From the NCBI GenBank assembly GCA_902702965.1, contig CACRXP010000038.1, positions 1,628,137-1,692,136 on the forward strand: 64,000 bases of DNA, written 5' to 3'. This DNA comes from Spirometra erinaceieuropaei. Its lineage: Eukaryota > Platyhelminthes > Cestoda > Diphyllobothriidea > Diphyllobothriidae. Shown here piece after piece: positions 1-64,000 of the stretch. Within the stretch, counting starts at the first letter, position 1. Each line of letters opens with the position of its first letter. Made by a program: the position numbers and the translations under genes. The notes beneath the pieces are model-generated. The model worked only from the letters and a program-made list of their open reading frames with translations, ran no database searches and was not told the DNA's origin.

Positions 1-934
1 TCCGATATCCCATAAAGACAGATTCTGAATTACCTGTCTGTTAAGAACTTTAAAATAAGATGATTCTCGAAGGCTTCTACCGAATTACTGTGTTCGGGTG
101 CTCCTTTTCACGAAGATGATCGTTTGGGTCACATGTGAAGACTCATTCAAACATCAAACTTCATTTTCGAGAAAAATGACTATCCACAACGAAATTCAGC
201 AACGAATATGCCTAGGATCAATAAGAAAACTTTCCTTAATAAGTAACCTCTTTAGAAAGTGCTTTATTACTGCACTCCATTGACGGATCTCTGTGTACTT
301 TGCATTTTTGCACGGTAAGGCCAAGTAAAAACTGACACTTTTGGCCTTTTCTCTCACGTTCCTAGACAATACTGTTTTTCTACCGTAAACGTAAGAACAC
401 GCCTTTTTCTATACATTGAGGTCATTTCCGCTGCTTGTGCTCGCTTTTAGACTCCGTTCTTCGATTATGAATGCACGACAGACCGCCCATATAAATGCTG
501 ATATTTTGCTGAAACTATTAGTGTTTTGCTCGTTCTATTTCTGAATAAGGTATGCACAGAAACTAAACTACACGACAAGTAGTGTTTCCTATGTTCAAGA
601 CTGCAAATGACCAATCGGTGGTGGTCATTTATGTGACATCAGATGGAATTTTCTAAACGGAAACACAGTTTCAGCCCACTTAAACGAAGGAATCCCTATC
701 TGCGTTATTACTGCTCTTTAGGGTACCCAATCGCACAGATCTACTAATTTGACATTTAGGAATTGAAAAAACCTCTGGTTTTCTTAAAATAATCTTTGTG
801 CTACCAGGTTGATTACCACGGTTAACATCGGACATAAAATTAATTTTCGAATTCGGCTAAATAAGTTTATTAAAACTCTCGCGGATAAATTACTATCCCT
901 TCAATGGAAGAGTCGCTCAGATGCGTAACCGGAG

Positions 935-1168
935 TCTAGGACATGTATTAGCATAGGAAATTGCACGAGTACATCCCAACGTCCATTTTCGCCAAAATTT
1001 ACTGATATTTTACTTGATATAATTACGCAAACGCAATTTCTGAACAAGAAAAGGACATTTCATTGAAGGATGCGGATGAGTGAACAAAATGCGTAACGTT
1101 AAAGATGCCCAGAAATTCTCGCATCAGTTTCCGTTATCAGATTTCATGAAATATGTCACGTACTGTAT
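935..1168 (+). repeat. Dispersed repeat end, TIR-like (copy 1)
   Basis: This stretch matches 49190-49420 along its whole length, with shared words such as gagtgaacaaaatgcgtaac and ttcatgaaatatgtcacgta. It ends tcacgtactgtatg, resembling the reverse of the CAGT...GACCTATCTCATGAAA end of M1 subfamily 2. It is probably another non-autonomous family of the same transposon class. Confidence 0.6.
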
Positions 1169-1470
1169 GAATATTTTGGACGAAGTCCATCAGCCACAGC
1201 GGGATAACCGCGTTATATTCATTTACCGCTGACAGGCAATTAGTAGTATATTTTTGGCACAAAAAGATACCATGCTACGCCCAAATATCCTACTAGCTGC
1301 CTGTCGGCAGTTAATGAATATTAAGCGGTTATCTCGCGGTGGCTGATGGACTTCGGTCTGTGCCTATAGACCCTAGTATGAACTGATTTACTCCAAATTG
1401 GCAATTAATCCCTGAGGAAATTAAAAAGCAACAATTTCTAAACTGAAGTATCCGCCAGAAATCGGACCGG
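1160..1470. mobile_element. M2 foldback element, near-complete hairpin
   Basis: Bases 1183-1253 (gaagtccatcagccacagcg onward) are the reverse complement of 1284-1353 (ending tggctgatggacttc), with a loop of about 30 bp. The sequence continues outward as a flank ending gaggaaattaaaaagcaac. It is non-coding. Related sequence recurs at 1600, 1955, 22075, 32845, 33175 and 50405. Confidence 0.75.
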
Positions 1471-1575
1471 AATGCTGGGGGACCTATTAAAAAGCCGAAC
1501 CCCTCGCAGCCGTGCCATCCAGTGGCAGAATATCAGCGAAACACATGTCTGGGTCTTTAGATATTACCTACGTTA
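1440..1575 (+). repeat. Direct repeat flanking M2 (unit 1)
   Basis: The order gtatccgccagaaatcgg, agccgaacccctcgcagccg, tgccatccagtggcagaata and acatgtctgggtctttag recurs at 2097-2230 with about one difference in six. In both places it sits just 3' of an M2 arm. Confidence 0.65.
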
Positions 1576-1599
1576 CCAAGTGTGGTATATAATGCGAGC

Positions 1600-1790
1600 T
1601 ATGTATATACTACTGGTTGCCTGTTAGTAGTTTTTGAATATTACGCCTTTATTCCGCAATGGTTGATAGACTTTGGCCCGAATATCTATATTAAATTCTA
1701 GTCTATATCTATAAAACTTAATTCAAACTGATTCACTCCAAGTTAACGATTAATTTTCGAGGGAATTAAAATCCCGCAAGTAAGAAACTT
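1600..1790 (+). mobile_element. M2 foldback element, half copy
   Basis: This is the right half of the M2 unit: gttgcctgttagtagttttt, then aatggttgatagactttggc, then cgagggaattaaaatcccgc. The left arm is missing. Confidence 0.6.
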
Positions 1791-1954
1791 TGGTGTGTAA
1801 ATTTTCAACATTGCCTCCCCAGGTCGTCGCCGTATACAGTACACATGTCCCAAAATAGTTAACATATTAAGAACGCTTAAAAAATAAATTCTCGTTGCTC
1901 TGAAATGTGTTTCCAATTAGGAAGCATTACTTCTGGGGCTTGAAGGCTCAGACT

Positions 1955-2100
1955 GTATTTTGATATGGATAATACGCGGTTATTCGTCAGTGGCTGATGG
2001 ATTTCGGCCCAAAAATTCATATCAAAATCCAATCTCAGTCTACAGGCCTCAGAAGTTAGCAGTTCATTTTTGGGGAAATTAAAAAAGAATACAATTACAG
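1955..2100 (+). mobile_element. M2 foldback element, fragment
   Basis: The arm sequence cagtggctgatggatttcgg is followed by attcatatcaaaatccaatc and a tail ggggaaattaaaaaagaat. The following 2097-2230 is a direct repeat of 1440-1575. Confidence 0.6.
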
Positions 2101-2230
2101 AACTGGAGTATCTGCCAGAAAGCAAACGGGGAACGTTGGAGGACCCAATAATGAGCCGAACCCTTTCGCAATCGTGCCATACAGCGGCAGCATATCGGAG
2201 AAACACGCATGCCTGGGCTTTTAGCTAGTA
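2097..2230 (+). repeat. Direct repeat flanking M2 (unit 2)
   Basis: This is the second unit of the repeat at 1440-1575. It contains gccgaaccctttcgcaatcg and tgccatacagcggcagcata. A short related piece also follows the M2 copy at 22390. Confidence 0.65.
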
Positions 2231-3055
2231 CATGCGCTGAAAGTATGGTATCTTGTAACGCAAAAGAGTGGGTATTCAAACGATAGACAAGGACTGTTTT
2301 CATCGGCACAAACGACAATGTCCACTCCGTGGCCCACGAAGTGCGCTTACCACCGTGGACCTGCGCGCAAATTAGTTTAAAGTGAGACAGGCTTGCGCAG
2401 CATCTACCACCCCCGCTCTCCACCTTATCACCCCACCAGGCTCCGAGGACAACACAGTGCCAAGAGAAACGAAGCAGGGTCCAGACGCGCACATGCGCCT
2501 AGTTCGCGCAAGATGGACCAGGTTTCCACAGAGCGTGGATCAGATCTCACACACGTGGGAGCCCTACAGAGGTCACATAAAGGGGGAGGCATTGCAAATT
2601 GACTTTCAATTCTTAGGAAGGCCGAGTTATCCTGTCAGTTGGAGGACTTCTCAGCCACTACTTTTAGCCCGTCGTGACAGATTCATAGTGAGGAGCGCGT
2701 TGGTGCACCATGTGAGGGGAGTTTCCGATGTCGACCTTACTCTCTCCTCCCTTTCCCAAGTAGTTGTGGACTGTCCGAGCCTGCCAATCAACGATGGCGA
2801 AACCAGACGCAGTGGCTGACACGCGAAAAGGTCTGTGTTATATCCAACGCACGAATCATTATTCATTAAGGAATGGCACTTGAGATTTGTGCTGGAAGGG
2901 CAACCACCACTCCACCGATCGCGCTCCTTACCATGTCCCCTTAAAGCCTCCCGTTGGTGCCTGCTTTTCCTTTCCTCAGAGTACACAAAGCCCTAAATAT
3001 ATTAACGTAATGGGCTGATCCCCAAGAGATTTCCTATTATTTCCTCGTTCTCTAA

Positions 3056-3229
<174 letters not shown>

Positions 3230-4699
3230 TAAGTTCGGTGGAGCGTGCCCCTTTCTAGCCCTTTCGCCTCCCCCCCCCCCCCTAATTTTTATATTATTTC
3301 ATTATTGTCGTGTCCTGTGCTTCTCCCCCGTATCGTCCGGAAGGTGACCAGAGTGCATCCAGAACTGCTAACCTTCTGCTAAAATTTCCCTGCCAGGGCC
3401 AGTCAGTTGTGGAAATTCAACCTTTCTGACGTAGAAGGTGCTTCGAGGCTAAAATCATTGTCAGTAGTGTGTGGCGCACGCGGCATCATTCGTTTTGAAG
3501 TGCATCTGCCAGAGCTATGTCTGAACGGAAAGATTCTTCGGCTTTGCAAGCGTGAGCAAAGTCGTTAATAAATAAAAATGACCACCCCATGATCTGGTCC
3601 CCAGCCCAATTTTCAGGACGTTTCAAATTTTAAATGAGTCAGGGGCAAGCTTATGAGGAGCATTGGGATTTGACTCTCTTTCCCGAGTATAAGCGAGTTA
3701 TCTCATAAACGGGGAAACCGTCAAGTCCCGACTGTTAGCCCTTCGTGATCGATTCAAGGGTAGAGATTGCTTACATGGTTCTCATAGTAGGATATGAGAA
3801 CAGGATCCGCCCGTAATACAGCCGGCTTTTTGTGTCAAATTCCAGGAAATTAGGGTTTGAATTGAGGGCAGGTTTAGGGTTTAGACTGAGCTTGTGACTA
3901 AAGTTCTGGTTAGGGTCAGAACACGAGGATGGATACCTTTTTCTGACCGTTGCTATTCCCGCGTCCTATTTGGATGGTCAGTTAAGCAGTTCCGACCGCT
4001 TCAGGACATGATTGATTACTTATGGAGGTCTGGATCCGGGCTGGATAGACCTCACTCCCGCTCTTGTTCTCCCTCGCCCTCTTTTCTGCTGCCTTGGTCG
4101 ATCAGACTAGGGAGTTGATTAAGCACATTGACTGACTTGTGACGTGGGTTGCCGTTCAGCACTTCTCACACTCCGGCTGGGATTTCACAGGAAGGTGTGG
4201 GTGTCATAATGGCGATACTACAGGGGAGCCACGAGGACCGTGGTATCTTGTGGGCTGGTGATCTTTCGGTCTACCGCTTTAACTGACCGCGTTGTTTGAC
4301 ATATTGAGAGGTGCACCGAGTTGCCCTGAGAGAGTGCGCCTCGGGAGAGGTCTCAACCCCTCTCTCGCTCTCTCTCCCACGAACAGAAGTGGTCCCTCCG
4401 GAACCGTTGACTGGTTTGCATCGGTAGCGGTGGGCGACGTGTCGCGAAGTCGTCTGCCTACCTCCCCCCCCCCTCCCTCCCTGCTCCCTCCCCCCCATAT
4501 GCTGACCACTAATTTGGCCCGATCCAGACTTCAACACGTACGAAGGTCTCACAGCAGTGCGAGGTGCAGATATTCTCACATGACGTTTCACCGTTATGTC
4601 ATTGGCAACTTTCATAGCGTTTGTTATGTGAGCGATCTGTGATTTCCGTTTATAGTTGACATACGTGTGACTTAATAGACCCATACATTGTCAAAAGGC

Positions 4700-4811
4700 G
4701 CCTTAAGTCAGGTTATTAAGGGAATGAGGCTTTCGCCTTTGAGTTCCCTATTCATATCGATAATTAGAAACAGAATCAACAATTACACCAGCAAATGCGG
4801 AAATTCAAAAG
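4700..4811 (-). repeat. LINE 3' untranslated tail with stem-loop
   Basis: Downstream (on the minus strand) of the reverse-transcriptase frame is a short 3' UTR. It contains, read on the minus strand, agggaactcaaaggc-GAAA-gcctcattccct (4719-4749), a hairpin closed by a GNRA tetraloop. No poly(A) is visible. A 3' terminal hairpin is a plausible template-recognition signal for the element's own reverse transcriptase. Confidence 0.55.
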
Positions 4812-5276
4812 TTAGCGGTAACTGTGAGCCAGGCGCAAACTGCCGCCGCTAAAACAATCGTGAATATATGTACAGTAGTTTCTCAGAAAATGAGCATCTA
4901 GTCTACACTTAAAGGATTCGACAGTTTCGGAAAAAACCACCGCACCCGGGAGTCCGTTCCATGCCCCGATGGCCCTGTGAGAGAAGGCGTTCCGTCGGAC
5001 GTCTGAATGAGCCAGCTTCCTTTGCAGTTTGAAGGGATGACCACTCAGATGGTCAGTCCCGGCTAATTCGAAGAATTCATCAAAGTCTAGGGCGCATTCA
5101 CGGCCTCTGACAATCCTGTAGGTTTGAATGAGATCGCCGCGCGGTTGCCGGTAAGTTAGAGGAAACAGATTTAGTTCGGTCGGCCTGGTTTCGTAAGGCA
5201 GATGGTTAAGATTCTTGACCATCTTCGTAGCCATCGCCTGTACTCTTTCCAGTCGTTGATCGTCTTTCTCCTTCAA
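4812..5276 (-). pseudogene. Non-LTR retrotransposon reverse transcriptase, C-terminal end
   Basis: This open frame of 154 codons matches the tail of CR1/Jockey/RTE-type ORF2 proteins. It begins with the ERVQAMATKMVKNL block, followed by LPYETRPTELNLFPLTYRQP, RGDLIQTYRIV, then RRNAFSHRAIGAWNGLPGAV and FKCRLDAHF. In the family this region follows the reverse-transcriptase thumb, and its motifs (ER-Q--ATK, L-L--L--RR-RGDLI, R----WN-LP) are diagnostic. The polymerase core and endonuclease are absent, so the copy is strongly 5'-truncated, as is usual for LINEs. The methionine given as a start has no meaning here. No frameshift is seen inside the fragment. Confidence 0.85.
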
Positions 5277-5285
5277 CGACTGGAA
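5247..5285. repeat. 13-bp inverted repeat at the LINE 5' truncation point
   Basis: The sequences ttccagtcgttga (5247-5259) and tcaacgactggaa (5273-5285) are exact reverse complements with a 13-bp spacer. The pair sits exactly where coding homology to the LINE stops. Confidence 0.7.
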
Positions 5286-6321
5286 GGACTAGGAGGGCTC
5301 GGGCCGTGTTATTTTACCGAGCCTCTCCGTGCATCCGCATATGGTCGAATAGGCCGATGTGATACTTGAATATCCTGGGTCAGCGCGGGCAGGGGGGGGT
5401 GAATGTCATATGTTGGTAGGGATACAGACAGTGGATCTCCGGTCACACTGTGATGGGCTTGCAGGCAACCTACCAGGTTGATTCGTGATCCGAATGGGCA
5501 GTCACAATTCGGGGACAGGTTGGCAGTGTGCCTACGTTTTGGTGGTGGTGGTGGCGGACGTCCCCTGTGCCCTAACTGTGTCCCCGTTGCCGGAGCGAAG
5601 CAGGAAGGTCCGACACCGGCAAACCAGGGCGGCAACGTGATGCCATTAGTAAGGACAGGTGGGAGGCCTGTCTTTCCTGACGAGAATTCTGGTGGTTTGT
5701 GCTGTAGAGAAGTTGGGTTAGTGGTTTTGACATTGCAGTTAGTCGGGATGTGTCAACCGAGGTCAGCGCATGTCCCGAATGTCGGTTGACAGGAGGGACA
5801 TATTGGCATGGCCTGGGTTTCGATGGCGGCGGCGGCGTTGGTCCTCGACATTCGCGTCTTCCATGTCTCTTGGTTCGCTCTAACCTCCCCCCCCCCTCGG
5901 AGGTGGTTGGTCTGGCTTTTACAACAGTTCATCAAGCCTACCGGCCCAGCTGAACAGCTTCTTCGGTGTACTCCTTGCTTTCCATATGCATGGACGAGAT
6001 TATCAGGGCGTCCGCGTGTAGTCAATTTTCCCATCTTTCTTACCAACACGCATAGCAATGCCACTTTTGTCAAGGCAGTAGTCCTGCATATTCCCAGTTT
6101 TGCGTGGGGGGAGGGAGAATATCGTGGCGATTCGGGATTGGGTGTTGTAGCCTATCAAAGGATCCACTCACGCTTGGGGAGCCGAGTGCCCACTTCATCA
6201 CGGATCTAAATGTTTACTATGACGAAAATCATCAGGCAGGCGAGCCTGTCGACAGCTGGCACCTGCATGGAGGTCGCAGTACTCATCCACTGGCGTTAGT
6301 CGGTACAAAAGGGGTGAGGTC

Positions 6322-6800
6322 GAAATCCTCGCAAGGGGTGACAACCGCGTGAGCCGCGAGCTGCTCGAGCCATGGTTCTCAGGCCCGCAATCCATCAACA
6401 AGCGCAATGACTTCCCGGTACCATATTCCCTGCTAGGATTTTCCCTGGGCAGGGGAATCAATCACGCGGAGAGGGCGCGGGCGAGCAATTATCTCAGTGA
6501 CAGTGGGCCAATTTGCGGAGCAATCGTCACACCAGCATCCAGCACGGATGACGAAATCACGGCCATTAACGACTCGGACTGACAATCCACCATTGCATCA
6601 ATTACGACCTCAGCGGTGGTTGTGGGAGCTGCTAATTACAGTGTGCATATGGCCCCACGGCAGCCACGTTCTATAAATACTGTACTCCTTGTGCCACCAT
6701 CACCTTTATCTGTGACTGTCTCTGATGATGGATTCGAGTGAGAATCCGAAACGTCGGGCCAATAAATTTCTTGTTCCATTGATCGCATCTTCGTCTTCCA
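6322..6800 (+). mobile_element. Penelope-like element, 3' fragment (P1)
   Basis: The fragment starts inside the GIY-YIG endonuclease end of the PLE protein (EILARGDNRVSRELLEPWFS, then GPQSINKRNDFPVPYSLLGF). This is collinear with the minus-strand copy at 25222-26190. The frame continues to ITAINDSD and a stop at 6582, followed by a 3' UTR with tataaatactgtactccttg, a hammerhead-like core at 6722-6755 and a tail aataaatttcttgttccatt ending in cttcgtcttcc. It is 5'-truncated, with about 87 intact codons. PLEs are retroelements whose protein joins a telomerase-like reverse transcriptase to a GIY-YIG nuclease. Confidence 0.8.
6722..6755 (+). ncRNA. Candidate hammerhead-ribozyme core in PLE tail
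   Basis: CTGATGA (6722-6728), one extra T, then stem II GGATTC (6730-6735), loop GAGTGA and GAATCC (6742-6747), then GAAA (6748-6751) and CGTC. CUGANGA, stem II and GAAA are the conserved hammerhead core. The stem is a perfect 6 bp. PLEs are known to carry hammerhead motifs in their tails. The T between CTGATGA and the stem is atypical, and ACGT could act as a very short stem III only between two tandem or paired copies. Activity is inferred, not shown. Confidence 0.55.
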
Positions 6801-7112
6801 AAACTGATATCTTCTACGTGTTTGGGCTTGAACAATCGAAGGAGAAAAGGTGCATTGATCATTGCATGTCCGCCTCGGTCAGGCTGTGTGGCGCAGAGCC
6901 GTCAGCACATAAGTCGTAGATGCTTATTCGTGGTGCTTTCGTTTCTGACTTAATAGGACGAACATGGAGTAGCCGCCAATCAGCCCCATACCCGATTCTG
7001 ATTTTAGGCTGCTTTTCACGGTAGGCCTTCATAGGCATCACAGAGAACATGTGGTTGAAGAGGATAGGATTGAGCGTACAACTCTTCTTCACCCCCTTCT
7101 TCATCTCACATG

Positions 7113-8104
7113 CAGTATGTGGGCTAATTCATGAAGTGTCAACCGAAATTCCGAAATGTGTTTTCGTTTCCAAAAGATTAACTAAGTAGGGTTGTAAAAC
7201 CAGTCAGCCTGCAGCATAATTCTATAATATTCCAGTTACCTCAGAATGCCGGATTGCGAACGGACTTCCATCCAGCCGCATGCAAAAACCACACTCTGTA
7301 AAAATGACTACTTATGTAGCATGAATTTTCCTCATTAATTTTCGATGCCCTTAAATATTCAATTATATTTCATGGAAGGCATGCATAAAAATATCCATTC
7401 TTTTGCTCATTCGGTAGAAAATTACGTCCTCCTCCAATCTTATACTCAAGGGAGGGTATTATTAGGTTTTTGAAAACTTTTTCAATTTCCGAATAATTTT
7501 TAACCCGCTCTACCGTTACGCTTGGATTCAGGGTTTTTAAACTACAAACCGTATATTTTCTGCGTACGGAAAACCACGCATTTCTCTACGGCAATAAAGG
7601 GGATCATATAGGGTTCATAAAATTTAACAGTGGATTTGATCCATGTTGTTAACTTTACAAGCCACTTAGGTAAATGCAGAGACCTGACGTTTTATCAACA
7701 GCCATTTTACAGTATTAAAAAGTTTCACAATTAGAAACTTTTTTAAAACCGAATTGTGTTCCTCGTTCGAGTAAAAAACTAGAGGAAGGCGTAATTATCT
7801 GCCGAATGAGCGAAAGAATGAATGTTTTTATGTACTTTTTCCATGAAATATAATTGGACATTTAAGGGCATCGAAAATCAATGAGAAAAAGTCATGTTAC
7901 TTAAGAAGTCATTTTTTACAGAGTGTAGTTTTTGAATGCAACCGGAAGGAAGTTTTTTCGAAAGCCGGCATCCTGCGGTAACTGACATATTATAGATTTC
8001 TGTTGCAGGCTGACTAGTTTTACAACCCTACTTAATTTATCTTTTCGAAACGAAAACGCATTTCGGAATTTCGGTTGACATTTCGTGAGTTAGCCCACCT
8101 ACTG
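7113..8104 (+). mobile_element. M1 foldback element, full copy 1
   Basis: This non-coding element of about 990 bp starts cagtatgtgggctaattcat and ends gttagcccacctactg, followed by TA. The left arm (about 7113-7480) and the right arm (about 7735-8104) are imperfect reverse complements. For example, the left arm carries attttcgatgcccttaaa and the right arm carries its complement tttaagggcatcgaaaat. About 240 bp of unpaired core separates them and fixes the orientation. CAGT-type ends next to TA are the hallmark of Tc1/mariner-mobilised MITEs, so this is inferred to be a non-autonomous element of that class. The base pair before the left end is TG, a decayed TA. Confidence 0.85.
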
Positions 8105-8107
8105 TAT

Positions 8108-9050
8108 ATCTGAGACCGATCCACTCGCAATAACGAGTGACAACATACTGCCCCGTGGTTGTCTGGTCGTCTTTGTAAATCGTACTGGAAATCCGAGTTT
8201 CAGTATTGATTTCCAGCTTCCATAATTGCTCACTCTGTCAAGCGTCTTCGTGGGCTCAACAAAGGACGTGGAGATACTGGGCCTCAGTTCTTGGAGATCT
8301 ACATGCAGTTTACGGACTTCAAAGGTCATGTCCTTGGTTCGACGGTGTTTACGGAATATGCATTCTATTTTTGGAAGAGGTTTCGGCTAGACACAGGAGT
8401 GTGGATTCCTCCATTGCAGGCAGACTCACGTTAACTTCCAAGGGTACCTATTTTCGTATCTTAACCGTGATCGTAACCATGGTAGCCCAAACCCCAATGT
8501 TAACCATCATACCCCTGGGCCTCCTAATCCTAACGCTAATCCCCCTGTGATACGGGGTGTCCGTATTCCCCTGCCCATCCGGAGTTTCTGACCCGGGTGT
8601 GTGCCCGGGCGATTCACTAATAGGAGGGAAGAAGTGCCTTGCTTGCAATACTGAATTGAGAGGTCCCGCGACGATTGTCGCAGACCTAGCAGTCCGCTTT
8701 CGTTTGTAGAGGTGAACAATTATGACATCCCCGAAGTCCCGTAGTAATAGCGAGATCAGTCTGCTCAGATCCTGCGAACCATCGCGTTTGTAGACTTCTG
8801 ACGAAAGTGAGTCGACTCTAAGTGCTTTTTTGTTGCAATTCTTCGCGCTCTCCTGGTTTTCTGTTGTAAAGATCCGCATGTGGTGTAATCGGTTGCTGGC
8901 TGTCTCAAGTGATTGTAAATATGCGATCAAGGGCAGACGCGAGGTGCTCGGCCAAACACTCCCTTAATCTTCATTTTCTCCAAGTGTAGATTTATGCCGT
9001 CAGAACTGGTCAGCGAGGCAGTCCGTTGCGTCAAGAGCTGTGGGCTACTA
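8108..9050 (-). other. Unrecognised inter-element segment with a 160-codon minus frame
   Basis: This segment lies between two M1 copies and is less AT-rich than they are. The minus strand is open for about 160 codons (8448-8930) and again for 76 codons (8099-8329), with no recognisable motif, no splice context and no methionine-led start in good order. It could be the remains of an unknown mobile-element protein or chance. I assign no function. Confidence 0.3.
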
Positions 9051-9177
9051 GAATGTGTCCGAGAAGTTATTGATCTCCGCGAGGACTAAGTATCCTCCGA
9101 GTTCTTTGACCTTGCCGGTCAACCAACCATTGTGCGTCTTCCTCAGCTGTTTTTGCAGCAATTACTTTCCCCATCGA

Positions 9178-9826
9178 AAGAATAGGGTTTTAAAAAAGTT
9201 TCTAATTGTGAAAATTTTTAATATCATAAAATGGCCGTTGATAAAACGTCATGTCTCTGCATTTACCAACGTGGCTTGTAAAGTTAACAATACTGATCAA
9301 CTCCAATGCTACATTTTATGAACCCTATATGGGCTCCTCTTATTACCGTAGAGAAATGTGTGGTTTTTCGTACGCGGAGAATATACGGCTTGTAGTTTGG
9401 GAATCCTGAATCCAAGTATAACGGCAGAGCCGGTTCAAAATTATTCGGGAATTGGAAAATTTTTTTAAAACCGAATTATACTCTTCTTTTGAGTATGAAA
9501 TTGGAAGAAGGCGTGATTTCCTACCGAATGAGCGAAAGATTGAATATTTTTTATGCAGGTTTTCCATGAAATATAATTGGACTTTTAGGGATATCGAAAA
9601 TTAATGAGGAAAATGCCTGCTACTTAAGTAGTCATTTTTACAAAGTGCAGTTTTTGCATGCATCCGCAAGGAAGTTCATTCGAAATCCGGCTTCCTGAGG
9701 TAATTGACTTATTATAGAATTATGCTGCAGGCTGATTAGTTTGACATCCTTACTTAAATAATCTTTCCGAGACGAAAACACATTTCGGAATTTCGGTTGA
9801 CACTTCATGAGTTAGCCCACCTACTG
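9178..9826 (-). mobile_element. M1 foldback element, half copy
   Basis: The core is in the opposite orientation to the copy at 7113 and is followed by one intact arm ending gttagcccacctactg before TA at 9827. The other arm is missing, and homology begins abruptly inside the core near 9178. Confidence 0.8.
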
Positions 9827-9949
9827 TATGTTCCCCCTTGTGTGTGAACTCCTATTGTGTGCCCTCGAGGGCCAGGTCGTGCATGTGGCGCGCGCAGACG
9901 GGCTCTCTAACTCTGTCAGTCATTGCATCCGTTCACCGCTCCAGACATC

Positions 9950-10400
9950 TGATCGGCCGGGACAGCGGCTGGGGCCTGTGAATGGGAAGAGAGAGTGAGG
10001 TCGACAACTCAGCGCATTTTCTTCACCATAAACCACCTGACGCGCTCGAAGCCATCACGGCGCGCTAAAAGTACGGTGGAGGGCTGCCAACTAACAGGAT
10101 AACTCGAACCTCGTAGTCCGACCCTGTGTGGAGTGGCGGACTGGTGGCTGCAAGGACTCCTTCTTAATGTGACTTTTATGGCATTCCCAATTAGAAGGAG
10201 CAGAGCCGGGTGGGGCGGCACGCCTAGAGGCGGCTCCAGACGCGCCCTCCCCGGTCTTCTTGACTGTGTCTTGACACCGGGACCAGTTGGGAAGGGAGGA
10301 GAGAATGCGGCGATGCTGCTAAAGTCTTCTATCCTATAAACTAATTCACGTGCAAGTCATCATCCCTGCCCACATCCTGCTGTAAAGCACACGGTGGACG
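9950..10400 (+). repeat. Family C GC-rich repeat, copy
   Basis: The sequences cggcacgcctagaggcggct, ccccggtcttcttgactgtg, ttgacaccgggaccagttgg and cctataaactaattcacgtg follow the order of the family's best copies (57900 and 22450). The left part, with an inverted piece (10009-10100), corresponds to a segment also seen at 2620-2790. Confidence 0.6.
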
Positions 10401-10402
10401 TA

Positions 10403-11380
10403 CAGTGAGTGACCTATCTCATGAAATGTTGGCTGAAATTCTGAAATGCGTTTTCGACTAGGAAGGATTACTTGGTCGCGCTTGTAAAACATAGTCTTAT
10501 ATCATTTCGGACTTGGCAGGATGTCGGCTTTTAAATGCTCTACTTTTCAATCTCCTGTAGAAGGGTCGCTCGGTAAAAAATGACTACATAAGTAGCATGC
10601 ATTTTTCCTATTGATTTTCGATGGTCTTGGAAATTCAAATATATTTTATAGAAACCATAAACAAAAATAGGCTTTCTTTTAGTCAATCAATTGAGAATCA
10701 CGTCTGCTTTATATTTTATACTTAGAGAAGGAGTATAATTGGGTTTCAAAAAGTTTCTAATTATGAGATTTTTTAAGACCATGCAATGTCCATTGACACA
10801 GCATCGTACCTGGCCGTTTACCACCGCTCCTCGTGAAATGTACAACATGGTCCGCATCCATTACAAAATTTTATGGACTGTGTATGGTATCTCTTTAATG
10901 CCATAGAAAAATATGTCATTTTCTTTACGCGGAACGCATGCACCTTGTAGAGTTCAATAACTAAGCGCTAATGCTACGAGTGATCAGGCTCAAAATTATT
11001 CGGCAATTAGGAAACTTTTAAAAACCTAATTATACTCCTTCCTTAAATATAAAATATAAAGAAGACGTGATTCTCTATTGATTGACTAAAAGAAAGCATA
11101 TGCTTGTTTATGGTTTCTATAAAATATATTCGAATTTCCAAGACCATCGAAAATCAATAGGAAAAATGCATGCTACTTATGTAGTCATTTTTTACCGAGC
11201 GACCCTTCTACAGGAGATTGCAAAGTAGAGCATTTAAAAGCTGACATCCTGCCAAGTCCGAAATGTTATAATAGTATGTCTTAAGATAATCAGTATTACA
11301 ACCGCGACCAAGTAATCCTTCCTAATCGAAAACGAATTTCGGAATTTCAGCCAACATTTCATGAGATAGGACACTCACTG
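10403..11380 (-). mobile_element. M1 foldback element, subfamily 2, full copy
   Basis: The element begins cagtgagtgacctatctcat after TA and ends atgagataggacactcactg before CA (decayed TA). Both arms are present and complementary over roughly 360 bp (attttcgatggtcttggaaa against tttccaagaccatcgaaaat). Its end sequence and arm differ consistently from the 7113/43354 type and match the copy at 16729. The core appears inverted relative to copy 1. Confidence 0.85.
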
Positions 11381-11984
11381 CAGTTGAGACCGAACACCTG
11401 GGGTTCGATCCCCAGCAGATTATTCTGAGGGGAGGTCGAGATGGAGTTCATTTTGCCCACACCCTAATCTACTTTAGCAGGTAGAAGATATTGTTGGGAC
11501 TCTATAACCTAATTATTGGTTCTCATTGTTAGTTTTCAGCCGTACTTACTTCGCACAAGTTTATGGGTAGTTATTTGCAGTAGTAGTTAGCTTGTGAGAC
11601 AACCTGTAACTAAGCAAGCAATAAATTTGTAAAAAACCGCCTGACTGATTTTTTTCTTCATTAACTCCTCTAAGTGCTCTTGACAGCACGAAGACTTGCT
11701 GTCTCAAAGCATGATCTTTAAGTTAGTAACTGCGGCTGCGATCAACCTCATGTTGAGAGGGGATCCTTGGGGATGCCTAATCTTTTTGGGGTCAAACGTA
11801 CAGTTAGGAAACGTTCCCTGACATAAAAGTGTGATGTACGCATCATAACGCAAAGACCTCTGCGGTAATTTTTAAATATAACTTTGAACCTTGTGGCTGG
11901 AAGGACGTTCTGCGCACGTGTGAATTGGTAAAAGTCCTGCTTGCACTTAGTGCACTTGTCCTTACTTCTGCTAGCAATTGTACA

Positions 11985-12110
11985 TGTACGCGAAAAAGAG
12001 GAGACTTCGGCAAAAAACCTAGTTGTGTACTCTTGAACTTTTAAATTTATCACGCTGACCCGTCATCAGACGAAATGAAGAAGGGGGTGGGAGATGGGAC
12101 TGTCACACTA
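11985..12110 (-). repeat. Dispersed repeat end shared with 50255-50400
   Basis: On the minus strand, CTTCATTTCGTCTGATGACG, then GGTCAGCGTGATAAATTTAA and GAGTACACAACTAGGTTTTT. The same order occurs on the minus strand at 50255-50400. It may be a second retroelement tail. Confidence 0.5.
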
Positions 12111-13035
12111 GAGCACTTGGGGGGAGGGGAGGCAGTTGCAGATCACACATCCGTGGGTGGGCTGGACGGAGAGTTATGATAGGTGTCGAAGTAGGGGGCG
12201 GGGGGGAGTGGTTGAGACTCGCTGTATGTAGGAAAGGGAGCAATGATCGTTGGGTGAGACTTCAGGCGGCCGGAGGAGGGGGGGATTGCTGATTTAGGAT
12301 GCGCGTGGAGAGTCACTGAACCGCGCAGGCAGCTCTTCGCTCTCACTGTCAGGGTTGGCATGGCGGTAGAGACCGCCCCCGTGCCGGAGATATTCTCGCG
12401 CCTGCCCTACACTGGTCGTAATGACGCATTGGGCATTCCCTAAATTGAAGCCGTGATCATATCTAAGGGCATGCACAAAGAGGCCTTGCAAAAGATCACG
12501 CTGGCCTGTCTTCGTTATTTACGAATCCCAAGGCGCTGGCCTGTGTAGCCAACATGCTCACCAGTTCAATTAGGTAATGGGATGCGGTAATGGCGTTATT
12601 TCGCTGTTCATCCGCAGGTATGGGATCCTTGCACTATTGCGTGCAAGAGAGAGGCTGGATTATGGGCGGTACTTATTCAAACCGAGGTAGTTGCTGGGCG
12701 ATCTCTTTTGGACGGGTAGTAAACTTTCCGCGGCCTCGTCTCCCCATTGCGGCTGAAGCCTAAAGTTTGTCCCTGACATCTGAGCCATTTGCACCCGAAG
12801 CTGGTTGTGCATCCGTTATACTGGAATAGCCGACATAAGTAAACCAGCTGTCTGTTAAGCGGATCACTCCTACAGGCTGTAGCGAAATTCCATGTGTGAA
12901 AGAGTTTGCATGCCGCTTTCTTCGTGAGCTGCAGCATTCTTTCTACCGTAGTCGCGGACAACCGCGGTACTAGGTCATTTCCTATAAACACTTGTTTAAG
13001 GTCACAAGCATTCGGTCCTATTTGCGAGGAGGTGT

Positions 13036-13487
13036 GTTGCAGGAAGCAGTTCAGAAGAAGAAAATGCGATCGTTGGAACAACAAGAAGTTTATTTGCCTG
13101 ACGTTTCGCTGTCCCATCAGTCACAGATAAGGGTGATAGAGGTGCAAGAAGTGCAGTATTTATAGGACACGGTTGCTATGCCACTACATGAGTACTACAA
13201 TTAATAGCTCGTACTTAATACGGTGAGGGCTTGTCCGTCCACATCGCAGTCGCTGATGACTGTGATTTCATCATCTTTGTTGATTCTTGGCGTGATAACG
13301 ACTGGGAAATTCTGCTCACTGTCAATCAAACTGTTAGTCGTCCGCGCCCTCTCCCGCGTAGCTAATTAATCTACCTGGGCTGTCAGCACACAATATGGAG
13401 GTGGGAGGTCGTTGCGCCTGTTAATCGATAGCGGGCCGGATAGCCATAACGCAAGCAGCTCGCGGCTCACGCAGTTGTCACCTCCTG
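13036..13487 (-). mobile_element. Penelope-like element, 3' fragment (P2)
   Basis: Read on the minus strand, the protein end GDNCVSRELLALWLSGPLSI then NRRNDLPPPY is collinear with the other PLE copies. It is followed by the tail with gcagtattta-like sequence and a degraded hammerhead core at about 13101-13122 (CTGATG, reduced stem, GAAACGTC). It ends caagaagaa-like at 13036-13072 (ggaagcagttcagaagaaga on the plus strand). It lies head-to-head with the plus-strand copy P3. Confidence 0.75.
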
Positions 13488-13572
13488 AGATAGTTGTAGT
13501 ATGCATTTGCTTGCAGGGCAACTGGGTTTTATAGATATTGCACTTCTTGTGCCTATCGGATGACGGGTTCTA

Positions 13573-14147
13573 GTGAAAGGTCGAAAGCATAAGGCAAATG
13601 GCTATCCGAGGGCATTCATAAGTCGCTGCCTACGCGGTCGCCACCAGAGAACTCGAACATCAGCGCCACCGACGGTATGGTATTCTCTGCCATACATCAA
13701 GGGCGTTTCAGAAGCGACCGAACGGATTGCTGTGGAGCTATGTGTTGGAATTGCACACCGCCCCAAAGCCACCATGCGTAATAGCGTCATGAAAATCAAA
13801 GACCGGTTAAAGCCTGAAGAGCAATCTGGAGTTGTGTATCGCATTCCGTGTAAAAATTGCCCTGTTACTACACAGGACAGACTGGATGCATGCTCGGATC
13901 GCACATACACGAACATAGGCGGGCTGTGCGGCGAGGCGACGCGTCATCACAAGCGGCCGCTCACACCTACGAAATTTATCACGAGTTTAACTTCACAGCC
14001 ACCAAAATAGTCGTCCACGCCGGAAACAAAACAGGCCGAAAATTGATTGAAGCCTCAGATGAGAACTTGGTCAATCGATTTATCGATCTGGCGCCGGCGT
14101 ACAGAGCCCTGCGTAGTCACCTCCAGTCTTCCGCCGTCGGTCGATGA
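13573..14147 (+). pseudogene. PLE GIY-YIG endonuclease remnant (frameshifted)
   Basis: The first frame (to about 13860) gives KANGYPRAFISRCLRG, then YSLPYIKGVSEATERIAVEL, SGVVYRIPCKNCP. The second frame resumes at about 13860 with YYTGQTGCMLGSHIHEHRRA, HTYEIYHEFNF, TKIVVHAGNKTGRKLIEASD and a stop after 14144. GVVYRI...YTGQTG is the GIY-YIG core, and the histidine, arginine and glutamate of the following helix and strand (EHRRAV, GRKLIEA) are in place. A one-base shift near 13860 separates the two tyrosine blocks, so the protein is broken. It is collinear with the copy at 25222-26190. Confidence 0.85.
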
Positions 14148-14198
14148 TTGAGCCTACATGCCTTATAACTGCCGCTTGTTCTGTTGCTGCCACTACCT

Positions 14199-14232
14199 CT
14201 GACGATGGACTCCTGTACGAGTCTGAAAGCTC
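14199..14232 (+). ncRNA. Candidate hammerhead-ribozyme core in PLE tail
   Basis: CTGACGA (14199-14205), T, then GGACTC (14207-14212), loop CTGTAC, GAGTCT (14219-14224) and GAAA (14225-14228). Against the copy at 6722, one stem pair changes from T-A to C-G while pairing is kept, and the outermost pair becomes G-T. The loop sequence is different. The position relative to the PLE stop codon and TTC tail is the same. Confidence 0.5.
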
Positions 14233-14265
14233 AGGACAATAAACAAAGTGCTCCGGTGCTCGAAT

Positions 14266-14332
14266 CTTCTTCTTCTTCCTCTTTTCTTCTTCTTATTCTT
14301 CTTCTTCTTCTTCTTCTTCTTCTTCTTCACTT
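14266..14332 (+). repeat. (TTC)n microsatellite at PLE 3' end
   Basis: Nearly pure TTC repeats follow the PLE tail aataaacaaagtgctccggt. Other PLE tails end in shorter TTC runs, so this array probably grew from the element's own 3' terminus. Confidence 0.8.
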
Positions 14333-15820
14333 ACGCAAATAAATCTGTTTCAGCGATTGCAGTTTTTTCTTCCGTCTTGTTTCTTCGTATCTATGGCCGA
14401 GAGGCTGTCCCTTTTTGCCACTTTGCGTTTGCTTTCTACGACTCCCCGTTGTCTCCGTATCGCACAAAACAGGCATTTTTTCAAAAATCTTGTTAAGTGG
14501 CTGTGCGGACATCGGAAATACCCGTTTGATGGATGACACTGCAGCCTCAAGAACTTTCGTGTAATTACCCAGATAAAAATCCAAGGCTTTAAAAGCAGTC
14601 CTGGCGTCGCTGCTTTTGTTTTTCTCGATATGACAGCACATTGGTTGTTTAAATTTCCTGATGGTATCCCAGCGGCAGACCTCTTAGAAGTGCCCAGCAC
14701 CTGCCTTAAACCCTACTGTCACCTGGACTATAAGTACGACCAACAGGCTGAGAGAACTCCAGTTGTCTGGGTTAACTAGTTTTAGAACGGGCATTATTAG
14801 ACATCTCGAAACAAAAATTGCGGTTCCACTGCGTGGATGGTGCGTCCATTACAAGGGAAAACTGCGAAGTGGAGCCACTGCATCAGAGTCTGAATAGTGT
14901 CTTCCCAGGCTAAAACAGGCAACAGGCAACAATAAGCAGTCTCCCGTTTGCAGATATGACCAAACAAAAACTGAATGTTCGGCGAGGATGCTCATGTAGA
15001 CATTTAGGAAGTCCAGTCTGGCAAACGCACGCTTTGAATCATTCATCATCGGGTCGATACGGTAATATAAGAGAGGACAGAATAGCAAAAGTTTAAACAG
15101 TTAATAATAGTCCGTATGGGGGAGAGGGTTGAGAGACGTTCAAAGATCGAGGGTCAGATTCTAGTTCTGTCAGAGGCCTAGGGAGGGGGACGAGGAAGGT
15201 GTCTGGAGATTAGCTGTCCCCGTTTCATCGCTGTAACGCAATGTGGCGGGTGTTAACACATATCCTGGATTTGTCTTTGTCCATGGGAGCCTTGGCGCTT
15301 GTATAAGCGCTTTATCCGAGTACACTATTTGGTTAACTAACCTAATAGACACTACCTCTGCCGTCCCAAGTATCCGCTGACGCAGGAACTTGAAGTGCCT
15401 CGCTGACACTTTGTAGATGACTCAGAATGCTTGGTTGACGTTTAACCGGTGGCCGCTGTCAACTAGGCGAGCCAAGAGATGGACTTCTGCACACCTTTAT
15501 TTAGCTAGGCAGGATGGTACTCTCGCATCGGCGTGGATAGAGACCTAGTTGTTCGAACTCTATAACCTGCTCAAAGGAAGCAAATGAAAACGTCGATGCG
15601 CATTGAAGAGGTCTGAAAAGGCAGTCCATACTTACCTTCGGGACGAAGAAGCGGAGTGCTTGTGAAAACAAATCTTATCTTAGCGGCTGGATCCTTGCGC
15701 TCGATAGCGGCGTTGAAGCGACGATGAGGAGTTCGTTCGCCGGATCCCCTCGAAATGGCAGTGCGAGAAACTGCCATGATGAATGACTGAACGATGAATG
15801 CTATCCTTGCAACCAGTGAC

Positions 15821-16110
15821 AAGCTCGTGCTTCAGTGGGTAGACCGTTGGACTTACCAACGCTTAATAACCATATGAACGTGCGTTCGGCTCTCGGGTGC
15901 TCCCAAACCTGGGTTTGGGTAAGGTTGGCTGACGGCAGTCGATAATTCAGAAGTGTTCATATCAGTTTCCCTTGTCTTTGTCGGCAACATTATTCTGCCT
16001 ATAATACTAGCCACAGAGCGGCTGTCTACAGGGCTCTAGATTGAGCCCCAGGCCATAACGGGACGAATGTTTCCCGTACGGGGGTCAGTGAGCCCCCCCC
16101 CCCCTGCGCC
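15821..16110 (+). mobile_element. SINE-A (tRNA-derived), copy 1
   Basis: The tRNA-like head aagctcgtgcttcagtgggt (box A region) and cggctctcgggtgctcccaa are followed by the body cccttgtctttgtcggcaac and a tail gagccccaggccataacggg. This opens a cluster of four copies in about 900 bp. Confidence 0.65.
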
Positions 16111-16121
16111 GTATATGTATG

Positions 16122-16283
16122 TATCACCGACAAAGACGAGGAAGATCGGAATGGCCAATTTTGGCCTTTTATCCATCATCACCCACCCATGCCGAACTCC
16201 AGGTTCTGCAGCATCTGATGTTTGAACCCGCGTTCAGTTGGTTGTAAGTCCGGCGCTCTAACTATTGAGCCAGGGACTCGTTG
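16122..16283 (-). mobile_element. SINE-A, copy 2 (inverted)
   Basis: Read on the minus strand, the head gagtccctggctcaatagtt and a box-B-like gcgggttcaaacatc run into the body aatggccattccgatcttcc. It lies in inverted orientation to copies 1 and 3, so the pair can fold. Confidence 0.65.
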
Positions 16284-16289
16284 TTCTGA

Positions 16290-16465
16290 CGGTTGCGAAT
16301 GGCTGATAAGCCAGAAATGGCCATTCTGGTCTCCCTTGTGTTTGTCGTAATGTTATTCTGCCTGCCGCTGGGCAGTTGTTGGTGGGAATGAGTATGTTTC
16401 AAAGCACGATCAGGAAGCGCCCTCCCACCCACTATTGTTATTATACGCGATCGCAACCGACAGGA
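16290..16465 (+). mobile_element. SINE-A, copy 3 (head missing)
   Basis: The body gataagccagaaatggccat and cccttgtgtttgtcgtaatg is followed by the tail tcaggaagcgccctcccacc, attgttattatacgcgatcg. Confidence 0.6.
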
Positions 16466-16720
16466 CACCGAGCCCAGAAACTAGTGTTTAGGGCGATGGA
16501 CTGAGTAAGAACGTCCGATGTCCAAACAACCTTCGTTCCAATTTCGGATTCGGCATGCCGTGCTGGCACTGGCCAAAAGGCCAAAAATGGCCATTACGCT
16601 CTTCCCTGTCGTTGACGGTCCTCCTCTTCTGCATATGCACACATCTGGTCTTTGTATGACTACCTACGGGGCCCTAGCCTAGCTGGATGAGCATTTCCCG
16701 TAATCCGATCGACGAAAGCC
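16466..16720 (+). mobile_element. SINE-A, copy 4
   Basis: The head is agcccagaaactagtgttta (degenerate box A). The body is aaggccaaaaatggccatta and the tail cagaatgagcatttcccg-like, up to cgtaatccgatcgacgaaag. It ends just before the M1 element at 16729. Confidence 0.55.
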
Positions 16721-16728
16721 ATGAAATA

Positions 16729-17800
16729 CAGTGAGTGGCAGATCTCATGAAATGTGAGCTGAAATTCTGAAATGTGTTTTAGACAAGGAGGGATTACTTA
16801 GATTTGGTTCTAACACTGATTATCTTGCGGCAGGATGTTAGCTTTTAACTGCACTGCTTTGCAATCCCCTGTAGAAACTACACTCGGGAAAGATGACTAC
16901 TCAAACAACATGCATTTTTTACATTGATTTTCGATGGTCTTGTAAATTCAAATATATTTTATAGAAATCACGAACGAAAATACGCTCCCTTTCAGTAGTT
17001 CGATAGAGAATCGCGTCATTATTACATTTTATACTCGACGGAGGAGTATAATTAGGCTGCATTAACGCTTAGTGATTTTAGTCCACAAGATGCATGCGTT
17101 CCGCGTAAAAAATGTCATATTCTTCTATGCCTTCGAAAGATACCCTATAGAGTCCATAAAATTTTGCAACGGATGCTGGCCATGCTGTGCATTTCATGAA
17201 AAGCAATGGTATGAATGGACAGTGCACAGTCTTAAAAAGCCTTATAATGAAAAACTTTTTAAAACCCAATTATACTTCTTCTTCGAGTATAAAATATAAT
17301 GATGACGCGATTCTCTATCAAACGACTGAGAGAAAGCATAGAAAAAGGCATAGAAGAATATGTGATTTTCTTTGCCCAGTACCCATGCACCTTGGAGGTT
17401 GAAATCACTGAGCGCTAAGGTAACAAATAATCAGACTCCAAATTACTATGCAATTAGAAAGCTATTTTAAAACCTAATTATACTCCTTCGTCGAGTATAA
17501 AATATAAAGATAACGCGATTCTCTATCAAACGACTGAAAGGGAACGTATTTTCGTTCGTGGTTTCCATGAAATATATTTGTATTTGCAAGACCATCGAAA
17601 ATAAATGTGAAAAATGCATGTTGTTTGAGTAGTCATTTTTACCGATTACAGTTTCCACAAAAGATCACAAAGCAGTGCAGTTAAAAGCTGCCATCCTGCC
17701 GCAAGATAATCAGCGTTAGAATCAAATCTAAGTAATCCTTCCTGGTCGAAAACACATTTCAGAATTTTAGCTCACATTTCTTGAGATCGGTCACTCACTG
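16729..17800. mobile_element. M1 foldback element, subfamily 2, full copy
   Basis: TA precedes and follows the element, which starts cagtgagtggcagatctcat and ends gagatcggtcactcactg. At 1072 bp it is longer than the others because internal core and arm segments are partly duplicated near 17040-17480. The arms are complementary. Short open frames inside it are chance readings of the palindrome. Confidence 0.85.
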
Positions 17801-18299
17801 TATATGTGTGCAGAGGTAGTATCGACGAAGACTGGTCGGCCTGAAATCCTATAGAGAAAGTGCTGTGGTTTTCAATTTTATACTTTTAAGATCATATAGT
17901 GTAATAAACGCATGAAAGAATAAATATAGAAAGTTCTGTGTACCCGGCTGTAAGCTTCTTTAATTTTAGCTTATGTATTTACTGTGTTTCACCTGCATAC
18001 GTTGTCTCTCATTTCTCACTCTTACTACTAACTGTCTACCAATCGATTCTTATATGAACATGAAATACGAACCTAATTAGGACTGGTAGGATTAGTCTTC
18101 ATGTCACGTTTAAACTGAAATCGACAATTCTCCGCGCGACAAAGTGAACATCACTAGTATGAATATGGGGATATTTATACGAAGTTAAAACTCTTGAATT
18201 ATCAGATCACTAAAATCAGCACCGAACGCCATATTATGTAAATTGCTTTTGCTTTAAACTAAATAACAGGTGTTTTGGTAGATTTTGAATAATCCATTT

Positions 18300-18420
18300 G
18301 GTTCATCTGTGAAAGACGCCATGCCTCGGGGAGGCTTTAGTAGAGCCAAAGATCTAGCCACCTGATCTACGAAGCCTTACCGGGAGACGTGAGTTTTATC
18401 ACATTTGGGCCAAGTTACCC
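18300..18420 (-). mobile_element. SINE-B (tRNA-derived), diverged copy
   Basis: The plus-strand segments tggttcatctgtgaaagacg, gcctcggggaggctttagta and ccacctgatctacgaagcct are in the order expected for a minus-strand copy of the family at 29715-29870. A further short piece lies at about 18545-18605. Confidence 0.5.
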
Positions 18421-20054
18421 ACTCAACCAACTGCAACGTCTGGAATCTATCAAATCTGATTCAGTAAGCTGATTGCTCAAGCAGGATTTCCTAGGTAACC
18501 CATCTAGAATTCACCAAGTGACTACCAGGTCCACGTAATTGGTAGGTATTTTGGCAGCTTTTGAATAATTCATTTTGACCCAACTAACTACCGAGAGCCG
18601 CCTTTAAGTACTGCCTACTTACCGCTAATCGAATAAATTCTGGTTGTTAGGTACACACTATTTATAAATTCCTCCAAAATTTTGTTGAGCAAGGGGGGAA
18701 GTACGCGCATTTTAAACACATCCGTCCGTGATAAGTGGAGCTTTTACTGAATTACGCCTTGGCTTACGCCAGTAATGTTTGGTCGTCTACGTAGGACTAA
18801 TCAGGCAAGGCGAAGCTTCCCCTGTGATAATTCTGTCCGGCTCTGACATGCGATGAACAGTGCATATTGAACCTTTTAGGCGACCTCATACCTTTAAGTG
18901 TTCCCACAAATGAATGTCATCTTTAAACAGGAGAAGGGGTATTTGAAAGAGGTGCATTAGCCGACTGGTGGCTTTAGCAACCCGATCTGCTGTACAGTGC
19001 AGCTTCGTCGGCCTTTCACAGCCGCCCAACTTGCTGCTTTTCATTATAACCGTCTCGACTGTGATGACTGTGACTTCCTTGCGGGGTCATTTGTTACATT
19101 GAAGGAGGGTGGTTGAACCAGTGTGCAAGAACACCACTTGGCACATACTGGAGTAACCAGTCAGGCACTTGGCACCCGAAAAGTGACCATTCTTGTCAGA
19201 GCTGTTGGGAGGCCGAAAAAGTACGCCAGAGGGGGAGAGGTATTTTCCACATTTTATTTCACTGACCTGGCGCATTGACTTCCCTCGGGCCTACGGGGTT
19301 TTGCGCAATTATCTAGGAAGACTTCAAGACAGGGTGAATACGATAGACCTAAGGTGACTATCAGTGGGGCTGATTAAAGACAAGCTGCCCGTAATTTTTC
19401 CTGACGTGAAAGCCGAAAAGCTGTTTTGACAAAAAGGGCATGTCGCAGGTGAAACCATCTCCTCCGTAGGTCGAGCACTACTAGCCTTTTTACCATTCAC
19501 GCAAGAAAGGGTGAGAAAGCTGATCAGGGTAAGACTAACCGAGATGAAAGCACCTTTATTCTTCTGTCCGAACCTCGTCTTGCGCAAAACTTGACAGTGG
19601 ATAGCGAATTAAATTTTTCGAAACGTCGCTCAGCTAACAAACATGTCTAGATGAATGGACCCAAGTTTTGCTTTGATCAGGTGAGGCAGGGAAGCGCCGC
19701 ACCTCACCTCAGCTTACTCACAGTTCTTCACAAGCCTACAGCCCTATAATTAATGCTTAGTTGCTCATTTCATCTATCCTTTGAAGGAATGAGTGTTTTC
19801 ACTGAACACTTGTCGTTCACGGTGTGCTCAATTGTGGGAGTTTGCCTGTGGAAAACGCGTGTGACAAAAATAGCCCTTTTAACTCTTCGCAGCTGATCGT
19901 TTGTTAGATGGATTCCACAGTTTTTTTTCATTTAACTGCTGCGATTCCATTTTACCCAAGAATTACTCTATTCCGGCCAAGGGGCAGCTAAGCATAGCAA
20001 GGGCTCATATGTGCACAGCGTAAATGTCCTACATTCTGAATACCCGACCGTTTG

Positions 20055-20530
20055 ACCGTCCTGACCGACGATGCCCGGCGTGTGCTCCACAGCGGGGTAA
20101 GACCAAGCACGGTGATTTGCGCGTGAATTAGTTTGAAGTGCTAGTAGACTTGCGTTGCATCTACCACACGCCCTCCTGATCCCCCATCTGAACCCATAGG
20201 TGGGGGACAGAGGACCGGAGGCGGGAGAAGGCACAGGTGGATGGCAGGACCGGGCCCGCACCTAGGCGTACCACCACACCCCCTGGTCATCAAAAAAGAT
20301 TTGACCACGATTTTAATCAACAACAGAAATGGAGGAGGGCCTCCAGGGATCCCAGTTGGCGCGACGTGAGCCGGTAGTTGGGCCGGCCATCACATTCAGA
20401 ATTTTGGCATTGGTTGTGGCTGCGCATTCCCCATAACGCCTACCGGACTCCGATTTGGCCCCGTGCTGGTCCAGCTCATCTACCGTGTGACCTGTTTTGG
20501 GGGTATACGCAGCTTTTGAGACGGCAATGA
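20055..20530 (-). repeat. Family C repeat, long copy
   Basis: The sequence is collinear over about 475 bp with 47815-48290: tgcgttgcatctaccacacg, gggcccgcacctaggcgtac, attttaatcaacaacagaaa, ggcattggttgtggctgcgc and ggtccagctcatctaccgtg. Both lie in minus orientation. No coding capacity or tRNA boxes were recognised. Confidence 0.7.
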
Positions 20531-20544
20531 CAAGTAAACAACCA

Positions 20545-21172
20545 CGAACAACAGTTTTAAAAAAACCTTTCTGATTCCCGAATAATGTTGAACTCGACAT
20601 GCCCTAACACTTTCATTCAGGGTTTACAAACTACAAAGTGTATATTTTCCGTGTACAAAAACCACATATCTTTATATGCTATTAGGAGGAGAGCCCATAG
20701 CATTCATAAAATTTGAGCCATATTGTAAACTTTACAAGCAACAGTGGTAGATGCAGAGACGCGATGCTTTATAAACAGGCAATTCACGGTCTTAAAAATT
20801 GCATAACTGGAAACCTTTTCAAAACCTAATTATACCCTTTCCTTAAGTGTAAAGTCTGAAAATGGCGTAATTTTCTACCAAATGAGTAAAAGGGTGAATA
20901 TTGCTATGCATGTTTTCCACGAAATATATCTGAGCTTATATGGGCATCGAAAATCGATGAGAAAAATGCCCACTATTTAGGTAGTCATTTTATACATAGT
21001 GTAGTTTTGGAAGGCCGCTGAAAAGAAGTTAGTTCAAAAGCGGACATCCTGAAGTAACTGAATTATCTTGGAGTTATGTTGCAAGGTAATTAATCTTACA
21101 GCACTAATCCGGCAATCTTTTCGGGCTGAAAAGGAATTTCGGAATTTCGGTCAACGGTTCATGAGTTAAGTT
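20545..21172 (+). mobile_element. M1 foldback element, half copy
   Basis: Homology starts in the core (tttctgattcccgaataatg) and runs through the right arm to catgagttaag. The terminal CAGT and the whole left arm are absent. It abuts a family C repeat on its left. Confidence 0.75.
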
Positions 21173-22074
21173 AATGAATTATCGGCCGATGGTATGCTTT
21201 AAACTGACGTCAGAAAATTCTAAGTGCCACCTGAGCATGAAAGTTAATATGAGTCAGTTTAATGTTGCTTTTGAGCACGAATGCAATGAGGGGGGAGAAC
21301 CCCATGCCACCTAAGGCTTTCGGTCTAACACAGCTCCCATCTGTCTGTTGTCCGTGGTTGTTTAACTGGCAGTGTCGACTAAAAAACTGTGGCTGTCTAG
21401 AGCTTGGGACGCCTGCGTCGTGTAGACATGATTTCTCGCCGGGATAGAGGAGTTCCACAGCGCAATGAAGTTGCTGCAGTTAGATGGAATAAAACTGTGG
21501 AGCTCATCGACTGAGAAAAAAAAACCTTGAGGCCAGAGGAGCCGGTCCCACTGGATTCAGAGTGTTTTCGCTATTTTTACACGCTAAAATTATATTGTTA
21601 ATCCCTTTTTAAACAGCTTATTTTATTTATAGCTAAAGATAAACATGCTCTTCTTTTTTCTCTCACTTGAGTGGTCAGGATTCTCTAAATATATCCTTGC
21701 AAACACTTCTGTCGCTTAAGTACGTAAACAAACATCTGCTAGTATTTTTCTGTGGCCTGTTGTAGCGCTGAGGAACTCGTATCCATCTCACATCAACCGT
21801 CTTTGCCTTTTTCAGTAAACAGGTATTTGCTGGGCGAAGTAAACAGAAGCAGTGTCTAAGCCTGGTCACACTAAGCAATGGGTCGTTTATTCGAAAACAA
21901 AAAGACTTTCTGTCAACGATATTTCCTAGTGGGAAAACCAACATTCGTTTGCTTTGTAAATGTGCGCTGTCTTGTGTAGTGCTTACTTTGGAGGAGGTTA
22001 TGACACTGTTGATCTCATTTGCTCCGATTTAATGGGCTTAACGATTCGTTGCAACGGAAATTATGACAGATATC

Positions 22075-22390
22075 TGCTTTTTATATCCTCAGAAATTAAT
22101 GCGTAACTTTGGAGTAAATCGTTCGGTATGAAGATTAATATATTCAGTCTTAAAGTTTATATGAATGCGTAAGCCATAACCCATTACCTTCAGCGGGCTA
22201 ACCGCGTAATAATCATAAAACTCAACATTTACATACTACTTGCTGCCTGTTGACAGTTAATGAATATTACGCCATTATCCCGACGAATTTTATGGATTCC
22301 GGCCCAAATATTCATATCTAATTCTCCCCCGGATGATTTTACTCATGGTTGGCGCATTAATTTCTGAAAGAATTATAAAACTGAAACCTC
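22075..22390. mobile_element. M2 foldback element, full copy
   Basis: The left arm is tcctcagaaattaatgcgta...aaccgcgtaataatcataaa. The centre is tgctgcctgttgacagttaa and the right arm runs ...gcgcattaatttctgaaaga. The outer arms are imperfect reverse complements, so the whole unit of about 300 bp can fold on itself. No open frame lies inside. Confidence 0.65.
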
Positions 22391-22449
22391 AGAACTGGAG
22401 TTTCTGCCACAAAGCACACGGGGAGGCACACACTGGGGTCTCTGGTGCC

Positions 22450-22730
22450 CACCATTGTTGTTTTTGTCGGTTAAATTCCTGGATATGTGTTTGTTGTGGA
22501 TCCCGGGGGTGTGGTGGTACGCCTAGGCGCGGACCCGGCCTGCCAGCCACCCGAGTCCTCTCCCGCCTCTGTTTTTCTTGACTCAGTCTTGATACCGAAC
22601 CAAGATGGGGGGGAGGAGGAGGAGGAGGAGGGAGTGTGGTGGATGCAGCGCAAGTCCACTATCACTGCAAACGAATGCACGCGCAGGTCACCTTGCCGTG
22701 GAGCAGACGATGGGCATCATCTTTCACGAC
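22450..22730 (+). repeat. Family C repeat, copy
   Basis: The sequences gtttgttgtggatcccgggg, gtggtacgcctaggcgcgga, ctgccagccacccgagtcct and ggatgcagcgcaagtccact, with a small GGA run in the middle (22604-22632), define this copy. Confidence 0.7.
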
Positions 22731-23424
22731 GGTTGACAGATGAGTTTCCTGCGGCCTTTGAATCTTTATATTTGCCTTTCTGAGCCTTAACAAGACCACA
22801 CAGCCTTCTGGCCTGCAAGGCTGGTTGACAGTTCTGTACGTTTGACCGTAATTTGCGTCCTGCATCCCTAACAGGTGTTGTCTCCCTTGACCGGACGAGC
22901 TTGACCGCGGCTTCAGTTGGCTTGATACAGCCTCAGAAGCGTTAGTGTCTGCCGCGAAGCAACCCTCTGAGTCTGTATTTAATGTGCGAACTCATTTCGC
23001 CCCGACAGTAATGTCCATTTGCATTATCAAAAAGACAGGCCTCAGTAGTTTACCACAGGACAGACTACGTCATTACCTTGATGGCTCACCATCTGAACTG
23101 ATTCACCCCCCACTCCCTCTCCCTCTCTCTCTCTCTCTTTCTGAGTACATTACCGTACTTTCAGCAGTCGAGTGACATTAAGAATAAAAGCACGGCTGAC
23201 AGTGTACGGGCCAAAAAACCTTTTCAGGCACATGTGCACAAAACGTCCTCTAATTTCCGAGGCTGGACATCAACCTCTGGCCATCAGCCGCGTATCTCGA
23301 CACTTTTGCAGCAGCCTGTTATTTTTGTCAATCTTCCTCGGCTGTCTGTTGTTTTTTGTCCAAGGGCAGTTATTGTGAATTCAGCCCTTTATTTGCATAG
23401 CAATATTGAGTTTTTCTTTTTCCG

Positions 23425-23500
23425 AGGCGAGCCCCAGGAAGCAGATCAGAAGAAGAAGATGCGACTTCTGAAACGAGAGGTTTGTCGGCCTGATGTTTAA
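23425..23500 (-). mobile_element. Penelope-like element, tail only (P4a)
   Basis: The sequence ggaagcagatcagaagaaga and the following cgacttctgaaacgagaggt then tcggcctgatgtttaag are the reverse complement of the PLE 3' tail. No coding part is attached. The sequence stops just before an oppositely oriented tail at 23521. Confidence 0.6.
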
Positions 23501-23520
23501 GATTTTCGCTCGGATGCATT

Positions 23521-23665
23521 ACCAGAGGACCATCTTATCTGCAACGGTCTCTGATGGTGGGTCCAAATGGGAATCCGAAACGTCGGGTCAATGAACCTCG
23601 TGTTCCAGCGATCACATAATAATAATTCCCTTCTTCTTCTTCTTCTTCTTCATCTGAAACGCCGC
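23521..23665 (+). mobile_element. Penelope-like element, tail only (P4b)
   Basis: The sequence catcttatctgcaacggtct leads into CTGATGG (23551-23557), T, then GGGTCC...GAATCC with one mismatch, and GAAACGTC at 23577. It continues to ggtcaatgaacctcgtgttc and a TTC run at about 23632-23656. The ninth core base is G instead of A, so this copy's core is probably dead. Confidence 0.65.
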
Positions 23666-24172
23666 CTCTGCACAGTCTCAGGCGTGAAACTCCACACTAG
23701 CGTCATGCTTGACACTGGAATAAGGTCCTCCCCGTACTACGGGTGGCTTTGCGCTACATTTCAGGGGCTGCTTACTCATGTGTTCTAACCTTAATTCCAA
23801 AGACCACCCCTTCGCCTGACCCTACCGCTTACTCCCCCACGCGTAATGCGGGTGAGTTCGTATTCCCGTGCCGCACCTTTCGGTTATCACGGGCTAGCGA
23901 CGGCAAAAATACAGTAGACGTGCCAACTCATGAAATGTTCGCCGAAATTCCGAAATGCCTTTTCAACTCGGAAAGCTCACTTAGGTTGGGTTGTAATATT
24001 AATCGCCGTGCAGCACGTAATTCCATGATAATTCAGTTACTTCGGGATGCCAGTTTTTGAACGAACTTCTTCCCGGCCACCTGCAAAAACCACACTCTGC
24101 AGCGAGTGACTACTTAAGTAGCATGCATTTTTCTCATTGACTCTCGATGCCCTTTTAAATTCAAATATGTTT

Positions 24173-24476
24173 AACCAGGAATGGGCGCACACCGATCTAT
24201 TGGCTTCACGAAGTAAACAAGCTCCGTATGGGTGGCAAAGGTCACGCACAGGCAACCCATTACCAGGTTGAAGTCGTCCAAGTCAAAATAGCAGCGAGGA
24301 GGGGCGACAGAGAATGCGGGTATATTGATACAGTACTGTTTCGGGCTTATTTTGCCTTCATTTAACCAATCATAACCCTGACCACCAGCAGCTGGGACCA
24401 GAAACACAAACATGCGCGCAGACGCACATGGCGCAGTTGGTCCACCACGGGGGTCTACCAGATGGGTCATACTTTC
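24173..24476 (-). mobile_element. 304-bp inserted element with 6-bp target duplication
   Basis: The element interrupts the M1 arm at 24172. ATGTTT occurs on both sides (24167-24172 and 24477-24482). On the minus strand it begins gaaagtatgacccatctggt and contains cagggttatgattggttaaa. The latter region recurs at about 62210-62335 (minus strand) as a diverged copy. Size and short duplication suggest a non-autonomous retro- or DNA element. Ends with no long inverted repeat favour a SINE-like origin. The open frame across it is not convincing as a gene. Confidence 0.65.
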
Positions 24477-25110
24477 ATGTTTCATAGAAATCATACATAG
24501 AAATGCTCGTTTTTTACTGATTCGGAAGAAACGTACGTCTTATTCAAATCTTATACTTGAAGGAAGGTATAATTCGCATTTGAAAACTTTCCCAAATCCC
24601 GAATAATTTTGAACTCGACCTGCCGTCACACTTGCATTCAGAGTTTCCAAACTACAGGCTGTATATTTTCCGTGTACGGAAAATCACACATTTTTATACA
24701 GTATTAGGAGAAGAGCATATGGGGTTCATAGAATTTAGCAGTGAATTTGAGCCATATTGTAAGTTTTACAAGCAACATTAGTAAATGCAGAGACACGGTG
24801 TTTTATGAAGGGGCATTTCACGATTTAAAAAATGTCATAATCAGAAACCTTCTGACAACCGACTTATACCTTCCGTTCAGCAAAAAATTTGAAGAAGACG
24901 TAGTTTTCCACCAAACGAGTAAAAAAATGGATACTTCTATGCGTGTTTTCTATGAAATATATTTCAACTTACAAGGGCATCGAAAATCAATGAGAAACAT
25001 TCCTGCTACTTAAGTAGTCATTTTCTGTGGAGTGTGGTTTTCGCATGCGGCCGGAAAGAAGTTCGTGAAGAAGGAGACACGATCGTTGGGACAAGAGCTT
25101 TATTAGCTTG

Positions 25111-25143
25111 ACGTTTAGGATTCCTGCTCGAACCTATCGTCAG
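25111..25143 (-). ncRNA. Degraded hammerhead-like core in PLE tail
   Basis: On the minus strand CTGACGA (25143-25137) is followed by T, AGGTTC, loop GAGCAG, GAATCC and TAAAC-GTC. The stem keeps five of six pairs (one G-T). The GAAA box reads TAAA, so catalysis is unlikely in this copy. Confidence 0.4.
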
Positions 25144-25221
25144 AGACAAAAGCAGATACAGGTGATTCCTGCAGAAGGGGCTGCAGTATTTATGGGATGC
25201 AGTCGCCATGCTACCGCATAC

Positions 25222-26187
25222 CTATGAATATTCACGGTTCCCCCCTTCATCCGGGATCGTCGCAATTGGTGTGCTATTTGTTTGATAGTCGACCTTCTCG
25301 TCGTTAATTGCTGCAATTTCATCAGGTGCGTTGCATGTTCGTGTGATGATTGCTCGACCATCGGACGCACCGACCCCGTTGTTGGGAAGAATGTTCATCT
25401 GTGCGCTGCCCGCGTGGCTAATTACTCCGCATAGGCGAAGCTTCAGCACTGAGTATGGAAGGGGAAGGTCATTGCACTTGTTAATGGACTGGGAGCCAGT
25501 AAACCATGACTCAAGCAGCTCCTGGCTCTCGCGGTTGTCACCTCTTTCGAGAATTTCTGCCTCGTCGAATTTGAATGTGTGGCCGGATCTCGTCGAATGA
25601 GCTGCAACTTGAGAGCTGGCGTCATTTCTCCGCAGCGCTGCAGCGTGTTCGGCCATTCGCGTTCAGAGCTGTCTTCCGGTTTCTCCGACGTAGTTGCTTT
25701 GTCCGCAACTGCCCCAGATCCGATAAACGACTCCAGATGTTTCTTGCCGTGGCAGCGGGTCTTTCGGTTTAATTAACTGACGCCTAATGGTTGCCTCCGG
25801 TCTGGGTGCAACTCCAACCCCAAGTGGTGCGAGAAGGTGGCCGACAACGTCCGAAACGCTCTTGACGTACGAAAGCGCTCGCCAAAATTGGGTGTTCCTG
25901 CTGTTAGGCTTTTCGTCCCTTTTGCGTATGCACCGGTCGACGAAGTTGCGCGAGTAGCCATTGGCTTTGAAGACCCATCGGCGGTATTGTAGTTCGGCAA
26001 TCTTGTCTTCCGGCTCACTGCAGTGCGTTTCGACACGCCGATAGAGCATCCTTACACAACTGCGTTTGTGACTGATTGGGTGGTTGCTGTTGAAGTTCAG
26101 TACTTGCATCGTATTTGTAGCTTTCCTGAACAATTTGGTCTTTAGTCCACCACAATCTTTGCGGCATACGAGGACATCCAGGAAGGC
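25222..26187 (-). pseudogene. PLE reverse-transcriptase end plus GIY-YIG endonuclease (one stop)
   Basis: Read from 26187 downward in one frame: the RT end (LFRKATNTMQVLNFNSNHPI), a connector (AELQYRRWVFKANGYSRNFV), the KxVSD block, then SGVVYRIWGSCGQSNYVGET and GRQL. A TGA at 25665-25663 interrupts, after which TRMAEHAAALRRNDASSQVA, HTFKFDEAEIL, and RESQELLESWFTG follow to 25222. GVVYRI and YVGETGR form the GIY-YIG signature. The downstream histidine and glutamate are present. Apart from that one stop the domain is uninterrupted over more than 300 codons, which makes this the youngest or best-kept PLE body here. It lacks the N-terminus and most of the polymerase. Confidence 0.88.
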
Positions 26188-27440
26188 GATCGAAAATTAA
26201 TTCGAAACATTCATGCTACTTAAGAAGTCATTTTCTGCAGAGTGTTGTTTTTGCAGACGGCCGGGAACAAGTTCGCACAAGAGCCGGCATCCCAAAGTAA
26301 ATGAATTATCACGGGATTATGTGCTGCACTGTGATTAATATTACAATCGTACCCAAGTGAGTGGAAAATGCATTTCGGAATTTCGGCTAACATGTTATGA
26401 TTTAGCACATCCGCTGTAAGTCAGAGGGGGCCACCATTCCAGTCTCCTCCCCGTCCGGCAAAAAGGCACGCCTGAAGGACTGACTTCTGACCACCACGCC
26501 ACCGCCTGCGTAAACTTACCGCGCCCACGCGGTGCGGAACTGCTCATTCCCTTGTTGCCGCAACTGCCATCTGAATAGTGCCAGTTTGTCATCTACGAGG
26601 AGCAGTTCGTCCGCTTCCCGCCGGCGCACCCTGACGGAGCATTCTGCAGCAGGGATTTGCTGCGGACAGGCGTTGTGAACCCTTTGCTACCACTTGGGGA
26701 CAAGCACTGGGGCTTTTCCCTTCTGCACAAAGTTTTGCCCAGCATATCTACGATCCTGATTCTTGACCTCAAGGCCACATGTGAATCTAAATGGGCCACA
26801 GTCAGGCCAGTCACTTGTGCTGTGGACGAAACTAAGGCGCCGTAGATGCACACACGCACCCACGCGCGCGCTTTATTTGCGAAAGTTTCAGTGTGCGCGT
26901 GTGTGCCTTCGTTCGTTCGTGTAGACTGGCAAAAAATCAATATTAAGGATTCAACTCTGAGGTCAAACTGCGCACGCAGGTTGACGAGGGAGCTGTTCCT
27001 TCCAACCACAGAAGTATGAGGACCCAGCAGTTTTATCGGTGTTCGACAAATAGTCGATTTCCGCATCTGCTAAAGAAGGCTTCTTTCTTGAGGGTTGAGG
27101 AAGTGTAGCAAATCGGACACACTAGTCGTCTGGATTCTTTATGCGGTCTAAATGATAATTTCTGAGGAAATTAAGAAGCGACAATGTCTAAAAGACTGCC
27201 TAAGAGTGCGATTTCCTTTGTTTTCAACAAGGACTTCCAAAACAGGCCCTGGTAATCATGTCGAACTCGTATTCCTCTGCTAAGCCCTATGTCCGCCTTC
27301 AGAATTATAGGTCAGCTGAAAACTCCATCTTCGAACATAGTCATGTAGGCGGCCTCGAAGTGTCCGAATCCATCTTTGTTTGTTCGCTGACGTTTTTGAG
27401 AATGCTGCGATCACTACAGTCCACATAGATATGACATTAT

Positions 27441-28368
27441 ATTAGATGTGCTAATTTACGAAATGTTGGCCAAAATTCTGAAACGCGTTTTCGACTCGAA
27501 AAGATTGCTTAAGTAGGGTTGAAATATTAATTACCGTACGGCATAACCCCAAGATATTTCAGTTACTTCGGGATACCGGCTTTTGAACGAACCTCTTTCC
27601 AGTCCCCTGCAAAAAATTACACTCTGCAAAAAATGACTACTTAAGTGGCATGAAACGTTCTCATTGATTTTCAATACCCTTAGAAGTTCAAATATATTCC
27701 ATAGGAAGAGTGTATAAAAATATTTATTCCCATGTTCATTTGGTAGAAATGAACTTCTTCTTCAGATTTTATGCCTGAAGGGGGGTATGATTCGGTTTTA
27801 AAAAGTTTTTAACTATGAGATTTCTTAAGACCGTGAAATGTCCGTTCCTACAAATTTGTGCCTCTGTATTTACTTATTTTGCCTGTAAAGTCCATAATAA
27901 GGCCGAAATCCACTGCAATATTTTATGAACTCCATACGGCGACCTCTTACCAACGTAGAGGAATGCATGAGTTTCCTTGCAAGTGTAACAGCAGGTCGGA
28001 TTCAAAATTATTTGAGAAATGAAAAATGATTTCTTAAAACCGAATTATACCCTCTCTTCAACTGTGAAATTTGAAGAAGACTATTTTCTTTCAAATGAAT
28101 ATGGGACTTAGTATTTTTATCCATGCTTCCTATGAAATATATTTGCACTTATTAGGGCATCGAACACCAATGAGAAAAATGCATACTACTTAAGTAATCA
28201 TTCTTTACAGAGTGTAGTTTCTGTAGGCGACTGGAAAGAATCTCGTTCAAAAGCCGGCATCCCGCAGTACTTTAAATATCTTGGGATTCTGCTGCGCTGT
28301 GATTAATCTCGAGTCGAAAACGCATTTCAGAATTTCAGCCAACATTTCATGAGTTAGCACACCTACTG
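27441..28368 (+). mobile_element. M1 foldback element, full copy
   Basis: The left end is degraded (att in place of cag, then agatgtgctaatttacgaaa). The right end gagttagcacacctactg is intact and followed by TA. Arms and core are both present. Confidence 0.8.
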
Positions 28369-28784
28369 TACCTCTCACTTGTGAGATAGTAGCCAGCCCT
28401 GCCTAACGGCGGATAATTGGAACGGCGAATAGAGGCAAATTTTGAGTTCCTTTTAGTGAGGACCTCACCTAAAGCGTTTTTCTCATTTTTAAAAAACCTT
28501 CATTTAATTTATTCAGAAGGGTTGCTTAATCTCTTCCATTAGTTGAATTGTCCTGTGCAAGCCTTACCGTTAGGATCATTAAAACCGGTTGATTATCAAA
28601 CGGGTTCACTCTTCCATTTTGTGCATGTATTATAAAACAAGGCCGCCATCCGACATCTCGAGACTGTCTTGTCGTAGAAACCGGCCCCTTTTCCATTCTG
28701 TATGCGTAGGACCTTCGGAACATCTTTCGAGAAAGTTGACTGACAGGATTTGAGTAGACGGCGGAAATTAAGTAAATTTTATAA

Positions 28785-28862
28785 ATCCTCTTGAATTAAG
28801 GATCTCCAGGATTTGATTGACAATGGAGTGCTCTATCATCTGAGCTATGGCAGTCATGTTCG
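28785..28862 (-). repeat. tRNA-like segment
   Basis: On the minus strand, gccatagctcagatgataga then gcactccattgtcaatcaaa has an intact box A (TAGCTCAGATGATAGAGC) and an anticodon-arm-like stretch, followed by a poor box B (aatcctggagatcc). It is most likely a SINE head or tRNA pseudogene. Confidence 0.5.
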
Positions 28863-29544
28863 CCGCATTTTTCTTCTACTGTTATTCGTTCCTATGATCT
28901 ACAATGACTGTGCCGGCTTACTGCTGAACCCTAGATGCCCAGTTGTGGCTTACAAAGTCAAGTTCATTCCGGACCACCAATTGGATCTGAAACAATCAGG
29001 AAGGAGTTGTAAAGGCAGACGAATTAGTCGTGCCACCAAGCTGCTTGTTGTGGAGGTTCTTAGGCCTTCTGTGGAGGGGAAGGGGGGAAGGTTGCTTGCC
29101 GATTTCCTAAACACTATGCATCAATTCAGGGACTTTTGGGACCGGATGTTTTTCCTTGTCTCCTTGTACTGAGATTGTCATCGGAAAAATGGGGCAGAGC
29201 CCTGCAATATTTTCCTCCTCTGTTTCTAACTAAAACTGGAGCTGATCAATTTTAAAAGCCGCAGATATCTTTTTTGTGCAAGGTTGGCTATGTACTTATC
29301 TCAAAACTTCACAACAATGTAACCTCTTGGTATTCTGACAGTCTTGCTCTAAAGGAATCAAGTAGCTAATAAAAGTACACCGGTTTGACGGACCCAACAG
29401 CTTACGCGACTTTCGACCACACGATAAAACTCAGGGAAGACCGATAGTGCCTACCTTTTGCAAAATCCGTATTTGAACGTGTAAATAAGACGGCAAGGAA
29501 TAAGTATATGCCAGGGGTAAGAAAATGCCAAATGTTTTTTATAT

Positions 29545-29640
29545 TGACCCAACTGTGAAAGACTCGGCGCCTCGGTCGGATCCGAATTCACGCAGCCAAC
29601 ACTCCAACCACTTGAGCTTCTAGGCCCCGCTGGACGACGC
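29545..29640 (-). mobile_element. SINE-B, inverted member of a facing pair
   Basis: On the minus strand, gcggggcctagaagctcaag (box A), ttggagtgttggctgcgtga, gaattcggatccgaccgagg (box B) and cgccgagtctttcacagttg. It mirrors the plus copy at 29715-29870, with about 75 bp between them. Confidence 0.65.
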
Positions 29641-29660
29641 GAGTTTAATCACACTTGGTT

Positions 29661-29702
29661 CGGGTAACTTGGGTAACTCGGGTAACTTGGGCGGGTAACT
29701 TG
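29661..29702 (+). repeat. Short tandem repeat of gggtaactt type
   Basis: Four units of gggtaacttg / gggtaactcg lie between the two facing SINE-B copies. Confidence 0.8.
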
Positions 29703-29714
29703 ACCCTAGTGCAA

Positions 29715-29870
29715 TTAAATTCGCTTCGTCCGGCGGGGCCGCGTAGCTCAAGTGGTCAGAGCGTTGGCTGTATTAAAGCCGTCCCCTTACTGCGTGGGTT
29801 CGAATTCCATCGAGGAGCCGAGTTTTTCACAGTTAGTTTAATACGAATTATTCCAAATCTGCCAAAACAT
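29715..29870 (+). mobile_element. SINE-B, reference copy with tRNA promoter boxes
   Basis: Box A TAGCTCAAGTGG is at 29744-29755 and box B GGTTCGAATTCC at 29797-29808. The tRNA-like head (ggggccgcgtagctcaagtg) is followed by the body gccgagtttttcacagttag. An inserted-looking middle (gtattaaagccgtcccctta) lengthens the anticodon region. The absence of a closing acceptor stem argues against a functional tRNA. Confidence 0.7.
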
Positions 29871-30512
29871 CTATGAAATGTCGTTTAAAAAATTCATCAG
29901 CGTTTTAACATTTTTGCTTTACTGGCAGGTGTACGCATTCTATCTACCATTATTTCGAGTATTTTTTACTGCCTGACAGCTCTTCGTGCCGGACATTTTT
30001 AAAAAATTGAACTCATTTCTTATTAAATAATTACGTGTGGCGTGTGCAGAACATTAAAGTACTGTAGGCATTTCAGCAGTGCCGGCTTCTCGGAGCAGTA
30101 CAGGTCGGCGAATGCCATCCTGCCGACGAAGGGCCGACCAAAAACTCGGCAGAAATATCTTTGAAAAATATAGTAGAATGTTCTCCATAGTTTCTTCTTA
30201 CCCCGTGCATATACTTACTCCCTACCAATAAAGCATCATAGTACGTAATTGTCGCTGCTGACTGATTATCCACTGGTTTGTCTTATTTTGCTGGCAGTAG
30301 AAATTACTGAAACGAAGCTACTAAATCATTAGGTGACTGGCCGCCACATGCCAGTGCTGGTTATTTAATTGCTTAGGTCTTATGGACGTCTCTACCTAAA
30401 CAGAGCTGTGAACAGCCCACGCACTTTGGGGCACATTGCCGTGTCCTACCGACGGTTTAACGAGTCGTTGGCTAGATGGTCGTCTCCGACCATCCAATCA
30501 ATGCATCTCCAG

Positions 30513-31203
30513 AATATCTTTCTCCTGAACGTTCGGCAAGCTTATACTCGAAAGAAGTGTATAATTCGGTTTTCAACAACCTTTCCAACTCCCGAATAAT
30601 TTTGAACCCGCTCTACCGTTACATTTGCATTCAGGGTTTCCAAACTACTAGCCGTACATTTTCCGCGTACGGAAAACTACTCATTTCTCTATGGTACTAA
30701 AGGGGGACCATATAGGATTCATAAAATTAAGCAGTGAATTTGATCCATATTGTTAACTTTACGAGCCACACTGGTGAATGCAAAGACATGACGATTTATG
30801 AAGGGCCATTTCAGGGTATTTAAAAGTCGCACATTTATAAACTATTTTAAAGTCTAATTATGTCCCTCCTTCGAGAATAAAATTAGAAGACGTAATTTTC
30901 TACCGAATATGCAAAAAATGAGTATTTTATGCATGTTTTCCATGAAATATAATTGGACTCTTAGGGTCATCGAAAACCAAGGAGAAAGATTAATGTTATT
31001 TAAGTAGTCATTTTTTACGGAGTGTAGTTTTTGCATGCAGCCGGAGGGAAGTTCATTCGAAATCCGGCATCCTGACGTAACTGAAATGTTGCAGAATTAT
31101 GTTGCACGATGATTGGTCTTACAACCCTATTTAATTAGTCTTTTCGAGACGAAAACGCATTTCGGAATTTCGGTTGACATTTAATGAGTTAGCCCACTCA
31201 CTG
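30513..31203 (+). mobile_element. M1 foldback element, left-truncated copy
   Basis: Only the innermost part of the left arm remains (cttatactcgaaagaagtgt). The core and complete right arm follow, ending gttagcccactcactg before TA. Core and right arm match copies 7113 and 43354 closely. Confidence 0.8.
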
Positions 31204-31742
31204 TAAATTCAAATATTAATGTTATGGAACACAGCAGCTGACTCATCACCGTCATGGGACCTCTGACTGTCCCGTAACGAGCGAACCAGAGTGCGTAAAC
31301 AACTTCACCAGACGGACAGCCGTCCTTCGCTCTGAATCGATTAAAGCGGATTATCAGAGGATGGTTTGAGTACGTTTCCGGCAGTCTGAAATGCATTTAA
31401 ACTTCTCTAAGCTACTAGTATGTCAAGTGGCCATGCATTGAAGGCACTTTTAATGCGAATAATACGAATAAAATAACACAAGAGTAGAACATTCTTCTGG
31501 ATCAACAAAGTTGCAAGCAATCCAAATTATTAGAAATCCATCCGCAGCATGGAATCCAAGGGGCCCAGTGAAGTTCGCGTCCCTGAAATGTTTCCCTCGA
31601 GTTGTTTTTAGACATCAGTCGGAAGCCCCCCCCCCTTTTTCTCATGAGCGTCATAGGAAGCCCGCTGACAAACACTCTTTTGCCATCCATACGCATTTCA
31701 GTAGTATGTACTGCTACTTAGCCACTAATTTTTTTGCTGCAG

Positions 31743-31974
31743 TCCCCTGGACCCGGAGGACACAGGTAAACGACTCTCCATTGAAGTATGGGACTGGGAC
31801 CGCACCTCACGCAACGACTTCATGGGTTCGCTTTCCTTCGGCGTCGGTGAGCTGAAGAAGGCCCCAGTCAGTGGGTGGTTCAAGCTCCTTACTCAGGAAG
31901 AGGGCGAGTTCTACTCGTCGCCTTGCATCGATGAAGCCAGTGCCGCCCTCATTGAACTTCGAAATAAGGCCAAG
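31743..31974 (+). CDS. Conventional protein kinase C, C2-domain exon 2
   Basis: This exon encodes the second half of the C2 domain. Its first base completes the codon left open at 3228. The translation runs [20 protein letters not shown], then [25 protein letters not shown] and [23 protein letters not shown] carries the three loop-3 aspartates that coordinate Ca2+ in PKC-alpha/beta-type C2 domains, so this is a calcium-responsive isoform, not a novel or atypical PKC. The acceptor is gctgcag before 31743 and the donor GTAGGT starts at 31975. The length of 232 bp ends in phase 0 after NKAK. The frame stays open for about 250 bp past the donor by chance. It is separated from the previous exon by a 28.5 kb intron. 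Confidence 0.95.
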
Positions 31975-32384
31975 GTAGGTGTCTATTCCCGTCTTCTCCA
32001 CAAACAGCGCTTCAAACCATTACGTTTGGTCAGTTACGCAGGCGGAAGTGGAGTTCCAGAGAAAATGTTAATCCCAAACAGCTCTCTGATAGAACAGTAT
32101 CGCCTTCTCAACCAAAACTTGACTACCGTTTACAGCTGGAGGTGCAAGTTCCAGGATGCATTTCAGAAGAAAAAGATACGGTCGCCAGAACAAGACATGT
32201 ATTTGTTGTATGATTTACCATACTGACGGTGCAGGTGCTGGTTAAAAAGCGCAGACGCGTGGGCTTCGCCGATGTTCTACCGCTGCATGACACAGCTGCA
32301 AGGCGTTCGGCTCATCAGTGGATGCCACGGTTGGCCTAAAGTTCTGCAAGCGTCTGTTAAGCCAAGATTAGCAAACCATGACCC

Positions 32385-32790
32385 TCGCAGCCTGATAGGC
32401 GCTGGAAGTTCTCTGACACCTCGTTCCCCTCCAGGTAGATGTGCTTGCACTCCTGCTGGGTATACAGGTCGTGAGCACGGCTGCCCAGTCATCCTCGTCT
32501 TACTGACGCATTATGTTGCTGTTTTTTGTTAAAATCCTGGTCAATTTTTGTGTGGACCAGGAGGCGTCGAGTGGAGCGCTGGGCTGCGGGCTCGGCCGCG
32601 CCATTCACCAGCACCCTCCCTTGTCTGCGGTCCTCTTGACTTTGTCTTGACACCGGGCCCAGATGGTGGGTGGGAAGAGAGAGTGAGATAGATACTGCGC
32701 AAGTCTACATTCATTATAATCTTAAGTCACCGCACCTGCTCCAACGCCGTGTGAGGCACAGAGTGGACATCGCCGACAATGAAGGTCGAA
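32385..32790 (+). repeat. Family C repeat, copy
   Basis: The upstream part ctgctgggtatacaggtcgt and the central part gtgtggaccaggaggcgtcg, ttgacaccgggcccagatgg, then ctgcgcaagtctacattcat are in the same order as at 57900-58330. Confidence 0.7.
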
Positions 32791-32844
32791 TTGCCGGTTC
32801 CCCCGGCGTTTTCCGTGTGCTTTCTCGCAGACACTCTAGTTTTG

Positions 32845-33020
32845 AAATGTTGGCTTTTTTAGCCTCCTCAAAAATTAATGTGCGAGCCTTGAGTAAATCC
32901 TTCAACATGGGACTTTAATAGATTCAGCTTGAAAGTTGATATGAATGTTTGAGCCGAAATCAATGAACTGTGGCAGGACAACCACGTAAGTAATAAATTG
33001 TCAACAGGTAGTCAGCAGTA
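32845..33020 (+). mobile_element. M2 foldback element, left half
   Basis: The sequence tagcctcctcaaaaattaat leads through gaaagttgatatgaatgttt to gtcaacaggtagtcagcagt. This corresponds to the left arm and centre of the M2 unit. Confidence 0.55.
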
Positions 33021-33174
33021 TACAAATATCACATGGTTCACCGCAGTAACAGCACAGGTACTAGCTAAAAACCCAGCTACGTTTTTCCCAGCTTTTTCAC
33101 CCCTGCATGATACAGCTGTGAAGGGTTTGGCTTATCAGTCGACTTTCTGGTAGATAATCCAGTTTTGCGATCTT

Positions 33175-33260
33175 GGCTTCTTCATCTCCTCAGAACCTAA
33201 TGGCTAACTTGAAACAAATTAGTTGGAATGAAGCCTTAGCGGGCTCAGTCTGAATGTTGG
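33175..33260 (+). mobile_element. M2 foldback element, left-end fragment
   Basis: The sequence cttcatctcctcagaaccta through ctcagtctgaatgttgg matches the outer left arm of M2. It ends where a minus-strand PLE tail begins at about 33260. Confidence 0.5.
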
Positions 33261-33790
33261 CGTCTCGCATTCTCATTCCAATTCAGCAGCAGAGTCGCAG
33301 ACAAGGGTGCGATTGTTATGCTACCGCATTCCTACTATAATTATCAGTTCCCGCATTCGCCGTTGGTGGTCGTAATTGGTGTGATGATGGCTCGATCACT
33401 CACATCCGAGTCGTTAATTGCCCTAATATCGTCACCAGCATCGACTAGTGACGTGATAATTACCCGGCAATTTTGGTTCGCCGATATTGCCACTGGAGAC
33501 GGAGTTTGTCTGTGCCCTTCCCGCGTGGCTAACTGCTCAAGCAAAGTCTCAGGACAGAATGCGGAGGCTGGGGGTCATTGTGTTTGTTAATCGACTGCGA
33601 ACCGGATAATCCCGACCTAGTCGGCTTGCGTCACACGAGGTCTTCACCTCTTGCGAGAAGTCCTGTCTCGTCATACTTGAAGATGTGGCCGAGTCGCGTC
33701 AAATGAGCTCCGACTCTGAGAGCCTACGTCAATATTCCTCGTTTTCGCCGCATGTTCAGTCATCCGCGTCGATGTACTAGGCCAGAGAAT
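33260..33790 (-). mobile_element. Penelope-like element, decayed 3' fragment (P6)
   Basis: On the minus strand the translated blocks HIFKYDETGLLARGED and SGSQSINKHNDPQPPHSVL, with stops between, are collinear with the PLE endonuclease end. The tail sequence ccttgtctgcgact follows, with a deleted core (CTGAATTGG...GAGACG) at about 33262-33292. The element abuts an M2 fragment. Confidence 0.65.
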
Positions 33791-34299
33791 GCATCTTGGC
33801 GAATTCAGCATTCGTAGGAAACAACGAAGGCATTCGGTGACGTAGAGGTCAAGATCAGACTTTACCGCTCAATCTTGCCCAAAGAATTACATATTTTCGT
33901 TCTAACTGAGCAGATTTCGACGAGAGGATACACACTGCTGATAGAAGCGAACAGGCGAGTTCACACAGGCGAGGATACACATTCTTCTGTAGTTGAAACA
34001 CCATCGGTCGTTAAATTTTGAGATGGCGTACCTGGGATGATATTTTTGCTGAACACAGGCCCAAGCTTCTGCCAGGAGCTCTGAACCTATCACACTTCCT
34101 TACATCTGATTCTGTTTTCTGCCCCCTTATAACCTTTCTTGAGCTCGACAGTGGAGTCTCTCCGCCTGTGGAGACCCAGCGCATGGTCATTTCCAAAGCA
34201 GCCATTAGTCACTTTGTCTACTCTAGCTTAAAAAAACAGAGAATAGGATGAGGGATCAATAGGAGCGATGAGAAGAATTCCAGAAGGCAGTCCGGGAGG

Positions 34300-34690
34300 A
34301 TGAGACACGATCGTCCGAACGTTCCGGACCCTTTGTTGATTCCATAATCAGAGTCAGGATTAAATGAGGCAGTGTTTTGCGCAAGAGTCGTGCTAGCCAT
34401 CCCTGCAGTTGCTATGTCACTACATAACTATCGAAATTTACGACTCCCGCCCTCATCAAAGAAATATGTACATTGTGTGATAATTGCTTATTTGGTCACA
34501 GCCAAGTCATTATTTGCCGGAATTTTAACACTTTCGTGGGCCCTCGAACCATTTGGCTAACCGACACGGGTGCCAGAACCAGCGCTAACTCTCGCACTGC
34601 CCGGGTGGTTAATTACTCTGACCAGTCAAAGGCAAGACGTCATTGTGGTTGCTAATCGACTGAAAGCCAGAAAAGGATTCCTTTCTGTTG
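34300..34690 (-). mobile_element. Penelope-like element, heavily decayed (P7)
   Basis: The order of short matches (ccatccctgcagttgctatg, cgggtggttaattactctga, gttgctaatcgactgaaagc) follows the PLE 3' UTR and C-terminus on the minus strand. No readable protein remains. Confidence 0.45.
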
Positions 34691-34889
34691 GTCTATATGA
34701 CACCAAGAGTGTTTATTCCTAGTGACGTCGTCCTTTAACCATCTGTTTGTGTTGTCTCTGAGTGGTAGCAGATGTTACCTTGCAAGAGTTTTTCCTAAGA
34801 ACTGAAAACTAAGTAGTATTTTGACGTGCGTGTCTCAGTACTACGAATGACAGGACTGGCGAAAAACAACTTAAACAAAGCTTTTGGAC

Positions 34890-35450
34890 GAAGAATAAGA
34901 AGAGGAGGAGAAGGAGGAGGAGGAGGAGGAGGAAGAAGAAGAAGAAGAAGAATAGGAGAAGTAAAAGGAAGAAAAGGTGAAAGAAGAGGAAGAGGGGAAT
35001 AAAGAGGAAGAAGAAGAAGAAGAATAAGAATGAGAGGGAGAGGAAGAAGAGAAGGATGAAGAGGGGTCAGTGGCTGAATCTGGGATCGGGTGCACCTGAT
35101 GGTGTGAGTTTACCTTGGAACCTACTCTGAGGGGCAACTACAGAAACGTACAGTGAAAACACAGGGGATGCGACATTTATAGGATGCTATGCGCGTTACG
35201 CACCCACTAATGCTAGCAGCCCTGCAATCATCACGGATAGTCGTACTTGGGGAGATGATGGCTCGGTCATCCGCATACAAGTCCCTAATGATTGCGATTT
35301 CATCACTAGTGTCGGTGATGGTCGTGGTAATTACTCCGCCATTTGGCTCGCTAGTACTGACGCTGGAATCAGCCTCCATGCACACATTCCCCTCTGTCCA
35401 GTGTTGGCGCCCTGCAAGCGTTAAATAAGTTAATCCGATGTTTAGACTGA
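34890..35450 (-). mobile_element. Penelope-like element, decayed 3' end with GA-rich tail (P8)
   Basis: Bases 35160-35440 match the 3' UTR and C-terminal region of the other minus-strand PLEs (gcgacatttataggatgcta, gatgatggctcggtcatccg, gtaattactccgccatttgg). The adjacent GGA/GAA-rich block (34892-35060) is the reverse complement of an expanded TTC-type tail. Confidence 0.6.
34892..35060. repeat. GGA/GAA-rich microsatellite
   Basis: An impure purine array of GAA, GGA and GGAGAA units spans about 170 bp. The serine-rich minus-strand open frame here is only a reading of the array and is not a gene. Confidence 0.9.
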
Positions 35451-37146
35451 AACATTGCGCCTGCCGAATTAATGGAAGTAGTGAACACGCGTGGTACACC
35501 ATGACCGCTAAGGTGCGCAGATTTGAAGGCTGCTTAGCAGTTGTCCCCTGTCATCAGTAAATCTGTGAACGTGGAGTAGAAATAACAGGCTCATATCGTT
35601 TGCACGCGAGTGTTCTGCCTAATTTCTACTCGAGTGCAAGGTTGTTTTACTTTCAGCGAGTTCCGTAAGCCCGTACTGTCTTAGATCTTGTTCTAAACCT
35701 CCTGGCAGTCCGTTCGTTGCAATCGATGAGGGTGGCTCCTTTATCGAGAGCGCTCTGTGGCTTGCGCGTAGCCTGGACTTAATCCGGGGGGGCAGACTAT
35801 CGCAGCATCTGTCTTACTCTTTTTTTACTCACCCACAAGACCCCAGTGGCAAAACAATGTGAATGCACGGGGACGAGATCGGGCGCAGTGGAAAACAGTC
35901 CGTCTAGACTAGCCACACATGGTCCGTTATTCACCAGGCCTTCGCTTGGGCGACTCGGATCTTACAGACATGTGGCCATCTTTAAAAGGAGCCACTAAGT
36001 CTGGCTCTCAGTTCCCCAGTCAGTCATCCTATAAACGCAGAATTGATCACGAATGGAGCAAGGCGCCCCGTCAGTTGACAACCACCTCAAGCCACAACGC
36101 TTACCACATAGTGATAGGTTCAAGTCCGTCGGATTTATTGCCGTGAGGATGGTTTCCCCACTGTCGGCCTCAATACCTCTGCCCTCTCCCATGTCGACAG
36201 TCCCGGCCTACCAACTAGCTGTAGCATTAATGAGAAAAGAGAAGCTACTCGCCACGCTGCACACAGGGCTTACAGACCAGAGTTTGGGGCAGATGAAACG
36301 CCTGTTTTCTGTCCCAAAACTAGGCCATAGTTGGTAAACACAACCTGTCGGCGATTAAACTTGTTGTGGAAGTTAAATGCCATTGAGAATTGGCGAGGTC
36401 GATTGATTTCGCCGGTTGGCAACCGTCCCAACGCGCCATGGCAGATTAAGGTGTGTCGGATCCAATGTAACGAAAAATGCGTTGATGCGCCTTGTGGATC
36501 GGTTTCTCAAGGTCGGCTTCACCCCTCTTCCCTCGCCCATGCTTTGGTTCACTGTCCGAACCGATCAGAAATCTGATGCTGAGACTCAGTAGCCTGTTTA
36601 CGCGTGCCGCACACGACCTGCTCCCGCATCTTGTGCCGAGTCCAAACGGGAAAAGGAGGGCTCACATGAGGAAGAGTGCCATGGAGGTCAAAATTGGAAG
36701 GGCGGCATTGAACCCGATTCCCAGTCCACCGATCAGTCACTTAACGCATGAACAGGACTGACTGTGAGCCTATCAGCTGATTGGGTGGTTCAATTGGCTC
36801 CAGTGGCTGCCAGACTTGCGGACGTTGGTCTAACCGTGCCACACAAGACTGCTGCCCGCACGTGCCTGCAGTCCGTTTTTAAGTCTGAAACGGCCTCCGA
36901 CGTATGCTTATGCTCTACTGACCACTTGACGACATTGCAACAGCATGGTGATCACTTCAAAGGCTACCCGGATTTGGGGCTAGACTCTTTACTTCTATCC
37001 TCCGCAGTGTCTCTATGGATGACTGATAGAAAACTAAGTATGGTAAATAGGACGTAAATGTCCCCTCTGCATGTTCTCGTTCTCTGCAAATGCCTGAAAT
37101 GCCTTCGAGTCAAATGGGCAGTGCCTTCCTCTTCTACCCTTTTTAG

Positions 37147-37278
37147 AGGAAATCTGCGGAAACGGTGAACAGTAAACTGCAGAACATAAAGTCCGCATCA
37201 AATTTGCACAAACAGGATATTCCTCGTCCGTCGGATTTCAACTTTCGAGTGGTCCTTGGCAAGGGCAGTTTTGGAAAG
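37147..37278 (+). CDS. Conventional protein kinase C, hinge and glycine-loop exon
   Basis: This exon of 44 codons encodes the regulatory-to-catalytic hinge (V3) and the start of the kinase domain. The translation begins RKSAETVNSKLQNIKSASNL, then reads HKQDIPRPSDFNFRVVLGKG and SFGK. PxxxDFNFxxVLGKGSFGK is the family's N-lobe opening, with the GxGxxG nucleotide-binding loop. The acceptor is ccctttttag ending at 37146 and the donor is GTAAGT at 37279. Both borders are phase 0, matching the exons on either side. The hinge is short and ends in a basic/serine stretch, as in conventional PKCs. The exon would be invisible to a plain ORF scan because it is short and stops follow it. Confidence 0.95.
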
Positions 37279-38039
37279 GTAAGTTTCATCACTTTACTCC
37301 TATCAACTTGTGATCCAAGTCAGCTGTAAAAGAAGTCATTCTGGTCATGCAGCTTACACATCTGTCATGATTTTGTGATCGGAGAGCTTCTGTCTGGGGG
37401 GACACTGCAGACTTTTAAAACCTAAACAATGCATTGCTTCTGGAAAGTGCAGTTGCCCGCCAATACTCACCATTTTCTGCTGGCGTTCCTGTTTGATCAA
37501 AATGCTGCCTTGATTATTCCTGGAGGTCTAACGTGAGCTAGACTCCCTTGAAGATAATATTTGGTTTAAACTAGCTGTAGGATTTCAGGACGTATCTCTT
37601 TCTATAAGACTTTGTTGGATTTCGAGTTTTGATCGAAATTATAGGACGCATTAGGGTGTCCTTTCGGAAAAATATGTGGCATGGGAATCGTTTCTCATAT
37701 TTATTTAGGTAAAGCGTATTGCTGGGAAGTAGGCCACACGATCCGGCAATCTCCCCAGCTTCTGCTCTCGAAACCACTGGCGCTCAAGTTTTAAGGTGAT
37801 CTGATAGAACGTCTGGCTGATGTAAGAGTTCCAGTCAGCGAATCATTGGACAAAGGCCTATCCGAATCGTTAACCAGAAGATGTTCACGGGGCGTTATCT
37901 CTCGGTCCTGGATCTTGTAACAGGCACTGTATAATTGAGAGTCCATCCCTAAAACATTCGAAATGTAAACATTTTGGTGTTTTAATCCCAGATCTGGGGA
38001 GGACTCCACAGTAACACTAATACTGAATTCAAGAAAGCA

Positions 38040-38268
38040 GTATAGACTTGTGGGCGGGAGATGCAAGTCACCGAGGATCTCCACCTTTCACCTACAGAAT
38101 GATGACTTATATGCCTCAAGGATGCGGAGAACTTTGCGCATAGCCTCAGAAGAAACCCGAATGTATTTGCAGGAAGGTCAACGCCACCAAAAGGCCTTCT
38201 ACGACTGCCTAGCACATGGAACGACCCCATACCAAGTGGGGGCCGTCGTGTGGATGCGCAGTTCGGCA
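38040..38268 (+). pseudogene. Ty3/gypsy-type integrase C-terminal scrap
   Basis: Two frames join into a typical LTR-retrotransposon integrase end. Frame one (to about 38095) reads GREMQVTEDLHLSPTE then a stop. The other frame continues with DDLYASRMRRTLRIASEETR, YLQEGQRHQKAFYDCLAHGT and TPYQVGAVVWMR. The GRE...P block followed by ...RRQK-YYD...PYQVGD-VW is the conserved integrase tail. The frameshift near 38095 and the lack of any other pol sequence or LTR mark a dead fragment. Confidence 0.75.
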
Positions 38269-40583
38269 GCATCGTCGGGGGTACCCCTCCTTCGGTGGCG
38301 GGAGGACCCTGATTAGCTGTCGGTAGAATGTGGATCGTGTGCTGATGTATGTGCTTGAGAAATCTAGCTAGGTACTGATGACTGGCAGTTGTGCCTAAGA
38401 GCGCAGAAACAGAAAACGGTGATCAACTGAGCATGGATTGAGAAAAACAGAAATGTCTGTCAGGGGATCCGTTTCCTACTGGATTCCTTACTATTAAATC
38501 CCCGTTCTTTATCGGGCGTGTTGACACAGTGAACTCAAGACTTTTTCCATTTCGGCTAAAATGGACCTTGAGATGATGTTTTTTTCCTCAACAGCTTCCT
38601 AGGACTATATTTGAGGCGAAAACTGTTGGATTTTTTGCTCTTATGAAAGGACCGATTACGGTTATAAACGTGGGAGGAGAGGGGACGGCTTTATGACATG
38701 ATACGGCTACTGCATTAAGTCGGAATAGCCTTAAGTCTTATGCTATTTGTGTTATCCACGTTAAGTATTCTTAGCCTTCTTGATAGTGCGATAACATTTT
38801 TATCAATAATCGATAAAAGCCAACGGCTTGATCTACGTCCAAAGGAATGACAACCGCCCAATCGCCTGGGGGCCTTCGCATGGCTACACAATCGAAACAT
38901 AAAGATACTGTTTGTATCGAGTTCTAGTTATGAGGGATGGTTGGAATCCATATGATGCAGGATGACGTTTTCTGGGATGACATTAACAAAACAGTACATC
39001 CAGTAGCGGTCTATTATCAAGTGAACCAAAAAATGTTTCGTTAGACATGGTAACTTGGACCCCTGGTACTAGAGGTAGACTTGGACTGTTCACTCAAACA
39101 AGGACAACTGTAAAAAAAGTGAACTGACACAAAAGATTTTGCGCACGATTTCCAACTTACCCTGAGAACCTGTCTGCGGCCTCGGAAAGTCCCCGTGAGG
39201 ATCGAGATTCGATCGCCGAAAGAAGGAAGACAAGCCCGGGTAGTCATGGGCTAAAATCCATTTAGTACCTACTCCAACGTCCTAACGTTAGCTCTTACCC
39301 CAGCACTAACTCTCATAACCCTAATCTCACAATTTATCGCCGGACCTACCCAAGCGAATGCTTAAGATTTAAACGAAAAAAGGTCTTTCAGCGTGCATCT
39401 GCAAAACCTGAACTTCGTTCACAGCTATAGAAAATTTTGTCCCATATGTCATCTACTTAAATTCTCCTAACCCTTTTCAACCAATTACTGGCTACTAAAT
39501 GAAGAGCAAAAACACCCACGGAGACATATCCCATGCTCTGCTGAATAACCAGACTGTCTGGCAATTACCCCCCCCGCAACCCGCCACCGAGATCACGATT
39601 GGTGTGTGCTGTTTGGGGCATTTTCTGGACGAGAGTGAAAGCATGTGTTTTAGGGCTATTAGATAGCACACTTTTTTCTGAGGTAAACAGTCTGCATTGA
39701 CGGTAAGAGACCCGTTGAAAACAGCATGATCGACCTCAACAGACTGATCATAATGTTTATCCAGAACTAACCATCTTGTCCGAAAAACCGCTTGGAACAT
39801 CTCGGTCTCATAGAATCTCCTTCAGCCAAACTTAGTATGGCCAACCGGAGGGCGGTAACGCTTTAGAAAATTATGAGGGGCATGAAGACGAAAAAAGCAA
39901 AGATGCCTAATTTTAACTTCCGTTTCGATTATTATTGTTGTTTGTAAATCAGTTTCTAAAAAATAATTTTCAAAAATGGTTGCAAACTCCAGGGTTAGTG
40001 ACATCATTTTTTCAAGTTTGCCCCAGTATGAAGGATTTGTTCGTTGAAAGTTTATTACCAACAATGTAAAAATAACCACGTGTAAAGGTCACTGGACTTT
40101 AATTTTGTACCGAGAACAAGCACATAACACATTTATTCAAGTTTTGGATGGTAAGACGGCTTACAGATCATCCTTAAGTAGTGCTTTTCAATAGCCATAG
40201 GTACGGCATGTTTTAAAAAAGCCTCCTTATGAAAGATGAAGCCACCAAAACAAAATATTTTCTCGAGAGAATAGCCGCGGAACAAAACGCTATTAAAATA
40301 CACAACTTACTGGAGTCTTCAGTTTAGTTCAATTTTAATGAGGGAAACGTAGCTCTTCACCCTTGAACTCCCTATTTGTTTACAAGCAACTGAAAAATCT
40401 CAAAAACTGGAAAAGGTATCATAAAGGTACCAAATCATCGGAAAAGCGTCAACTCTGTACAGATAAACTGTCTCGAATGTTAATGGTATGAGCAGTAGTT
40501 CAGCAGCTGATTCGAGTTGATAGAAATAAATAAGATACCCGGTGACAAAAGTTGCATAGGTTCATGCCAGTAAGCGCAGGCGA

Positions 40584-40665
40584 CGGGTTGGAAACAATAA
40601 GAAATTTAATTCAAAATGTTACTTCGGGTTGGAGACAATAAGAAATTCAATTTAAAATGTTATTT
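40584..40665 (+). repeat. 41-bp tandem duplication
   Basis: Two adjacent 41-bp units (each starting cgggttgga and ending in aaaatgtta) differ at only a few positions. This is a local duplication in otherwise featureless intron. Confidence 0.85.
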
Positions 40666-43353
40666 CGGGCCTGCCTTGTTGTGCCCAATGTATGTTAAAA
40701 ACCATGATAAACCATTTCTGGTCCCCCGTATCAATTGATAAAGTCCGCATTCGTTTTGAAAGGGTAAATATATATTTGGAGCATATCACTGTCTCTAATA
40801 CCAGTTTCGCCACGCCGGCTGTTTTAATTCGCGACTCGATTTCAATAAGGTCGTGCGTTCAAGAAGTCAAACAACTTTATCCTGATAGACTCCGGCAAAA
40901 CACACTTCTAAGACTACTTATAGTAAGTGCGAGCGTATTGGATTTTTGTTGAGGAACAGCTTAATTAATGTAGTCGACTAACACTCAGCGCCTTCCAATT
41001 TTATGCTCATCGACAGCCCATTTCTCTGATTACCACCGAGTTCGTGAAAGCGTTACATGTGCCAATTGAAATCGCCTCTTTAAAAACAATATGATGGACA
41101 GTAATGGGTGCATATGCATAGCAACACTTTAGGCATCGTTTTATGCCCTTCGTGATAGTTTAATGGGATAAAATATTTCGAATGTTTTAGTCGCCGATAG
41201 AGTAGAAAATCCTATCTTTTTTCATGCCTTTTTCAATATCAGATTGATCAAGTTGCAGTTAATACTTTGCCTTCCCTCAGATCAACAGTTACGAAAATTC
41301 CTTTAATTCGTAAACGACGATTTAGAGCTGACGTCAAGCTTAACTGCGCTCCTTCGCCATGTAGTAACTACAATTGTCCGTGGTTGCGTGTTCTTAAGCT
41401 TTGATTACAAGGCGGAGATTTAGACTTATATATCAGATGGTTTCCTTTTTGGCCAAAAAAGGGAAAAGCCTGCTGCGTACTGATGGCCGACTGAAATTTC
41501 GAAACACACCGACTGTTTATTGTCCGAATCACAGCCTGATTTTCTATGCATTCGCGACGCGGCGTCCACTGCCACATTAAATGTTCCCTTAAGGCGAAAC
41601 AAATGCCCAGTAGCCGTAATCTATCATAACTTACTGTCCTCTGTCAAATCACGATTCGTATCAAAGACTATTATAGCGCAAGATAACGTCGGTGCGACTT
41701 TGACCAGACAGGCGACGCACACAGTAAGCAGACCCTAGCACGATTAAACCACCCCTTTCTGCGCCCTCTACTTCCTGTGTTCTTGACGATACATCCATCA
41801 TGGAAGGACTAGGTAAAGCTTGATTTAAGCTACCATTACTGTAAAATAACTTTCGGCACACACCTTTAATCTAAATAAGGAAAAATCATGAATATTTTCC
41901 GGAAAAACGAGTTCCTAGGTTATTTCATAAAGGTCCGAGGCGTTAATGTCAGGCGTTTCAAAGCTTTGACTTGAAGTGAACAAAACCAGCTATCTGAAAA
42001 GTAGCCGATTTCGGTTGTCACTCGCGAAATGCGAGAAATCGACTTCTGAACCAGGAACTGCATTCATTTGCGAAAGGGATATAGTTCGCCGGAAGGGATT
42101 TATTGAAATGCTGCAATGGAAGTGATGACTTAAGTCTGCCGAACATCAGCTGAGACAGGGGTCAGATGTGGTTATATTGCCCAGTCTGAAATAAACAAAT
42201 CCCAGCCAAAGTCTGGGACCGGTGGTAATTGGAGTTTTTACAGGTGGGGCCGAGGAACGCAAAGACGGCGAGGTCAAGTAGTTGTATGCAAAATAAAAAC
42301 TATCGGGGATGCGCGGCTGTACTTTGATTTGTTGAGAAATAGTTACCCTAAACCCAACCCCAACAGCATTGTGCCCATCAGGTGGGGCCACATAACTACA
42401 TCTTAGAAAAAGGGGGAAAATGCATCAGCTGTAGGCCGGCTATCTCAGTTAATCCTTTTAGAACTTTTTGTCGAGTTACTTCATTTAGCACTTTAAAAGT
42501 GGTGAGCCGACCAAGCTCTCTGTAAGGTCAGCAGTTCAATAAATATCTTCCGGTGAGCCGTTTCTTTCTCTCTCTCAAATCATCACCCAGGATCTCTCAA
42601 CTGTGCCAACTTCACTCATTTGACACTGCAACTTCAGTGAGACGAAAAAAATCGCCTCGAAGCACCAAATCCCTCCAACTTCTGGGGCTCTGAAATGCAC
42701 TCCAGTGGCTGCCTCGATTTCTGAGCTCATGACAGAGGTGATTTTCAGACGAATTGAGTAACCAGTCTTCCAATGGCATACAAATACATTTTGGGTTTAG
42801 CACGCCGGTAGTACTTTCGTTGACATTGAATGAGACGGGCTATTTGCACCCGACGATGTTCTTGACACTCCACTCCTGAATATATGCTTCGCGATACGGA
42901 GAAGGAGGAGATCAACTAGATGAGTAAATATTTATCACACCCATCGCCAACGCTGTGGATGAAATCATGGCCGGTGACGTGTTGAGTTCGAACGACCGTG
43001 CTGTCACCGCAATGACAAATGCGCAGACCTGTAATTATCTCGTATGTGTTGCTGAATGACAACCGCATCCTGTTACTGCCACACTTCCTGTGTGTCCGCA
43101 ACACATGAACGTGGCCCGGATGGCTGAAGAACGGAACCAGTCTGACTCACGGCATGCGTTTACGGGGCAGCGCAGAGTCCGCTAAAGTCCAAAACTACTG
43201 TAGTGCATGTGTGTGTGTGGCACACCGCGTTCAGTCTCATCACCCGGCCCATTGACAGGCCCGAACAGTCGACTGATTCTCTGGAGGTGGCAGAAGGACT
43301 GAGAACGACGTCGGAAAATCTAATGCGCCCGAATTTATCACGGCACTCTAATA

Positions 43354-44340
43354 CAGTAGGTGGGCTAACACATGAAATGTCGACCAAAATTTCGAAATAC
43401 GTTTTCGTTTCAAAAAGATGAATTATGCAGGGTTGTCAAAACTAGTCAGCCTGCAACATAATTCTATAATATTTCAGTTACCTCAGGATGCGGGCTTTCG
43501 AACGAAATTTTTTCCGACTGCAGGCAGAAACTACACACTGTAAAAAACGACTACTTAAGTGGCGTGAATTTTTCTCTTTCATTTTCGATGCCCCTAAAAG
43601 TCCAATTATATTTCATGGAAAGCATGCATAAAAATATTCTTTTGCCCATTCGGTAGATAATTACGTCTTCTTCCAATTTTATACTCAAAGGAAAGGTATA
43701 CTTCGGTTTTCAAAAAGTCTTCCAATTCCCGAATAATTTTGAACCCGCTCCGCCGTTACACTTGGATTAAGGTTTTCCAAACTACGAGCCGTATATTTTC
43801 CGCGTACGGAAGGCTACATTTTCTCTACGCTAATAAAGGGGGACCATAAAGAGTTCATAAAATTTAGCGTTGAATTTGATCCATCTTTTTAACTTTACAA
43901 GATACATTGGCAAATGAAGAGATATGACGATTTATGAAGGGCTATTTCACAGTAATCAAAAGTCCTACAATTAGAAACTCTTTTAAAACCGAATCATACC
44001 CTTCCATTGAGTATAAAATTGGAAGAAGACGTAATTTTCTGCCGAATGAGCAAAAGGTTGAATATTTTTATGCCTGTTTTCCATGAAATATAAATGGACT
44101 TTTAGGGGCATCGAAGATCAATAAGAACACATGCTATTTAAGTATTCATTTCTTACAGAGTGTAGTTTTTGCATGCAGCCGGAATGAAGTTCATTCGAAG
44201 CCGGCATCCAGAGATAACTGAAATATTATTGAATTATGTTGCAGGCTGACTAGCTTGTCAACCCTACTTAATTAATCTTTTCGAAACGAAAGCGCATTTC
44301 GGAATTTCGGTTGACAATTCATGAGTTAGCCCACATACTG
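43354..44340 (+). mobile_element. M1 foldback element, full copy (best-preserved ends)
   Basis: A TA dinucleotide lies on both sides. The element starts cagtaggtgggctaacacat and ends gttagcccacatactg. At 987 bp, with both arms of about 365 bp complementary and an intact core, it is the best reference copy in the window for this family. It carries no transposase frame. Confidence 0.88.
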
Positions 44341-44399
44341 TATGTGAGATTGGAGTCGCTTTTGTGTTGAAGCGGGATGAGTATACTAGGAACCAGGCC

Positions 44400-44760
44400 G
44401 TGTGCAGCATGCGTGAACGAGTCGTTAGCTTCGTCAATCACTGTCTCTTCGTGCCACACGCAGGTCTTGTTGACATCGGAGCAAGGTGCGCGTGGGCGGG
44501 GGAGACCGCGAAGCAGATGCCCCAAAAGTCTTCCTTACTAAAATCTAGTTGACGCGCAAGTCCCGGGTGCTGCGTTTGCTCCGTTGGGCACTCAGTGGAC
44601 GTCGTTGATTGTGACGGTCGGACTATCTAACTGGTGGCGGGAAGTCGCGGCTGTTTGTTGCACTCCAGGCCGGTGGGGCGGCATGCTCATCTTCAGGGGG
44701 CTGCGACTTATGATCCGGCCTGCCGCCCCCTCAATATTCATGCCCACTCAAAAACTGGCC
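44400..44760 (+). repeat. Family C-related fragments
   Basis: The sequences tgacgcgcaagtcccgggtg and ggacgtcgttgattgtgacg, and then gccggtggggcggcatgctc with ggcctgccgccccctcaata, resemble parts of family C. The match is patchy. Confidence 0.4.
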
Positions 44761-46179
44761 TAGTCTTCTAGTCTAGCCGAGGTAGTTGCATTGCTAATAA
44801 CTGCATCAGATACAGCCAACAACTTCTGAGCCATTGTGTCGGCTTCATCGTTTGTGTCAGCATTTTGCATTGGACGTACGTGCGATCTTGGTAGGTGAGT
44901 GCTTGCCAGGGTGTGAGTTCCTTACGATTCACTTTCATCCTGTTTTGCGAGTAGCCGTCTGTCTCGAATACCTATCGAATTCATCACAGCCATTTAACAG
45001 TGCTGAGAGAGTGCCGTCGCAGCTGACTGGGTGATTCCTATTTAAAAAGCCCTCTGCTTGATGTCCGTTGCTTTTTTTGAACATCCTAACCTTTGGGACG
45101 CCTAAGAACTCCGGAAGAGACGAGAACGCCAAGAAAGGCTGACGAGTTTCTCAATCGCAAATCGAAGCCTTATCTAAAGGTCAACATCTAATCTCCTTTG
45201 AGGACGACAATGATACCACTTAAAAATGAGCCAGCAAAATTCATGTGGGCCTTCGTAACATCGGTGACTCGGGTGCTTTGAAAATGTAGTCAGCAAAGCA
45301 CCCAGGGCGTGGTGAGCCTCAATCTATTCTGTTTCGGGCTTCCCTTCTCTTGCATGGTTGCTAATTAAAATAAATTAAAATGAATCAAAATAAATTTTAA
45401 TTATGCAAGAATTTTAAAGTACTTATTGCTGGAGGTGTAAATTTGACAAGTGAAGTAAAACAGATTTGCCAGCGGTTAGATTAACAGGCAGTATTTGTTG
45501 CCGATGATTTTTAACTCGTGGTCACTCAATACGCCCCATTAATTTTTTTGTAACCCTTCCGGTCTGAAGTTGGGTTTCAATTCTGCCAACCGTTAATTTA
45601 GACCGGAAGTAGCCGTAGAGCTGAAAAGCATGTTGAAGCAAGAGGTGGGAGATTTAAGTAATATTTCCCTGGTTTTAACGAGACCGCGGGCAACGTTCAG
45701 TCGTCTCTGAAATTTAATTTGTCTTAGGGGAGCAGTTTGGATAATTGTACTGCTTCTCCTAATCATATCCTTGGAAAATAGGCCTTGCAACAAATGAAAC
45801 AGGACAAACTGTATAAAACAAAGACAGCACTTGTACAGAAGCAGATCCTACAAAAATTTGTGAAACAAATCCAATCAGAGAGGGAACGGTTATTTCGAAT
45901 GAGTTTACCAGATCGGCATGTTGATAAATCGTATCATCTAATCTAGGTTTAACATTGTACCAAAAACACTTACTTGACTTTCAAAACTCTATAGTCCTAT
46001 ATGTGTGAATACTTTTCGACATGATACTTGAATACCCATCCAGGTAATTTAAAGAAAATGTGCACGTGTCCATATGATTCAAATGCATTCCACATCCGGC
46101 CGTCCATGAAACCCATCAGGTCTTTCATGGGCTACTGTCAAATGTCGATGAACTGTCCCATTAAACACTAACTGGAATT

Positions 46180-47095
46180 CGTAAATATGAGCTCAGTTTG
46201 AAAGGACTACTTAGAAGGGATTTTAATACTGAGTAGCTTGCAGGATAGCTGAGAGATTTCGATGCAAGCAAGGAAAGATTTCGGTTAGACCAGAATGCTG
46301 GCTTCTGGACGCGCGCCCATCCAGCGGCCTATAAAAACAACACGAGCTGAAAATAACTGCTTAAGTAACATTATTTTTTCGTCAATGTTAGCGCCCTTAA
46401 AACAAAAAGTACACTTTATGGTAAGCATGAAAAAATTTCCACTCGAATATTCACTTCGTGGCAAGATAGACCCTTTAACATTTTGCACTGGGCGAACCGA
46501 TATCATTCGGTTTAAAAAATTGCAATTATGAAATTTTTCTAAGGGCTTTGAATGTCTGTTCAAATACCCCGCATCTGTCTACCTATTATTGCTTCTTATG
46601 AAGCATACAACGCGATTCGTATCCAGTAAAAATGTTATGGGACATATATGATGCGCGCACAATATCATAGAGGGATATATGACTTTCCTTGCATGCAAAC
46701 CATGAATATTGTAGTTTATAAACCCTAAACACACTTTCAGTGACAAGTCGGGTGCAGAATATTTCGGATGTTGAAAAACAACTTTTTTAACAAAGAGCGG
46801 TACCCTTTTTCGAGTACAAAATTTAAAGAAGATGTGGTTTTCTACCAAAACACCACAAAGAGTTAGGTTTCTGCGCAAATCTCAATAAAATATGAAAATA
46901 TGCCACTTAAGTAGACATTTTTATAGTATTTTTTCAAGCGGTCGCAAAGAAACGCATTCGAAAGCCTGCATCCTGCCTTCGCTGAAATATCCTGGGACTT
47001 CGAAGCGCGAAAATAATTACCACAGCCACACCTAAATAATCGAAAACGCGCTTCAGAATTTCGGCTAACGTCTCACGAGTCACGTTATATACTGC
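46180..47095. mobile_element. M1-related element, strongly decayed
   Basis: Scattered landmarks of the family are in order: gcttaagtaacattattttt, gttagcgcccttaaaac, a core piece, then acgcgcttcagaatttcggc and cgagtcacgttatatactg. Divergence is much higher than in other copies, so it is an older insertion or a distant subfamily. Confidence 0.6.
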
Positions 47096-47814
47096 AGATT
47101 AAATCGCCGGTGACTTCCAATATACAAGAAAATGTACTTTTCAACGGCATCACGTCAGTTCTGTTAGGAGCCGTATTCTAATGAAAATTGGCCCAAATGA
47201 ATGACAGTCTATAAGGGGCCCTCATTTAGTGATAATTCCCAAAAACACCTTTTTTCTAGCATGCATGATCAAGGACACCGACTTAAACTGTCTTTGCGCT
47301 AAATAGTGTTCAGAAAAGTCTATATGGCCTGACTCAGCCGTGAAGATTTTAGTGAAAGCTGGTTAGCTTCACTTTCTAGTTTTGATGCAGCCAACACTAT
47401 TCCCATGTATGCAATCTTCTGATGTATTTTTGTAAAACTTGCGCTACCGTTCTTCCGATGGCTAGCCCAGAATTCGGATTTATTCACGCCATTGAGGCAC
47501 CAATGTCGTTTTAACAGAAACCCGATTCTCAGACAGGAAGGCCCTTCATCTGATGCATTTCCTGAGAGAAGAAAACTTTAAAGCAGGTCTTTTTGCTAAT
47601 AAAGTTCCGTATTCCTACAAGCAGACGCACTCTGATGAAATGCTTTCATTCCACCGCTTTCCAGTACTGCGTGGGAATGCTTAAATGCCCGCCACAAAAT
47701 CGCTGCGTGACTATCGAATGACCTATCCACAAGTTTGACAGAAGCAAGTCTTGAAAACCTTCAAATGATTGCGGCGTCGCCAGTCCTGTCTATTGCAACC
47801 GTCTGTTATTCAAC

Positions 47815-48290
47815 CGTCGTTTCGGACGATGTCCACCGTGCGCTCCACAGCAAGATGAAGCAGACTCGATGACTTGCGCGTGATTTGTTTATAGTAAATG
47901 TAGACCTGCGCAGCACCTATCGCACTCTCTCCTCCCCCACCTGGACCTGGTATCAAGACATAGTCAAGGAGACCGGAGGTGGGGGGAGGGCGCAGATGGA
48001 CGGCACGGTCGAGCCCGCAACTTGGCGCTCCATTCCACAATCCTGGTCTACACAGTAAATTACCAGCATTTTAACCAACAGCAAAAATGAGGCGATGGCA
48101 GGGGGTCCCAGCGTGCGTGAACTCTGCCGGTCACTGGGTCTACCACCGCACCCCGAAATGTTGGCATTTGTTATGGTGCGCACTCCGATAATTCCTTCCA
48201 GAATCTGATATGCCCTCCGTATTGGTCCAGCGCATCTACCACGTAGCCCGTTCGGGGGCGCGAGCTTATACATAACACAGGAGTGACGCC
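47815..48290 (-). repeat. Family C repeat, long copy
   Basis: This is the counterpart of 20055-20530 in the same orientation. It contains tgtagacctgcgcagcacct, gagcccgcaacttggcgctc, attttaaccaacagcaaaaa and ggtccagcgcatctaccacg. Confidence 0.7.
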
Positions 48291-49189
48291 CACCAACCTG
48301 TCCTGATAGATGAACAGACGAAAGGCGTTCCGGCTTGTCTTAAAGATCCACACTAGCGACCATGGTGGATGGCAATCAATAATCGATAAGTGGTGGTCCT
48401 TGACAGAGGTAGTCCCCACTTCTGGCCTAATTCGCATCGTCAGTCAAGCATGTCAAAGACTGCGGCTTGGCAGTTGGCAGGTTTTAAGCTGAATCCACTT
48501 GGCCATACCACTGAGTCAATGCTCTGTCCTCGTACTTAGGGGCTGGTGACCCAATGGCTCCTAGTTGGAAAGGCTAAAAAATCAGACTGGAGTAATTTGC
48601 ACCGACCTGTCCTGACTACGTTCTCGCGCATTGGGTTCAGGACAAGCCGGTGGTCTGTTAAGGCCCGTGTTCAACTCGGCCCAAGTGGCTGATGACTGTG
48701 AGTCAGAAGTCGCCAGGACACTTGCTTTAGCATCTGCCGATAATAAGTACACAGCTTACATATAGTGGGTGACCTAACAAATGTGCTGAAATTTGCGAAT
48801 GATAGTTCGTCACTCGCAAACCAACACCAATGTGTGGACGCAAGAACTATTTTAATAAATAACAACTTTATTTGAGTTAGTAACATAAAAAAATGTCAAA
48901 CATAATGCTACGTTGTTTAGAAATATTACGTTTTTCAGAAATGCGGAAAATCCCGAAAAAGTCCAAATGACTGTAGTTTAGTAAACTTCAAATTTATATG
49001 TATAAGAAGCCTGTCCATGCCAAGCGCTAAGTAAATACGAAAGCGCAAATAGAATAATCTTTAAAATAATCTTTTTTGCGAAGTTTACATTTAAATATCT
49101 CTTGGGAAATAGTCTAATTTCAGGTATGGGGGTTTGCATACAGCCCACATTTTGGCGTACAGATTCCAAGACGGTTTGCCGAAGCCTGT

Positions 49190-49420
49190 GACAGGTACCA
49201 ACATAGGCGATTGTCCGAATATATCGCAGCGTTCATTTTCGCTTAAATTTATGAACATTTTGCTTACTAAAATTACGCGCACACATTTTATGCACAAGAA
49301 ATGAACAGTTTTTTGAAGAGGCTGGACGAGTGAGCAAAATGCGTAACGTTTAAGACGTTTGGAAATTCTCACATCGGTTTTCCTCGTCAGGTTTCATGAG
49401 ATAGGTCGCGTACTGCATGT
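49190..49420 (+). repeat. Dispersed repeat end, TIR-like (copy 2)
   Basis: This is the second copy of the repeat at 935-1168. It contains gagtgagcaaaatgcgtaac and ends ttcatgagataggtcgcgta then ctgcatg. Its left part may begin near 48765, where tatagtgggtgacctaacaa looks like the opposing end. Confidence 0.6.
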
Positions 49421-49430
49421 ATGAGGGATG

Positions 49431-49580
49431 AGATACCCGACAAAGACAAGGCAGACCGGAGTAGACATTTCCAGGTTATTAGCCAGCCGTACTTGTACCT
49501 ACATTTGAAACCCCCTGAGATTCAAGACCGCTTTCTATTGGTTAGAAACCCAACACACTAACCACTGAGCCACCAGCTCG
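49431..49580 (-). mobile_element. SINE-A, inverted copy
   Basis: The minus-strand head gagctggtggctcagtggtt contains a good box A. The body contains ggtctgccttgtctttgtcg. Confidence 0.65.
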
Positions 49581-49604
49581 TTCACCTGTCGGCTGGGATC
49601 GGGT

Positions 49605-49970
49605 TTATTAACCACAGCTGGCTAAGCCAGAAATGGCCAGTTCCGTTTCCCCCTTATCCCCGTCGGTTATCTAATCCTGCGTTGGCTAATAGTCGCCGTG
49701 CGATTGCTTGCGGGTCAAGCACTGAGGCTCAATAGTAGTGTGCCATACACATTGACTAAAGATCCGGGTTCGAATCTCAGGTGATGTACACCTAAGGATG
49801 GGTACAGCTGCCTGATGACAGCTAATAAGCCAGAAATAGCCATCTCGACCTCCCTTGTTACCAGTCGCTATGCAACTGTCTGCGAGGAGTCTAATTTGAT
49901 CCCCAAGGCGCAGCAGTACGAGCACGTTCCTCAACCTGATCGGTGAGCGCTCCTCTGCTGGTTGGGCTCG
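49605..49970 (+). mobile_element. SINE-A, one partial and one full copy
   Basis: A headless piece (gctaagccagaaatggccag, 49625) is followed by a full unit from about 49705. The unit has the head aagcactgaggctcaatagt, box B ccgggttcgaatctcaggtg, body taataagccagaaatagcca and tail cctgatcggtgagcgctcct. Confidence 0.65.
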
Positions 49971-50072
49971 AGAGAGAGCCCATAAGGCACAAGGAAACGA
50001 GTGAGTTCCGTAAGAACGATCTGTGAGCGCCCTCTACCATTGTATATTCCCAATCGAAACCGACAGGGCAAC

Positions 50073-50250
50073 GGGCTCGTGGCCCAGTGGTTAGAGGCTT
50101 GGACTTCTAACCAACAGGTCGCGAGTTCGAGCCTCGGGTGTTCTACACTTCGGAGTTGGGTATGACTGGCTGACGACGGCTAATAAGCCAGAAATGGCCA
50201 TTCCAGTCTCCCTTGTCTTCGTTGGTAATGTCATTCTACCGTAATATATA
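50073..50250 (+). mobile_element. SINE-A, reference copy with clear tRNA promoter boxes
   Basis: The sequence gggctcgtggcccagtggtt gives box A TGGCCCAGTGG at 50080-50090. The box B region AGTTCGAGCC is at 50124-50133. Between them is an anticodon-arm-like segment gacttctaaccaacaggtc. The body taagccagaaatggccattc and cttgtcttcgttggtaatgt follows. The spacing fits a pol III internal promoter of tRNA origin. There is no CCA end and the acceptor stem does not close, so it is a SINE rather than a working tRNA. Confidence 0.8.
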
Positions 50251-50254
50251 TGTG

Positions 50255-50400
50255 TGTGAAATATGAAGAGGTTCTTCGGGAAAAATCGAGTTGTACTCGT
50301 GAATTTTCGAAGTAGTGACACCTTCCCGTCGTCAGACGAAATGAAGACAAAAGAGGAAGTGAGGCAATCACACTAGACTAGTGGACGCGACAGGACAGAC
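50255..50400 (-). repeat. Dispersed repeat end shared with 11985-12110
   Basis: On the minus strand, CTTCATTTCGTCTGACGACG followed by GGAAGGTGTCACTACTTCGA, then CACGAGTACAACTCGATTTT. It lies between a SINE-A copy and an M2 element. Confidence 0.5.
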
Positions 50401-50404
50401 AATG

Positions 50405-50656
50405 TCGCTTTTTAATTTCCTTAGAAATGAAGTGTGAACTTGGAGCAGATCAGTATATTTAAGGTCTATAGGCTAGTACCTTTGCTGTAAGTAAGGAATC
50501 ACCTTACCCTAAAGTATACTACTAGCTGCCTGTCGGCAGTTAATGAATATTACGCGGTTACTCGCTGTGGCTGATGGACTTCAGTCCAAATATTCATACA
50601 TAAAATTCTCGATCTGAGCTTATAAACCTTGAATGAACTGATCTTCTCCAACTTCG
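50405..50656. mobile_element. M2 foldback element, full copy
   Basis: The unit is gctttttaatttccttagaa, then tactagctgcctgtcggcag, then tggctgatggacttcagtcc and gaatgaactgatcttctcca. Its right end joins an M1 half copy without spacer, so one inserted into or recombined with the other. Confidence 0.6.
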
Positions 50657-51187
50657 TAGAGAATTTCTCTACGGTGTTAAAAGGAGACCATATGAGGTTC
50701 ATAAACTTAAGCCGTGGATTTGAGCAATATTGTTAACTTTACAAGCGACATTCGTAAATGCAGATACATGACGTTTCATGAACGGCCATCTAACGGTATT
50801 AAAAAATCTCACAATTAGAAACTTTTTAAAAACCGAATTATACTCTTCTTTTGAGTATGAGATTGAAGAAGACGTGATTTTCTACCGATTAAGTAAAAGA
50901 ATGAATATTTTTATGCATGTTTTCCATGAAATATAATTGAATTTTCAAGGGCACCAAAAATCAATGAGAAAATAGCATGCTACTTAAGTAGTTATTTTTT
51001 GCAGAGTATAGATCTTGCATGCAGCCGAAAATAAGTTCTTTCGAAAGCCGACACCCTGAGGTAACTGTATCATTATAGATTTATGCTGCATCATGATTAG
51101 TTTTACAACATTACCTAATTTATCTTTTCGAAACGAGAACGCATTTCTAAATTTTGGTTGACATTTCATGAGTTAGCACATCTACTG
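50656..51187 (+). mobile_element. M1 foldback element, half copy
   Basis: Homology begins in the core (gagaatttctctacggtgtt), directly abutting an M2 element. It runs through the whole right arm to gagttagcacatctactg, followed by TA. Confidence 0.8.
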
Positions 51188-51617
51188 TATGTGTATTGGA
51201 AGGCAGGCATCCCAAGAAATATAACTTGAATCCGAACACGTCCCTAGGGAAAGATGGAGACCTTTATTAGGCAAATTTTCGAAACTGGTTCCCCAGGCTG
51301 TTGACAGACTCGAGCAAATGCGAAAAAAAGCATTTAACGCTTCAAACGTGCTGGAAAATCGATATTTATTTGGTGTTGGCGCCAGTGAGCGGCCGCTAGG
51401 TGAGTATTGGTATAATTTTTACTCCGGCATTTGTGTAGAAATGATAGTTGTTCTCGAGATAGACTTTCGCATATCGAACATTTTTCCCATTTACTAATTT
51501 CAAGCAAGACTTTGCGATTGTAATCCATACGTACGAATTTGAAGTCTGCCATCCGAATAGATAAAATTTGAATTCAAGCACGTTCTTTTGGAGAGATAGA
51601 AAACTCCATTATATATA

Positions 51618-51770
51618 CACTGACAAGACAAGGAAGACTGGACTGGTCATTTCTGAAACATTAGCCATTGTCAGTTAGCCTTACTGAACTTCAATTTTGC
51701 GAGAGCTGAGATTCGAATTCACATTCCTTGGTCCTCAAGAGTTCGTTAGCCGTGTCTACAGGCGCATCCT
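51618..51770 (-). mobile_element. SINE-A, inverted diverged copy
   Basis: The segments gacaagacaaggaagactgg (body), then gctgagattcgaattcacat (box B region, minus strand) and gagttcgttagccg are recognisable. Confidence 0.55.
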
Positions 51771-52469
51771 TTCCACGATTCGTTAACGACAACGGTGGGT
51801 TTTCATTCTGTTAATTAACTTCGGTCCAAATTCCCTTTGCGCACATCTGTGTCTATCCAATGTAACCCTGCACGAAGTGATTTACAGATCCATCATAAGG
51901 TTTTCAGAGCAGATTTTCAGCAACGTGAACTCTTTCTCTCTGTTACGAGTCGTTCGTTCTTCCATCCACCCGATATTGTCTCTTCCTAAGCCGTTTCACC
52001 CTGACGTAGAGAACCAACCCAATGTCACTTAGTCCATGTGCTTCGCATGTTTTTAAAAGTTCAACAAAAAAGCAGGCTATCAAGTCTACTTTTGACCAAA
52101 GTCCACCCGGATGTTTATTCAACGCGACCCCACTGCCGTCGTGTGGGTAGACCGTAACCTGTCATGTAGCTGGTCGCCCTTGTTCGGTCGAATGCACTGG
52201 GCACAATGATCACCCAAAATCTTAGTGATTTCGAGGACGTCACGGAATGACTACTTTTGAATTGACAGGCGTCGGCCCACAAAGTAGGCGACCTTATACA
52301 CCACATGCCTGGTTTTTCTGCCTTACTTAAAATCTCCAAAAAGCATAGTTCGATTACCGATTGCAGAGGCTGCCATTAAACTATTCTTTTTTGGTTACAC
52401 AAACATTAATTTGCCTTCTAATTGACGCCCCCTTCTTCTAACCCCCCCCCTTACCTCCATGCCCTTCAG

Positions 52470-52643
52470 GTCGTACTGGCTGAGCGCGTGGGCACGGACG
52501 ATGTGTTTGCCATGAAAATTCTCAAGAAGGATGTGATACTTCAGGACGACGACGTGGAATGCGTTATGATGGAGAAGCGTGTCCTCGCGTTACAGGAAAA
52601 ACCACCGTTCCTTATCAAACTTCATTCCTGCTTTCAAACCATG
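52470..52643 (+). CDS. Conventional protein kinase C, kinase N-lobe exon
   Basis: These 58 codons continue the kinase domain directly from the glycine loop: [20 protein letters not shown], then [20 protein letters not shown], and an end at KLHSCFQTM. The lysine of FAMKIL is the ATP-anchoring lysine. The glutamate of the helix [16 protein letters not shown] is the alpha-C partner that forms the salt bridge. The acceptor is cccttcag ending at 52469 and the donor GTGAGC starts at 52644. Phase is 0 on both sides. In the family the next residues are the hinge strand and the linker to the C-lobe. I could not find them in the following 11.3 kb. The exon is therefore followed by a long intron, or the next exon is lost in the N run. 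Confidence 0.95.
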
Positions 52644-53209
52644 GTGAGCTATGTATATACTCTTTGATTTCTAAATTCATATTATTCGCCGAGTCAAGCA
52701 TACGTGACGCATCAGGAGGGCTTAAAACCAGTTAATTTCTGGCTAAATGTTCTTAACAATTTGTATTGTTAGCTAATCCGGTTAAACTTAAAGTTTGTTC
52801 GTATGTTACGTTTCAGTTTTGTCCAAAATTATTCGGCCCTCCTGTCTGAGTGTTGACAAATTTCTTTGTTGCTTATATAACAAAACTATAATCTATAAAT
52901 CTTTTTCGTTTGTTTTGTCTTATAAGCTGAGTTCCCTATAGGTGCTTCAAGAATTACAGAACATTGGGAATCTACCCAAGCCTTACTACTAAGAAGATAT
53001 AAGGATTTTGAAGCCCTCAACGTCGTTTTCGAGTGGCCGTTATATAAGCCGGTCTGATTGTTACTGCGTTGTTTTGTCGACTACGAGTAAATTGAAAATG
53101 TTATGAAACACAAAGTTTGTGTCTAATGATGAGGCGAGGTGGCTGGTTAAGACAATCCATTGCTTCCCACACGGTAGAAAGATAAGATGCTATAAAAAGT
53201 GGTCCTACA

Positions 53210-54060
53210 ACTCACGGAACATAAGTCAGAGTTTTGAAATGTGAAAGGATTACTCATGTGGAATTTTAATATTGACGCTCGTCCAGCATAATCCCAGGTC
53301 TGTCAGTAACGAGCGAACGTCTACGTTTTAATTCGTGTCCTTTCAACTGCCTGCAAAAATGGCACTTACTAAAATGAGTATTAAGTAGCATGAATTTTTG
53401 ACTGACTCCCCGTAACCTTACAAATCCAATAATATTATTTAGAAGGCGTGCAATAATATCCTTTCTTGTGTATTTATTGAATTATTTTTTCCGTATTTTT
53501 ACTCGTAAAACCGGTATCTTCCAGTTTCGAAGAGTTTTTTTGAAGTTTTCGAATAATTTTGAACTCACCTGCTGTTACACGTGTGTTCAGGATTTCCTAA
53601 CTACAAGCTGCACGCGTCCCGTTTAAGGATACTCGTACATTCCTCTGTGGTAGTAAGTAAGTGCTACATAGCACTCGTGAGAGTTTGCAACAGATATGAA
53701 CTACCTTCTGTAATTAATAAGAAACATTAATAAATGGACAAATACAATGATGCTTAAATAAACATTTTAAGATCTTTAAAATTTCCTAAACAGAAACTGT
53801 TTTAAATCCAAAGATGCGGTTTCTTTCTGTGTAAAGCTTTAGGAATACGTCATTTCCTAGAAAAATGAACGCTATAATGGATATTTTTTGCGATTTAAGA
53901 CTCCTGATCTTGCCTATACAGATTAAGCTCTTTTTGGAACAAAAGGGGTAACCGATGGTGTCTAGTAATTTGGAAACCACTGCAGTTAAGGAGCGTATTT
54001 TAGACACATCCAGAGATCTCACGTCGAAACCTGGTAGTTTAGTGATCCTTTAGTTTTTTG
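53210..54060 (+). mobile_element. M1-related element, strongly decayed
   Basis: Left-arm landmarks (gtgaaaggattactcatgtg, gtattaagtagcatgaattt) and core landmarks (cgaataattttgaactcacc, catttcctaacta-like) can be followed. The right end is not clear. Confidence 0.5.
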
Positions 54061-57000
54061 TGAACCCTACATCATTTACCTAATCCTCCGACGGGTGACA
54101 TTTTGTCCTCAAAAAGGCGTTTTTGCATCCCCTCTTGTCTCAAACAACTAACGCTACTGAAGACGGCACCTAAACTGCGCCCTTAACGTCCAGTCCTCTG
54201 TTCAAAACTCTGCTGTCTTTAGTTTCCGTTCGTTGCGCAATAGTTTGCCTTGTCTTTCTTTTTCTGCCTTCTGCTCAGAAAACGTCATCCCTCTGACTAG
54301 ATAGTTTTCGCAGCTATAAGTCAGAGTCGGGTGCGTTCGCCAGCAGTGCTAGGGAGAGTGGTCTAACTCAGTCTGGCATCTGGATAGACGCGTTGGCACG
54401 ATAACCTCTTCAAGCACAACGTACTTGCCCGAACTTCCCTTCGTCTCCGCGCATCTTTCCAGGCAAAATCCTCGCTGTGAAAACCGCCTCCACAGAGTTG
54501 CTGCAATAGTACCAAGCATCAGATACTAGTTCTCGTGTAGGGGACGCGTAGATGGTCGGCCTAATTTTTGTCAGCCAATGCGTCCAAGCCCACCTCCGGT
54601 CGTCTTGTTACCATCGGAATCTGGTTAGCTGACGGTGCGATAGATGCTGCGAAAGCCCCTTTTTCTATAAACTTATTCACACCCAAGTTACCGATGGTGA
54701 ATTTCATCGTCCGCAATGGTCGAAATGTCAGTTATCTGGGCGGAAGTTTACCAGAATATTAGAAGTGCCTACAGCACGGGGTGGACGAGGGAATTCTTGA
54801 AGCCGAAGGTCAGTGTAGGCAGAGACAGGCAGATTTGGTCGGTCTTTTGTGACCACATTATAATGGGGTAAATTTTTGTGTGAATTTCAAGGCTTTCAGT
54901 GGGACTAGGCAAACCGAAGCGTGCATTCGTTTCAAAACTACATACATAAGAGGAGCTGTATGTTTAACTCTAAGTGCACTCCAGAACTAAACGTTGTTTG
55001 AGTTTTGTTTAACAACCATCTCTTTGCAGGCTAATAATGGTACTTTTTAACTGAAAGCCAATTCATTGCTTTGATTTGTAGAATGTGCGCCTGCCATATC
55101 TACTTAGTAGCATCGTGTGTGAAAGAAAAGTCTCAGTCTCAACAAACACAGTGGGGCAGTTTTACTGACATATGAGGGATATCAGGATGTTCATTTCCGG
55201 TTAGTCAGTCATCATTAGCCAGTAATGTCGGATAATAGGTGTCGGTGCACACATTATTTGAATCGCGGGAGGTGGATCATCAGGCATAACTCTACCGGCT
55301 CATGTTGCGTCTACTGCAATAAGGAATACTGGGACAGCCGAGAGTCAGAATAGGATTGTGCACGCAGCACCTTTTCATATATATGTATATACACATAAAA
55401 ACGCCCGCCTTCTAATTTTTTTAGGAACGGATATTTGAGCGAGTTATTAGCACCCATTGGTTCTTTTAGTTTTCTGTATTTAGAAGACTTGTTAGACCTC
55501 TAGACATTCAGTGACCTGCATTTCATTTGTCATGCGTTGTGAATGATTGTCTCAGTGGTTGTGAAGTTGAACTCGTGACCCTTTTCGAACGTTTGGGAAT
55601 CCATTTGCGATAATTCTTCACTTCCTCACACATCCAGCTTATGCTTGTGTATGCGCGACCTAAGCATGCGTTCAGACTGATCTGTATAATTACAGGGGCA
55701 GTTGGGGCAGGAAATAGGCTGGGCTACACCAAACTACCCACTGGAGCTTAATCGGTCCCTGCTCTTCATGATCCGGCTGCGAATGGCGGACTTAGACGCG
55801 CGCGCGCGAAACTCTAAAACCTAGTCCGCAACAGTGTGCGCTGTCGCCGCCAAAACGTCCTTAATGCATATGTATATATAACGATCAAAAGTTCTCCTAA
55901 TTTTGCCAGTGCATTTACTTCACCTCTGCGGGAGTTGTCTGTGAGCAGACATAGTGCCCTCCACTGGACGTATCAGTCTCCGGTTTAGCAACAAAGTAGG
56001 TCCTGTGGAAGGTAGGAAGAACTGCTTTCGATCAGCACGGGTCGTTGCTGTCCTCGATAAAGGCATCCGCTGTCTTGTTAAAGACCAACCTGGAGTAAGA
56101 CGTCTTAAGTTTTAGGGACATTTTGTCATCCTTCTGACGCCTTTTACGCACTGTGAAGCTGGTGGTGTTCGCGTGCATGCATTAAGAGGTGCAGAGAATG
56201 TTGCCGCAAAGGGAAAAATAAATATTTCAAAAATGAACAACAATGCGAATGGGCATAAAACATACTTCCACACTATTATGTACACGGTAGAATGCTGACC
56301 ATTGTTCAGACAACCTCTCTTCCAGCTGTTTATAATACTACACGAACTGATATCCACCCTACAGTGTGTATATGTCCGTCAATTTTCGATGCTTGTTCAA
56401 ATGTGGCCTTATTTTATAGGAAGATGATCGGGTAAGACGACCTGTCCTACCCTCCTCATATTATTAAATTGTCGCCAACTAAATGCCCACAAGAACCACG
56501 AAAGTTGGCCTATTTTTATTTGAGAACGGATACGGCAAGCAGTTTTTAAAGCTTTCCGAGCAGGTAGAAGCGCTAGTCAGGCATAAAACGCGCAGGAAGT
56601 AGAGAAACGACTCCAGATCGAAAATAATTGCATCCTAAAATGAAGCCTGTTGTGCCCCATTAGCTAAGAAATCGGGCAAAATTTTTATCGGTAATGATAA
56701 CCTGTGGGATATTGAGTACTACATAATTATTATTTTGACTGGAATGCGATTTCCTCCGATGCCTTGAGGTGTGATCTCCATCAGGAGCCTGTTCCGTCTA
56801 CTTTTCCACAGTATTTACTTTTAAAATCCTACTTTACTAGTACTTGCTATTTGGAAGTACCTAGAGAAGTTTCCGTCGATGTTTCCCGATGACCCGCTCC
56901 TCCTGAATGGGCTTGCCTGTCATACAGCGCAGTTCCAAGTCAGGCGACAAATGGGTGTGTCTCACTGCATAAAAATCGTCACACTCGTTCAGCTGATCAC

Positions 57001-57499
57001 TTCGACAGATTAAGTCTCCCTGGGGGAGGGCGTTTCCGTTCTTCTCTGGAACGCCCCCATAATTAGCACACACCCATTTCCACCGTATTTTTGTTTTACG
57101 GAGGGAACTTACGCGAAGTCAGGTAGTGGACAATGAAGGAGGAGGCCGTATTGACAAGTCTTTTTAGAGAACGCCAAGGAACTTCAAAACCTGCTTACTA
57201 ATGGCACTCTGACGTGCGTATGCAAGAGAGACAGATTGTTCCCCCAGTAAATCCCGGGATTTGCTGAAAACGTCTGCCTCGTCTTTCCGGCTGCATAGTA
57301 TGTATGCAAATGCTTTGGCTAGTCTCTTGCCTTGTTTAATGGTTGCAGTATGGCCGTCAGTTCTGAGAAGGATCTAGTTATCCCATCAGTGGGAAAGCCC
57401 TTCAAGCCAAGACTCTTAGCATGTTGTTGTAGATTCAAGCGAGCCAAATTAGTTGTAGCAAGGAATGTGTTGATGTTCCGTGAGGATGGATTCCTCAGG

Positions 57500-57740
57500 A
57501 CGAGTGAGTTCCGTAAGAACGATCGGTAAGCACCCCCTACCACTGTATATTCCCCATCGAAAACCAACAGGGCAACGGAGTAGTGGTCCAGTGATTAGAG
57601 ACGTGGACTTCTAACCACCAGGTCGCGAGTTCGAGCCTCGGGTGTTCCACACTTCGGGGTTGAGTATGACTAGCCGACGACGGTTAATAAGCCAGAAATG
57701 GCCATTCCAGTCTCCCTTGTCTTTGTCGTTAATAACATAC
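57500..57740 (+). mobile_element. SINE-A, full copy with upstream tail piece
   Basis: The 5' part (gagtgagttccgtaagaacg, ccaccactgtatattcccc-like) matches 49998-50060 closely. It is followed by the head gagtagtggtccagtgatta, box B gcgagttcgagcctcgggtg and body taataagccagaaatggcca. The same tail-then-head order at 49.9-50.25 kb shows that tandem or composite units were copied. Confidence 0.7.
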
Positions 57741-57899
57741 TGGATTCCTCAGAGCCCATCTCTCTCTTCCTTCTCTCAGGCATTAGTTAACTGTCCAAGC
57801 CTGTCAACAGGCTGATAATGAGACTGGACGCAGTTGTTAATGCGACGTGCAGGCCAGCGTATTAGGCATGCTATCACACGCAAGGTTCGTTTGTGTCTG

Positions 57900-58330
57900 C
57901 TATGCCGTTATTCAGCAAACTGTAGCTCTCGCAGCCTGGTGTGAGCTGACAGTTCTGTGGCCGGTAGATGTGTTTGCGCTCCCTCTGGGTATACAGGTCG
58001 TGGGCATGGCTGCTCAATCATCCTCGTACTTCTGACCCGCTGTGGTGCTGTTGTTGTTGGTTAGGGTCCTGGTCAAGTGTTTGTTGTGGACCAGAGGGTG
58101 TGGTGGTACGCCTAGGTGCGGTTCCAGCCCTGCCAGCCACATACGCTCTCGCCCACCTCCGGTCTTCTTGAACCTATCTTGACACCGGGCACGGGTGGGG
58201 GGAGGGAGTGCGGCAGATGCTGCGCAAGTCTACTCTCACTATAAACAAATCCACGCGCAGGTTACCGTGTCCGCTCTCACCCTGCTGTGGATCTCACGGT
58301 GGTCAGCGGCGGGCGTAACGGTTGAGCTGT
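57900..58330 (+). repeat. Family C repeat, best full plus-strand copy
   Basis: The sequences ggccggtagatgtgtttgcg, ctctgggtatacaggtcgtg, gtgtggtggtacgcctaggt, ttgacaccgggcacgggtgg, gatgctgcgcaagtctactc and cacgcgcaggttaccgtgtc define the order of the family. Confidence 0.7.
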
Positions 58331-59344
58331 CAGTTACAGCCTTACGCGGACCCCGTGTCATGAACCAGTCTGACCCCTGTTCTGGGCCAGCACCTCTAAG
58401 CCACGTCCCGTTACTGTGACTGTGGGGAAGACGGGGGGGGGGCGCGAAACCTCCTCTCTAACCAGACGGCTAGCGCCCTGGGAAGATGGGCCTGCCTGCT
58501 ACCATGGCAGTGGGCTACCCGGCGTGTCCACAGTTGGCGGATAGTGGGACGACCTTCGGCGAATGCTGGTTGCGAAATAAGCGGGTCCTGAGGTCTGAAG
58601 AGTAAACAACACTGATGTCTCCAGCTTGACTAGGCGCCGTTCCGGCAAATCGACTACCACTAACAAGGACAAAAGCCATAGTGTTAGTATGACAGGACGA
58701 ATGTTGTCTGCCATCCAATGAGGTCTCACCGACACGTTCCCAGGAGAATAAAATGCTGTGCCAGGGGGTGAGTTAAGACATGCACCATGAGATCTAAAAC
58801 AGCATGGAACAGTCTTTCGATCAAGGGGTCCCACAGTTAGTCTTTGGTCAATCGAGTTTTTGGCCAACTAGGAGGCAGCGCTGATTGGTCGTGAAGCAAG
58901 TCTCCTTCTTCCTACCGGGGCGTTTTTCATAGACTGAGAAAAGTCGACAGGTGGGAACGACAGTTTATTCTTCAGAGGTTTCGGGTCGACTTTGAGGTCT
59001 GTCAGCAAGGACAGTTTTTGTTTGCCGGGGCTAGTTGTCGACGAACCTGTGAAATGTGATTATTTCGTTTGCCTTATTTTAAGTCTTCTATAATTTGGGG
59101 AAAATTACTTTGTTCCGGGCATTTGTTATGCATTAGTATTAAACGCATGATCCTGCTGATGTAAAAATAGTGCTCTTTTCGTAATTACTGTGCAATGAGT
59201 CGTGCATGTTATAAAAAGACGTCCCTATTATTTCAGGGAAAGCTTACCTATACCTGTTACTTGCCAAAGGCTGTATGCTGGCCCGGACAATGGGAGTGGG
59301 CTAAGATAACTTTCAAAATGCTGAAAGCACTGAGATCTCGCTCC

Positions 59345-59535
59345 NNNNNNNNNNNNNNNNNNNNNNNNNNNNNNNNNNNNNNNNNNNNNNNNNNNNNNNN
59401 NNNNNNNNNNNNNNNNNNNNNNNNNNNNNNNNNNNNNNNNNNNNNNNNNNNNNNNNNNNNNNNNNNNNNNNNNNNNNNNNNNNNNNNNNNNNNNNNNNNN
59501 NNNNNNNNNNNNNNNNNNNNNNNNNNNNNNNNNNN
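59345..59535. other. Assembly gap (run of N)
   Basis: There are 191 undetermined bases. The true length may differ. It could hide a small exon of the surrounding kinase gene, since the next PKC exon has not been found in the visible sequence. Confidence 0.99.
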
Positions 59536-60234
59536 CCTCCTTTAGACATCACAAGCTCTTAGCGGCTGAACGTGAAACGCGGCAGGACTGATGCGCCCGC
59601 ACGCGTACCCTTAATGAGATCGGATTGCTGAACGCCAGCGGTACTGCTTATGTTGTTAAAAGCAGTTGGCAACGTTCAGGTTCGAATGTCCATGCTTTAG
59701 TTTCCGTCCTCCACTTAATATGTTCGGGAGACTACAGGCAATGGTGGATTTGTGCGCAGACAGGAATGATTTCGGCTTGTTTTACAACAAACCATAAAAA
59801 GTTAAACTGACCTCTCCAAAACTTCGCTACGAGACGACGGCCTTGCCAAAGCGTATTGTCGGGCGAATATTGTTATGCTTTGTCTGTAATATAATTTTAA
59901 TGTGTTAATTCAATCAAATTCCACAAGATATTGCATATAGACATAAAAGCAAGAAGATTCGTGAAGCTTTGGAATTTTTTGACGGTTAGAAAAATTGTCA
60001 ATTGCGGTTATCGCATGTTCTTTTGCTTCGTAAAAAGGAGATTCAATTGAGTGACTGCACGAACGGTCAGGAAAGATCACAACTTATTAGGAAGAATTTG
60101 ATCGATGTTCAAGGAGCAAAGAGGCACGGAAAATAACATCGTCCCAACACTTTCCCCAGCGCGTCCTCTTAGCACGCGTCGCAAAAACGTTGTCGTCCCC
60201 CGAGACTGTCTATCCTAGTCTCTCATCATGTATA

Positions 60235-60575
60235 TCTATAATATATAACGGTAGAGGGACGCTCACCGAACTCACTCGTTCATTTGTGCCTTAGAGCTTT
60301 CTCTCGAGCCCGGTCAGCCGAAGCACAGGGGCGTGTGATATAGACAGAATGAAATTATCGGCAAAGACAAAGGAGACCGGAATGGTCATTTCTGGTTTGT
60401 TAGTCGTCGTCGTCGCCGTCAGCCAGCCAAACCCAACCCCGATGTGTGGAACGCCTGGGGCTCGATCCCGCGACCTGTTGGTTAGAAGTCCAATGCCCCT
60501 AACCACTGAAGACGGCTAATAAGCCATGAATGGCATTGCGGTCTCCCTTGTCTTTGTCGGCAATGCTATTCAATC
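60235..60575. mobile_element. SINE-A, inverted copy facing a short plus copy
   Basis: On the minus strand the head agtggttaggggcattggac, box B ggatcgagccccaggcgttc and body gaccattccggtctcctttg run from 60510 to about 60360, with the tail to 60235. From 60510 a plus-strand body piece gacggctaataagccatgaa follows directly. Confidence 0.65.
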
Positions 60576-60629
60576 TATGATCCATATATATGGTATGTTT
60601 GATATATATGATATATACTGAGAAAATGT

Positions 60630-60845
60630 TATCGGAAAAGACAAGGCAGGCTGAAGTGGTCATTTCTGGTCCACTAGTCTTCGTCAACTGGCCGTACGCA
60701 ACCCCAAATTTGGGGGGTAACTAAGGTTCGAGCCTTGGATATTTTCGCTATTGGGCGTTTGCACATCCGACGATTCAACCCCTGGGCGGGTCGAACACGC
60801 TCCGTTATTTGAACGGTGAGCACATCTCTGCCGTAAATATATCGT
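60630..60845 (-). mobile_element. SINE-A, inverted copy
   Basis: The body (ggaaaagacaaggcaggctg on the plus strand), box B region gtaactaaggttcgagcctt and tail (gagcacatctctgccgtaaa) are in the order expected for a minus-strand copy. Confidence 0.6.
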
Positions 60846-60959
60846 AGAAAGTACGTTCGACGGTCAGGTTCCTGGACCTGCCCACCGCCTTTACACCCTG
60901 ATAATAAATCTAGCACCCAATCAGGCAGTCTTAAAGCTACCAGCAATGATGCAAAAGTG

Positions 60960-61035
60960 GAGGGTCGATACGAGCAAGGAGGACTGGGATGAACATTTCT
61001 AATTTATTAGCCATCCTCAGCTAGCCATGTCCAAC
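60960..61035 (-). mobile_element. SINE-A, short fragment
   Basis: Only the body segment gagcaaggaggactgggatg and tttattagccatcctcagct remains. Confidence 0.5.
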
Positions 61036-61109
61036 CTCACGTTTAAACTTCCTGTACCCTTGTCATTGAACGCCAATACTACAGTACCGTATATTGCCGA
61101 TAGAAGCGA

Positions 61110-61600
61110 ACAGGCGAGTTCCAGGAAGCAGTTCAGAAGAAGAAGATGCGATCGCTGGTGAGGTGACATTTGAGGTGACAACCGCGTGAGCCACGAGCAG
61201 CTCGAATCCCGGTCCTCAGGATCGCAATCTATCAACAAGCGCCATTACCTCCCGCTACCATATTCGGTGCTGAGGCATTCTCTGTGCAGGGGAATCAGTC
61301 ACGTGGGGAGGGTGCCGGCGAGCAGCAATCTCAGTGACAATGACCCAAATGGCTGAGAAATCATTACGCCAACACCCATCACGGATGATGAAATTGCGAC
61401 AATTATTCGGACGCGGACTGACAAGTCCTCATCGCATCAAGTACGATCTCTCGCGGTGATCGTGAGAGCTGTTAATTATAGTACGCACGTGGTCCCACAG
61501 CAGTTACTTGCTACAAATACTGCAGTCTTTGTGCCTTCCCTACCCTTATCTGCGACTGTCTTCGACGATGGGTTCGAGTCAGAATCGAAATCAGTGTTGG
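61110..61600 (+). mobile_element. Penelope-like element, 3' fragment with inverted tail at its left (P9)
   Basis: Bases 61131-61152 (ggaagcagttcagaagaaga, agatgcgatcg) are a minus-oriented PLE tail end. From about 61180 the sequence is plus-oriented: GAGGTGACAACCGCGTGAGC, then caatctatcaacaagcgcca, matching the P1 coding end but with several stops. The 3' UTR has caaatactgcagtctttgtg and a mutated core (TCGACGA, GGGTTC-GAGTCA-GAATC, GAAA) at about 61562-61591. Confidence 0.7.
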
Positions 61601-61614
61601 AATCTCAGATCCTG

Positions 61615-61815
61615 CAACCCTAGGTTTGCGTTGAGCTGTCAGACGACGGCTAATCAGCCGGAGATGCCCGTTTCAGTTTCTCTGGCCATTTTCGATGCTA
61701 CTACTAGTCGTTCTTCGACTGTCTGCAAAAGTTCTACATTGAACCCAATGGCGCAATGGGACAAGCATACCCCGTAACCTGATCGGCGATCGCCTTCCCA
61801 CAAGGAATGTATGAC
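61615..61815 (+). mobile_element. SINE-A, body and tail
   Basis: The sequence gacgacggctaatcagccgg leads into cgactgtctgcaaaagttct and then cgtaacctgatcggcgatcg. The head is missing where it meets the PLE tail at about 61600. Confidence 0.6.
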
Positions 61816-62169
61816 AGTGTTTTATGCCTTACTCCCTATGTAGGTACTAGCTACGAACCCAGACAATTGTTTCTCCGGTGTCTCTGGCACTAGGGGTCTG
61901 GTTCACCAGTGGGTCCCCAGCGTCCTCTATGCTACCTTCCGCCACATGAACTTCAGACAAATATCAGGCTAACAATTTAGGAAATTATTATGTGCAGGAC
62001 TTGGATTTAAGTGTCCGGGACATGACCTTTATGATCAGCCCCGAAATTTCAATCGACATTTTGATTTAAATAAAACCAGCCTCTGCAGAATAGCCACGCA
62101 ATACATACATTCTACTAGTGTTGTAATCTTAATGACAGTGGTTTATGTCGTACGTCCAAATATAAATAC

Positions 62170-62335
62170 GAGTTAAAAGTGCAGATGGATGGGAGACGAC
62201 AGAGAGGGGAGATAGACTGACACTGGACTGTTTCCGGTTTATTCTGCCTCCATTCAGCCAATCATAACCTTGACCACTATTTTGGACCAGAAACTCAAGC
62301 ATGTGCGCACACACACAGCGCGAATCTTTTCCCAA
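62170..62335 (-). repeat. Diverged copy of the 304-bp repeat
   Basis: The sequences ggactgtttccggtttattc, ccattcagccaatcataacc and ttggaccagaaactcaagca are collinear with 24330-24420. Confidence 0.6.
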
Positions 62336-63689
62336 CGGGACCTATGTATATGAATGTGTATACGTTTTTAAAATTCCTGAGATTTCTGCTGAGTGTTTAA
62401 ATATCTGACGTGATCTGATAATCGTGAAACTCTAGTTCCTTGTTTTTTAAAAAAACACTTCTTTGAGTTGCTGAAGCGTCATTCTTTGACCTAGACGTTT
62501 GTATGAGATGGATTAACTAGTTAAACAACACTATTCTTCTGTTGACTAGTGTTTGCCTGCTTTCATCATGAACTAAGTCCTCCCGTTGAGGTTCTGAAAA
62601 ACTGCCTTCGTTACGCATATGGGTCCGTCGTCACAGGTCATATGTGGTCCGTCCTGTTTTGTTCGTGAGAAGGACGAATTCGCTCAACTGGGTGGTCCGA
62701 GCTGTACGCCATATCGTCCGGTGGTTATTGTTTAGTCTTGCCCAAACCTACCATCAGACCTTCCAAAAGAGCAGATTTATTTTTAGTCTGCCAAGATAAT
62801 TACCGGAAAACAGAAAACCAGATACCAGAGGAGGTAAGGAAAGCTAGGCTTCCTATTTCTGGCCTATCAGTCAGTCTGTCTGTCAGTCAATCAGCCTGCA
62901 ATGTCCTGACCCCCAGCTGAGGAAATCCGGTGCTTGAATCCGAATACAGCTGGCCTTTCGGTAGAGTGCTTAAAACGACAAGCCTGAAATGACCACCTGC
63001 TTCTCGTCCCGAGTGTTGATTAGTCGTTGTTATGTCACCGCTTACAAGGTAGAATGGGGAAGTCCGTCATTCAGTTCCTAAATCAGATTAGATCAGTGAA
63101 TTCTACGACCACTTAATCTTTTTCTACATGATTTTTCAGTACGAAGAGCGCAACCAATGCCACCCTCAATGGAAAAGGCTCTGCAGACGGCTACTGATGG
63201 TGTAGGGATCTGGAATAACTTCCGCGGTGAATTAAATGAGGGACATTTTGCGTCCGTTAACATGCTCCTGTTGTGCGGACACTTCTTTTTGAAGGCCTTC
63301 ATGTTCTCTTCGGTCTTTCTTTCGGCGGGGAAATCCCCAGGGACGGTTTCTTGGCATTCATTGTGGGGGGCTTGCTGACTGCGTCATCGTGACCTCGGAG
63401 GTACCACCTGGGGGGGATGTTAGAAGCACTCAACAATGCACTGCCGTATCACTCTGAATACAGAGTAGACATTCATCATTTTGTCGTAAACGGTTGTCTT
63501 CAGTCAGGCCTTTTACATCTGATACAGTTTTCGTCCCAGTTTTCGCCTGTGGCCGCTCTAGTAGTTGATACACCTCAGTCAACAAAATAATCGTGCCTTC
63601 ACAACAGGTCACGCGGCGAACTACGTTGGAGGGGAGGTTAAATTAGGGCACGACACGCGTTGTTCAGGCTGCGCACCCATAGGGGACGC

Positions 63690-63850
63690 CACACATCGGG
63701 AGGTTTGCTGGCACGCCTAGGCGTAGACCCACGCCACGTCAGCCACCTGCGCCCTATTCCCGCATCAAAGGACTGACCGGCTTGGCCAGTGAATTGGTGC
63801 CTGGGAGGGGGGAGTGAGGTCGACTCTGTGGAAGCATTTTAGCCCATCTC
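63690..63850 (+). repeat. Family C repeat, fragment
   Basis: The sequences gcacgcctaggcgtagaccc, cgtcagccacctgcgcccta and ggggagtgaggtcgactctg match parts of the family in order. Confidence 0.5.
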
Positions 63851-64000
63851 CTCACTTTAAAAATCAGGGGTTCCTTTAAACAACTACGCTTCGCTAAAAG
63901 CCATGGCCTGTAACGCTGTCTACTGATGGGATAAATCGACACCCTCAGGACAGGGCGTCAAACTACAATGGCTCCTCCTGTGGCACTCCAACATGGATGG

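Follow-up and report, generated by a model that had tools for sequence, protein, structure and literature searches.

A minimal hammerhead motif on the start codon of a tapeworm Penelope-like element, with end patterns that suggest integration from two start sites

Introduction

Why should the tails of Penelope-like elements (PLEs) in a tapeworm carry the core of a hammerhead ribozyme with almost no stem III, and how does such a motif relate to the protein-coding element around it? The question arises from a window of 64,000 nucleotides of the Spirometra erinaceieuropaei genome, the whole stretch of DNA analysed here, in which a first-pass annotation had recognised two strong copies and six weaker versions of the motif. 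Minimal type I hammerheads of PLEs were reportedly described by Cervera and de la Pena in 2014 and by Lunse, Weinberg and Breaker in 2017, and the kind of hammerhead is already published and not new. PLE hammerheads are described as minimal type I motifs without stem III, located in pseudo-LTRs and thought to self-cleave as dimers (PMC7761336, PMC7229834).

Results

The motif in the window is a real, minimal type I hammerhead of PLEs (Table 1). Both strong copies had been placed exactly, at 6722 and 14199, and the stem change reported between them was also correct. From 6722, copy 1 reads CTGATGA-T-GGATTC-gagtga-GAATCC-GAAA-CGTC; from 14199, copy 2 reads CTGACGA-T-GGACTC-ctgtac-GAGTCT-GAAA-GCTC, with one stem II pair changed from T-A to C-G and another from G-C to G-U. 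Both have the CUGANGA and GAAA core around stem II by which minimal PLE hammerheads are recognised. A descriptor with a 6-bp stem II and GAAA matched 2 window sites (shuffle mean 0.01, maximum 1), and 2 sites still matched when 3 bp of stem I were added, compared with 0 in 300 dinucleotide shuffles. The identification as a hammerhead is thus upheld by a core and stems beyond chance and, as described below, by double changes in all three stems.

Table 1. PLE fragments, hammerhead motifs and tails in the window (positions counted from its first letter).
Feature	Position	Strand	Parts, evidence or remark
PLE copy, C-terminal ORF fragment (aa 734-827 of P0001)	6304..6579	+	tblastn E=4.4e-22
Minimal PLE hammerhead, copy 1	6718..6759	+	Sequence, alignment, pair counts; stem I 6718-6721/6756-6759; core 6722-6728; stem II 6730-6735/6742-6747; GAAA 6748-6751; stem III half (ACGU) 6751-6754; predicted cut after C6755
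Copy 1 tail: ATG 6728-6730 and first ~24 PLE ORF codons (MDSSENPKRRANKFLVP...)	6728..6798	+	Translation, end mapping
Decayed tail, stem II deleted	13067..13152	-	Behind ORF fragment 13491-13228
PLE ORF fragment upstream of copy 2	13582..14123	+	tblastn, P0001 aa 600-688; P0118 aa 616-702
Minimal PLE hammerhead, copy 2, AGCU stem III	14196..14235	+	Sequence, alignment, pair counts; stem I 14196-14198/14233-14235; core 14199-14205; stem II 14207-14212/14219-14224; GAAA 14225-14228; predicted cut after C14232
Copy 2 tail: ATG 14205-14207 and first ORF codons (MDSCTSLKAQDNK...)	14205..14275	+	Translation, end mapping
Two decayed tails, head to head, 26 nt apart	23462..23613	.	C3 at 23525 (-) and 23551 (+)
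Decayed hammerhead, TAAA replacing GAAA	25106..25147	-	Tail profile E=2.8e-26; tails PLE fragment 26190-25240
Decayed hammerhead, core TCGACGA	61524..61590	+	Behind ORF fragment 61174-61449

A tail profile search of the window (E<=1e-3) recovered four of the six weaker versions, those at 25143, 23551, 61562 and 13122 (profile anchor 13114), but not those at 13557 and 33292. All four carry broken motifs, the core at 23551 (+) having decayed to CTGATGG, and positions 23525 (-) and 34351 (-) hold two further relatives, also decayed. The window tails at 13114 and 14199 probably do not stem from a single insertion, as their stem III letters differ and they have no duplication in common.

Throughout the genome, a looser hammerhead pattern matched 17,821 times (8793+9028), compared with 2,722 matches (1417+1305) for the reversed pattern. 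Stem III is a 4-nt palindrome in two forms, ACGU and AGCU, which bears out the suggestion that the motif suits a dimer; its near absence from the single copy had been called unusual, whereas published accounts treat the lack of stem III as the hallmark of PLE hammerheads. The pattern GAAAGSTC, which admits GC or GG, matched 2,516 times (1221+1295) as against 1+0 times reversed; among 100 matches listed, 94 had the palindromic GC, which is two changes away from CG, and 6 had GG, which is one change away. Rfam 15 hammerhead models gave no match in the window and short stretches, either at the gathering score or at E<=10; models with a full stem III probably overlook this minimal form.

The structural selection proposed in the first-pass annotation gains support from double changes in stem I (2 of 4 pairs), stem II (3 of 6 pairs) and the palindromic dimer stem III, amounting to 6 of 12 pairs in 16 alignment rows hand-picked for diversity out of 71 copies. 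Shuffles reached 6 double-changed pairs in 3 of 500 trials and slid structures at most 2, while most of the double changes divide a few subfamilies and hence represent few independent events. The covariation alignment of stem II proposed as a check speaks for pairing on the chosen rows. A scan of all column pairs in the 71 unselected copies passed 54 pairs, but owing to subfamily history unrelated columns score equally well, and we did not count the scan as proof. All six stem II pairs are kept in only 46 of the 69 copies with strict spacing, and an abundant subfamily, GGCCTC/GAGACC (12 of the 94 GC sites among the matches listed), has a C.A mismatch in this stem.

The assignment to PLEs is confirmed by PLE protein fragments found upstream at six of the eight annotated sites and by a genomic copy, L064, whose PLE ORF starts on the motif. 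L064 is open from the motif's ATG across the reverse transcriptase (RT) region to the start of the GIY-YIG domain, after which it runs into N, and gene models P0001-P0005 start with MDSSRNPKRQ or MMDSSRNPKRQ. The RT domain (PF00078) scored 29.7 bits in L064 with a cut-off of 29.6, and 28.4 bits in P0001 and P0002, just under the cut-off (E=1.6e-6); GIY-YIG (PF01541) scored 22.6 in P0002, equal to the cut-off of 22.6, 22.3 in P0001 and 19.2 in L064, where the match is shortened by N. Pseudo-LTRs containing the ORF start occur as inverted copies and, in one locus (L014), as direct copies separated by 260 nt; the genome searched showed no complete tandem of full PLE units. Open frames as long as 3257 aa hinted at fused tandem units, a reading rejected for the longest of them (L064), which owes its length to N. 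Searches for outside relatives of the PLE in viral and bacterial contig collections, and of the PDB by sequence with L064, returned none.

The extra T before stem II is not the oddity it had been taken for: it is the U of the AUG starting the PLE ORF, as in the lizard element PAc discussed below. Likewise, the 3' tail is indeed a PLE tail, but one made of coding sequence from the ORF start, comprising the first ~24 or ~37 codons; its AATAAA reads as Asn-Lys codons. End mapping of 70 tails placed 37 ends at +68..84, 24 at +107..115 and 9 elsewhere. The copy 1 tail belongs to the short class (+71), and the copy 2 tail enters a TCT repeat from 14265, leaving its extent uncertain, with the alignment stopping at +39 or +71 in two mappings.

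Neighbouring tail pairs within 5 kb were mostly head to head (12 of 15 and 11 of 13 in two counts), an excess that weakened with a wider profile (24 of 46 pairs, with 10 tail to tail). When tails were typed by aligning them locally to a single reference, L064, 17 of 24 head-to-head pairs could be classified and 7 could not; 16 of the 17 combined one short with one long tail (binomial p about 1e-4), the exception, L020, being short/short. Target-site duplications, counted if at least 8 bp long and no more than 8 nt from either tail end, flanked 11 of the 24 pairs as against 5 of 552 mispaired controls, and all 11 duplication-bearing pairs were mixed. Three single copies had a stub of the opposite type inside a duplication, one of the three being weak. 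These patterns suggest that each insertion comprises two reverse transcriptions, one per target strand, each with its own start site. Divergence between arms, a measure meant to separate one RNA template from two, ranged from 1.2 to 23.8% in the 12 of 22 pairs that could be compared.

Discussion

We consider it likely that a minimal type I hammerhead sits on the start codon of an endonuclease-bearing PLE that integrates from two start sites, in which cleavage, dimer formation, control and the order of steps are deduced from these patterns. The AUG is made up of the final A of CUGANGA, the U that follows and the opening G of stem II. Instead of a stem III of its own, the motif offers a 4-nt palindrome (ACGU or AGCU), and therefore any cut should need a dimer of two copies, either tandem units or two RNAs, and would fall 25 nt past the AUG. 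Because such a cut would separate the AUG from the body of the mRNA, cleavage is probably held back, and a stronger competing hairpin might be one way of restraining it. Reverse transcription would begin within the ORF of a downstream unit, either between roughly +70 and +84 or between roughly +107 and +117, which would explain both why the motif appears in 3' tails and why these hold the first ~24 or ~37 codons with the hammerhead. Integration would most likely proceed by a staggered target cut and one reverse transcription per target strand, the two using different start sites, after which the two cDNAs would be joined head to head within one target-site duplication.

Could the motif be conserved for reasons other than a ribozyme? 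Conservation of the ORF N-terminus (M-D-S-..-P-K-R-Q) alone, with an incidental hairpin, would fit the in-frame position of the motif at the ORF start and the retention of P-K-R-Q in most copies of the two ACGU families. We find this quite improbable, since both halves of stem II change along with the residues (MDSSRNPKRQ, METRKFPKRQ, MDSCTSLKAQ), stem I has double changes even though its 5' strand lies upstream of the ATG, and the hammerhead core is among the invariant alignment columns. Slightly better placed, yet still unlikely, is a plain hairpin in which CUGAUG pairs with CGUCAG atop stem II and masks the AUG, serving for instance as a switch for translation or binding. Isolated RNA does prefer this core-burying fold (-15.8 vs -10.2 and -16.6 vs -10.7 kcal/mol); it is the minimum-energy fold, wholly or partly, of the four single copies tried, and 94.3% of cells pair in the 16 rows. 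Its own six pairs, however, contain zero double changes, the AGCU copy loses two inner pairs and retains the dimer palindrome, and neither the fixed GAAA nor CUGANGA would be necessary for such a role.

For the paired insertions, Arkhipova et al. (2013) proposed, for rotifer elements whose junctions are palindromic, self-priming on an antisense template (PMC3846280), and head-to-head pairs might arise in the same way rather than from two target-primed reactions. We give this only a small chance here, because an arm copied from an arm would be expected to have the same tail length and 16 of the 17 typed pairs do not. Might the short and long tails instead be decay products or alignment artefacts, and their mixing chance? 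Typing against a single reference with 7 of 24 pairs untyped leaves some room for this, but it is highly improbable given that two end classes cover 61 of the 70 copies, that duplications at both ends are rare in mispaired controls, and that so mixed a set has the low binomial probability given above. On balance, we lean towards two reverse transcriptions at a staggered cut on one sense RNA or RNA pair, from start sites that are fixed but differ from each other (about +75 and about +112), e.g. one site per protomer of an enzyme dimer; the "optional tail" would in that case show which side each protomer had served, and no antisense template would be needed. RNA folding near the two start sites was no better than in shuffles (z -0.85).

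Two known systems come close. In PAc, the Poseidon element of Anolis carolinensis, the tail is likewise described as the first ORF codons with the AUG within the motif (Frangieh et al. 2024, PMC11167929). The same account gives PAc two RT start sites with an optional 30-40 bp tail between them; the start used most often lies 111-118 bp inside the ORF and parallels the far class of the tapeworm (+107 to +117). It reports no cut ends in RNA-seq and normal insertion of ribozyme mutants, and describes the start site in vitro as alike on both strands, whereas in the tapeworm the two sites are shared out, one to each side of a single insertion. For Penelope elements of Adineta vaga, an inverted pLTR (pseudo-LTR) is reported to complete the insert, with a 9-bp target-site duplication; the pLTR spans the first 12 codons, or 22 with the tail, and head-to-head is the most frequent arrangement (PMC3846280). 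A 31-bp tail is there "optionally present" at one of the inverted pLTRs, and the words "one of" are near to our mixed rule, although those authors prefer antisense-template self-priming and our one-short-one-long count suggests two separate starts. The end analysis recasts the puzzle of how Penelope elements produce head-to-head inserts with an optional tail as a rule open to counting in any genome and to tests with the purified enzyme.

As a ribozyme, the tapeworm motif has no basic difference from published minimal PLE hammerheads and extends this kind to another animal, adding that two palindromic types of stem III coexist in one genome and that the start-codon overlap occurs in a tapeworm. 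Since that overlap is common to tapeworm and lizard, it is old or repeatedly kept. Metazoan retrozymes share the type I hammerhead, which they carry in ~300-bp tandem repeats, and amphibian retrozymes are described as having a weak stem III and working better as dimers (PMC7229834). We rejected a retrozyme as host of the motif: retrozymes are short non-coding tandem repeats, whereas the tapeworm motif sits on a protein-coding PLE.

The motif and its position on the PLE ORF

Both strong copies of the hammerhead-like motif that the first-pass annotation had claimed are present exactly as described. The full descriptor with stem I detected these 2 sites against 0 in 300 dinucleotide shuffles, in which stem II and GAAA alone reached a mean of 0.01 and a maximum of 1; an Rfam search gave no hammerhead match. 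We searched the genome (758.7 Mb in 1932 contigs) with the pattern CTGATGAN{10,30}GAAAC and obtained 8793+9028 matches, compared with 1417+1305 for the reversed control. Among the 100 matches listed, all on contig C1, 99 were typed and one was omitted as overlapping another at the same place. The 31-nt spacing was found in 69 of the 99, 46 of them with all six stem II pairs intact. These 69 strict-spacing sites were taken with their flanks and aligned in register; one locus, L018, by letters a chance match, was dropped, and both window copies and L064, the best long copy, were added, yielding a 71-copy set. The best 120 related proteins listed come from Sparganum proliferum and S. erinaceieuropaei, and Penelope occupies 10.41% of the published S. 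erinaceieuropaei v2.0 assembly (PMC8166898).

The motif reads stem I strand (GTCT), CTGATGA, T, stem II of six pairs with a six-base loop, GAAA, CGTC, and stem I strand (AGGC). The T before stem II, previously called extra and unusual, forms an ATG together with the last core A and the first stem II G. The reading frame from this ATG is MDSSRNPKRQANKALVPAIVSPSS, in many copies RLLPGTRLFASI; decayed copies lack the ATG, some having ATA or ACG. The frame that this ATG opens in L064 extends across the reverse transcriptase (YVDDT) and reaches the start of GIY-YIG; the 2767 N that follow inflate its apparent open-frame length in the genome search. The S. proliferum gene models begin with MDSSRNPKRQ (P0001) or MMDSSRNPKRQ (P0002-P0005), and their reverse transcriptase and GIY-YIG domains score at the Pfam cut-offs or slightly under them. 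The label of 3' tail therefore needs to be amended: the tail sequence is the ORF start and is coding, with AATAAA reading as Asn-Lys codons. PAc, the PLE of the lizard Anolis, has the same layout, with the ORF running from the start of stem II and the cut 26 bp past the start codon (PMC11167929); the predicted tapeworm cut lies 25 nt after the ATG. P0002-P0005 are near-identical 786-aa proteins with neighbouring locus tags, which suggests a recent tandem array.

Covariation and the stem III palindrome

We aligned 16 rows hand-picked for diversity from the 71 copies, including both window copies. On these chosen rows 92.7% of cells pair, and double changes occur in 6 of 12 pairs (stem I, 2/4; stem II, 3/6; palindromic stem III, 1/2), in agreement with the structural selection proposed from the window alone. 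Six double-change pairs were reached in 3 of 500 shuffles, and slid structures gave at most 2. These counts call for caution: a crude double-change filter is passed by 54 column pairs of the 71 unselected copies, the majority lying outside any stem because subfamilies have a shared history. None of the six pairs specific to the rival hairpin CUGAUG/CGUCAG, a better fold than the hammerhead for the isolated RNA, shows a double change. The GGAAAC/GTTTCC form of the stem accompanies a second PLE family, since the upstream ORF fragment of locus L058 is closer to the protein P0118 than to P0001.

In stem III, the copy at window position 14199 carries AGCU rather than ACGU. The motif pattern containing GAAAGSTC, allowing only GC or GG, has 1221+1295 matches genome-wide (control, 1+0), with GC in 94 and GG in 6 of the 100 listed. 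Five of these six GG sites share stem II letters with the ACGU family and thus look like single mutations, while the listed GC sites cover several stem II subfamilies (GGACTC/GAGTCT, 32; GGCCTC/GAGACC, 12; GAACTC/GAGTTC, 5). Since GC differs from CG by two steps and GG by one, the excess of GC fits a palindrome that was kept, though the spread of one ancient double change would give the same picture. The C.A mismatch at pair 3 of the GGCCTC/GAGACC subfamily argues against strict pairing.

Tail ends and minus-then-plus pairs

Tail ends were mapped by alignment to L064, itself left out (n=70). They fall at +68 to +84 in 37 tails and at +107 to +115 in 24, the other nine ending at 30-39 (5), 58 (2), 101 (1), and 189 (1). 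PAc has two adjacent reverse-transcription start sites, the commonest start, at one or other of them, being 111-118 bp into the ORF, and its optional 30-40 bp tail is the stretch between both (PMC11167929). The tapeworm and lizard elements thus match closely across phyla.

Among the matches listed, minus-then-plus, head-to-head order was found in 12 of 15 neighbouring pairs of strict matches within 5 kb on C1 and in 11 of 13 such pairs in a mostly AGCU list from C1-C9 (pooled 23/28 versus an expected quarter, p about 4e-10). In a wider profile of 106 matches from the fetched loci and the window, 24 of 46 neighbour pairs are minus-plus and 10 tail to tail. Exact duplications of at least 8 bp, lying 8 nt or less from each of the two tail ends, flank 11 of the 24 pairs, compared with 5 of 552 mispaired flanks. 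Requiring an alignment score of at least 25, we typed 49 tails as short (60-90) and 38 as long (98-120), leaving 19 untyped. Both tails were typed in 17 of the 24 pairs, the other seven being left out of this count: 16 are mixed short/long and one is short/short (L020), where independence predicts 49% mixed (p about 1e-4). All 11 duplication-bearing pairs are mixed. Ten of 45 single tails have a flank 9-mer or longer repeated upstream, and three of these carry an inverted stub just inside (L039, strong; L021; L023, weak with a score of 12.0), each of the opposite end class to its main tail, which backs the mixed rule as supporting evidence only. The ORF-richer arm, judgeable in 10 of the 24 pairs, is short-tailed in six and long-tailed in four.

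Probable mode of integration and possible role of the hammerhead

Arkhipova et al. (2013) reported that inverted pseudo-LTRs (pLTRs) come with a duplication and that one of them carries an optional 31-bp tail; the mechanism they preferred was self-priming from an antisense template (PMC3846280). Under self-priming, one arm would be a copy of the other, and tails of equal length would be expected; 16 of the 17 typed pairs are mixed. The mixed rule fits instead a pair of target-primed starts, one at each of two fixed sites: each insertion would probably involve two reverse transcriptions, each from a different start site. PAc cleaves and extends both target strands in vitro, and Frangieh et al. 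noted no strand difference in start site (PMC11167929), a result compatible with two target-primed starts if strand choice is free but the two starts of a single event differ. The one-short-one-long pattern is not stated as a rule in the portions available of PMC11167929, PMC3846280, PMC7229834, PMC7761336, PMC12910113, and PMC8166898, the nearest wording being a tail on 'one of the inverted pLTRs' (PMC3846280).

The studied tails extend beyond the predicted cut, and therefore the templates were uncut at that hammerhead. PAc ribozyme mutants insert normally in vitro, PAc hammerhead cleavage requires the protein, and cut ends were not seen in RNA-seq (PMC11167929). Our best guess is a dimeric cleavage of tandem transcripts, gated by the protein, that would withdraw spent or surplus RNA from translation.

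Other repeats

In the hammerhead-like motif within the SINE, stem II is 4 bp long and mismatched (C.A) at the base, and stem III has 2 bp and a palindromic GGCC loop. A SINE-type descriptor identified 1 window site, by letters this motif, against 0 in 300 shuffles. Its relatives in the window and loci, 46 at E<=1e-3, are mostly decayed and without covariation because they are all one family; 16 of them lie within the window.

Further features in the window and in locus L014
Feature	Coordinates	Remarks
tRNA-like SINE (by letters)	window 50080-50250	
SINE motif, full type I hammerhead-like core	window 50164-50208	stem I GACTGG/CCAGTC, CTGACGA, GAAA
Dispersed repeats with long inverted arms	window 7108-8107, 10485-11283, 16726-17803 and others	arms up to 352 nt, 87% complementary; resemble non-autonomous palindromic elements
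Small tandem of PLE tails	L014:2079-2530	two tails in direct repeat, 260 nt apart, and one inverted tail; would allow a hammerhead dimer; the coding Ser run contains expanding TCT repeats
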